Origin: a virus | DNA length: 27,264 nt | Virus record (IMG/VR): IMGVR_UViG_3300042539_001642 | Coordinates: 1 to 27,264 of that record | Strand: one strand, 5' to 3' | Shown here: positions 1 through 27,264 of the stretch, piece by piece | Numbering within the stretch: position 1 is the first letter of the stretch | Layout of the letters: the number at the start of each line of letters is the position of its first letter | The notes under the pieces: model-generated | The model's database searches: none | What the model was told of the DNA's origin: nothing | Seen by the model: only the letters and a program-made list of their open reading frames with translations | Made by a program: the position numbers and the translations under genes

Positions 1-1
1 A

Positions 2-310
2 TCCAAATCTGCTAGGAAAGAACTTTCGGAAGAACTACAAAACATAATTTCAATGGAGGATATAAAGTTTTATTTTCTTTTTGATAGGGAAAGTATACAC
101 AGCGCAAATATACCTATTGAACTAAAGGATTTTATTTTTAAACCCAATCCTGAACATTCTTCAATAAAGTTAGAATATAATAAAGAAAAGAACGAAGAAA
201 AGTCTGTTGATTTTATGGATTTAGATTCCATTTTGGAAAAAATTGACCAATATGGACTGGAAAGCCTTAGTGAGGATGAAAAAAAATTCTTAGATGAGTT
301 TCAAAATTGA
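2..310 (+). CDS. C-terminal fragment with DUF6576-like tail (5' end outside window)
   Basis: The frame is open from the first bases of the window, so this is the 3' end of a longer gene. An internal ATG at 53 would give only 85 residues. The last ~30 residues (LDSILEKIDQYGLESLSEDE, then KKFLDEF) match the pattern of the short DUF6576 tail found at the C-terminus of Bacteroidota rhomboid-family proteins and some phage proteins. That match is from memory of the family pattern. The part upstream of the tail is acidic and lysine-rich and not recognised. No membrane segment is visible in the portion present, so a rhomboid protease cannot be claimed. The gene runs directly into the sigma factor region. 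Confidence 0.6.
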   Translation, partial: SKSARKELSEELQNIISMEDIKFYFLFDRESIHSANIPIELKDFIFKPNPEHSSIKLEYNKEKNEEKSVDFMDLDSILEKIDQYGLESLSEDEKKFLDEFQN

Positions 311-329
311 ACTTTTCTTCGTATATTTA
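299..329 (+). promoter_or_regulatory. Possible Bacteroidota-type promoter for the sigma factor gene
   Basis: TTTC (299-302), a 19-base spacer and TATATTTA (322-329) differ by one base in each box from the TTTG-N19-TAnnTTTG pattern of Bacteroidota promoters. The same spacing recurs at better sites in this window. It would place the transcript start about 20 bases before the ATG at 355. The -33 box lies inside the end of the upstream gene. Weak on its own. Confidence 0.35.
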
Positions 330-354
330 CAACTTATACCTAAAGAACATACGC

Positions 355-1164
355 ATGACTAAACTGATTTTAATTAATACCGAAGAAATCCAAAACTACA
401 TCAAAGACATTAGAAAAATTAAGGTTATATCCCATGAGAGACAAAATGTAATATTTAAAAGGTTATCAGATAAATCAATTAATAAAACTGAAAGACAATC
501 ACTATTAAATGAACTTGTGGTTGGTAATTTAAGATTCGTAATTAGTGTGGCTAAGTCTTACCAAAATAATGGTATGGAATTAATCGATTTAATATCCGAA
601 GGTAATTTGGGTTTAATTAAGGCGGCAGAAAGGTTCGACCCAAATAGTGGGTATCGTTTTATATCCTACGCTGTTTGGTGGATTAAACAATCCATTATGT
701 CGTCTTTAAATGAGAATTATAGAATGATAAGGTTACCATCAAATATCATTCAAGACAATAATAAGAAAAAAAAGAACGAAACGTTCACAGAAACCCAATT
801 TTTTATAAATTATGACGAAAGTGATGGTGAGGTTATTTTACCACATTGTGTCAATTTACACAATGAAATAAATGAAGATGGTGAACAACTTTTAGACACA
901 ATACCGAATCCAAATGCGGAAAATCCAGAGGACATTCTGAATACCCCCGAAGAAATTAAGAAAAGAGTTTCAATTATGTTGTCTGTTTTAGATGATAGAG
1001 AAAAAGTAATCATTGAAAAATCATACGGATTAAATGGGGTCGAAATGAATTTGGAAGATTTAGGGGAAGAATTTGGATGTACAAAAGAAAGAATCAGACA
1101 ATTAAGAGATAAGGCACTTAAAAAATTAAGAAACGATAGTTACGGACTATTAAACTATTTATAA
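355..1164 (+). CDS. RpoD-like sigma factor (phage-encoded)
   Basis: A 269-residue sigma-70 family protein that should direct host RNA polymerase core to phage promoters. Region 1.2/2.1 starts near residue 45 (NELVVGNLRFVISVAKSYQ). Region 2 follows, with DLISEGNLGLIKAAERFD (78-95) and the -10-reading segment RFISYAVWWIKQSI (101-114). Region 4 ends the protein, with a helix-turn-helix NLEDLGEEFGCTKERIRQLR. Region 3, between about residues 130 and 205, is shorter than in Bacteroidota RpoD and partly replaced by a Lys/Asn-rich and acidic stretch. An in-frame TTG at 307 would add 16 residues and overlap the upstream stop. I prefer ATG 355 because the likely promoter lies between the two. Family is certain; which promoters it reads is unknown. 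Confidence 0.93.
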   Translation: MTKLILINTEEIQNYIKDIRKIKVISHERQNVIFKRLSDKSINKTERQSLLNELVVGNLRFVISVAKSYQNNGMELIDLISEGNLGLIKAAERFDPNSGYRFISYAVWWIKQSIMSSLNENYRMIRLPSNIIQDNNKKKKNETFTETQFFINYDESDGEVILPHCVNLHNEINEDGEQLLDTIPNPNAENPEDILNTPEEIKKRVSIMLSVLDDREKVIIEKSYGLNGVEMNLEDLGEEFGCTKERIRQLRDKALKKLRNDSYGLLNYL

Positions 1165-1175
1165 AAAAATAAAAT

Positions 1176-1463
1176 ATGAAACACTTTATTGAAAAAAACT
1201 TTATTGTTATTATAGCAGTATTAACTCTTCTAACTTTTTTAAAAAGTTGCGGAGATGGTAGAGAATTATCAAAAATAAGAAAAGAAATAGAAACAATTAA
1301 AGATTCGACTTATACAAAAGAAGAACTTAATGTTCGATTAAAAATTGAAGGATTGAAATCCGAAAAAAGGATGATTCAATCCACGGATAGAAAAATTTTA
1401 GATGTAAATCGTCAAACACAAATAGATGAAGAAATAAATAGATTAGAAAACAGTATTAAATGA
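1176..1463 (+). CDS. Small membrane-anchored coiled-coil protein, possible lipoprotein
   Basis: 95 residues. A hydrophobic segment at about 8-23 (FIVIIAVLTLLTFLKSC) is followed by SCGDG, which resembles a Bacteroidota lipobox-plus-CG motif. The Lys at -2 of the cysteine is unusual, so it may be a plain N-terminal anchor instead. The rest is a charged heptad-like helix (EIETIKDS..., GLKSEKRMIQ, EEINRLENSIK). This layout resembles phage spanin subunits, and a cell-wall-amidase-like gene lies nearby, but nothing in the sequence proves a lysis role. It overlaps the next gene by four bases (ATGA), so the two are probably co-translated. The start has a typical A-rich leader and no Shine-Dalgarno. 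Confidence 0.6.
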   Translation: MKHFIEKNFIVIIAVLTLLTFLKSCGDGRELSKIRKEIETIKDSTYTKEELNVRLKIEGLKSEKRMIQSTDRKILDVNRQTQIDEEINRLENSIK

Positions 1464-2524
1464 ATAATTGGTTTAAAAAAAATTATAAAACAGTAATAAT
1501 ATTAGCGTTTCTTATTCCAATTATAACCGTTGCAATTGTTTCAATTTCTCACGTCACAAAATGGTACGGAATATCTAACCCATTAACTTGGGCGATTTAT
1601 TTATCAATAGGAATTGAAATTGCAGCGTTGTCTGCACTCGCAGCGATTTCTGCAAATATGGGGAAAAAAGTTTATTTCCCATTTGGAATTGTAACATTAG
1701 TTCAATTCATAGGTAATGTTTATTTTGCCTATTCATACATTGACATACAAAGTCCCGCTTTTATTTCTTGGGTCGAACTTTTTTCTCCTTTATTAGAGTT
1801 AATTGGTGTTGAATCTAACGATTATGTTGGACACAAAAGATTTTTAGCATTTTTTGCTGGTGGTATGTTACCAATAATATCTCTGTCTTTTTTACACATG
1901 TTAGTTAAATTTGTACAAGAAGAAAGAGAAAATGAACATAATAGTCTTTTAATAAATGCACCAATCGACAATGGGTCCGTTGTAGAAGAAACACTTGTAG
2001 TGGAGGAACCCGTTGTAGAAGAGACACCAGTAATTGAAGAAACACTTGTAGTGGAGGAACCTATAGTTGAACCTGTTGTAGAAGAAGTACCTGTAGTCGA
2101 ACCAGTTGTAGAGGAATCACCTGTAGTGGAGGAACCTGTTGTAGAAGAGACACCAGTAATTGAAGAAACACCTGTAGTGGAGGAACCCATATTTGAACCC
2201 GTTGTAGAAGAAGTACCTGTAGTTGAAGAACCTGTTGTAGAAGAGACACCAGTAATTGAAGAAACACCTGTAGTGGAGGAACCCATATTTGAACCCGTTG
2301 TAGAAGAAGTACCTGTTGTAGAAGAGACACCAGTAATTGAAGAAACACCTGTGGTGGAAGAACCTATAGTCGAACCAGTTGTAGAAGAGGCACCAGTAAT
2401 TGAAGAAACACTTGTGGTAGAAGAACCTATAGTCGAACCATTTGTAGAGGAAGTACCTGTGGTGGAGGAACCCGTTGTAGAAGAAATTCCCATTGAAAAT
2501 AATGAGGAAGAAAAAAAAAACTAG
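1460..2524 (+). CDS. Four-helix membrane protein with long Val/Glu/Pro repeat tail
   Basis: The zero-frame product has 354 residues. Four hydrophobic segments are visible at about 11-31, 43-64, 72-92 and 128-148. They are followed by a charged stretch and then ~170 residues of VVEEP / VIEETP / IFEPVVEE repeats. Such Pro/acid repeats form extended spacers, as in TonB-type periplasm-spanning proteins, but there is no TonB C-terminal domain. The zero frame stops just after a run of ten A. The -1 frame continues open for 53 codons, so the true product is probably longer (see the frameshift entry). It sits between the anchored coiled-coil gene and the amidase-like gene, which fits an envelope or lysis-related job, but function is unknown. 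Confidence 0.75.
   Translation: MNNWFKKNYKTVIILAFLIPIITVAIVSISHVTKWYGISNPLTWAIYLSIGIEIAALSALAAISANMGKKVYFPFGIVTLVQFIGNVYFAYSYIDIQSPAFISWVELFSPLLELIGVESNDYVGHKRFLAFFAGGMLPIISLSFLHMLVKFVQEERENEHNSLLINAPIDNGSVVEETLVVEEPVVEETPVIEETLVVEEPIVEPVVEEVPVVEPVVEESPVVEEPVVEETPVIEETPVVEEPIFEPVVEEVPVVEEPVVEETPVIEETPVVEEPIFEPVVEEVPVVEETPVIEETPVVEEPIVEPVVEEAPVIEETLVVEEPIVEPFVEEVPVVEEPVVEEIPIENNEEEKKN
1979..2487 (+). repeat. Tandem repeat encoding VVEEP/VVEETP units; 96-bp higher-order copies
   Basis: The DNA is built from short units reading gttgtagaagaa-like and gtagtggaggaa-like words. A 96-bp block is repeated almost perfectly in tandem (2135-2230, then from 2231), with a further shortened copy from about 2312 (offset 81). 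All copies keep the reading frame, so copy number could change by recombination without breaking the gene. The repeat keeps the opposite strand open over about 670 bases, an artefact of the unit composition. Confidence 0.85.
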
Positions 2525-2682
2525 AAGAATTAGACAACCAAATAGCGGAGGAATTATTGGGAAATTATGGTTTGGAGAATGGACAAGAAATAAATAACAA
2601 TACAGAAAATGGTGAATCTTCTGTTGTGACTAAAAAATTAACTAGAAATGTTGGAAATACACAACGTAGAAGGTTTAGATGA
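2504..2682 (+). other. Probable -1 frameshift site and trans-frame extension of the membrane protein
   Basis: The zero frame ends ...GAA GAA AAA AAA AAC TAG. A AAA AAC (2515-2521) is a classic X XXY YYZ slippery heptamer placed directly before the stop at 2522-2524. After a -1 slip the frame continues from CTA (2521) to TGA (2680-2682), adding 53 residues (LEELDNQIAEELLGNYGLEN at the start, VGNTQRRRFR at the end). This frame has no ATG, so it is unlikely to be a separate gene. Without it, 123 bases would be non-coding in a region where genes otherwise overlap. A GAGGAAG word (2504-2510) just upstream could act as a stimulator, though Bacteroidota ribosomes make little use of Shine-Dalgarno. 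Alternatives are a real indel or sequencing error in the A run. The extension overlaps the next start by 35 bases. Confidence 0.65.
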
Positions 2683-3256
2683 TAAGAAACTAAATATTGT
2701 TCGTAGAAAAACAAAAAAAACACAAATTTTACTATACGATACTGGTAGAAGAAGTGATGATTTTATTAGTAAAATAAAATATAGAAATTTGGGGAAATAC
2801 GATGAGATTCCCCATTACATGGTCACAAAAATTGGTACGATATACCAATTTTACGATACCAAATTTTATTCAAAAACATTTGGGGATTCTATAATAGATA
2901 AGCAATTTATAAAAATTGCAATTGAAAATTTGGGATGGTTGACTAAAAACACTATAACCGGATTTTTAAACAATTGGATTGGTGACCCGTATAGGTCAGA
3001 ACCTTTTATAAAAAATTGGAGAAACCATTATTATTGGGACAGATATATCGATGAACAACTTATAACAACAGCAAAATTGTGTGAATTTTTATGTGAATTA
3101 CATGATATCCCCAAAAAAATAGTACCATCTCAAGGTTATATTGAAAATGTTGTTAATTTTAATGGTGTCTCATGTAAATCCAATTTTTCAAATATTTATA
3201 CAGATATAAACCCATCATTTAATTTTAGACTATTTTTTAATCATGAACAACAATAA
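2648..3256 (+). CDS. Amidase_2 / peptidoglycan-recognition-like protein lacking zinc ligands
   Basis: 202 residues. The central part follows the N-acetylmuramoyl-L-alanine amidase (Amidase_2) fold pattern: an early strand ILLYDTG, then PHYMVTKIGTIYQFYD, SKTFG, and a strand KIAIENLGWL. In active members these positions carry HHT, A-x-H-x-G and a late H-x-D. Here the first His is replaced by Asp or Tyr (YDTG), the second by Thr (SKTFG), and no late His is visible. If the fold call is right, the protein cannot bind zinc in the normal way and would be a cell-wall-binding or structural module, not an active lysin. It overlaps the frameshift extension upstream and the next gene by 14 bases. Fold assignment is by pattern only. 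Confidence 0.45.
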   Translation: MLEIHNVEGLDDKKLNIVRRKTKKTQILLYDTGRRSDDFISKIKYRNLGKYDEIPHYMVTKIGTIYQFYDTKFYSKTFGDSIIDKQFIKIAIENLGWLTKNTITGFLNNWIGDPYRSEPFIKNWRNHYYWDRYIDEQLITTAKLCEFLCELHDIPKKIVPSQGYIENVVNFNGVSCKSNFSNIYTDINPSFNFRLFFNHEQQ

Positions 3257-3767
3257 AAAAAACGGATACGATGAAATAAAGACAATGTTAAACACATTAA
3301 GAAATCTTAATGAATCGAAACATTTTACGAAACCGTTAATTAATGAGCAAAAAGAAAATATTGATTCTGACACCAATATTGATAAAGAACAATTCGATAA
3401 TATTGAAATAGTTAATGATGTTGAAGTTAAATTACTTTCAACGGACCAAGAAGATGTTAAATTAAAAGAAGCGGATAAAACATCAATAAGTCAAATCATA
3501 GACTTATTTAGACAACAAGTTTCACAAATAGCCGATTTAGACCCTGGTTTTACTGTTACTGAAAATCAAGTAAGACTTGATGGTGTTTTAACTGAAACCG
3601 AAATAAATTTTGTATTAATTGCTGGTAATGAAAGTGGGTTATATATTAACAGTGATATGTTGGAAATTGATGAGGAAACAAATAGTATGTTAGAAAAATT
3701 ATTTAAATTTAAAACAACATTTGTTACATCAATGGAACCATTAATAAAAGATAGAATGTCGTACTAA
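3243..3767 (+). CDS. Unknown acidic protein, possible virion/head-associated
   Basis: 174 residues, not recognised. The first ~85 residues look disordered and charged (MNNNKKNGYDEIKTMLNTLR, then ESKHFTKPLINEQ, acidic to about residue 80). The second half has a more globular look, with TSISQIIDLFRQQVSQIADL and a strand-rich part around VTENQVRLDGVLTETEINFV. The N-terminal LNE and INE tripeptides resemble the I/L-x-E sites cut by T4-type prohead proteases, a feature shared with the two large genes downstream. It ends in TAATG with the next gene, so it belongs to the same operon. Role inferred only from context. Confidence 0.6.
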   Translation: MNNNKKNGYDEIKTMLNTLRNLNESKHFTKPLINEQKENIDSDTNIDKEQFDNIEIVNDVEVKLLSTDQEDVKLKEADKTSISQIIDLFRQQVSQIADLDPGFTVTENQVRLDGVLTETEINFVLIAGNESGLYINSDMLEIDEETNSMLEKLFKFKTTFVTSMEPLIKDRMSY

Positions 3768-4006
3768 TGCCTCTAACTAACTCCGATATAAAAGAAATTG
3801 AAAAAATCACCAGAAAAGAAATGAAAGATTTTCTGGAATCCACACAGGCACATACTATTGTCACAAAAATAATACAAAAAGAGATTGGGACGAAAGATAT
3901 TGACGATAAGATTGTCGATTTATCTTCTAAAGTGGTTGTAGAATTGTTTAAAACATTATGGCAACGTAAGTCTTTTTGGGAACAACCAATAAAAAATGTT
4001 AAGTAA
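3767..4006 (+). CDS. Small conserved phage-type protein, unknown function
   Basis: 79 residues, mostly helical and charged (SDIKEIEKITRKEMKDFLES), ending in an aromatic segment LFKTLWQRKSFWEQ. I recall this pattern (acidic/basic helix, then LW-x-R-x-SFW) from marine and Bacteroidota phages, but it has no known function. Both junctions are TAATG overlaps (3765-3769 and 4004-4008), so translation is coupled to the neighbours. No signal peptide or membrane segment. Confidence 0.65.
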   Translation: MPLTNSDIKEIEKITRKEMKDFLESTQAHTIVTKIIQKEIGTKDIDDKIVDLSSKVVVELFKTLWQRKSFWEQPIKNVK

Positions 4007-5157
4007 TGGAAAATAAAAAAAGACCAAATATTAGTGGTGAAATGGATGAATTTCAAAGATTGTCTCAAGAATTAAGTAGAGACGAAAATATTGAAATTTC
4101 GGTAGAAGACATTGTTAAATCTTTTGAAAACGCTGAAGAAAAGACATTGACCAAAGATATTTGGAAAAAACTAGAGAACACTGAATCAAATGAAATCGAA
4201 AAGGGGGACATGGATTCGGTTATTAAAGTTGCCAAAAAATATAATAAAACTAATCCAAAAAAACTTGCACAATCTCTAAAGTCAGGGGATTATTCAAGAC
4301 CATTAATATTAAAATTGGGGGATAGATATATTTTAGTTGCGGGAAACACTAGACTATGCACATCTGCAGCTTTAGGAATAGAACCTAAAGTTTTTATAGG
4401 TAAAATTAATATGGATGGTGAACTAAATGAAAAATGGTCTGAAAAAATGGGAAATAAAACATATTCTAAAGAGGAAATATCGAAACTTATAAATCAAGCA
4501 CATAAAGGAATTACCAGAACTAAAGGAAAAGAATACGCTCCAACGTCACACGAAATCCAAAAATGGATTGACAACCATCTTTCAAAAGAAGAGGATGTTT
4601 CTGAGAAATGGAGTCAAAAGTACAAAGATTCAATAGACTGTAATAATCCAAAAGGATTTAGTCAAAAGGCACATTGTCAAGGTAAATTAAAGAGAGATAC
4701 GAAAGAATCTATGGGTGCGGACTCATCGGGTTCTTTTGAGGCACCTTTAAAAAACGCACCAATAGTAAAAAGAAAAATAAATAAAATACATAATTTTGAA
4801 TCTGATTTGGATGAGGCAACTGATTCGAGTTCTTCTGGACAATATGACGTTTCTTTTAGTTCAGGTAGGTCAAATCCATTGAAAATAAATGGACCTGATA
4901 GCATAAAAACAAGTAGAGCCGTTAAAGATAAAAATTTTCCAAAATACGGAGGACCAGGTGGTGTATTCGTAAAAGTAAAAGAAAAATGTAAGAAATACCC
5001 CTATTGTAATCAAGGTGACATAAAATCACTTGAATTTTTTGAAAAAGAAGGATTGGTTGAATCGGCTAAAAATGTATCGAATAAAACAGGAATTCCATAT
5101 AAAATTGTTGAAAAATTGATACTAAACGAAATTAAAGAATATTTATTAAGTAAATGA
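4006..5157 (+). CDS. ParB-like domain protein with Cys-motif and C-terminal helix, probable virion-associated
   Basis: 383 residues. Residues ~65-130 form a ParB/Srx-like N-terminal fold: AKKYNKTNPKKLAQSLKSGD, then RPLILKLGDRYILVAGNTRL, where GNTRL stands at the GERR-like nucleotide-binding position. The middle carries a motif SIDCNNPKGFSQKAHCQG (around 205-222), which I have seen in other phage proteins. Near the C-terminus is a second Cys motif, VKEKCKKYPYCNQGD. The last helix, EKLILNEIKEYLLSK, has the I/L-x-E character of phage head-core tails. The long middle part (230-310) is Ser/Gly-rich and probably disordered. Overlaps are TAATG at the start and ATGA at the end. ParB-like domains in phage proteins may have nuclease, CTPase or structural roles; which applies here is open. 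Confidence 0.7.
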   Translation: MENKKRPNISGEMDEFQRLSQELSRDENIEISVEDIVKSFENAEEKTLTKDIWKKLENTESNEIEKGDMDSVIKVAKKYNKTNPKKLAQSLKSGDYSRPLILKLGDRYILVAGNTRLCTSAALGIEPKVFIGKINMDGELNEKWSEKMGNKTYSKEEISKLINQAHKGITRTKGKEYAPTSHEIQKWIDNHLSKEEDVSEKWSQKYKDSIDCNNPKGFSQKAHCQGKLKRDTKESMGADSSGSFEAPLKNAPIVKRKINKIHNFESDLDEATDSSSSGQYDVSFSSGRSNPLKINGPDSIKTSRAVKDKNFPKYGGPGGVFVKVKEKCKKYPYCNQGDIKSLEFFEKEGLVESAKNVSNKTGIPYKIVEKLILNEIKEYLLSK

Positions 5158-6440
5158 AAAAGGATTTATTAAATATCATAGAAGAATCATTAATTAATGA
5201 GGTTAAAAAAACCATAATTAAGGAATCTAAGGACCAAAAAGAATATTATCACATTATGTGTGAAGGGGAACCCATTGACACTTTCGAATCAGAGGAAATT
5301 GCGATGAAACACTTAGATATCTATAAGAAAAATCATCCCGAAAAAGAATTCATAATTGAAAAATCAAATTATAAATCACCATCTGAATTAATTGATAAAT
5401 TAGATAAGATGAGTGAAGAATTAGAAGAAAATAAAATAGAAAAACCAATGAAAAAAGTTAAAGTATCTAGTTTAGCGGAAGCCATTATGATGGCGAAAAA
5501 TAAAAACCAAAAACATATTAAGGTGAATGGGGAATCCTATGATGTAAACGAAATGTGGAAATCATTAGAGGAAGAAGAAACCGATGTTGAGGAATCTAAC
5601 GCCTTTGTTTTAGCTGCTGATGCCGCTAGAGATGCTGGCAAAAAAGAGTTTGAATTTCCTAAAGGTAGTGGTAAAATGCACAAAGTTACTTTAACAAAAG
5701 ACATTGAAACCAAAGAGGGTAAAATGGGTCAGTGTAGTGAATGTGGAGGTATGATGAACGAAGAAGGCACGTGTAATGAATGTGGTACTGGAAATATGAA
5801 CGAAACCAAAAAAATAAAATTAAGATTAACTGAGAATGAGTTAATTTCATTAATCTCTAAAATGGTGGAGAGTTCAAAAAAAATGATGAAAGAATCAGTG
5901 CCAGGGTTAGAGGTAACAAAGAAAGCCCAATCAGGTTCAAAGAAAGAAAATGAAAGTAATTTAAAAGATGTTGAACAAAAATTAAAAAAGGCATCGTCTT
6001 TTGATGGTAACGACAATCCTGAATTTCCTAAACAAATTGGAAAAGGTGAAAAAATGACAATAAAAACAACTGAAGAACAAGATGAAATAATTGCTGACAC
6101 TAGAGGTGGGACAATGATTGATTTGGATTATGATTTCGAACCTTCAGAAAATTTTAAAAAAAGATTAAAAATGGCATTAGAAGGTGATACTAAAATGGGT
6201 AATTCTCATGAGGCCGCTAATGTGGTAAAAAAAGATACAGGTGAAAACCTGTTAAAATCTTCAAATAGAAAGAAAGAAAAGGCATCCAAAAACGCTGAAA
6301 TTAGTTGGGGTCATAGTTGGAAAACACCGGAAAAAGTTGTTGTTGTAAAAGAATCTAAAAAAGATAATAAACAAACCATAATCGAAGAAGAAATTAAAAG
6401 AATGAAAACAATTTTGGGATATAATGAATCAACCCAATAA
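5154..6440 (+). CDS. Large acidic/lysine-rich protein with zinc-ribbon motif, probable virion or head-core protein
   Basis: 428 residues, highly charged and low in complexity. The N-terminus (MKKDLLNIIEESLINEVKKT) and two later segments (KLRLTENELISLISKMVES and EEIKRMKTILGYNES at the end) have the LTE-x-xL-x-x-LI and EI-x-RMK patterns common in structural proteins of marine tailed phages. A CxxC pair of pairs, CSECGGMMNEEGTCNECG (about residues 194-211), looks like a small zinc ribbon. Several I/L-x-E tripeptides could be prohead-protease sites. It shares four bases (ATGA) with the ParB-like gene upstream and is followed by a ~50-base gap. Function is inferred from pattern and context; a T4-like internal or scaffold protein is one option. 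Confidence 0.6.
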   Translation: MKKDLLNIIEESLINEVKKTIIKESKDQKEYYHIMCEGEPIDTFESEEIAMKHLDIYKKNHPEKEFIIEKSNYKSPSELIDKLDKMSEELEENKIEKPMKKVKVSSLAEAIMMAKNKNQKHIKVNGESYDVNEMWKSLEEEETDVEESNAFVLAADAARDAGKKEFEFPKGSGKMHKVTLTKDIETKEGKMGQCSECGGMMNEEGTCNECGTGNMNETKKIKLRLTENELISLISKMVESSKKMMKESVPGLEVTKKAQSGSKKENESNLKDVEQKLKKASSFDGNDNPEFPKQIGKGEKMTIKTTEEQDEIIADTRGGTMIDLDYDFEPSENFKKRLKMALEGDTKMGNSHEAANVVKKDTGENLLKSSNRKKEKASKNAEISWGHSWKTPEKVVVVKESKKDNKQTIIEEEIKRMKTILGYNESTQ

Positions 6441-6491
6441 TTAATATTAATCTTTATTTTCTATTCTTTTTTATTATTATATGAATATGTT

Positions 6492-6947
6492 ATGGAAAAT
6501 AAAGAAAATCAACTTGAATTAGATTCAACAGATAGATACAAACATCAAATAGATATTTGGTATAGAACATATAATATTAATCGAGATAAAATTGTATTGT
6601 TTTCTGATTTCCTTTCGTCTTTACATAACTTAGTTGAATCAACTTTTTTAGGTGAAGATGTTTTATACGATGAAGTAGACCAAAGAACCCATTTTAATTG
6701 GTGCTGGAAAAAAATAATATCTGATTTTGAAAAAGAAAAAATTTTCTTTAAAGAAAATGGTTCTCATTACGAATATTTTTGGAATTTCTTTTTTGAAGCC
6801 TTTTACATCAATAAATTAGACGATAAAGAAACCAAAGTATTTGAATACTTTCATAAATTATTTGATTTTACGTATAAAAAATCTAGGTCAGAATTAGATA
6901 TTTTAACAGAAGTTTATAAATTATTGGACCAAAACTTGAAAAAGTAA
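6492..6947 (+). CDS. Unknown protein, 151 residues
   Basis: Not recognised. It is rich in aromatic residues and helices (DRYKHQIDIWYRTYNINRDK, then RTHFNWCWKKIISDFEKEK and HYEYFWNFFFEAFY), and has no membrane or signal segment. It follows a 51-base AT-only gap (6441-6491) with a TTAATATTAA palindrome but no GC stem, so no terminator can be claimed. The start ATG at 6492 is the first in frame. It reads in the same direction as the next five genes. Confidence 0.6.
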   Translation: MENKENQLELDSTDRYKHQIDIWYRTYNINRDKIVLFSDFLSSLHNLVESTFLGEDVLYDEVDQRTHFNWCWKKIISDFEKEKIFFKENGSHYEYFWNFFFEAFYINKLDDKETKVFEYFHKLFDFTYKKSRSELDILTEVYKLLDQNLKK

Positions 6948-6981
6948 TTTTTTTCCGTATATTATATACAAAAACGGAAAA
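6935..6981 (+). promoter_or_regulatory. Possible promoter overlapped by an inverted repeat before the Hc1-like gene
   Basis: CTTG (6935-6938), 19 bases and TATATTAT (6958-6965) give the Bacteroidota spacing with a weaker -7 box. An inverted repeat TTTTCCGT (6951-6958) / ACGGAAAA (6974-6981) brackets the -7 box and runs into the ATG. It could be an operator or an RNA hairpin covering the start codon. Either role is inference. Confidence 0.35.
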
Positions 6982-7163
6982 TGGAAACACTAAAAATAAT
7001 TAAAGACTTAGTGGAGAAACTATCTATTGACTCTACTAAAGTTTTTGAAAAGGGAAATAGAAGTGCGTCGGTCAGGGCCAGAAAATATGCACAAGAAATC
7101 AGAGAAATAATGCCTAAATTCAGGAAAGAAATTTTAAACGAAATTAAGAAAAATGATAATTAA
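6981..7163 (+). CDS. Histone H1 / Hc1-like small DNA-binding protein
   Basis: 60 residues. Residues ~20-52 (VFEKGNRSASVRARKYAQEI, then MPKFRKEILNEIKK) match the core pattern of the small Bacteroidota histone H1-like (Hc1 family) proteins, whose hallmark is EKGN-x-A-x-x-RARK followed by a basic KEFRK helix. These are nucleoid-associated proteins. The phage copy lacks the lysine-rich tail of chlamydial Hc1, as Bacteroidota members often do. It could coat or compact phage DNA or act on the host nucleoid. It overlaps the next gene by 11 bases. A promoter with an inverted repeat lies immediately upstream. Confidence 0.72.
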   Translation: METLKIIKDLVEKLSIDSTKVFEKGNRSASVRARKYAQEIREIMPKFRKEILNEIKKNDN

Positions 7164-7344
7164 TATCTCAATATTTCTTTCTGTTTTAAGTATAATTTAC
7201 TTACTAAGGTTTCTTTTTGAATTTTGCATAAAGTTTTTTTCTGAGGAACCCACTATCATAAAAATCTCAAAAACGGATGTTGTTTTTTTATATTTATCGA
7301 TTTCATATTTAATAACCTTTATAATTGTTTGGCCAAATGTTTGA
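7153..7344 (+). CDS. Small two-helix membrane protein
   Basis: 63 residues with two hydrophobic segments, about 3-29 (ISIFLSVLSIIYLLRFLFEF) and 42-60 (VVFLYLSISYLITFIIVW). They are separated by a short loop, FFSEEPTIIKISKTD. No family recognised. Small two-span proteins in phages include holins and superinfection-exclusion proteins, but nothing here picks one. It overlaps the Hc1-like gene by 11 bases and the next gene by 8, so it is part of one translational string. Confidence 0.6.
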   Translation: MIINISIFLSVLSIIYLLRFLFEFCIKFFSEEPTIIKISKTDVVFLYLSISYLITFIIVWPNV

Positions 7345-7792
7345 TAGTATAAGATTTTTAAGACCATATTTTTTCTCTTTAAGAGAAATCGAAAATAATG
7401 TTAGTTTGGATATAAAACTACCCGTTACATGGAAATTTGAAACAATTATATCGCAATATAAATCGGTAAAATACAAAGTTCAAGATAAGAATGAAAAATT
7501 TAATTTGGTATCGATTATAAGTAATGCGACCGCTGATGGATATGAAATAGCATTTTCTTGTGCAAACGAAATAATTACAGTTAATAAAGAGAATGAAGAA
7601 AAACAAAAACTTTTGCAATCAAAAATAAAAGAACTTGAAATTTTATTTCAGCACCAATCTTTGGAAAAATTAAGAGACTTATCATTTATAGAAAATGCAA
7701 GACAAGAGAATACAACAGGGATTAGAATGGTTGATGAAGGAAGTGGAGAAGGACAATTTGGAAATCAAGACGATAAAGAATCAGATGATTGA
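7337..7792 (+). CDS. Unknown protein with central coiled coil
   Basis: 151 residues from ATG 7337. A TTG four codons upstream is less likely because ATG 7337 gives the usual 8-base overlap (ATGTTTGA) with the previous stop. The N-terminal half looks globular (VSLDIKLPVTWKFETIISQY, then KYKVQDKNEKFNLVSIISNA). A coiled coil follows (ENEEKQKLLQSKIKELEILF), and the tail is acidic and Gly-rich (GSGEGQFGNQDDKESDD). Function not recognised. A tail of this kind often binds a partner protein. Confidence 0.6.
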   Translation: MFDSIRFLRPYFFSLREIENNVSLDIKLPVTWKFETIISQYKSVKYKVQDKNEKFNLVSIISNATADGYEIAFSCANEIITVNKENEEKQKLLQSKIKELEILFQHQSLEKLRDLSFIENARQENTTGIRMVDEGSGEGQFGNQDDKESDD

Positions 7793-7901
7793 CGAAATAA
7801 AAAAAATAGATAAAACAAAAATGTTTACCCCAAAACAAAAAAATAAAATTGGTTTTTGGGAAAAAATATCAATAATACTTGGTTATGGAAAAAAAAGGTG
7901 A
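7785..7901 (+). CDS. Very small basic protein, 38 residues
   Basis: I chose ATG 7785 over the in-frame ATG at 7695, because 7695 lies deep inside the previous gene. ATG 7785 gives the same 8-base overlap (ATGATTGA) seen at the preceding junction. The product is strongly basic (MFTPKQKNKIGFWEKISIIL, ending GYGKKR) with an amphipathic helix. Not recognised beyond being the kind of small protein found in this position in related-looking phages. Possible peptide regulator or host-takeover protein; no evidence. Confidence 0.5.
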   Translation: MIDEIKKIDKTKMFTPKQKNKIGFWEKISIILGYGKKR

Positions 7902-8118
7902 ATTACTAAACCAAATAGCAATAATATCGGATTTAATTGAAAAGATGAATTTAAAAAAAATCTCATCTACAATTGTTTTTGAATTGGAGAATGATGTTTT
8001 TGAATCTACTTTCAAATACGTTAATAAGTTACAACAAAACAATATGATTAAACCCAATAAAACATTCACAATTAAAATTGGTGAAGTTGATATCATCTTT
8101 AATAAGAGTAGTGTCTAA
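7885..8118 (+). CDS. Unknown small protein, 77 residues
   Basis: The start is ATG 7885; a TTG two codons upstream is less likely. It begins inside the end of the previous gene (17-base overlap). The N-terminal half is helical (ELLNQIAIISDLIEKMNLKK) and the C-terminal half strand-like (KTFTIKIGEVDIIFNKSSV). No motif recognised. It is the last of the plus-strand small-gene string and converges with a minus-strand gene, overlapping it by 20 bases, so no terminator separates them. Confidence 0.55.
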   Translation: MEKKGELLNQIAIISDLIEKMNLKKISSTIVFELENDVFESTFKYVNKLQQNNMIKPNKTFTIKIGEVDIIFNKSSV

Positions 8119-8737
8119 ATAGTTCTCTTCTCTTATATCCCTTTTCTTCTAAAATTTTATATAGATTTTTTCTTTGAATTGTTGTGATATCTCGAACAAA
8201 AATAAAGTTTGTTTTCTTTTTTTTCAAAACATCTTCTCTTATTAGTTCAAATAATCTTGATGCATCTTTTATATTTTTATTTCCAAATAAAAATATTTCA
8301 TCGTCAATTTGCACAAATACTTTGTTATTTAAAGTGAAAATTTGACCGATACCGTTCATTGATAATATTTGTTCTAAAACTTCGTGATATCTAATCCTCG
8401 ATTTTTTTTGAAAATCATATATTAATTCCTCTTTCCAATAAGGTATTATTTCTTTAATTCTATATTTTTCATTCTCTATTTTAGCCTCAACCAATCTTCC
8501 TAAACTATCTCTAACATACGTATTTTTTGCCCACCTATTGTTCGTAAAAATTAATGCCAATTCAAATATGGCATCTTGATTTCTTTTTGTTATCTGTAGC
8601 TGTACAAATCTGGGTTTTCTTTCTGTTTTATATTCATACCAATGTTCATAGATAGTTGTCCTTTTCATAGAACGACTAAAAATTTTTATTCTTTTTTTGT
8701 TACAAAATAAAACAATGAAATATTTTCCTTTTTTCAT
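8099..8737 (-). CDS. Conserved phage-type protein of unknown function, 212 residues
   Basis: A basic, globular-looking protein (KRTTIYEHWYEYKTERKPRF, then IKEIIPYWKEELIYDF, QIFTLNNKVFVQIDDEIFLF and FVRDITTIQRKNLYKILEEK). I recognise the overall pattern as recurring in phages of marine and freshwater Bacteroidota, but know no function. It has no signal peptide. Its ATG overlaps the stop of the small upstream minus-strand gene (ATGA, 8734-8737), so the two are coupled. It runs against the plus-strand operon, with tail-to-tail overlap at 8099-8118. Confidence 0.65.
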   Translation of the reverse strand: MKKGKYFIVLFCNKKRIKIFSRSMKRTTIYEHWYEYKTERKPRFVQLQITKRNQDAIFELALIFTNNRWAKNTYVRDSLGRLVEAKIENEKYRIKEIIPYWKEELIYDFQKKSRIRYHEVLEQILSMNGIGQIFTLNNKVFVQIDDEIFLFGNKNIKDASRLFELIREDVLKKKKTNFIFVRDITTIQRKNLYKILEEKGYKRRELFRHYSY

Positions 8738-8898
8738 ATGAATAGTTTAATTAAAGAAAAAAAACCATATATACCAAACATACTCCATACTACTATAAAT
8801 ATTTTTACAACATTTTCCATTTTATTTGTGGCATGGTTTACACTACCAATGGTTACTGGTGATGATTGTTTTTTCTTTTTACACGATTGACATGACAT
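8734..8898 (-). CDS. Small single-helix membrane protein with CxxCK4 N-terminus
   Basis: 54 residues. The product starts MSCQSCKKKKQ, continues with a short polar linker, has one membrane helix (KIFIVVWSMFGIYGFFSLIK) and ends KLFI. The stop and the start of the next minus-strand gene overlap as ATGA, which supports it as a real gene. Nothing else fills 8738-8993. The N-terminal CxxC followed by four Lys resembles the start of the small protein at 17425-17613 (GCGCKK). Function unknown; a membrane anchor with a metal- or thiol-binding head is possible. Confidence 0.7.
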   Translation of the reverse strand: MSCQSCKKKKQSSPVTIGSVNHATNKMENVVKIFIVVWSMFGIYGFFSLIKLFI

Positions 8899-8944
8899 AA
8901 TGTTAATAATTTACACATTAAATAAGTATTTATCAATTAACTAT

Positions 8945-8975
8945 TTTGATTTATGTTTTTTTTTGGTTATATTTT
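8945..8975 (+). promoter_or_regulatory. Bacteroidota-type promoter for the D12 methyltransferase
   Basis: TTTG (8945-8948), a 19-base spacer and TATATTTT (8968-8975) match the TTTG-N19-TAnnTTTG layout in all but the final G. Transcription should start near 8982, about 12 bases before the ATG at 8994. On the other strand this intergenic region (8899-8993) also holds a GATAAATA word upstream of the minus-strand small gene, too weak to call. Confidence 0.5.
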
Positions 8976-8993
8976 ATCTACAATTAATCGATA

Positions 8994-9884
8994 ATGATAA
9001 GTTATATTGGAGGAAAGGCCAGAATCGGTAAATGGATTGTACCATATATACCAAATGATATAGAAACATACGTAGAGGGTTTCTCGGGTATGTTCTGGGT
9101 GTTTTTTAACATGGACTTGGATAAGTATCCAAATTTAAAAACGGTCGTTTATAACGACTATAATAGGTTAAATGCAAATCTATTTAAATGTTCAAAACAA
9201 TATGATAAACTATGGGAAGAATTATCTAAATACCCATGCCAACAATTAGGTGTTGAAGATACTCCTCCTGAATATGAAAACATGTTTAATGAGTACCAAA
9301 AAGAGGTTTTTAATAGTGATTTGGTGATTGGAGAAGAACCGAATTTTGAAATTGCTGCAAAATATGTTTATGTTTTAACTCAAGTTTTTTCTGGTTCAAA
9401 ACCGGAAACATCAAAATATACGGACTATAAAGGTAAATATAGGTGTAAGGTTTTGATTTTTATGGACAAGTTAAAACACCCAAAATATAGAGAACATCTT
9501 GACAGAATAACTTTTATCGAAAATCAAGATTTTGAAACTGTAATAGAAAAATACGACTCACCAACAACATATTTTTACATGGACCCACCGTATTGGAAAA
9601 CTGAGAACTATTATTCAAATCATGTTTTTACAAGAAAAGACCACTTTAGGTTATCAAAGTCTTTATCTAATATCTCAGGTAAATTTAGTTTGTCGTATTA
9701 TGAATTTGAAGACTTACATCTTTGGTACCCAACAGATGGTACCGCAATAAACTCAAAAGGACAAATGTTACTTTTCCAACCAATTAAATATAGATGGGAA
9801 CAACAAACATTTAAAAAAGCGGCAGCGGCTAAAAAAGATGGTACTCAAAATGACGGTGTTGAATTACTTATTATGAATTATTAG
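8994..9884 (+). CDS. D12-class N6-adenine DNA methyltransferase (Dam-like)
   Basis: 296 residues, the usual size. It methylates adenine at N6 in double-stranded DNA using S-adenosylmethionine. The SAM-binding motif is at the N-terminus (YIGGKARIGKWIVPYI, residues 4-19, with FxGK replaced by YIGGK), followed by EGFSGMFWVFF. The catalytic motif DPPY lies at residues 197-200, giving the D12 (alpha) motif order. The sequence recognised cannot be read from the gene. In a phage it may protect DNA from host restriction or mark phage DNA. It has its own promoter and is followed after two bases by the next gene. Confidence 0.9.
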   Translation: MISYIGGKARIGKWIVPYIPNDIETYVEGFSGMFWVFFNMDLDKYPNLKTVVYNDYNRLNANLFKCSKQYDKLWEELSKYPCQQLGVEDTPPEYENMFNEYQKEVFNSDLVIGEEPNFEIAAKYVYVLTQVFSGSKPETSKYTDYKGKYRCKVLIFMDKLKHPKYREHLDRITFIENQDFETVIEKYDSPTTYFYMDPPYWKTENYYSNHVFTRKDHFRLSKSLSNISGKFSLSYYEFEDLHLWYPTDGTAINSKGQMLLFQPIKYRWEQQTFKKAAAAKKDGTQNDGVELLIMNY

Positions 9885-9886
9885 TA

Positions 9887-10180
9887 ATGAATTTCTCTAA
9901 TGAAGTATTAATCTACATACAAACACTAAAAAATTTCTTTAATACAAATGAAGAAGCAAAAGTGTATTTTTTGTCTAATTTAAATGAAAATGAATTTTTT
10001 GACGCGATAATGAAAACTGCACAAAATAATTTTGAAAAAAATGGTGAACCAAATTTAACAGTGGAGCAGTTTGAGTTTTTAAGAAAATTATTGGTTACAT
10101 TTAATAAATTAGAGGAAGAAAATCAAGAAAACTTCATATTTGATTTTAAATCAAAAAACTTTAAATTTTACTACAAATAA
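9887..10180 (+). CDS. Unknown helical protein, 97 residues
   Basis: Not recognised. It is all-helical in appearance (VLIYIQTLKNFFNTNEEAKV, then EQFEFLRKLLVTFNKLEEEN) and ends FDFKSKNFKFYYK. It begins two bases after the methyltransferase stop. The same frame stays open for another 30 codons after the TAA at 10178-10180, and that stretch reads like protein (next entry), so this gene may be a shortened form of a longer one. Confidence 0.6.
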   Translation: MNFSNEVLIYIQTLKNFFNTNEEAKVYFLSNLNENEFFDAIMKTAQNNFEKNGEPNLTVEQFEFLRKLLVTFNKLEEENQENFIFDFKSKNFKFYYK

Positions 10181-10273
10181 AAAATAGTTGACAAACCAAC
10201 TTTACTTGTGGATATTTATAACATTGACGAGGAATTAACAAAAGTAGATAATAAACAAAAAATTAAATTTTAA
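10181..10273 (+). other. Protein-like open stretch in frame after the stop of the 97-residue gene
   Basis: After the TAA at 10178-10180 the same frame continues KIVDKPTLLVDIYNIDEELT and ends at TAA 10271-10273. It has no ATG; a GTG at 10208 would give a 21-residue peptide. The composition looks coding, so it could be stop readthrough, a recent nonsense mutation in a longer gene, or chance. The same DNA holds TTGACA (10188-10193) followed after 17 bases by GATATT (10211-10216), a possible promoter for thioredoxin. Confidence 0.35.
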
Positions 10274-10285
10274 AAAAAACAAAAA

Positions 10286-10591
10286 ATGATTACAGTAACA
10301 GTAGACGAATTAAATGAAATGAAAAAAAATGGAGAAAAAGTACTTGTCGACTTTTTCGCCTCTTGGTGTGGACCATGTAAAATGTTATTACCAAGATTAA
10401 CTGAAATGGAAACTGATTTTCCAAATGTTAAATTTGTTAAAATAGATGTTGACCAAAACAGAGAAGGTTCAATTGACTACGGAATTCGTGGTGTACCAAC
10501 CGTTCTAATTTTTAACGGTACAGAAGAACTATCGAGAACTAGTGGTGTAAGGCCCGACCAATTTTATAAAGAAATTTTAAACACCCTTTAA
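10286..10591 (+). CDS. trxA: Thioredoxin
   Basis: 101 residues, the normal thioredoxin length. It has the redox site WCGPC (Cys28 and Cys31), the preceding strand VLVDFFASW, the buried acid in FVKIDVDQN, and the cis-Pro motif RGVPTVLIF. It reduces disulfides in cytoplasmic proteins; in phages it usually feeds electrons to ribonucleotide reductase for dNTP synthesis. One base separates its stop from the glutaredoxin-like gene, so they form a redox pair. The leader is A-rich (aaaaaaaacaaaaaatg) without a Shine-Dalgarno. Confidence 0.94.
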   Translation: MITVTVDELNEMKKNGEKVLVDFFASWCGPCKMLLPRLTEMETDFPNVKFVKIDVDQNREGSIDYGIRGVPTVLIFNGTEELSRTSGVRPDQFYKEILNTL

Positions 10592-10592
10592 A

Positions 10593-10886
10593 ATGGCAAA
10601 TCAAGTATTACTTTTTACATTAAACGGATGTGGGCATTGTAAAACTCTAAAAGAAAGATTAAACAAAGAATCCTTACCATTCACCGAAGTTGAAGTTGGT
10701 AAAAATCAAGAATTATGGAATAAAATTGTTGAACAAACAAAAAATCAATTTTTACCAGCATTCTATATCAAACAAGAAGGGACTAATAAAGGCCCATTTT
10801 TCTGTCCTGAAAAAGATTTCAAAAGTGATGATGAGGCGGTTAATATTATCAAAGGGTATATGGTAAAAAAAGAATTGGGTAATTAA
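10593..10886 (+). CDS. Glutaredoxin-like thiol-disulfide protein
   Basis: 97 residues. An N-terminal strand VLLFTLNGCGHCKTLKERL carries the active site CGHC (Cys13, Cys16), and FLPAFYIK supplies the cis-Pro loop. CGHC is the motif of protein-disulfide-isomerase-type domains, not the CPYC of classic glutaredoxin, so the exact subfamily is uncertain. It is paired with thioredoxin and likely takes part in nucleotide reduction or redox control. It is the last plus-strand gene before the convergent sugar operon; only 11 bases separate the two. A short palindrome, TTTTACATTGTAAAA (10896-10910), sits at the junction. Confidence 0.8.
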   Translation: MANQVLLFTLNGCGHCKTLKERLNKESLPFTEVEVGKNQELWNKIVEQTKNQFLPAFYIKQEGTNKGPFFCPEKDFKSDDEAVNIIKGYMVKKELGN

Positions 10887-10897
10887 CTTTTCCCCTT

Positions 10898-11632
10898 TTA
10901 CATTGTAAAATCATCTTTACCTAATCTTGATTTAGCGCCAAGTTGGTTAATAAACCATCCTTTATATTGACCATATACTCCTGAGAAGTGACATGGTCCT
11001 AAGACACCAATCATTTTTTCAAAAATGTATCTATCACAATCTTTTGTTTGTGGTGATGGATACCATATATTATTATCAACAAACGCACTTCTACTAAATG
11101 AAACCTGAGAGCCATCAACCCTACACGATGGAGAAATTGGTTCCCTATAATGATTTAATGATGATGTATTAAAACTTTTATCTGAGGGTTCTTCTACAGA
11201 TTCACGATAAGTCTCAACCTCAGGATTAAAAAATTTAACATGAGAGTAACACCATGATTTATCTGAATTTTCATTGTAAAACTTATTTAAGTTGGTTAGA
11301 TAATCAGGAAACAACGCATCATCATCACACATAACAATAACGTAATTCGCGTCACTTTCTTGAATTGCTCGATTCATATATGCACCATGAATACTACCAC
11401 CTTGTCTTTTTTTATCTTCTGCGGTGTTGTTAATATAATAAAAAGTAAATTTATCAATGATTGAGGAGCAAACCTCTCTAACCACCTCTTCACCTTTATT
11501 AATTGACCCATCATCAATGAACCTAACTTCAAAATTTTTATAATTCAATTCCATAATCGAATTAAGGGCGTTTAAAACAATTTTTGGTCGTTCATAATAA
11601 ACCAATATGATTAAAAATTTATTCGTTTTCAT
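10898..11632 (-). CDS. Family 2 glycosyltransferase
   Basis: 244 residues from ATG 11632; a longer start at 11680 would overlap the SDR gene by 62 bases and lacks family support. It has a GT-A fold: an N-terminal strand KFLIILVYYERP, a nucleotide-sugar-binding acidic pair VRFIDDGS (residues 40-41) and the metal-binding triad MCDDDALFPDYL (103-105). It transfers an unknown sugar. It is the last gene of the seven-gene minus-strand operon and overlaps the SDR gene by 14 bases. Confidence 0.85.
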   Translation of the reverse strand: MKTNKFLIILVYYERPKIVLNALNSIMELNYKNFEVRFIDDGSINKGEEVVREVCSSIIDKFTFYYINNTAEDKKRQGGSIHGAYMNRAIQESDANYVIVMCDDDALFPDYLTNLNKFYNENSDKSWCYSHVKFFNPEVETYRESVEEPSDKSFNTSSLNHYREPISPSCRVDGSQVSFSRSAFVDNNIWYPSPQTKDCDRYIFEKMIGVLGPCHFSGVYGQYKGWFINQLGAKSRLGKDDFTM

Positions 11633-12263
11633 ATGCACCAGTAATAGATAAATTAGTTCCGTTAATATATTCGGTTTCAATGATTGTCGACACTAAGTTT
11701 GACATTTCACTAACCATACCAAGTCTTTTAAGAGGTATCATTTTTAAAACATTTGATAATACTTCTTGAGGTACTTTTTCCGTTAAGCCACCATCAAAAT
11801 ACCCTAATTGAATTGAGTTTGATGTGATTCCGTATTTAGAATTTTCTAACGAATATGTTCTGATTAGATTATCACAAAAAGACTTAGATGCCGAATATAT
11901 TCCTGTACCTCTAATTGGGTTTTTAGATAAGACCGATGAAATGTAAATCACCCTACCAAATTTTTTTTCTCTCATTTTTTCAGTAGAATGTCTTAATACA
12001 TTTAAGAAACCAAAAATATTTACACCAACCTGTTCCGTAACCATTTCATTTGTTTGTTTATGAATTAACCCATCGTAGTTTTTGACCGATAGGTAAATAA
12101 TAATATCAAAATCAATAGACTCCAAAAATTTTTTAACCCTAACTTCATCAGTCACATCGCATGTTTTCGAACCGATAGATATACATTCATATCTTTCACT
12201 AAGATATTCTTGCAATTTAGAACCTAAACCTCCGGTTCCACCAAATAATAAGATTTTTTTCAT
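11619..12263 (-). CDS. SDR-family NAD(P)-dependent oxidoreductase
   Basis: 214 residues. The Rossmann nucleotide-binding motif GGTGGLG is at residues 8-14. The catalytic Ser is in VIYISS (about 109-110), Tyr123 and Lys127 sit in YSASK, and the tail is NGTNLSITGAY as in FabG-like SDRs. It is somewhat short for the family (usually ~245). In this setting it probably reduces or oxidises a sugar or acyl group for glycan synthesis. It abuts the dioxygenase gene with no gap, the ATG following its stop directly. Substrate unknown. Confidence 0.9.
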   Translation of the reverse strand: MKKILLFGGTGGLGSKLQEYLSERYECISIGSKTCDVTDEVRVKKFLESIDFDIIIYLSVKNYDGLIHKQTNEMVTEQVGVNIFGFLNVLRHSTEKMREKKFGRVIYISSVLSKNPIRGTGIYSASKSFCDNLIRTYSLENSKYGITSNSIQLGYFDGGLTEKVPQEVLSNVLKMIPLKRLGMVSEMSNLVSTIIETEYINGTNLSITGAYENE

Positions 12264-13145
12264 TTATTTATTGTGTTTATATTCTCTTATGTTTTTTTCT
12301 GTAATGTTCTTTTTTGAAAATTCACCTTTCCATGCTTCTGAAAACATTGGTGAATAGTACACATCACAATCGTCATAGTAATAATGAGTTACCTGTGAGT
12401 AACGAGTACTATTCGGGTCTCTAATAACGTCGCCACCATGAATTAAATTTGATACCCATAAAAGTGCTTGACCTTTTTTACAAATTAAAGGTTTAACTTC
12501 CAATTTTTGAACATCAACTAATTGTCTAATAAATTCTTCATATTCTGAATAACTATCGAATTGTTTACCATACTCAGGAACTTTAATTTTTAGGTCGTAA
12601 AAATCAAATATTGGTAGCTTATGTGAACCCGGTACATAGAGTAATGAACCGTTTTGGTCCGTCATATCTTCTAATGCAACCCAAACCGCCGTTAACCATC
12701 TATGTGGCATGGAATCAAAATGTATTAAATCACTATGTAGTGGTTGATTTGAACCATAATTAAAGGTTATTGTTTGAAATGGGTACGGTTCTCTCTTATA
12801 AAATAACCTAAGAATATCCATAACAATAGGATTTAAAGAAAGAGATTGTAACATTTCACTTTCTTTCCAACCTTCAAATATTCTTTTACCTTTAGAATAA
12901 TGATACCCATCCGCTTGGGTAACCACTGTATCTTGTTCATTTAATCTATCAATTTCTTTTTTAAAGTTATCTATTTGTTCATCGGTCAAACCCAAATCTA
13001 AAACGATATAACCATCTCGGTTAAGTTTATACGCTAATTCTTTTTGTTCTTCGGTTAAATCCTGATGTTTAATTAATTCATTAAAAAATGGGGATTCAAA
13101 CCACGGCCAATTCATCGCCTCGGAATCTTGTTTATAATTTTTCAT
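12264..13145 (-). CDS. Phytanoyl-CoA dioxygenase-like Fe(II)/2-oxoglutarate oxygenase
   Basis: 293 residues, a typical PhyH length. The iron-binding triad is visible: His137 and Asp139 in QPLHSDLIHF, and the distal His236 in LIHGGDV. Arg248 (DPNSTRYSQVTHYY) is placed to bind 2-oxoglutarate. Such enzymes hydroxylate or rearrange small molecules and occur in sugar and secondary-metabolite clusters. Here it likely hydroxylates a sugar or its acyl decoration. It lies between a glycosyltransferase and the SDR gene in one operon; the next stop is two bases away. Substrate cannot be deduced. Confidence 0.88.
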   Translation of the reverse strand: MKNYKQDSEAMNWPWFESPFFNELIKHQDLTEEQKELAYKLNRDGYIVLDLGLTDEQIDNFKKEIDRLNEQDTVVTQADGYHYSKGKRIFEGWKESEMLQSLSLNPIVMDILRLFYKREPYPFQTITFNYGSNQPLHSDLIHFDSMPHRWLTAVWVALEDMTDQNGSLLYVPGSHKLPIFDFYDLKIKVPEYGKQFDSYSEYEEFIRQLVDVQKLEVKPLICKKGQALLWVSNLIHGGDVIRDPNSTRYSQVTHYYYDDCDVYYSPMFSEAWKGEFSKKNITEKNIREYKHNK

Positions 13146-13147
13146 TT

Positions 13148-13906
13148 TTAAAAACCTACTTTATAAATTATTTCTAATTCTTCGTTATTTTTTACATAAT
13201 TATTTTTTTGACCTGCATGAGATTGGAAATTTAAACAATATGGAGAATATGACGGGTGATTTTTAATTTCCATACCTAACCTAACAAATCTATTAGTAAA
13301 ATCAATTTCATATTTTTCAAGTTTATCATATCCATCATTTAAACTTGATGTCATATTTAAAAAATTTTTAATTTCATCAATCGACCTTGATTGTAAAAAT
13401 TTATTAGTTGAAGTTAATCCACAACCACCACCAGAGTGTTTCGGGTGAAATGAAATTGACATTGGAGCCAATGAAACAAATCCTAAATTATCATCACTAT
13501 CTAAAAAGTCAATGAAATCTTTCATATATTCGTTCTTATAAACTAAAACATCGTCTTCACAAAAAAACCAATAATCATAGTCGTTTTTGTATTTTAAAAA
13601 CATATCATAATAACCTCCAAAAGAACCTCCTTTATTGTCTCTACTCTCCACAATAATTTTACCGTTTTTTGTTTCAACATTGTGATATGAATTTAATATA
13701 TTGTTACTTTCAATATTGTTGCAATTATTGTTAACAATAATAACATCTGTCGGTACACCATTTTCAATATTGAGTTCGTTTTCAATCATTAGTTTTAAAA
13801 ACTCAATTACGTTTTGTGGTGTATTGTAAACCGACCTTCTGTTACCAAAATATGTGCAAATAATCTTTGCACATGTTTTATTTTTGTTTGATGAAATTTG
13901 GGTCAT
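13148..13906 (-). CDS. Glycosyltransferase-like protein (GT-A fold)
   Basis: 252 residues. An N-terminal strand AKIICTYFGNRR begins the fold, and a typical acidic site WFFCEDDVLVY lies at residues 117-119, as in family 2-type glycosyltransferases. A Gly/His-rich segment, FHPKHSGGGCGLTST, is unusual and may form the acceptor or metal site. The nucleotide-sugar pair expected near residue 40-60 is replaced by VIIVNNNCN, so this is a divergent member. It overlaps the acyltransferase end by 29 bases. Confidence 0.72.
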   Translation of the reverse strand: MTQISSNKNKTCAKIICTYFGNRRSVYNTPQNVIEFLKLMIENELNIENGVPTDVIIVNNNCNNIESNNILNSYHNVETKNGKIIVESRDNKGGSFGGYYDMFLKYKNDYDYWFFCEDDVLVYKNEYMKDFIDFLDSDDNLGFVSLAPMSISFHPKHSGGGCGLTSTNKFLQSRSIDEIKNFLNMTSSLNDGYDKLEKYEIDFTNRFVRLGMEIKNHPSYSPYCLNFQSHAGQKNNYVKNNEELEIIYKVGF

Positions 13907-14444
13907 TTGATAATTTAATTACGTTTTCCTTATTTCTGGATTTATGAAATTTTAAAGGATTACCAATATACACCGACCATTCGTTTAATTCCGATTTTGA
14001 ATAAACAAAACTACTGGCACCAATTGTACAACCTTCAGGGAAAGTTACACCTGGTAAAACAACAACGTCTGAGGCGATTCCCGAATAATTTTCAAATTTG
14101 ATATCACCCCTAAAGATTTTATTGTTACCCCAAAATTCATTTACGGGTCCAAAATCACCACTGTAATCTTCGGATGCGCAAAATAACTTTGAACCATAAC
14201 CAATAAAATTCCATTTTCCTAGTGTTATTTTATGTTGTGTACCACCACCTAAAACAGCATGTGAACATATCTGAGCATATTCCCCAACTTCTAATGCGGT
14301 GGTTATTAAACAAAATGGGTCTATTCTTACATTATCACCCAAATAAACATTTTTTGGATTTGTGAATATTACATTGTGACCAATAAAGACATTACTACCA
14401 CAATAACCCAAATCCTTTTTTATTTCTTCATTCCATCCAACCAT
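13878..14444 (-). CDS. Left-handed beta-helix (hexapeptide) acyltransferase
   Basis: 188 residues with repeated hexapeptide-like turns: GSNVFIGHNVIF, VYLGDNVRID, EVGEYAQICSHAV, then FIGYGSKLFC and CTIGASSFVYS. The C-terminal IGNPLKFHKSR is typical of sugar O- or N-acetyltransferases of the WbbJ/VatD-like class. Next to a DegT aminotransferase it most simply acylates the new amino group of a nucleotide sugar, as in VioA/VioB-type pairs. No acceptor specificity can be read. Only 12 bases separate it from the aminotransferase. Confidence 0.87.
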   Translation of the reverse strand: MVGWNEEIKKDLGYCGSNVFIGHNVIFTNPKNVYLGDNVRIDPFCLITTALEVGEYAQICSHAVLGGGTQHKITLGKWNFIGYGSKLFCASEDYSGDFGPVNEFWGNNKIFRGDIKFENYSGIASDVVVLPGVTFPEGCTIGASSFVYSKSELNEWSVYIGNPLKFHKSRNKENVIKLSNDPNFIKQK

Positions 14445-14456
14445 ATCATTACTATT

Positions 14457-15605
14457 TTACCATCCCTTTTTAATACAATCCACAATATATTCTCTTTGTT
14501 CTTCGGTAACCCACCAACCAACAGGTATAGAAACCACTTTACCGATTATTTTATCTAACGTTGGTAATGGAGAATTATAATTTTGCACACAACTATGTTT
14601 ATCATTTCTTTCATGTACTTGAGATACGACTATATTACATTCTTTCATCCATCTATAAAATCCTTCCCTATTTTCAACTAACATACTATAAATCCAAAAT
14701 GCAGATTCGTGACCCTCATGTCTTGTTAATGTTGTTAACCCATTAATATTATTTAAATTTTCATCATAAAATTTCGCGTTAGATTGGTGGGTGTCAACTA
14801 TATTTTTTACATGTTTTAGATTTTCAATACCAACCGTTGCACAAACATCATTCATATGGAATTTAAACCCCCATTCTTGAATATCGGCTTCACACCTAAA
14901 ATCTTTTCTATTAGAGTTTCTATCAATACCATACCATCTTAATAACTTCGCTCTTTCATAAAGTTCTTTGTGAGGTAGTAATAATAAACCACCATCAATT
15001 GAGGTTATGTGTTTAATTGCTTGCAAACTATACATCACCATATTTCCATGGTTACCCAAACGTTTTCCTTTATACTTTGAACCGAATGAATGTGCCCCAT
15101 CTTCAATAACCGCCGGTTTAAAACCATATAATTCAAAACATCTATTTTGAATTTCTTTGATTTTATCCAAATCATTTGGATACCCACCCCAATGGACTAA
15201 CATGATTATTTTAGTTTTGGGTGATAATTTTCTCATTAAATCATCTAAATCTATATTTAAAGTAGATGGGTCAATATCTACCCATTTTATTTTCAAATTA
15301 TTAGCTAAAGTTGGAAAATTTGAAGCAGTACAGGTTAACGATGTTGATAAAACTTCATCACCATTTTCAAGACCCGGCCATTTATCTGTTTTGTTTTTTA
15401 ATAAGTGTAAGGCCAAATGTAGACCACTGGTACCTGAGTTTAACGTTACCACGTAATCTCTATCAAAGTAATTTTTTAAGTCGTTTTCAAATTTTTCAAC
15501 TTTTTCACCTTGACCTATATACCCACTATTTAGTACTTTTGTAACTTCAGATGAAGCGGTTTCTGACATAAACACTTTAAATAGTTGAATCATTTCTTTT
15601 TGCAT
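14457..15605 (-). CDS. DegT/DnrJ/EryC1/StrS-family sugar aminotransferase
   Basis: 382 residues, the family's usual length. It is a PLP enzyme that puts an amino group on a keto-nucleotide sugar, usually with glutamate as donor. Visible features are the cofactor-binding NSGTSGLHLAL (57-67), EDGAHSFGS (Asp169 stacks with the PLP pyridine nitrogen) and the Schiff-base Lys198 in SLQAIKHITSIDGG. The late segment GWWVTEEQ replaces the usual PxxP end. It is followed by the acyltransferase in the same operon. Because no dehydratase or nucleotidyltransferase is in the window, its substrate must come from the host or from genes elsewhere in the phage. Confidence 0.93.
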   Translation of the reverse strand: MQKEMIQLFKVFMSETASSEVTKVLNSGYIGQGEKVEKFENDLKNYFDRDYVVTLNSGTSGLHLALHLLKNKTDKWPGLENGDEVLSTSLTCTASNFPTLANNLKIKWVDIDPSTLNIDLDDLMRKLSPKTKIIMLVHWGGYPNDLDKIKEIQNRCFELYGFKPAVIEDGAHSFGSKYKGKRLGNHGNMVMYSLQAIKHITSIDGGLLLLPHKELYERAKLLRWYGIDRNSNRKDFRCEADIQEWGFKFHMNDVCATVGIENLKHVKNIVDTHQSNAKFYDENLNNINGLTTLTRHEGHESAFWIYSMLVENREGFYRWMKECNIVVSQVHERNDKHSCVQNYNSPLPTLDKIIGKVVSIPVGWWVTEEQREYIVDCIKKGW

Positions 15606-15610
15606 ATTTT

Positions 15611-17119
15611 TTAATTTAAAATAACAATATTTTTTATTTTTTTCAAGTTTTGTTTTATAAAAGGTTCTAACCTTTCTTTGAAATCACTTGACATCTTTTT
15701 ATTTTTTTCTTCATGGTCATTTCTTGATTGTGATTCGTAGTGGTATGCCACTGATTTACCAGATATAAAATTTTTATAACCAAAAATTTCACATTTTAAA
15801 TTTAATTCAACATCTTCAAAACATTCAATATAATTTTCATTAAACATGTCACATTTTTCAAATACTTTTTTATGAATCATCATAAAACCTCCAGTATTAC
15901 CAATTACGTTTTTTGTGTTTGTTGTATAATTGTAATAAGAATTAAAACCATGGTGAGTTATCCTAACATTATTTATTTTCTCTAATCCAATTAAAACACC
16001 ATCATGTTGAACAGTATTGTCTCCGAAATGAAGTCTGGCACCAACAGTACCAACATTTTTATTTTCTTTAAAAATCAACAACATGTTATAAATCACGTTG
16101 TTTAATAATTTAATATCGTTATTACAAAATAAAAGGAATTCATAATTATTTGAAATGTAATTTTTCACAACGTCATTATTAATCTTTGCAAAATTGTAGT
16201 AATCATATTCAATTAGTTTTATATCACCTAATGTTAAAATATTTTCTTTTATCCATTTTTTTTCATCATCAGTTGAACCTGTGTCAGCAATGAATATGGT
16301 AAATAGGGTAGAATTACAATGGTCATAAAATGATTTTATACAATCGTGCAACATCTCAACTTTTCCTTTGGTTGGGATAATTACAGCAACTTTTCCAATG
16401 TTTTTTAATGGTTTTTCTTTGACATTTTCAACATAAATTTTTTCAGGTTTCAAATCTAATGGTAGTTTATTTCCCCATTTTTGTAAAAATCTTTCTTTAG
16501 ATTCAAAAAATTCTTGGTTTGGTTGACCAACTGATTGGTGAGTAATTTCAAATGAAGATGTAACACCAATTTTAACACCGTCTAAATAATTCGGTAAACA
16601 AAACGAATGGTCATAAAAATGAAATTTACCAATTGTTTCATCAAAAGAATGTTTGATTTTTGTTTTATTAAATGATATAAATAAACCATCAATTGTAACA
16701 ACGGGAATTAATTCGGGCAATTTAGTTGAATATCGACTTAACCATTTTTTTTGACCTTCTGGTTGATGGTAAACTTGTCCAACCATTGTTTGTTGCATAC
16801 GTTCCCAATAAACACCGGATTCAGGAAAATAACAAGAGCCAGCTTTACCTATAATACCATAATCACTGTTTGATTCAAAATCTTTAAGTATTTTTACACC
16901 CCACCCTGTTTCTAGTTTAATATCATTGTGGACACATACAATGATTTCATATTTAGACTCACTAATTCCTCTGTTATAAATTTCTGCAAGTGAATATTGG
17001 TTAAAATTTTCGTATTCAAGAATTTCAAAATTTTTAATACCAATAGTTTTTGTTAAATGGTCTTTAAAAGTTTTATTATAGTTCGTGTCTTTGTGTGTTG
17101 AGTAGATTATTGTTATCAT
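15611..17119 (-). CDS. Two-domain family 2 glycosyltransferase
   Basis: 502 residues made of two GT-A domains. The N-terminal one (about 1-230) starts MITIIYSTHKD and has YNRGISESKYEIIVCVHNDI (HND at 64-66). The C-terminal one (about 240-500) starts VAVIIPTKGKVEMLHDCIKS, with IADTGSTDD and FLLFCNNDIKLL, then NTGGFMMIHKKVF and FEDVELNLKC near the end, as in rhamnosyltransferase-like enzymes. It may add two different sugars or polymerise a disaccharide. It is the first gene of the sugar operon, with a perfect TATATTTG box upstream. Confidence 0.88.
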   Translation of the reverse strand: MITIIYSTHKDTNYNKTFKDHLTKTIGIKNFEILEYENFNQYSLAEIYNRGISESKYEIIVCVHNDIKLETGWGVKILKDFESNSDYGIIGKAGSCYFPESGVYWERMQQTMVGQVYHQPEGQKKWLSRYSTKLPELIPVVTIDGLFISFNKTKIKHSFDETIGKFHFYDHSFCLPNYLDGVKIGVTSSFEITHQSVGQPNQEFFESKERFLQKWGNKLPLDLKPEKIYVENVKEKPLKNIGKVAVIIPTKGKVEMLHDCIKSFYDHCNSTLFTIFIADTGSTDDEKKWIKENILTLGDIKLIEYDYYNFAKINNDVVKNYISNNYEFLLFCNNDIKLLNNVIYNMLLIFKENKNVGTVGARLHFGDNTVQHDGVLIGLEKINNVRITHHGFNSYYNYTTNTKNVIGNTGGFMMIHKKVFEKCDMFNENYIECFEDVELNLKCEIFGYKNFISGKSVAYHYESQSRNDHEEKNKKMSSDFKERLEPFIKQNLKKIKNIVILN

Positions 17120-17133
17120 AATTTTTTTTTTAA

Positions 17134-17141
17134 CAAATATA
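17134..17141 (-). promoter_or_regulatory. Perfect -7 box (TATATTTG) before the sugar operon
   Basis: On the minus strand TATATTTG (17141 to 17134) matches the Bacteroidota TAnnTTTG box exactly and lies 15 bases before the ATG at 17119. No good TTTG stands at the expected distance upstream; the closest is a TTC about 21 bases away, inside the end of the ribbon-helix-helix gene. It is the natural promoter for the seven-gene operon, though readthrough from upstream is possible. Confidence 0.45.
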
Positions 17142-17152
17142 CAGAATAAAAT

Positions 17153-17353
17153 TTAAAATTTAGAACCTTTGGTTACCAACTCATTGTGGTTATCAATTTC
17201 CTTTTTAAATTCTTCTTTATTGATGTATAAATCGAGGGCCCTATTTACCAATTTTTGGAAATTTATTCTAGCACCCATACTTTTTGCTTTAAATCTATCA
17301 TAAATGTCGTCAATCACAATGACGCTAGTTAATTTTGTTTGATATTTTGGCAT
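17153..17353 (-). CDS. Ribbon-helix-helix-like small DNA-binding protein
   Basis: 66 residues. A short strand TSVIVIDDIYDRFK is followed by two helices, RINFQKLVNRALDLYI and KEEFKKEIDNHNELV, the layout of a ribbon-helix-helix repressor (MetJ/Arc class). There is no toxin partner next to it. Its position just upstream of the sugar operon on the same strand makes it a candidate regulator of that operon or of itself. Just before its ATG, on the minus strand, lie two overlapping TATAAATA words within a 20-base AT run, which resemble T4-type late promoters but could also be chance in such AT-rich DNA. Confidence 0.65.
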   Translation of the reverse strand: MPKYQTKLTSVIVIDDIYDRFKAKSMGARINFQKLVNRALDLYINKEEFKKEIDNHNELVTKGSKF

Positions 17354-17394
17354 GATTATATATTTATATATTTATATATATATTTTTAATAATT

Positions 17395-17426
17395 AAAAAA
17401 AAATTACACTTTTATGTGCAATTTTT
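17395..17426 (-). terminator. Intrinsic terminator after the small Cys-motif gene
   Basis: On the minus strand an 11-bp stem, AAAAATTGCAC / GTGTAATTTTT (17426-17416 with 17409-17399, one G-T pair), has a six-base loop and is followed by an unbroken T run (17401-17395 region). It overlaps the stop codon of the gene ending at 17425. This separates that gene from the ribbon-helix-helix gene downstream. Confidence 0.7.
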
Positions 17427-17613
17427 ATTGAGGAGTCTGTTCTTCGTTTGACTCATTAGTTAATTCTTCAATCTTATCAATGATTTCATTGATTTGTTTG
17501 TCCATTACTGTTATTTCTTGAGGAGAACTATTTGTAGTTCCTTCTGTTAATTGTACAGTGATTGTTTGATTGTTAACTGCTTGATTGTTTTTTTTACATC
17601 CGCATCCGGCCAT
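17425..17613 (-). CDS. Small protein with GCGCKK N-terminus, unknown function
   Basis: 62 residues. It starts MAGCGCKKNNQ, has a Thr/Gln-rich strand-like middle (QTITVQLTEGTTNSSPQE) and ends with an acidic helix (NEIIDKIEELTNESNEEQ). The Cys pair plus Lys resembles the start of the 54-residue membrane protein at 8734-8898, but there is no membrane helix here. Not recognised. It is a single-gene unit: its own leader contains TATTTATAAAAAAA, and an intrinsic terminator overlaps its stop. Confidence 0.6.
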   Translation of the reverse strand: MAGCGCKKNNQAVNNQTITVQLTEGTTNSSPQEITVMDKQINEIIDKIEELTNESNEEQTPQ

Positions 17614-17621
17614 AATTAGTG

Positions 17622-17669
17622 TTTTTTTATAAATATTTGGTTTATTGAAAATAATTTACTATATTTTTG
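17622..17669 (+). promoter_or_regulatory. Divergent promoter module before the DPPF methyltransferase
   Basis: A TTTTTTTATAAATA word (17622-17635) leads into TTTG (17636-17639). After 20 bases comes TATATTTTTG (17660-17669), which contains a perfect TAnnTTTG (17662-17669). Transcription should start near 17676, about 27 bases before the ATG at 17703. The same arrangement with the same 20-base spacing occurs at 18706-18753. Read on the minus strand the first word is TATTTATAAAAAAA, 8 bases before the ATG at 17613, so it may also serve that gene. Confidence 0.55.
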
Positions 17670-17702
17670 ATGAAAAAATATTAAAATACAAACAAAAAGT
17701 AA

Positions 17703-18356
17703 ATGGAAAAAGATTTTAAAATCGTAAAAAGTGTCCAACATTCAAACTATGAGGCGATAAAAAACATCATGGAACTCTATGGTATAGAGAGATTTGACTT
17801 AGATTGCACCTACTCAAAAGGTAATTTTTGGAAAAATTTACCTGAACCATTACATAAAACCGACTTGTATCCGCATTATGAACATGTTATTGAGGCGAAT
17901 TCTGAAAATTTACCATTCGAAGATGGTTCGATGAAAAGTATTATGTACGACCCGCCTTTTGTTATTGCGGGAAAAACATTTAAAGAAAACAGACCCGGAA
18001 GTTCGATTATTGCAAAAAGATTTGAAGGTTATACCACATATAAGGAATTACAAGAAAATTATTACAATACATTAAAAGAATTATATAGAATTTGTCAAAA
18101 AGATGGATTTTTGGTTATGAAATGTCAAGATACCGTGTCAGGGGGTAAACAACACTTTAGTCACGTAATGATAATGAATATGGCGTTTAAGCTTGGATTT
18201 TATCCATTAGATATGTTTGTTTTAATAAATAATGTAAGACTTAATAGTTTTGGTACAAAATGGACAAAACAAGAACATTGTCGAAAATACCACAGTTATT
18301 TTTGGGTATTCAAAAAAATTAAACCAAAAGTTAATTATGATTTTATTGGGTTTTGA
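17703..18356 (+). CDS. DPPF-motif DNA methyltransferase-like protein
   Basis: 217 residues. The catalytic motif IV is MYDPPFV (Asp83-Phe86), preceded by LPFEDGSMKSI. It is followed by a Rossmann half with ELYRICQKDGFLVMKCQD (carrying the motif-V-like strand) and a C-terminal HSYFWVFKK strand typical of N6-adenine/N4-cytosine methyltransferases. The motif-I Gly-rich loop is not obvious, and FDLDCTYSKGNFW at the N-terminus looks like a phage-specific SAM or base-binding segment. It probably modifies phage DNA, alongside the D12 enzyme at 8994. Nucleotide-level or RNA substrates are not excluded. It overlaps the minus-strand DUF192 gene tail-to-tail by 22 bases. Confidence 0.75.
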   Translation: MEKDFKIVKSVQHSNYEAIKNIMELYGIERFDLDCTYSKGNFWKNLPEPLHKTDLYPHYEHVIEANSENLPFEDGSMKSIMYDPPFVIAGKTFKENRPGSSIIAKRFEGYTTYKELQENYYNTLKELYRICQKDGFLVMKCQDTVSGGKQHFSHVMIMNMAFKLGFYPLDMFVLINNVRLNSFGTKWTKQEHCRKYHSYFWVFKKIKPKVNYDFIGF

Positions 18357-18706
18357 GGTGAACCCAAATACATATTAACCTTGTCTCCAACCTTCATACC
18401 TGAACACGTTCCCGATGGAAATTCAATTACATGGTCACCAATACCCGAATATCTTTTTGGGTTCATTTCGTTTCGACCAGCGGGTTCACAATTTAGGTGA
18501 ATTTTACTGATTCGACCATTTAATATAAAAACAATATCCAAATTAATAAGACAATTTTTCATCCAAAATGAATGATGACCAATTTTACCCATATTAAAAA
18601 CCATACACCCATCTAAATGGTCTCTACCCATCATACCTCTTTGAATTTCTTCTGGTGTTGACAGATATTCCGCAGAATACTTTTGGTTATTAATTATTAC
18701 TGACAT
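18335..18706 (-). CDS. DUF192 family protein
   Basis: 123 residues covering the whole DUF192 domain: an N-terminal strand, then EEIQRGMMGRDHLDGCMVF, HSFWMKNCLINLDIVFI, GRISKIHLNCEP, and the late HVIEFPSGTCSGMKVGD. Cellular members often have a signal peptide; this one has none, so it should be cytoplasmic. The molecular function of the family is unsettled. It is a single minus-strand gene between two plus-strand ones. The TATTTATAAAAAAATG leader leaves no room for a normal promoter unless the mRNA is almost leaderless. Confidence 0.88.
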   Translation of the reverse strand: MSVIINNQKYSAEYLSTPEEIQRGMMGRDHLDGCMVFNMGKIGHHSFWMKNCLINLDIVFILNGRISKIHLNCEPAGRNEMNPKRYSGIGDHVIEFPSGTCSGMKVGDKVNMYLGSPQNPIKS

Positions 18707-18753
18707 TTTTTTATAAATATTTGTTTATCTCATTATTTTTTTTTATATTTTAG
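18706..18753 (+). promoter_or_regulatory. Second copy of the divergent promoter module
   Basis: TTTTTTTATAAATA (18706-18719), TTTG (18720-18723), 20 bases, then TATATTTTAG (18744-18753). The layout and spacing equal those at 17622-17669. The start codon of the plus-strand gene is at 18756, so a transcript from this box would be leaderless or nearly so. The left end overlaps the ATG of the DUF192 gene on the other strand. Confidence 0.5.
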
Positions 18754-18755
18754 AT

Positions 18756-19001
18756 ATGAGACCTATTTTTGACGGAAACTTTAATTTTGAAAATCACATT
18801 GAGTTGGAATATGTTTTGGATAATTTAAATCCAAAAATAGCAATTAATATATTGGAATTAGGAATAGAACAGGGACTAAGAGAAGGTATATTCGATTTGA
18901 CCGAAGTTCATTGTTTATATAAATCACTTAGATTTTTAAAAAATTATGAAGATAAGAATAATAATTTATTCAATGATAATAATGATGGGGATAATAACTA
19001 A
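18756..19001 (+). CDS. Unknown acidic protein, 81 residues
   Basis: Not recognised. It has a helical core (HIELEYVLDNLNPKIAINIL, then EQGLREGIFDLTEVHCLYKS) and an Asn/Asp-rich tail (NNNLFNDNNDGDNN). It has no other in-frame ATG, so the start is fixed even though the likely promoter lies only a few bases upstream. It is overlapped at its end by a small hydrophobic gene. Confidence 0.55.
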   Translation: MRPIFDGNFNFENHIELEYVLDNLNPKIAINILELGIEQGLREGIFDLTEVHCLYKSLRFLKNYEDKNNNLFNDNNDGDNN

Positions 19002-19113
19002 ATTATTTGTTGATACAACATACATATTTAATCATTATTTTTTGAATGGAATGATTTTCATGTCTTTAGTAAACATTTTATTAGAATATTTAATTAATAG
19101 AAAAAATGGGTAA
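18985..19113 (+). CDS. Small hydrophobic protein, 42 residues
   Basis: ATG 18985 opens a frame encoding MGIITKLFVDTTYIFNHYFL and then a hydrophobic helix (GMIFMSLVNILLEYLI), ending NRKNG. It overlaps the previous gene by 17 bases and the next by 8, filling what would otherwise be a 104-base gap, which is the normal packing in this genome. It is probably a single-span membrane peptide. Function unknown; a shorter start at ATG 19051 is possible. Confidence 0.5.
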   Translation: MGIITKLFVDTTYIFNHYFLNGMIFMSLVNILLEYLINRKNG

Positions 19114-19330
19114 AATAGAAACTAAAAAATATTTATACGATTTTTTTATTCTTAAAAAGAAACATTTTTGGTTTTTAATACCGACCCCAATTCTTTATTA
19201 CAATAAAGAAACGTTTTTTGAAACCGGTGTATATACACCATCATTTGGGTTTACATTTAGGTTTTTAAATATTATGATTGGAATACAAATTCAAAAAAAC
19301 TTATATATTAAAAATGAAAACAAAAATTGA
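19106..19330 (+). CDS. Unknown aromatic-rich protein, 74 residues
   Basis: Not recognised. It is rich in Phe, Tyr and Ile (KHFWFLIPTPILYYNKETFF, then PSFGFTFRFLNIMIGIQI), possibly membrane-associated through the C-terminal hydrophobic stretch. It overlaps the glutamine synthetase start by 17 bases, so it is probably translated together with that gene. Confidence 0.5.
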   Translation: MGKIETKKYLYDFFILKKKHFWFLIPTPILYYNKETFFETGVYTPSFGFTFRFLNIMIGIQIQKNLYIKNENKN

Positions 19331-20429
19331 ATACGTATGGTTAGATGGATATATATCTGAACCTAATTTAAGAAGTAAAATAAAAATAATCGATTACGCC
19401 AATCCATCAAGAATAACATTGGGGGATATACCTAATTGGGGGTTTGACGGCAGTTCAACAAAACAAGCTGAAGGTAATTTTTCTGACTGTTATCTTAAAC
19501 CAATCAAATTATATCGTTCGGATAATAATGAATCAGACACGATTTACGTATTATGTGAAGTTTTGGATGGAGACAATAATACACATGACTCAAATACTCG
19601 AGCATTAATTGGAGATGAAGATATTGATTTTTGGGTGGGTTTCGAACAGGAGTACTTTATCAGAAAAGGTCATAATCAAAACATTTTAGGATTTAACGGT
19701 ACAATCATTGACCCACAAGGAAAATACTATTGTGGTGTTGGTGGACAAATGCATGGAAGACATCTAAGTGATGAACATTTGGATATGTGTCTAAAATATG
19801 GAATCAATATTGAAGGAACAAACGCAGAGGTTGCTATTGGTCAATGGGAATACCAAATATTTGGTAAGGGAAAAATATCAACATCAGATGACTTATGGAT
19901 GTCTCGATATTTTCTTTATAAATTGGCCGAAAAATATGGATACCAAATTGATTTACATCCAAAACCTATTCAAACTGGTGAGTGGAATGGTTCAGGTTTA
20001 CATACAAATTTTTCAAATAAAAAAATGAGAGAAGTTGGCGGAGAAGAATATTTTAACTCAATTTTTAAATCTTTTTCAAGTAGAACAAAAGAACACATTG
20101 ATGCATATGGTTCCGATAATCATTTAAGGTTAACCGGAAAGTATGAAACACAATCGATTGACAGGTTTAGTTGGGGGTTTTCTGATAGGGGAGCGTCTAT
20201 TAGGGTACCTAAAATGGTATCTGAAAATTGGACGGGGTATTTGGAAGACAGGAGACCGGCTTCACATGCCGACCCATATAGAATTGTTAAAGTTATTTCA
20301 GATACGTTAAAATTTGCGGATGAATTATATAAAACGTTATATATGATGTATTACGAATCAGATGTTATTAAAAATGATTATGGTACATTAACAAAAGATG
20401 AACTTCTTAATGATTTCAAACAAGACTAA
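19314..20429 (+). CDS. glnA: Type II glutamine synthetase (GSII)
   Basis: 371 residues, the compact GSII type found in eukaryotes and Bacteroidota. It makes glutamine from glutamate, ammonia and ATP. All main active-site blocks are present: WGFDGSSTKQAEG (42-54), metal-binding GFEQEYF (Glu111, Glu113), NAEVAIGQWEYQIF, the ammonia/ATP-loop GEWNGSGLHTNFS, RLTGKYET, DRGASIRVP and the late LEDRRPASHADPY. This argues for an active enzyme. I start at ATG 19314; an upstream TTG would add 12 residues inside the previous gene. TAATG couples it to the next gene. It may keep glutamine available for nucleotide and amino-sugar synthesis during infection. It is unusual for a phage and probably host-derived, although the codon use looks as AT-rich as its neighbours. 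Confidence 0.95.
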   Translation: MKTKIEYVWLDGYISEPNLRSKIKIIDYANPSRITLGDIPNWGFDGSSTKQAEGNFSDCYLKPIKLYRSDNNESDTIYVLCEVLDGDNNTHDSNTRALIGDEDIDFWVGFEQEYFIRKGHNQNILGFNGTIIDPQGKYYCGVGGQMHGRHLSDEHLDMCLKYGINIEGTNAEVAIGQWEYQIFGKGKISTSDDLWMSRYFLYKLAEKYGYQIDLHPKPIQTGEWNGSGLHTNFSNKKMREVGGEEYFNSIFKSFSSRTKEHIDAYGSDNHLRLTGKYETQSIDRFSWGFSDRGASIRVPKMVSENWTGYLEDRRPASHADPYRIVKVISDTLKFADELYKTLYMMYYESDVIKNDYGTLTKDELLNDFKQD

Positions 20430-20671
20430 TGTTTATACATATAACACCCGACGAACTCGAGGATGAATTTAAAAATTCTTGGAAAAGTGGATTGTTAACA
20501 AACGCTCACATTGATTACGCTACCAATGCGATTCATTGTTTATTTATGAATAGACAAGAAGTTATTGTTTTTAAATTCGATAAATATGGATTTATAAACG
20601 ATAATCGATGTAACAAATATTCTCTCTCTTCAGGTTCCGCTGGAATAACCATTAAAATAGAAAAAACATGA
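20429..20671 (+). CDS. Unknown small protein, 80 residues
   Basis: Not recognised. It begins MFIHITPDELEDEF and contains strands around EVIVFKFDKYGFIN and SAGITIKIEKT. It is linked to glutamine synthetase by TAATG and to the next gene by ATGA, so it belongs to the same translational chain. No membrane segment. Confidence 0.55.
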   Translation: MFIHITPDELEDEFKNSWKSGLLTNAHIDYATNAIHCLFMNRQEVIVFKFDKYGFINDNRCNKYSLSSGSAGITIKIEKT

Positions 20672-20838
20672 TACATCAAGAAATTTTAGACACATTTGTA
20701 TTTGAAACAATGAATGGTCAGTTCGGTGTTTGCAACCCAACAGAATTCGACCAAATTATTGGTTATTACAGTACAAAAATTGAAGCCGAAAACGCTTTAA
20801 AAGAATATGTAACTCGAGAACAGATTGTTTTTGAATAA
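20668..20838 (+). CDS. Unknown small protein, 56 residues
   Basis: ATG 20668 overlaps the previous stop as ATGA, and the frame ends with TAA 20836-20838, one base before the next ATG at 20840. The product starts MIHQEILDTFVFETMNGQFG and contains a helix (TKIEAENALKEYVTREQI). No family recognised, but the perfect fit between its neighbours supports it as a gene. Confidence 0.65.
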   Translation: MIHQEILDTFVFETMNGQFGVCNPTEFDQIIGYYSTKIEAENALKEYVTREQIVFE

Positions 20839-20839
20839 T

Positions 20840-21205
20840 ATGAGTAGAATATTCTTAATCGATATTGATGGTACCATCTGTGATGATATCAGTAATGAGA
20901 ATAGTCACCTTTATCCAAATGCAAAACCTATGGTTGGTGCTCAAAACATCATCAATAAATGGTACGATGAAGGAAATATCATTACTTTCTTTACCGCTCG
21001 TGAATCCAAAGACAGGACAATCACCGAAAATTGGTTAGATACACACGGATTCAAATATCATGGTTTGATTATGGACAAACCTCGTATTCAAGATGGTCAA
21101 GAATACGTGTGGATTGATAATAGAAAAGTTAGAGCAATAACTTATCTTGGTACTTGGTCTGAGTTAACAGAAGTAGACGCTAAAATTCAAATGTTTAAAA
21201 AATGA
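20840..21205 (+). CDS. HAD-superfamily hydrolase
   Basis: 121 residues. Motif I is FLIDIDGTICDD (nucleophile Asp8, acid/base Asp10), motif II FFTARE (Thr52), motif III Lys80 (MDKPR) and motif IV YVWIDNRKVRA (Asp93). All catalytic blocks of a small cap-less HAD phosphatase are there. Phage relatives act on nucleotides or polynucleotide 3' phosphates or are of unknown substrate. The true start is ATG 20840, not the TTG five codons upstream, since it follows the previous stop by one base. It is coupled to the next gene by ATGA. Confidence 0.85.
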   Translation: MSRIFLIDIDGTICDDISNENSHLYPNAKPMVGAQNIINKWYDEGNIITFFTARESKDRTITENWLDTHGFKYHGLIMDKPRIQDGQEYVWIDNRKVRAITYLGTWSELTEVDAKIQMFKK

Positions 21206-21384
21206 ATATACGTTTAATAACAAAAATGAAAGAGATACAGACTTTTTATAGAGAGATAGGAAGTTATTGTTACGAATTGTACACGTTGATGTGTGCATTC
21301 GCATTAAAAGAAAATATACCTTACGGTCTAGATATTCATCTGAAACTCATGGATGTAGTAGAAGGAGAATATGTGGGAATTTGA
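21202..21384 (+). CDS. Unknown small protein, 60 residues
   Basis: ATG 21202 overlaps the HAD stop as ATGA. The product is helical (IQTFYREIGSYCYELYTLMC, then LKLMDVVEGEYVGI). Not recognised. An internal ATG at 21226 is an alternative start. The promoter of the next transcription unit begins inside its last codons. Confidence 0.5.
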   Translation: MNIRLITKMKEIQTFYREIGSYCYELYTLMCAFALKENIPYGLDIHLKLMDVVEGEYVGI

Positions 21385-21410
21385 TTTTTTTTGAATTTTT
21401 GTTATATTTG
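21380..21410 (+). promoter_or_regulatory. Best Bacteroidota-type promoter in the window
   Basis: TTTG (21380-21383), a 19-base spacer and TATATTTG (21403-21410) match TTTG-N19-TAnnTTTG with no mismatch. Transcription should start near 21417, about 22 bases before the ATG at 21439. It drives the run of small genes leading to thymidylate synthase. Confidence 0.7.
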
Positions 21411-21438
21411 TATTAAACCGAAAATTATTAAAAAAGTT

Positions 21439-21684
21439 ATGAACAACGAGATGAATAACGAAGGACCAAAAACATTTGTTATTAATGATTTTAAAGCATT
21501 TCTTGAACATCTATCATTTTGGCATAACAAATCAGATGATGAGTGTATCGAATTAGCAACAAATGAATATGGTTTAGACGCCGAACAAGCATTGATGAAC
21601 ATGTTCGAAAGAGATTTTGTTACTGATATGAATAATAATATAATTGAAGAACTTAAAAATTTAAGAGACAATGAGGATGAATAA
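21439..21684 (+). CDS. Unknown small acidic protein, 81 residues
   Basis: The start is ATG 21439, downstream of the promoter; an upstream TTG at 21391 lies inside the promoter and cannot be used by that transcript. Helical and acidic (FLEHLSFWHNKSDDECIELA, then ALMNMFERDFVTDMNN). Not recognised. The first 20 bases (atgaacaacgagatgaataa) recur exactly at 22324, where another gene of this block begins, pointing to duplication in the region. Confidence 0.6.
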   Translation: MNNEMNNEGPKTFVINDFKAFLEHLSFWHNKSDDECIELATNEYGLDAEQALMNMFERDFVTDMNNNIIEELKNLRDNEDE

Positions 21685-22168
21685 ACAACAACAAGAATTA
21701 TTGGATGAGGCTTACGAGAATTACACGAAAACTTTGGTAGGTTCTATTACTTTCTCGGAAAGAGAAAAAAATTTCAAATCAAATGGGGTTGAATTTAACT
21801 CAGGTTATCCAAATTATACCCACTATACACAAGAAGAATTCATCAATAAATGTAAAACTGAGGATGCACTATCCTTAAAGTGGAGAGAAGAATATAGAAA
21901 CCTCCAATATGGCTCCAAAGAAGAAATAGAACACTTAAGTAAACATTATACACCCGATACAGAGTTCTCCCAAAGGTGGGGGTTGAAGATTGAGGAACGA
22001 GAGTTGAATTTGGAAGAAAGAGCAAAATGGTTACAAGATAATAAAGGATACGACTTATTGGTTGGTAATTTAGACCACGACCATATAAGAGAAGTTGTTG
22101 AAGAAGAAGCACCAACCAAACTAATCACAATAACATACAACGATAAAACAATAGAAAGTTATGGATAA
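21677..22168 (+). CDS. Paralogue A of a small phage-type protein family
   Basis: 163 residues. The start ATG 21677 is chosen because paralogue B (22336) begins at the same place relative to the upstream stop: in both, GATGAATAA ends one gene and starts the next. Shared blocks with B are QQELLDEAYENY at the start, FSQRWGLKIEERELNLEER in the middle and PTKLITITYNDKTIESY at the end. A further block, TQEEFINKCKTEDA, resembles a segment of the thymidylate synthase C-terminal piece. Function unknown. Confidence 0.65.
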   Translation: MNKQQQELLDEAYENYTKTLVGSITFSEREKNFKSNGVEFNSGYPNYTHYTQEEFINKCKTEDALSLKWREEYRNLQYGSKEEIEHLSKHYTPDTEFSQRWGLKIEERELNLEERAKWLQDNKGYDLLVGNLDHDHIREVVEEEAPTKLITITYNDKTIESYG

Positions 22169-22343
22169 GTTAGAATTGAATATATCACCTGAATATTCAG
22201 GTTGGATAGCAGATTTATTGGTCAGAGGTCTAATGGAACATGAGACAAGTTACGGTGATATGATACCAGTCCCCGATGAAGTGGTTAGTTTTATCAAAGA
22301 ATTCTATGAAAATAAACACGAAAATGAACAACGAGATGAATAA
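22161..22343 (+). CDS. Unknown small protein, 60 residues
   Basis: Not recognised. It begins MDKLELNISPEYSGWIADLL and ends with an acidic helix (FIKEFYENKHENEQRDE). It sits between the two paralogues with 8-base overlaps at both ends. Its start context, AATAGAAAGTTATG, recurs before other genes of this block. Confidence 0.55.
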   Translation: MDKLELNISPEYSGWIADLLVRGLMEHETSYGDMIPVPDEVVSFIKEFYENKHENEQRDE

Positions 22344-22707
22344 AGAACAACAAGAATTATTGGATGATGCGTATAATGATTATTGTAGTTCTTTTAGTGA
22401 TTCTATTATAGAACCAAACACAAAAGAATTGTTCATCGAGAAATGTAAACATAATGTAGAGTACTCCATAAGGTGGGGATTAAAGATTGAAGAACGAGAG
22501 TTGAGTTTGGAAGAGAGGTATGGGTTATCAAGAGTAAATGGGATATCCCCCAAATACTCATTTGAAATAGAGGATGGTAAACCAACCCCAAATAAGATGA
22601 GTGAAAGTGAGTGGTATGATAATCACAACATTCCAACCAAACTAATCACAATAACATACAACGATAAAAGGATAGAAAGTTATGAAGGGAATATTAACAA
22701 GGAATGA
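22336..22707 (+). CDS. Paralogue B of a small phage-type protein family
   Basis: 123 residues from ATG 22336; ATG 22324 (MNNE before MNKE) is an alternative. It has the same three blocks as paralogue A (MNKEQQELLDDAYNDY, YSIRWGLKIEERELSLEER, PTKLITITYNDKRIESY) but lacks the ~50-residue middle part with TQEEFINKCK. It has lost A's final stop, so its tail runs on as EGNINKE and overlaps the next gene by 26 bases. A and B most likely arose by duplication. Confidence 0.65.
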   Translation: MNKEQQELLDDAYNDYCSSFSDSIIEPNTKELFIEKCKHNVEYSIRWGLKIEERELSLEERYGLSRVNGISPKYSFEIEDGKPTPNKMSESEWYDNHNIPTKLITITYNDKRIESYEGNINKE

Positions 22708-23257
22708 AGATGGTATTTGGATGGTAAAATGGTCTGATTTACATTCATTCGGTCACGGAACGCATTGGTCTTATACAGAACTATCTAATGATAGTAATTC
22801 AATCAAGTACATTAAAGATGGTGAAATTAAATATAACGTACTTAAAGAAGGTTTGGAAGTTGATTTCGAAATTATAACATCAGGATACGATAGGGTAAAC
22901 TTTACACCAAATAATTCAGCTAAACTTATATTCCCAGAAGTTGATATTTTTGAAAAAGAAGGTTATATTAAAGAGTATGTTAAAGAAGGTGGTGTCCTAT
23001 GGTCAATATACAAAATATCAACTATTAGTGATGGTGGTACAATTATGTTAATAAGACCACCACAAAGTAAATTAAACCCAATTTATATTCATAAAGATTA
23101 TTGGACATTACATGATGGTTATCCAACAACGGATGAAAATCTAATAACTAATACAAATGAACAATATTACATAATAGATAGGTTACAAAAATATAAAAGA
23201 GATTGTGAATTTAATTTACGACAAATTAAAGATATTATAGAAAAAATAAAGCTATGA
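22682..23257 (+). CDS. Unknown protein, 191 residues
   Basis: Not recognised. Its N-terminal half is strand-rich (MKGILTRNEDGIWMVKWSDL, then VDFEIITSGYDRVNF), reminiscent of small beta-barrel phage proteins. The end is a helix (QKYKRDCEFNLRQIKDIIEK). No signal or membrane segment. It overlaps paralogue B by 26 bases and the next gene by ATGA. Confidence 0.6.
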   Translation: MKGILTRNEDGIWMVKWSDLHSFGHGTHWSYTELSNDSNSIKYIKDGEIKYNVLKEGLEVDFEIITSGYDRVNFTPNNSAKLIFPEVDIFEKEGYIKEYVKEGGVLWSIYKISTISDGGTIMLIRPPQSKLNPIYIHKDYWTLHDGYPTTDENLITNTNEQYYIIDRLQKYKRDCEFNLRQIKDIIEKIKL

Positions 23258-23544
23258 ATAAAGAAATTGACATAACACTAGTGGATAAAATAGTCGCTGA
23301 TACAAGGAGAGTTTGTGAGATACGATTTGATTGTATGGTGACAATGCATGATGTTGCATATAAGAAATACAAGGGAATGTGGGGACAAGAAAAACAATCC
23401 AAAACACCTCAATGGTTTAAAGCCAATCATATTCTAACATTAGAAACGGTTAAACATGCCGACCCATACGAGTTGGGAATGAGAATTAAAGAAATGTTTC
23501 ATCAATTAGAAAAAACAATAGAAAGTTATGAACAACCTAGATAA
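23254..23544 (+). CDS. Unknown protein, 96 residues
   Basis: Not recognised. It is mixed and helical ([20 protein letters not shown], then [20 protein letters not shown]). Its last codons, TIESYEQPR, come from the same DNA word (aacaatagaaagttatg) that ends paralogue A, and this word also provides the start context of thymidylate synthase, which it overlaps by 17 bases. Confidence 0.55.
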
Positions 23545-23848
23545 ACAATACCAAGCACTCCTACAAGACATACTTGATAATGGAGTAGAAAAGAAAGACA
23601 GAACAGGTACGGGGACTCTATCAGTATTCGGTAGACAAATCCGTCATTCTATGAAAGATGGTTTCCCACTTTTAACTACCAAAAAAATGTATTTCAAAGG
23701 AATTGTAACTGAATTGTTATGGTTCTTGCGAGGTGATACATCAATAGAATATCTTTTAGAAAACGATTGCAATATCTGGACAGGAGACGCTTATCAATCT
23801 TACTTGAAAGAATGTGAAAAATTAAAAAAAGATGATGAAAAAATGTAA
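23528..23848 (+). CDS. thyA: Thymidylate synthase, N-terminal piece
   Basis: 106 residues. They cover the first third of ThyA, which methylates dUMP to dTMP with methylene-tetrahydrofolate. It contains the phosphate-binding [12 protein letters not shown] (the Arg21 equivalent), the folate-side [20 protein letters not shown] (the Glu58 equivalent) and NIWTGDAY (the Trp80 equivalent). The coding sequence then ends KLKKDDEKM at a TAA, where an intact Bacteroidota enzyme would continue. A homing endonuclease gene follows after 38 bases, and the rest of the enzyme is encoded at 24596-25447. No catalytic residue is lost, so the two pieces could assemble. Confidence 0.92.
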
Positions 23849-23886
23849 TTTTTATATCCATCACCATATTTATAATAAAAAAGAAT

Positions 23887-24609
23887 ATGGAAACAAAATA
23901 CTATTTGTATATTAAAACAAGTCCAATTGGTTTAAAATATCTTGGTAAAACAACTAAAAATCCTTTCACCTACTTAGGTAGTGGTAAAATTTGGAAACAA
24001 CATATTAAAAAACATAATTTAACTATTAACGATATTAAAACAGAAGTTGTGTTCGAAACAAATGATGTTAATAAATTAATTGAAAAAGGTTTGGAATTAA
24101 GTGCGTTATACAATGTTGTTAAATCAAAAGAGTGGGCTAATTTAAGAGAAGAGGCTGGTGATGGTGGTGATACTAGTAATTTTATTAATTTTACAAACCC
24201 AGTTTTTCACAATTCAGAAAGAAGTAAACATCTAAATGAGTGGTTAAAAAATGTGAGTGAAGATGAAATGAAACAAATTTTAAGAGAAAGGATTGCAAAA
24301 GTTGATTTTAATGAGAGGGATAAAAAAACAAAAGAAAATACAGATTGGGAAAGTTGGAGGGAATCTATTAAAAATAGAAAAACTGACTATACCAAATTCT
24401 TAGGTAAGGTTCACGAAAAAAATAAAAAACCAGTGCTACAATTTGATTTAGATGATAATTTTATACAAGAATTTGATAGTGCATCGTCAGCGGCTAAATC
24501 GTTAGGTTGTAGTAATGGTGGTAATATAACAAATTGTTGTAAAAGTAGATGTAAATCTACTTTAGGATTTAAATGGAAATATAAAAACATAGAAAATGAA
24601 AGCAAATAA
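23887..24609 (+). CDS. GIY-YIG homing endonuclease with NUMOD1 DNA-binding domain
   Basis: 240 residues. The GIY-YIG nuclease domain is at the N-terminus: YYLYIKTSPIGLKYLGKTT (the GIY and YIG strands as YLYIK and KYLGK), then GSGKIWKQHIKKHN. The acidic residue expected for metal binding is probably Glu66 or Glu70. The middle is a charged linker. The C-terminal ~50 residues (VLQFDLDDNFIQEFDSASSA, then AKSLGCSNGGNITNCC) fit a NUMOD1/IENR1 DNA-binding repeat. It lies inside the thymidylate synthase gene, 38 bases after the first piece and overlapping the second by 14. A TATTTATAAT-containing leader precedes it. Such enzymes cut copies of the gene that lack the insertion. Confidence 0.9.
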   Translation: METKYYLYIKTSPIGLKYLGKTTKNPFTYLGSGKIWKQHIKKHNLTINDIKTEVVFETNDVNKLIEKGLELSALYNVVKSKEWANLREEAGDGGDTSNFINFTNPVFHNSERSKHLNEWLKNVSEDEMKQILRERIAKVDFNERDKKTKENTDWESWRESIKNRKTDYTKFLGKVHEKNKKPVLQFDLDDNFIQEFDSASSAAKSLGCSNGGNITNCCKSRCKSTLGFKWKYKNIENESK

Positions 24610-25447
24610 AAATGATTTACACGAAAGTGGTCGTCCACTCTCACAAGAAGAATTCATCGACAAAATCAAAACAGATGATGAGTTTGCTAAGAAGTGGGGT
24701 GAATTAGGACCAATTTATGGTAAACAGTGGAGAGAATGGAAAACCGAAGTTGCTATTCCAACAACATTAAAAATTGATGATGGTGATGATATTGAACCCT
24801 TATATGTAAAAGGAACACAGTATATTGACCAAATCCAAAACCTAATCAACGACCTTAAAACAAACCCAGACTCAAGACGATTAATGGTTAATGCTTGGAA
24901 TGTAGGTGAATTAGACCAAATGGTTCTTCCACCTTGTCATTATGGATTTCAAGTTTATACAAGAGAGTTGAGTGATGAGGAAAGATTAGATTGGATGAAA
25001 CAAAATAGGTCTAAAACGGTTTTACCAATGAGAGACCCTAGTGTTGAGTTTTCTATGGATGAGTTTTTTAGACCTTATGGTGTACCTAAACGAGCAATCT
25101 CTTTAATGTTCAACATGAGAAGTACAGATGTCCCATTGGGATTGCCTTTTAATTTAGCAAGTTATGGGTTACTATTAGAAATCATCGCAAAGGGGGTTAA
25201 TATGGTGCCTGATGAACTTATAGGTAATTTAGGAGATACACACATCTACTTAAATCAAATTGAAGGTATTAAAGAACAATTGACAAGAGAACCATATCAA
25301 TTACCCACTTTAAAACATATGAAAACAGATGAGTTCTTTAAATTTTTGAGTGAAGATTTAAGTTTGATTACACATTTGGATAGTAGTGATTTTACCTTAG
25401 AAAACTACCAATCACACCCATCAATTAAATTACCTTTATCAAATTAA
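24596..25447 (+). CDS. thyA: Thymidylate synthase, C-terminal piece with its own start
   Basis: 283 residues. An in-frame TAG at 24590-24592 shows translation cannot run in from upstream; ATG 24596, inside the endonuclease end, is the start. It carries the rest of the enzyme: LGPIYGKQWREW, the Arg pair in DSRRLMVNAWN (94-95), the catalytic Cys114 in LPPCHYGFQ, then FNMRSTDVPLGLPFNLASYG and GDTHIYLNQ. The segment between FQVYTREL and PKRAISL, and the EEFIDKIKTDDEFAKKWG lead-in, are the inserts usual in Bacteroidota ThyA, here somewhat enlarged. All active-site groups of this half are intact. Confidence 0.93.
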   Translation: MKANKNDLHESGRPLSQEEFIDKIKTDDEFAKKWGELGPIYGKQWREWKTEVAIPTTLKIDDGDDIEPLYVKGTQYIDQIQNLINDLKTNPDSRRLMVNAWNVGELDQMVLPPCHYGFQVYTRELSDEERLDWMKQNRSKTVLPMRDPSVEFSMDEFFRPYGVPKRAISLMFNMRSTDVPLGLPFNLASYGLLLEIIAKGVNMVPDELIGNLGDTHIYLNQIEGIKEQLTREPYQLPTLKHMKTDEFFKFLSEDLSLITHLDSSDFTLENYQSHPSIKLPLSN

Positions 25448-25450
25448 GTT

Positions 25451-26203
25451 ATGAGCGAAGAAAGATACACTTTAAAACAGGCCGAAGAAAAATTTGGAAA
25501 AGCAAGAAAAATATTTGACATCCAAATTGGGGATAAATTATATACTGTTTATTCTATTGAAGGTTATGAACATGAGTTGGGAAAATGGAATGGTTGTCCT
25601 ACAACTTGGTGGTTGGATTATTCGATTTACCATACAGAAGGAGATGATGAACAACCAACTGTAAGAGAACTTATTCCTTACATTGACAAAGGAGTTCATC
25701 GTGTTTGTTGGGGAGTTGATTACCAACAACACAATTCAACAAAGTACAAGTGGGATGGATGGGATATCAGAAGTGGTGGGATTTGTAAGATAACCGCCAA
25801 TGGAAAACCTGTTTATAAGTTTCATTATAGAGATTTAAATGGAGCTTTAGCGGCCGCAAGTTGTAAGATTGATGAAATGATGTATCATCCTTTTGATTTT
25901 ATAAATCCTGAAAATGAAATAGGTAGAAAAATATGGTACCATGGTTTGCCAGCTAAAGTCTTATTGGGATACGAAGTTGGTGAAATAAGAATTGAGCCTG
26001 ATTATTCTTACTTATCAAAAGAAAATTGGTGGGATGAATTAGAAAGAAGAAAAACAAAAATTGAAAATACGAACCAAATAACAGAGGACGATGACGATAA
26101 ACTAATTGATAAGGAACATTTTGAAGAAACCAAGGATTATGGGATTATCAATCACGGAAGCGTTTTTTACGATGGAATGATTAACTGGTTTAGAAAAGAT
26201 TAA
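25451..26203 (+). CDS. Unknown protein, 250 residues
   Basis: Not recognised. It is rich in Trp and Tyr (CPTTWWLDYSIYHTEGDD, then RVCWGVDYQQHNSTKYKWDG), with a globular first 200 residues and a tail containing DDDDKLIDKEHFEETKDYG. No signal peptide or membrane helix. It starts three bases after the thymidylate synthase stop, in the AAGTTATG context seen at other starts in this block. Confidence 0.6.
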   Translation: MSEERYTLKQAEEKFGKARKIFDIQIGDKLYTVYSIEGYEHELGKWNGCPTTWWLDYSIYHTEGDDEQPTVRELIPYIDKGVHRVCWGVDYQQHNSTKYKWDGWDIRSGGICKITANGKPVYKFHYRDLNGALAAASCKIDEMMYHPFDFINPENEIGRKIWYHGLPAKVLLGYEVGEIRIEPDYSYLSKENWWDELERRKTKIENTNQITEDDDDKLIDKEHFEETKDYGIINHGSVFYDGMINWFRKD

Positions 26204-26205
26204 AT

Positions 26206-26234
26206 TAGGAGAGTAATACATTTAAAAATTAAAA
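26206..26234 (+). repeat. 29-bp direct repeat, copy 1
   Basis: Twenty-nine bases starting TAGGAGAGTAATACATTT are identical to 26729-26757. Copy 1 lies just after the stop of the 250-residue gene and forms the leader of the next gene. A 15-base part (ATTTAAAAATTAAAA) also occurs at 26454-26468 before the middle gene. Confidence 0.9.
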
Positions 26235-26243
26235 TTAAAAAAT

Positions 26244-26459
26244 ATGAAAAGATTCATGGGAATGATGCCTTCAAATGAAGTAGAAATCATCAAGAGTATA
26301 AAAGACAAGGACGGGAAGGAAATTACAATCGAATCGGGAAAAAATGGATGGACGATTCTTTACGCAGATTCATCATCCCACTATCAAGATGTAGAATCAA
26401 CCGCCGAAGAGAATTTTAACAGGGCGTTGGAAAGATTAAAATCACACGGGTTGATTTAA
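26244..26459 (+). CDS. Unknown small protein, 71 residues
   Basis: Not recognised. It starts MKRFMGMMPSNEVEIIKSIK, has strands around KEITIESGKNGWTILYAD and ends in a helix, AEENFNRALERLKSHGLI. It lies between the two copies of the 29-bp repeat. The start has the A-rich leader aaattaaaaaatatg. Confidence 0.6.
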   Translation: MKRFMGMMPSNEVEIIKSIKDKDGKEITIESGKNGWTILYADSSSHYQDVESTAEENFNRALERLKSHGLI

Positions 26460-26469
26460 AAATTAAAAA

Positions 26470-26739
26470 ATGGAAAAATATTACATCAATGTTAAAATTT
26501 CTGGCGGAAAATCAGAAATTAGTGAAATTCTAAATCTTTTTGCTAAGATACAATATCTTGGAAATGTCGGTGCGACCCGCACAATTCCGGTCGTTGTTGA
26601 TGGGGATGGGTCAGGTCAGCTACGATTTGAAACTCTTGAAACAGACAACAATATAATTGACAACTTTGAATTAGAAAATTTCAAAAGTCAAGTTGACTCA
26701 GGCATAGATAAACTAGATGACCATTGGATAGGAGAGTAA
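26470..26739 (+). CDS. Unknown small protein, 89 residues
   Basis: Not recognised. It has an alternating strand-helix-strand pattern (YYINVKISGGKSEISEILNL, then GATRTIPVVVDGDGSGQLRF) that could be a small ferredoxin-like fold. It begins ten bases after the previous stop. Its last codons and stop (WIGE, tggataggagagtaa) are part of the second copy of the 29-bp repeat. Confidence 0.6.
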   Translation: MEKYYINVKISGGKSEISEILNLFAKIQYLGNVGATRTIPVVVDGDGSGQLRFETLETDNNIIDNFELENFKSQVDSGIDKLDDHWIGE

Positions 26740-26757
26740 TACATTTAAAAATTAAAA
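26729..26757 (+). repeat. 29-bp direct repeat, copy 2
   Basis: Identical to 26206-26234. It covers the stop of the 89-residue gene and the leader of the last gene, so the two copies enclose exactly two small genes. Confidence 0.9.
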
Positions 26758-26768
26758 ATAAAAAAAAT

Positions 26769-27264
26769 ATGAGTTTAACAAATTACGCAAAAACAGAATT
26801 ACAGGCAGCCGGTTACTTTGATGAAGATTCCGATTACGGAGGTTTAATTGGAGAGGCTGTAATGGAACTTATTGAAGTGTTCTCTAAACAAGGACACTCG
26901 GGTATGTCTGCTCCATATGTTGCTTCAATCTTTAACAAACTTGCCAACTTTGAACCTTTACTACCTATTACAGGTGAAGATGAAGAATGGGGAGATGTTA
27001 AGGATTTGGGGGATGGAAAACCTTGGTATCAAAACAAACGATGTTCTGGATTATTTAAAGATGGAAAGGATGGAAAACCCTACTACATAGACGCAATTAT
27101 TAAAAGAGACCAAAAGGGGATTTGTTGGAGTGGAATGGCGTGGTTAAATGAAGAAGATTACAAATCAGGCGATAGAAGTAAAATGGTTGGAAAGAAGGGG
27201 TATGTTAAATCATTTCCTTTTGTTCCTAAAACATTTTACATTGATGTTAAGGATGTTGAGGTAG
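26769..27264 (+). CDS. Conserved phage protein of unknown function, cut by the window end
   Basis: The frame from ATG 26769 stays open to the last base (165 codons so far, no stop), so the gene continues outside. The N-terminal part, GGLIGEAVMELIEVFSKQGH followed by SGMSAPYVASIFNKLANFEP, then LPITGEDEEWGDV, and the late FPFVPKTFYIDV, fit a protein family I remember as widespread in tailed phages of many hosts, with no assigned function. No catalytic motif is evident. The A-rich leader comes from the second 29-bp repeat. Confidence 0.8.
   Translation, partial: MSLTNYAKTELQAAGYFDEDSDYGGLIGEAVMELIEVFSKQGHSGMSAPYVASIFNKLANFEPLLPITGEDEEWGDVKDLGDGKPWYQNKRCSGLFKDGKDGKPYYIDAIIKRDQKGICWSGMAWLNEEDYKSGDRSKMVGKKGYVKSFPFVPKTFYIDVKDVEV

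Follow-up and report, generated by a model that had tools for sequence, protein, structure and literature searches.

The window considered here (the whole analysed stretch of 27,264 nucleotides, positions 1 to 27,264 of IMG/VR record IMGVR_UViG_3300042539_001642) carries seven minus-strand ORFs reading from 17119 to 10898, all of them present where the original prediction had placed a seven-gene operon. They are given below in gene order, followed by two small ORFs that lie upstream.

15611..17119, minus strand: two-domain glycosyltransferase (GT), 502 aa; Pfam Glyco_tranf_2_5 (4.3e-27) and Glycos_transf_2 (5.1e-12)
14457..15605, minus strand: DegT PLP nucleotide-sugar aminotransferase, AtmS13/CalS13-like, 382 aa; Pfam DegT (1.9e-71)
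13878..14444, minus strand: left-handed beta-helix (hexapeptide) acyltransferase, 188 aa; Pfam Hexapep (8.1e-15)
13148..13906, minus strand: GTx, predicted GT-A fold without a Pfam family, 252 aa; invariant EDD motif in the alignment, and fold
12264..13145, minus strand: PhyH-type Fe(II)/2-oxoglutarate oxygenase, 293 aa; Pfam PhyH (6.9e-23)
11619..12263, minus strand: FabG-like SDR, 214 aa; Pfam adh_short (5.2e-20), YxxxK intact
10898..11632, minus strand: GT2 glycosyltransferase, 244 aa; Pfam Glycos_transf_2 (3.9e-13), ATG start at 11632
17153..17353, minus strand: small ORF, 66 aa, without a family match; uncertain, possibly the first gene of the operon transcript
17425..17613, minus strand: small ORF, 62 aa, without a family match; uncertain

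Successive genes are spaced by +5, +12, -29, +2, 0 and about -14 nt, and because of this tight spacing the set reads as one compact operon, with Pfam matches for six of the seven genes and 13148-13906 as the exception. For the last gene, the ATG at 11632 is a more likely start than the TTG at 11680 proposed originally, and its relatives begin at the equivalent Met region. The two small upstream ORFs may share the operon transcript. Two tandem TATAAATA octamers (17361-17376) are found just upstream of the 66-aa ORF, and the window holds 11 such octamers against 6.1 expected, a weak signal that we treat only as a lead. Sigma-70-like promoter sites were no more frequent than in shuffles, and searches gave no regulatory RNA match in Rfam and no anti-phage defence match in PADLOC.

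Glycosyltransferases and glycan assembly

Four GT domains had been counted in three genes, and this count held, through Pfam for two of the genes and through the AlphaFold2/Foldseek fold for GTx, which has no Pfam, NCBIfam or PHROG match. The AlphaFold2 model of GTx (pLDDT 91.2) gave GT-A glycosyltransferases as all of its top Foldseek matches, so that the predicted GT-A assignment is confirmed at the level of the modelled fold. Relatives of the two-domain GT, at 66-69% identity, adjoin DegT in L022-L027, and in one locus (L180) a GNAT acyltransferase is fused to GTx, a fusion that would link acylation to this enzyme. The GTs have dN/dS values of 0.18-0.26, indicating purifying selection weaker than that on the biosynthetic genes.

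A Wzx/Wzy-dependent O-antigen cluster was considered and rejected. In 22 phage records including the window there was no match to the initiating phosphoglycosyltransferase (Bac_transf, PF02397) or the flippase (Polysacc_synt, Wzx; PF01943) and none above cutoff to the ligase/polymerase PF04932 (Wzy_C), absences that weigh lightly in that most phage records are fragments; bacterial controls were positive in these searches. The same families bear on the acceptor of the glycan. The sugar might be directed to precursors of the host's LPS, capsule or glycoproteins, altering receptors and blocking superinfection, and for this it can be said that the nearest precedent for acyl switching is a Flavobacterium O-antigen (PMC6519341) and that the related cultured phage immuto, which infects Flavobacterium, has a DegT cluster with many GTs. 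The missing assembly functions speak against it, although those of the host could be borrowed, and an integrase or lysogeny gene did not come up in passing either. We regard a host target as possible but rather unlikely; a phage structural protein seems to us the more likely acceptor.

The aminotransferase and the supply of nucleotide sugars

The best PDB matches of the DegT protein are 4xau/4zwv (2.5e-113) and CalS13 (4zas, 1.3e-102), with the next family at 1e-36, and its PLP-lysine motif is aligned. Full-length similarity to AtmS13/CalS13 clearly exceeds that to other DegT families and places the enzyme in this subfamily of C4 aminotransferases. A pseudaminic/legionaminic (nonulosonic) acid pathway was rejected, since PseC, the best NCBIfam match, reached 205 bits against a cutoff of 423.5 and NeuB had no match in the 22 phage records.

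The claim that the cassette must draw on host nucleotide sugars stands only in part: the largest PhyH-bearing relative (269 kb) lacks both the PF16363 dehydratase and the PF00483 nucleotidyltransferase, but a gmd-like gene adjoins DegT in other relatives, genome-wide Pfam tests for the two families gave mixed results among relatives, and the window is itself only a fragment. The size of the sugar is also in conflict: the postulated substrate of AtmS13 is a deoxypentose, and the gmd beside DegT in relatives suggests a hexose.

An exchangeable acyl module

The best PDB match of the hexapeptide acyltransferase is 3vbi-3vbp (2.6e-20 across residues 6-181), which we take to be AntD, the N-acyltransferase of the D-anthrose pathway. 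Among the 55 loci that extend 6 kb or more downstream, drawn from the best 80 of 216 DegT loci, 37 have only a GNAT acyltransferase, 11 only a hexapeptide enzyme and one has both (Fisher p about 1e-6, the loci coming from related phages and not being independent), a distribution which suggests that the two enzymes replace each other.

The SDR scores under the cutoffs of NCBIfam reductase models and is 74-79% identical to SDRs of relatives sited directly downstream of FabH. This ketoacyl synthase, which is over its NCBIfam cutoff and under strong purifying selection (dN/dS 0.025), is found in L004-L016, L040, L070 and L126, often between PhyH and the SDR. In the same 55 loci the SDR is present wherever PhyH (14/14) or FabH (11/11) occurs. 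Its substrate could, alternatively, be the sugar rather than the acyl group.

The PhyH oxygenase

In alignments of the oxygenase His137, Asp139, His236 and Arg248 are invariant, corresponding to an HxD...H iron triad and the 2-oxoglutarate arginine, and its AlphaFold2 model (pLDDT 84) has a cupin fold for which Foldseek matches EctD and PHYH; taken with the Pfam match, these features make it a member of the PhyH class. It is under strong purifying selection (dN/dS 0.05). Its nearest relative is PHYH (acyl-CoA) by sequence and EctD by fold, an ambiguity of substrate that counts against the product model presented below.

The original prediction called such an oxygenase unusual in a phage set. 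This is so for the named phage records searched, where PhyH in a glycan-cluster context was absent, and literature searches on PhyH within phage glycan clusters yielded nothing useful; it does not extend to IMG/VR, in which 22 loci carry relatives that form one viral clade on a long branch (support 100/100). Recurrence in 22 loci points to a lineage trait rather than a single event, and the phage clade always lies within a DegT-GT cluster with an SDR. Bacterial relatives, on the other side, stand alone in 20/20 loci examined, and this, like the closeness of the fold to EctD, would suit an unrelated small-molecule pathway (for example for an osmolyte or antibiotic-like metabolite) in which PhyH and SDR merely share the operon. 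Set against the constant company of the phage clade and intergenic distances of 0-2 nt, we consider such a pathway improbable.

Phage GTs often modify DNA (PMC12619734), and a thymidylate synthase and two DNA methylases are present elsewhere in the window, which would fit hypermodification, with the GTs and sugar enzymes decorating modified bases in the manner of glycosylated hydroxymethyl pyrimidines. This we judge very improbable: the oxygenase is of the PhyH and not the TET/JBP type, PF12851 (TET/JBP) had no match in 22 records in a search run without a positive control, and both methylases belong to families methylating adenine N6 or cytosine N4. The thyA motif GLPFN, moreover, retains the Asn that is presumably typical of dUMP enzymes.

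Origin of the cassette

An independent 39.8-kb record of the same phage (G001) shares 24,840 bp with the window at 99.96% identity and adds SbcC/SbcD-like (T4 gp46/gp47-type) nuclease subunits, a primase and a head maturation protease; mis-assembly is therefore unlikely. The source is probably a tailed phage of aquatic Bacteroidota. Most enzyme families of the cassette are also known from bacterial glycan loci, and one bacterial DegT cluster was seen (L186), as might be expected of a recently captured host O-antigen segment, a prophage boundary or a chimera. Such an origin is extremely improbable in view of the independent record, the phage genes flanking both sides, the single viral PhyH clade, the rarity of DegT relatives among Bacteroidia (2 of 395 genomes at E<=1e-80) and the similar flanking genes (MTase, DUF192) shared by L097-L099. 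A near-identical bacterial locus was sought and none was found, the seven-gene order being absent from every bacterial genome examined, and on these searches, with the independent record, we reject a host locus or mis-assembly. The same cassette does recur in other phages, among IMG/VR contigs. A separate MAG contig (L185) has a DegT relative at 50% without a phage-type cassette.

Proposed product

With moderate confidence we favour the reading that the product is an N-acylated 4-amino-4-deoxy sugar, which the enzymes of the cassette would synthesise and incorporate into a glycan. What the analysis shows directly is which genes are present, their folds and conservation, their linkage and the selection on them; the substrates, the order of the reactions and the acceptor are inferred. 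An N-(hydroxy)acyl 4-amino sugar is suggested because the nearest solved relatives are AtmS13/CalS13 and 3VBI-3VBP, and the model gains support from the position of FabH between PhyH and SDR in relatives, from the replacement of hexapeptide enzyme by GNAT and from the strong purifying selection on PhyH and FabH. The acylated, possibly hydroxylated amino sugar of the original prediction, and its transfer, are thus supported. Against the model, the window has neither a ketoacyl synthase nor a dehydratase.

In the proposed order, DegT would aminate C4 of an NDP-4-keto sugar that the host or another part of the phage genome provides, and the FabG-like SDR would supply a short 3-hydroxyacyl thioester together with a host ketoacyl synthase, whose place phage FabH would take in relatives. 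The hexapeptide enzyme would then transfer the acyl group to the 4-amino group, PhyH would introduce another hydroxyl, with the acyl part as its most likely site, and the four GT-A domains would assemble the sugar onto a cytoplasmic acceptor.

More speculatively, and doubtful as it stands, a large Bacteroidota phage lineage may practise modular acyl-group switching around a conserved transaminase. The switching modules would consist of a transferase of hexapeptide or GNAT type, accompanied or not by FabH, SDR and PhyH, and the outcome would be varied virion-glycan hydroxyacyl coats on Thr/Ser-Pro-rich adhesins. The same genomes do encode mucin-like adhesin proteins of this composition (L102:147-4198; L205-L207).

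Comparison with known systems

D-anthrose is a sugar of the Bacillus exosporium, in whose pathway AntD attaches a hydroxyacyl group to a 4-amino-4,6-dideoxy sugar; the acyl source would differ from that of the phage cassette and, to our knowledge, the pathway contains no PhyH. AntD (3VBI-3VBP) is a hexapeptide N-acyltransferase and the best solved relative of the phage enzyme, and the paper describing it is cited in PMC8141488. AtmS13 and CalS13, of the same DegT subfamily, aminate C4 of a 4-keto NDP sugar but come from actinobacterial antibiotic pathways.

Moraphages, large phages of aquatic Bacteroidota, have glutamine synthetase and core GTs, as found near the window, whereas their description mentions no aminotransferase, acyl module or dioxygenase, all of which the window has (PMC12619734). 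Flavobacterium phage immuto (NC_055915), a cultured Bacteroidota phage, has the same DegT at 55% identity in a cluster with several GTs, an acyltransferase-like gene and an epimerase, but differs in its gene set, relatives of PhyH, FabH and SDR not being detected.

The O-antigen R-group module of F. psychrophilum (wfpC-wfpG with PglE/PglF-type genes) comprises a PglD-like transferase, ketoacyl synthases and a reductase, and alternative acyl modules define serotypes (PMC6519341). The phage cassette would share its 4-amino sugar, and does share its combination of transaminase, PglD-like hexapeptide acyltransferase and ketoacyl reductase; the ketoacyl synthase has its counterpart in the FabH of phage relatives, with none in the window. 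Unlike the cassette, that module lies on a bacterial chromosome and has a carrier protein and O-antigen assembly genes of its own, and no dioxygenase is mentioned for it (PMC6519341), whereas the cassette has PhyH.

Phage glycan clusters, in which several GTs and sugar-nucleotide-modifying enzymes lie within one phage transcription unit, as here, are known, and are usually listed merely as 'glycosyltransferases' without a stated purpose; what is new is that the acyl module can be swapped and comes with a 2-oxoglutarate oxygenase. Comparing many related contigs leads to a product that can be tested for, namely an N-(hydroxy)acylated 4-amino sugar. The amination step is kept while the enzymes setting the acyl group are exchanged among phages, much as the likely hosts switch O-serotype, and the purpose of glycans made by phages can be approached directly in this way.

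Cassette genes and operon structure

The seven minus-strand genes of the cassette, which run from 17119 to 10898 and encode a two-domain glycosyltransferase (GT), DegT, a hexapeptide acyltransferase, GTx, PhyH, an SDR and a GT2, are present as first described, and six of the seven ORFs receive a clear Pfam assignment. Searches of Pfam, PHROGs and NCBIfam gave no match for the remaining ORF, GTx (13148-13906). AlphaFold2 models it with confidence (pLDDT 91.2), the Foldseek matches listed are GT-A type glycosyltransferases and its EDD motif is invariant across 19 relatives; the original prediction, four GT domains spread over three genes, is thus borne out. Intergenic distances of only -29 to +12 nt indicate a single operon, in which the probable start of the last GT2 is 11632, not 11680 as first proposed. 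Ahead of the operon is a small ORF, with the following element immediately upstream of it:

17361-17376 (-), tandem pair of TATAAATA octamers, T4 late promoter-like

Predicted sugar and acyl chemistry

By sequence, DegT is closest to AtmS13 (PDB 4xau/4zwv, which we take to be this enzyme) and CalS13 (the name carried by 4zas in the result table), with E-values of 1e-113 and 1e-102, the next family following at 1e-36. C4 amination of a keto-deoxypentose has been postulated for AtmS13 (PMC10951976), whereas in two more distant phage relatives DegT adjoins a gmd-like gene (TIGR01472, 398 and 406 bits, under the cutoff of 415) that would fit a 4-amino-4,6-dideoxyhexose; the sugar may thus be a deoxypentose or a dideoxyhexose. 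The hexapeptide acyltransferase is closest to PDB 3vbi-3vbp (2.6e-20; next 1e-6), deposited under the label galactoside O-acetyltransferase and presumably AntD of anthrose biosynthesis. Involvement of 3-hydroxy-3-methylbutyryl-CoA in anthrose synthesis is reported in a passage of PMC8141488 citing Kubiak and Holden (2012).

PhyH retains its iron and 2-oxoglutarate residues, and its best solved relative is phytanoyl-CoA 2-hydroxylase by sequence but EctD by fold. The SDR is FabG-like and 74-79% identical to SDRs that, in relatives, directly follow a bona fide FabH. Because PhyH is constantly associated with the SDR, we infer that the oxygenase acts on the acyl part.

Recurrence and exchange of the acyl module

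Relatives of PhyH occur at 22 viral loci. Wherever the sequence extends far enough, the genes follow one order, with gains and losses: DegT, [methyltransferase], hexapeptide, GTx, PhyH, [FabH], SDR, GT2. In L097-L099 an N6_N4 methylase and DUF192 precede the cluster and the flanks are similar to those of the window. INPHARED phages yielded no PhyH relative; the cultured Flavobacterium phage immuto (NC_055915) has a DegT 55% identical to that of the window, although its surrounding glycan cluster differs.

Among the best 80 of 216 DegT loci, modules were counted in the 55 distinct ones whose sequence continues downstream of DegT for at least 6 kb. A PseH-like GNAT without hexapeptide was found in 37, hexapeptide without GNAT in 11, both in one and neither in six (Fisher p about 1e-6, which overstates the case as the loci are related). 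The SDR accompanies PhyH in 14/14 loci and FabH in 11/11. One ORF (L180:11045-12172, +) fuses a GNAT acyltransferase to a GTx-type domain, which ties the acyltransferase step to the GTx enzyme. Selection is strongly purifying on PhyH (dN/dS 0.04-0.05) and FabH (0.025) and more weakly so on the GTs (0.18-0.26), a pattern suggesting that the sugar is conserved while linkages or acceptors change. Two further features were seen in phage relatives:

L004:13655-16554 (-), viral contig, DUF401-type permease and putative TonB-dependent outer-membrane receptor (likeness by eye; no Pfam match) adjoining the glycan cluster
L179:5770-7137 (+), phage glycan cluster, HAD-type phosphatase domain fused to a nucleotidyltransferase-like domain, as read from the translation

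Phage origin and host

The window is a 27,264-bp IMG/VR virus record, and a separate 39,846-bp record (G001) matches its positions 1-24,840 at 99.96%, extending upstream into SbcC/SbcD-like (T4 gp46/gp47-type) nuclease subunits, a primase, a RuvC-like resolvase and a head maturation protease. The cassette DNA thus belongs to the phage; mis-assembly, named in the original prediction as a possible refutation, is made very unlikely by this second record and its phage genes.

The other such possibility, a near-identical host chromosome locus, was sought in bacterial genome contigs and 395 Bacteroidia genomes and none was found. The contigs gave two PhyH relatives (35-40% identity), both stand-alone genes, and the profile search found relatives in 49 of the 395 genomes. 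In 20 bacterial PhyH neighbourhoods (~8 kb each side), none had a cassette-type DegT, hexapeptide transferase, FabH or GT2 at a meaningful score. Viral PhyH proteins form a single clade (support 100/100) on a long branch, and two of the 395 genomes contain a DegT relative at E<=1e-80. A captured host locus is rejected on these grounds; the cassette is real, conserved and specific.

Immuto infects Flavobacterium, the closest bacterial PhyH genes are in Bacteroidia, and 'moraphages', whose hosts are predicted to be Bacteroidota, typically have glutamine synthetase and core GTs (PMC12619734); from immuto, the PhyH relatives and the moraphage-type genes we infer a Bacteroidota host. Elsewhere the window carries:

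1460-2524 (+), protein containing a VEEPVVEETPVIEE repeat that is long and acidic, the underlying DNA also being repetitive (self-matches)
19278-20429 (+), GlnII-like glutamine synthetase (NF041605, 325 bits against a cutoff of 500), its best named relatives, at 40-52% identity, being encoded by uncultured huge phages (634-735 kb)
23528-25447 (+), thymidylate synthase in two pieces, separated by a GIY-YIG-like ORF (23887-24609) that points to insertion of an intron or homing endonuclease

Candidate acceptors

The 22 phage records searched, including contigs of 238-287 kb, yielded neither an initiating phosphoglycosyltransferase nor a flippase, an above-cutoff polymerase/ligase or NeuB, while bacterial controls matched. 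The phage could rely on host machinery for assembly; alternatively, a cytoplasmic protein could be the acceptor for its GTs. Mucin-like proteins very rich in Thr/Ser/Pro (TPTxTPS), of up to about 1,800 aa and lacking Pfam matches where scanned, are encoded by the same phage (L102), by a 269-kb PhyH-bearing relative (L205-L207) and at a further phage locus (L187), and offer a lead as possible glycosylation targets:

L102:147-4198
L205:3165-4991
L206:16811-19999
L207:1-9888
L187:9217-10209

Decoration of the virion is weakly preferred.

Comparison with known systems

A phage-borne glycan cluster is of a general kind already known. The variant part would be the acyl module, with its predicted 2-oxoglutarate oxygenase and ketoacyl reductase, plus a ketoacyl synthase in relatives. 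Its nearest bacterial precedent is the O-antigen R-group module of F. psychrophilum, in which alternative acyl genes alter LPS antigenicity (PMC6519341).

Follow-up and report, generated by a model that had tools for sequence, protein, structure and literature searches.

The window, the whole 27,264-base stretch of DNA analysed here, is a fragment of a virus genome. It encodes an RpoD-like sigma factor with Sigma70 regions 2 and 4 (355-1164, plus strand; phrog_351, E = 5.6e-52), a DNA methyltransferase (17703-18356, plus strand; PF01555, E = 4e-7; phrog_24333, E = 1.9e-57) and a DUF192 protein (18335-18706, minus strand; PF02643, E = 2e-19). Two short regions 1.1 kb apart carry the same elements in the same order. 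Module 1 (17622-17669) lies between a 62-aa ORF on the minus strand (17425-17613; beginning MAGCGCKKN and matched to no family) and the methyltransferase gene. Module 2 (18706-18753) takes up nearly all of the 49-bp gap between the DUF192 gene and an 81-aa ORF on the plus strand (18756-19001), of unknown function by the ORF list and family scans. The start codon of the DUF192 gene includes the first base of module 2.

In module 1 the word TTTTTTTATAAATA (17622-17635) is followed by TTTG (17636-17639), 20 bases (17640-17659), TATATTTT (17660-17667), a T, and a G at 17669. Module 2 has the word at 18706-18719, TTTG at 18720-18723, 20 bases at 18724-18743, TATATTTT at 18744-18751, an A, and a G at 18753. 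A first-pass annotation of the sequence had described two copies of one divergent promoter module with this order, each placed between divergent genes. Direct reading of both copies confirms the order and the placement.

The pattern scan with shuffled controls that was proposed there finds the shared 18-mer TTTTTTTATAAATATTTG at exactly these two sites in the record, also when one mismatch is allowed, and a backwards control gave 0. Among 10,000 dinucleotide-shuffled pairs of the two gaps, with the second gap extended by 6 bases of coding sequence, the longest common word reached a maximum of 17 and never 18. The observation is exact and not due to chance. The longer stacked word TTTTTATAAATATTTNG is present at one site each in 5 of 12 records, including the near-identical contig G007, with backwards controls of 0; it requires a G that is missing from copy 2, so this search is blind to copies of the second kind. 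Given the rarity of the stacked word we reject the idea that the module is a genome-wide repeat. The arrangement is real and conserved, including upstream of many methylase orthologs and in DUF192 gaps.

Genomic setting and related phages

The window begins inside contig IMGVR_UViG_3300042305_001747 (39,846 bases), in which the first 40 bases of the window were found and the last 40 were not; contig and window show 100% identity in the methylase, the DUF192 protein and the sigma factor. We compared relatives of the methylase (68 loci), the DUF192 protein (at least 80) and the sigma factor (at least 80), together with three whole contigs from the clade, G001, G002 and G003, of 288, 336 and 311 kb. 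ORFs were called with our own simple caller (ATG starts, at least 45 aa, greedy by length), so some of the starts will be wrong. The phage is large and its host is probably a member of the Bacteroidetes.

A bS21 gene (PF01165) is present in 7 of 10 related records, including G003 (122155-122346, minus strand), G001 (28096-28296, minus strand) and G002 (280773-280964, plus strand). Huge phages of freshwater Bacteroidetes that encode bS21 have been described, with genomes up to 331 kb and with bS21 on the reverse strand within a block of terminase, capsid, protease and portal genes (Chen et al. 2022, PMC9723584). In G003 the minus-strand bS21 gene lies between plus-strand portal and protease genes, likewise on the opposite strand to both. 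We infer that the window belongs to this published group. The main text of that report contains the words promoter, leaderless and sigma 0 times. The sequence upstream of bS21 in G003 contains TATATTTG, resembling the class A motif described below.

The window has a number of other features. In a 354-aa protein (1460-2524) hydrophobic stretches are followed by a long region of VEEPVVEE/TPVIEE repeats, and a minus-strand cluster (10898-17119) contains apparent sugar-related and glycosyltransferase genes, as read from the ORFs. The DNA similarity of the window to the 735-kb phage LR756501 falls in a phage-encoded glutamine synthetase gene (19314-20429; PF00120, PF03951). The genes at 22161, 22682 and 23528 share nearly the same upstream stretch, ending in ATAGAAAGTTATG, which is either a repeated gene end or a repeated element. 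Thymidylate synthase is apparently split (23528-25447), with its N-terminal portion at 23528-23848 and its C-terminal portion at 24596-25447. The 240-aa ORF between them (23887-24609) may encode a homing endonuclease, and an intron is possible.

Strand-asymmetric motifs in the phage clade

The co-directional gaps of the three contigs (288-336 kb) contain two strand-asymmetric motifs, class A and class B. These were counted in the last 70 nt upstream of co-directional genes with gaps of at least 30 nt (n = 117, 121 and 136 in the three contigs).

Class A consists of TTTGG and, with 20 nt between the TTTG and the second element, TATATTTG or TATCTTTG followed by TA. In full, as TTTG-N19-21-TA[TC][AC]TTT[GT], the motif is found in 25/117, 9/121 and 19/136 upstreams, compared with shuffle means of 0.07, 0.09 and 0.17, and 0 times in the antisense direction in all three contigs. 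The spacing from TTTG to the second box peaks at 19-20 nt, and is 20 nt in both modules. TA[TC][AC]TTTG as such is present in 27/117, 16/121 and 26/136 upstreams. The modules carry TATATTTT, in which the final base is T where the consensus has G. Bacteroidetes promoters have the form TTTG / TAnnTTTG (PMC6847099, PMC7366714, PMC9723704). Class A shares with these sigma-A promoters the −33 TTTG, the −7 TAnnTTT and the 19-20-nt spacing, but the −7 boxes of the modules end in T, and the −33 element is much clearer in class A than has been reported for F. johnsoniae promoters. TTTG-N20-TATATTTT of the modules is thus best read as facing right, as one of a class that is found across related huge phages and that resembles the Bacteroidetes −33/−7 promoter. 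Among the best 25 families behind class A (85 first genes scanned) are ParB, endonucleases, a methyltransferase, a sigma factor and DnaA_C. The window contains two further complete copies on the plus strand, TTTG-N19-TATATTTT at 8945-8975 before the gene at 8994, and TTTG-N19-TATATTTG at 21380-21410 before the gene near 21439.

Class B is the box TATTTATA. The word TATAAATA seen in both modules is TATTTATA when read toward the left-hand gene. Sense TATTTATA is present in 19/117, 31/121 and 28/136 co-directional upstreams (shuffle means 2.4, 3.4 and 2.9), while sense TATAAATA is not enriched, at 1, 2 and 2 of the same upstreams (shuffle means 2.4, 3.4 and 2.6). The same kind of test on the T4 late region gave TATAAATA 6/16 and TATTTATA 0/16. 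This recovers the known strand of T4, showing that the test identifies the right strand. In the cultured Flavobacterium phage vB_FspM_immuto (NC_055915) the counts are TATTTATA 19/89 and TATAAATA 5/89. Class B, read in the sense of its gene, is therefore the T4 box in reverse complement.

The first-pass annotation had equated TATAAATA with the T4 late box. The letters are indeed identical to the non-template strand of the T4 late promoter in the P23 oligonucleotide (PMC7892883), and the clade has portal, tube and terminase families of T4 type plus a gp55-like sigma factor. Both points speak for a rightward late box of T4 type that shares the right-hand gene with the early promoter on which it is stacked. 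Yet sense TATAAATA lies at or below the shuffle means, so that the identity of letters stands while the rightward action is not supported. The sense/antisense test in the clade, in T4 and in immuto leads us to reject this arrangement, which we regard as very unlikely. The annotation had also pointed out that the first word reads as TATTTATAAAAAAA toward the minus-strand start, and it is this reading that the evidence favours.

The box is partly symmetric, with the outer TA common to TATTTATA and TATAAATA on both strands (TA....TA), and a late polymerase might then transcribe in both directions from each module. In immuto the 5/89 antisense forms occur beside the 19/89 sense forms, some of them overlapping sense boxes (CTATTTATAAATA). 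Against this, the three contigs have a strong strand asymmetry with no enrichment of the antisense form, and we consider bidirectional use of the box improbable.

The class B consensus of the three contigs has A-rich sequence 3′ of TATTTATA and no upstream element common to all three, i.e. no conserved −35. A scan was made of 104 first genes behind class B (106 less two of more than 1,500 aa); the sets cover genes that lie wholly within one 20-kb stretch. The best 25 PHROGs and Pfam matches include terminase, T4 portal, gp19 tube, tail fibre, endolysin and prohead protease; also listed are a DnaG_N match and three members of a CopG-like repressor family. The box precedes 21/39 homologs of immuto late proteins, compared with 2/21 replication/nucleotide homologs (p = 8e-4, gaps of at least 15 nt). 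The remaining 18/39 late homologs are without the box, as are three full-length major capsid genes. Neither class was found at 18/21 of the replication/nucleotide homologs or at those 18 late homologs, so part of the genome lies outside both classes.

Two further copies of TATTTATA in the window lie on the plus strand, each 20 nt 5′ of an ATG. One (23867-23874) precedes the ATG at 23887. The other (1156-1163) precedes the ATG at 1176, and accounts for the likeness that had been noted between the modules and the sequence before that gene; because the final codons of the sigma gene overlap it, this copy is uncertain.

A second ORF with a weak Sigma70_r2 match, 232-233 aa long, is present in all three contigs; it matches phrog_234 'late sigma' with E = 0.0036, 9.4e-5 and 0.0011. 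A profile of this second sigma that includes the immuto homolog aligns with the solved structure of T4 gp55 (7d7c_F) at E = 1.7e-4, profile positions 9-140 with residues 10-145. An AlphaFold model of the protein has low confidence (pLDDT 59), and Foldseek gave no match for it at E ≤ 0.001. The gp55-like gene is found in the related contigs, while the 27-kb window, being a fragment, carries only the RpoD-like sigma. Comparison with the T4 late system (PMC2988020, PMC7892883) thus finds in common a single −10-like box with no conserved −35, placed here before about half of the late homologs, and a phage-encoded sigma factor of the gp55 family. The differences are that the sense-strand box of the clade is TATTTATA, the reverse complement of the T4 TATAAATA, and that many of the clade boxes are only 3-5 nt from the ATG.

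Immuto shares with the clade the T4-type head genes, a gp55-like homolog (29% identity, 1e-12), and TATTTATA before the genes for terminase, portal, sheath, tube, hub, tape measure and a tail spike. One immuto virion structural gene has the variant TATTTATT, and several hypothetical genes also have the box; it was not found before the major capsid gene or two tail-fibre genes. Immuto differs from the clade in its early box, TATATTTA(GGTAT), and in its terminase, portal and sheath boxes, which begin 25, 24 and 33 nt from the ATG. Small genes follow one another over the 67-76 kb stretch of immuto, and nearly the same TATATTTAGGTATCAATAATTAAAAC block stands upstream of many of them.

Judged from the stretches examined of four other phages, the box is not common to all phages of Bacteroidetes; it was not seen in those of Tenacibaculum phage PTm1 (50 kb; 1/30 sense, 1/30 antisense), Prevotella phage Lak-B1 (50 kb; 0/30 and 1/30), LR756501 (~190 kb; 2/77 and 2/77) or LR756504 (40 kb; 0/25 and 0/25). 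In LR756501 the word AATATATA is present in 21/77 co-directional upstreams in the sense direction and 0 antisense, and TAATATAT in 18 and 0; these words are possibly that phage's own promoter box.

Ownership of the boxes and spacing to start codons

Among 45 distinct methylase upstreams, a divergent ORF is present in 22/24 of those with the box and 4/21 of those without (p = 7e-7, the events being not independent because the loci are related). This count used a slightly wider box pattern than that for conservation (24 versus 21 methylase upstreams). It appears that the late box goes with the left-hand gene, which argues further against a rightward late box, as does the position of the box 11-14 nt from the DUF192 ATG in 38/39 distinct gaps (from at least 80 loci).

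The two elements keep a close geometry. In the 45 distinct methylase upstreams the early pattern is found in 24 and the strict box in 21; in 41 distinct DUF192 upstreams (from at least 80 loci) the numbers are 25 and 33. Some upstreams are without the elements because the neighboring gene differs. Where both elements are present, the late box ends 0-1 nt before the TTTG in 18/18 methylase gaps and 20/21 DUF192 gaps (at least 80 loci), and the 20-nt spacing from TTTG to the −7 box is kept in 17/24 methylase and 20/25 DUF192 matches (at least 80 loci). Most methylase relatives have one additional base between the late box and the TTTG, with the length of TTTG-N20-TATATTTT unchanged. This looks like two units laid against each other.

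The identical 18-mer and identical spacing of two copies 1.1 kb apart might suggest that a single cassette was recently duplicated, instead of each site having its own promoters of the two classes. But the genes flanking the two modules are unrelated by family. Moreover, DUF192 relatives mostly have the version TAATTATA (27/33 boxes, from at least 80 loci), while methylase relatives with a box mostly have TATAAATA, so that each site keeps its own version. Recent duplication is therefore the least probable of the alternatives that we considered.

In 39 distinct DUF192 gaps including that of the window (from at least 80 loci), the late box, sought as TA[AT]TTAT within 30 nt with the last match taken, lies 11 nt from the ATG in 28 cases, 12 nt in 3, 13 nt in 6 and 14 nt in 1; the one remaining gap gave no match. 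Of 26 gaps measured (at least 80 loci), 25 have a length of 45-51 bp, with 47 bp the commonest. On the opposite strand of the 39 gaps (at least 80 loci) the −7 box lies 11-14 nt from the ATG of the partner in 23 cases and 20-24 nt in 3; in 13 there was no box with an ORF, several of these having another neighbor. For these the −7 pattern was relaxed, and a choice among several boxes went to that closest to 12 nt, a rule biased toward the leaderless spacing. Locus L100 was left out, as its match did not begin with ATG. For terminase the distance is 11 nt in 32/33 distinct upstreams and 13 nt in the other; for portal it is 11 nt in 34/39 and 12 nt in 3, with variant boxes at 11 nt in 2 (both from the best 80 of a longer list). 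Relatives at 81-100% identity were collapsed to distinct upstreams, and one truncated terminase locus was dropped. The terminase and portal proteins are alike from that Met onward (14 rows each).

Over the three contigs the distances fall into two modes. For the 85 class A genes, 17 are at 11-14 nt (12 of them at exactly 12 nt), none at 16-22 nt, 60 at 23-40 nt and 8 beyond. For class B, 144 sites within 60 nt comprise 39 at 11-13 nt, 7 at 16-18 nt and 68 at 19-30 nt. The antisense word and same-letter words served as controls. Only 1/25 antisense sites is at 11-13 nt, and TATTTATA has the most sites there among 56 same-letter words. The fraction of sites at 11-13 nt is 0.27, compared with 0.11 for the 44 other words with at least 10 sites pooled; the small word TATATATT has 4/13.

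An element acting at the level of the mRNA, bound by the ribosome or a regulator in late leaders, could also keep a constant distance, and terminase and portal indeed have a fixed 3-nt gap between TATTTATA and the ATG (best 80 of a longer list). But the late box is nearly absent before in-operon genes (gap less than 5 nt; 0/125, 2/170 and 1/133 in the three contigs), as opposed to 23/141, 30/146 and 22/157 for genes with gaps of at least 50 nt. This speaks against a translation signal, as do the two modes of spacing. In the terminase upstreams listed, TATTTATA lies directly behind an apparent G+C-rich hairpin and T-run (judged by eye), leaving little room for an upstream promoter. We therefore think it unlikely that the box acts in the message and not in the promoter.

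In Bacteroidetes the −7 box spans −12 to −5 (PMC6847099), so a distance of 12 nt places +1 on the A of the ATG. With a distance of 11 nt the strict rule would place +1 on the U of the AUG, so the start must be one nucleotide earlier. In the nearer mode the box-to-ATG distance thus matches the predicted box-to-+1 distance, and distances that would give short leaders are rare. The lack of class A distances of 16-22 nt fits messages that are either leaderless or have a leader of about 10 nt or more. In the DUF192 gaps the spacings predict leaderless mRNA, often in both directions. General E. coli start-site rules also entered into our reasoning. In immuto, the terminase, portal and sheath spacings indicate leadered messages, and leaderlessness, if real, would be a trait of the clade of the window.

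Applied to module 1, the rule predicts for the leftward late box (17628-17635, minus strand) a +1 at ~17623 and a leader of ~10 nt. The box directly abuts the rightward −33 TTTG (17636-17639), and the −7 box (17660-17667) would give +1 at ~17672 and a leader of ~31 nt. In module 2 the first base of the late box (18712-18719, minus strand) is 13 nt from the DUF192 ATG, and the predicted +1 at 18707, one base 5′ of that ATG, would give a message that is leaderless or has a 1-nt leader. To the right, −33 at 18720-18723 and −7 at 18744-18751 place the predicted +1 on the A with which the 81-aa ORF begins (18756), i.e. leaderless. The start codons at module 2 are thus at or adjoining the predicted start sites, from which both messages are predicted to be leaderless.

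A predicted divergent early-late promoter

Taken together, the sequence comparisons argue, with a probability that we put at roughly three in four, that each module is a compact divergent promoter, early-type rightward and late-type leftward. The rightward arm would be of the host-like Bacteroidetes kind (−33 TTTG, 20 nt, −7 TATATTTT), read probably by RNA polymerase with the host sigma-A or with the phage's RpoD-like sigma, and would serve the methylase and the 81-aa ORF early. The leftward arm would be the single −10-like box TATTTATA without a −35, read probably by the host RNA polymerase with the gp55-like late sigma of the phage, and would serve the 62-aa ORF and DUF192 late. Since the −33 TTTG abuts the late box, the two polymerases should exclude each other. 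Their footprints would overlap in both modules, and each should then act as a switch from early-right to late-left. The suggestion in the first-pass annotation that early-type and late-type elements are stacked in one divergent promoter-like module is thus supported by the sequence statistics. It was partly right as to early and late, with the late arm most likely leftward and not rightward.

A wider reading is possible, which we put forward tentatively and would not at present favor. The clade would read its late genes from the inverted TATTTATA, with the messages of terminase, portal and many other late genes starting at the AUG. The late program would then need leaderless translation in a host phylum where mRNAs are mostly leadered, and bS21, which is reported to be expressed with the structural genes, could favor such messages. 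On this view the DUF192 gap, at 47 bp, would work as a two-way switch of minimal size, with an early leaderless message in one direction and a late one in the other. We found no description of the TATTTATA late box or of leaderless late messages of these phages in the open-licence literature, and the new parts are the inverted sense of the late box and its fixed distance to the start codon.

If this is correct, much of the code of early and late promoters would be in hand for a widespread, uncultured group of freshwater phages. They would have a T4-type late system in which the box is reversed relative to that of T4, and leaderless mRNAs would be predicted for terminase, portal and many other genes. 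Published lake metatranscriptomes and the cultured immuto permit tests without new isolates, and the role of the phage bS21 in translation would become directly testable.
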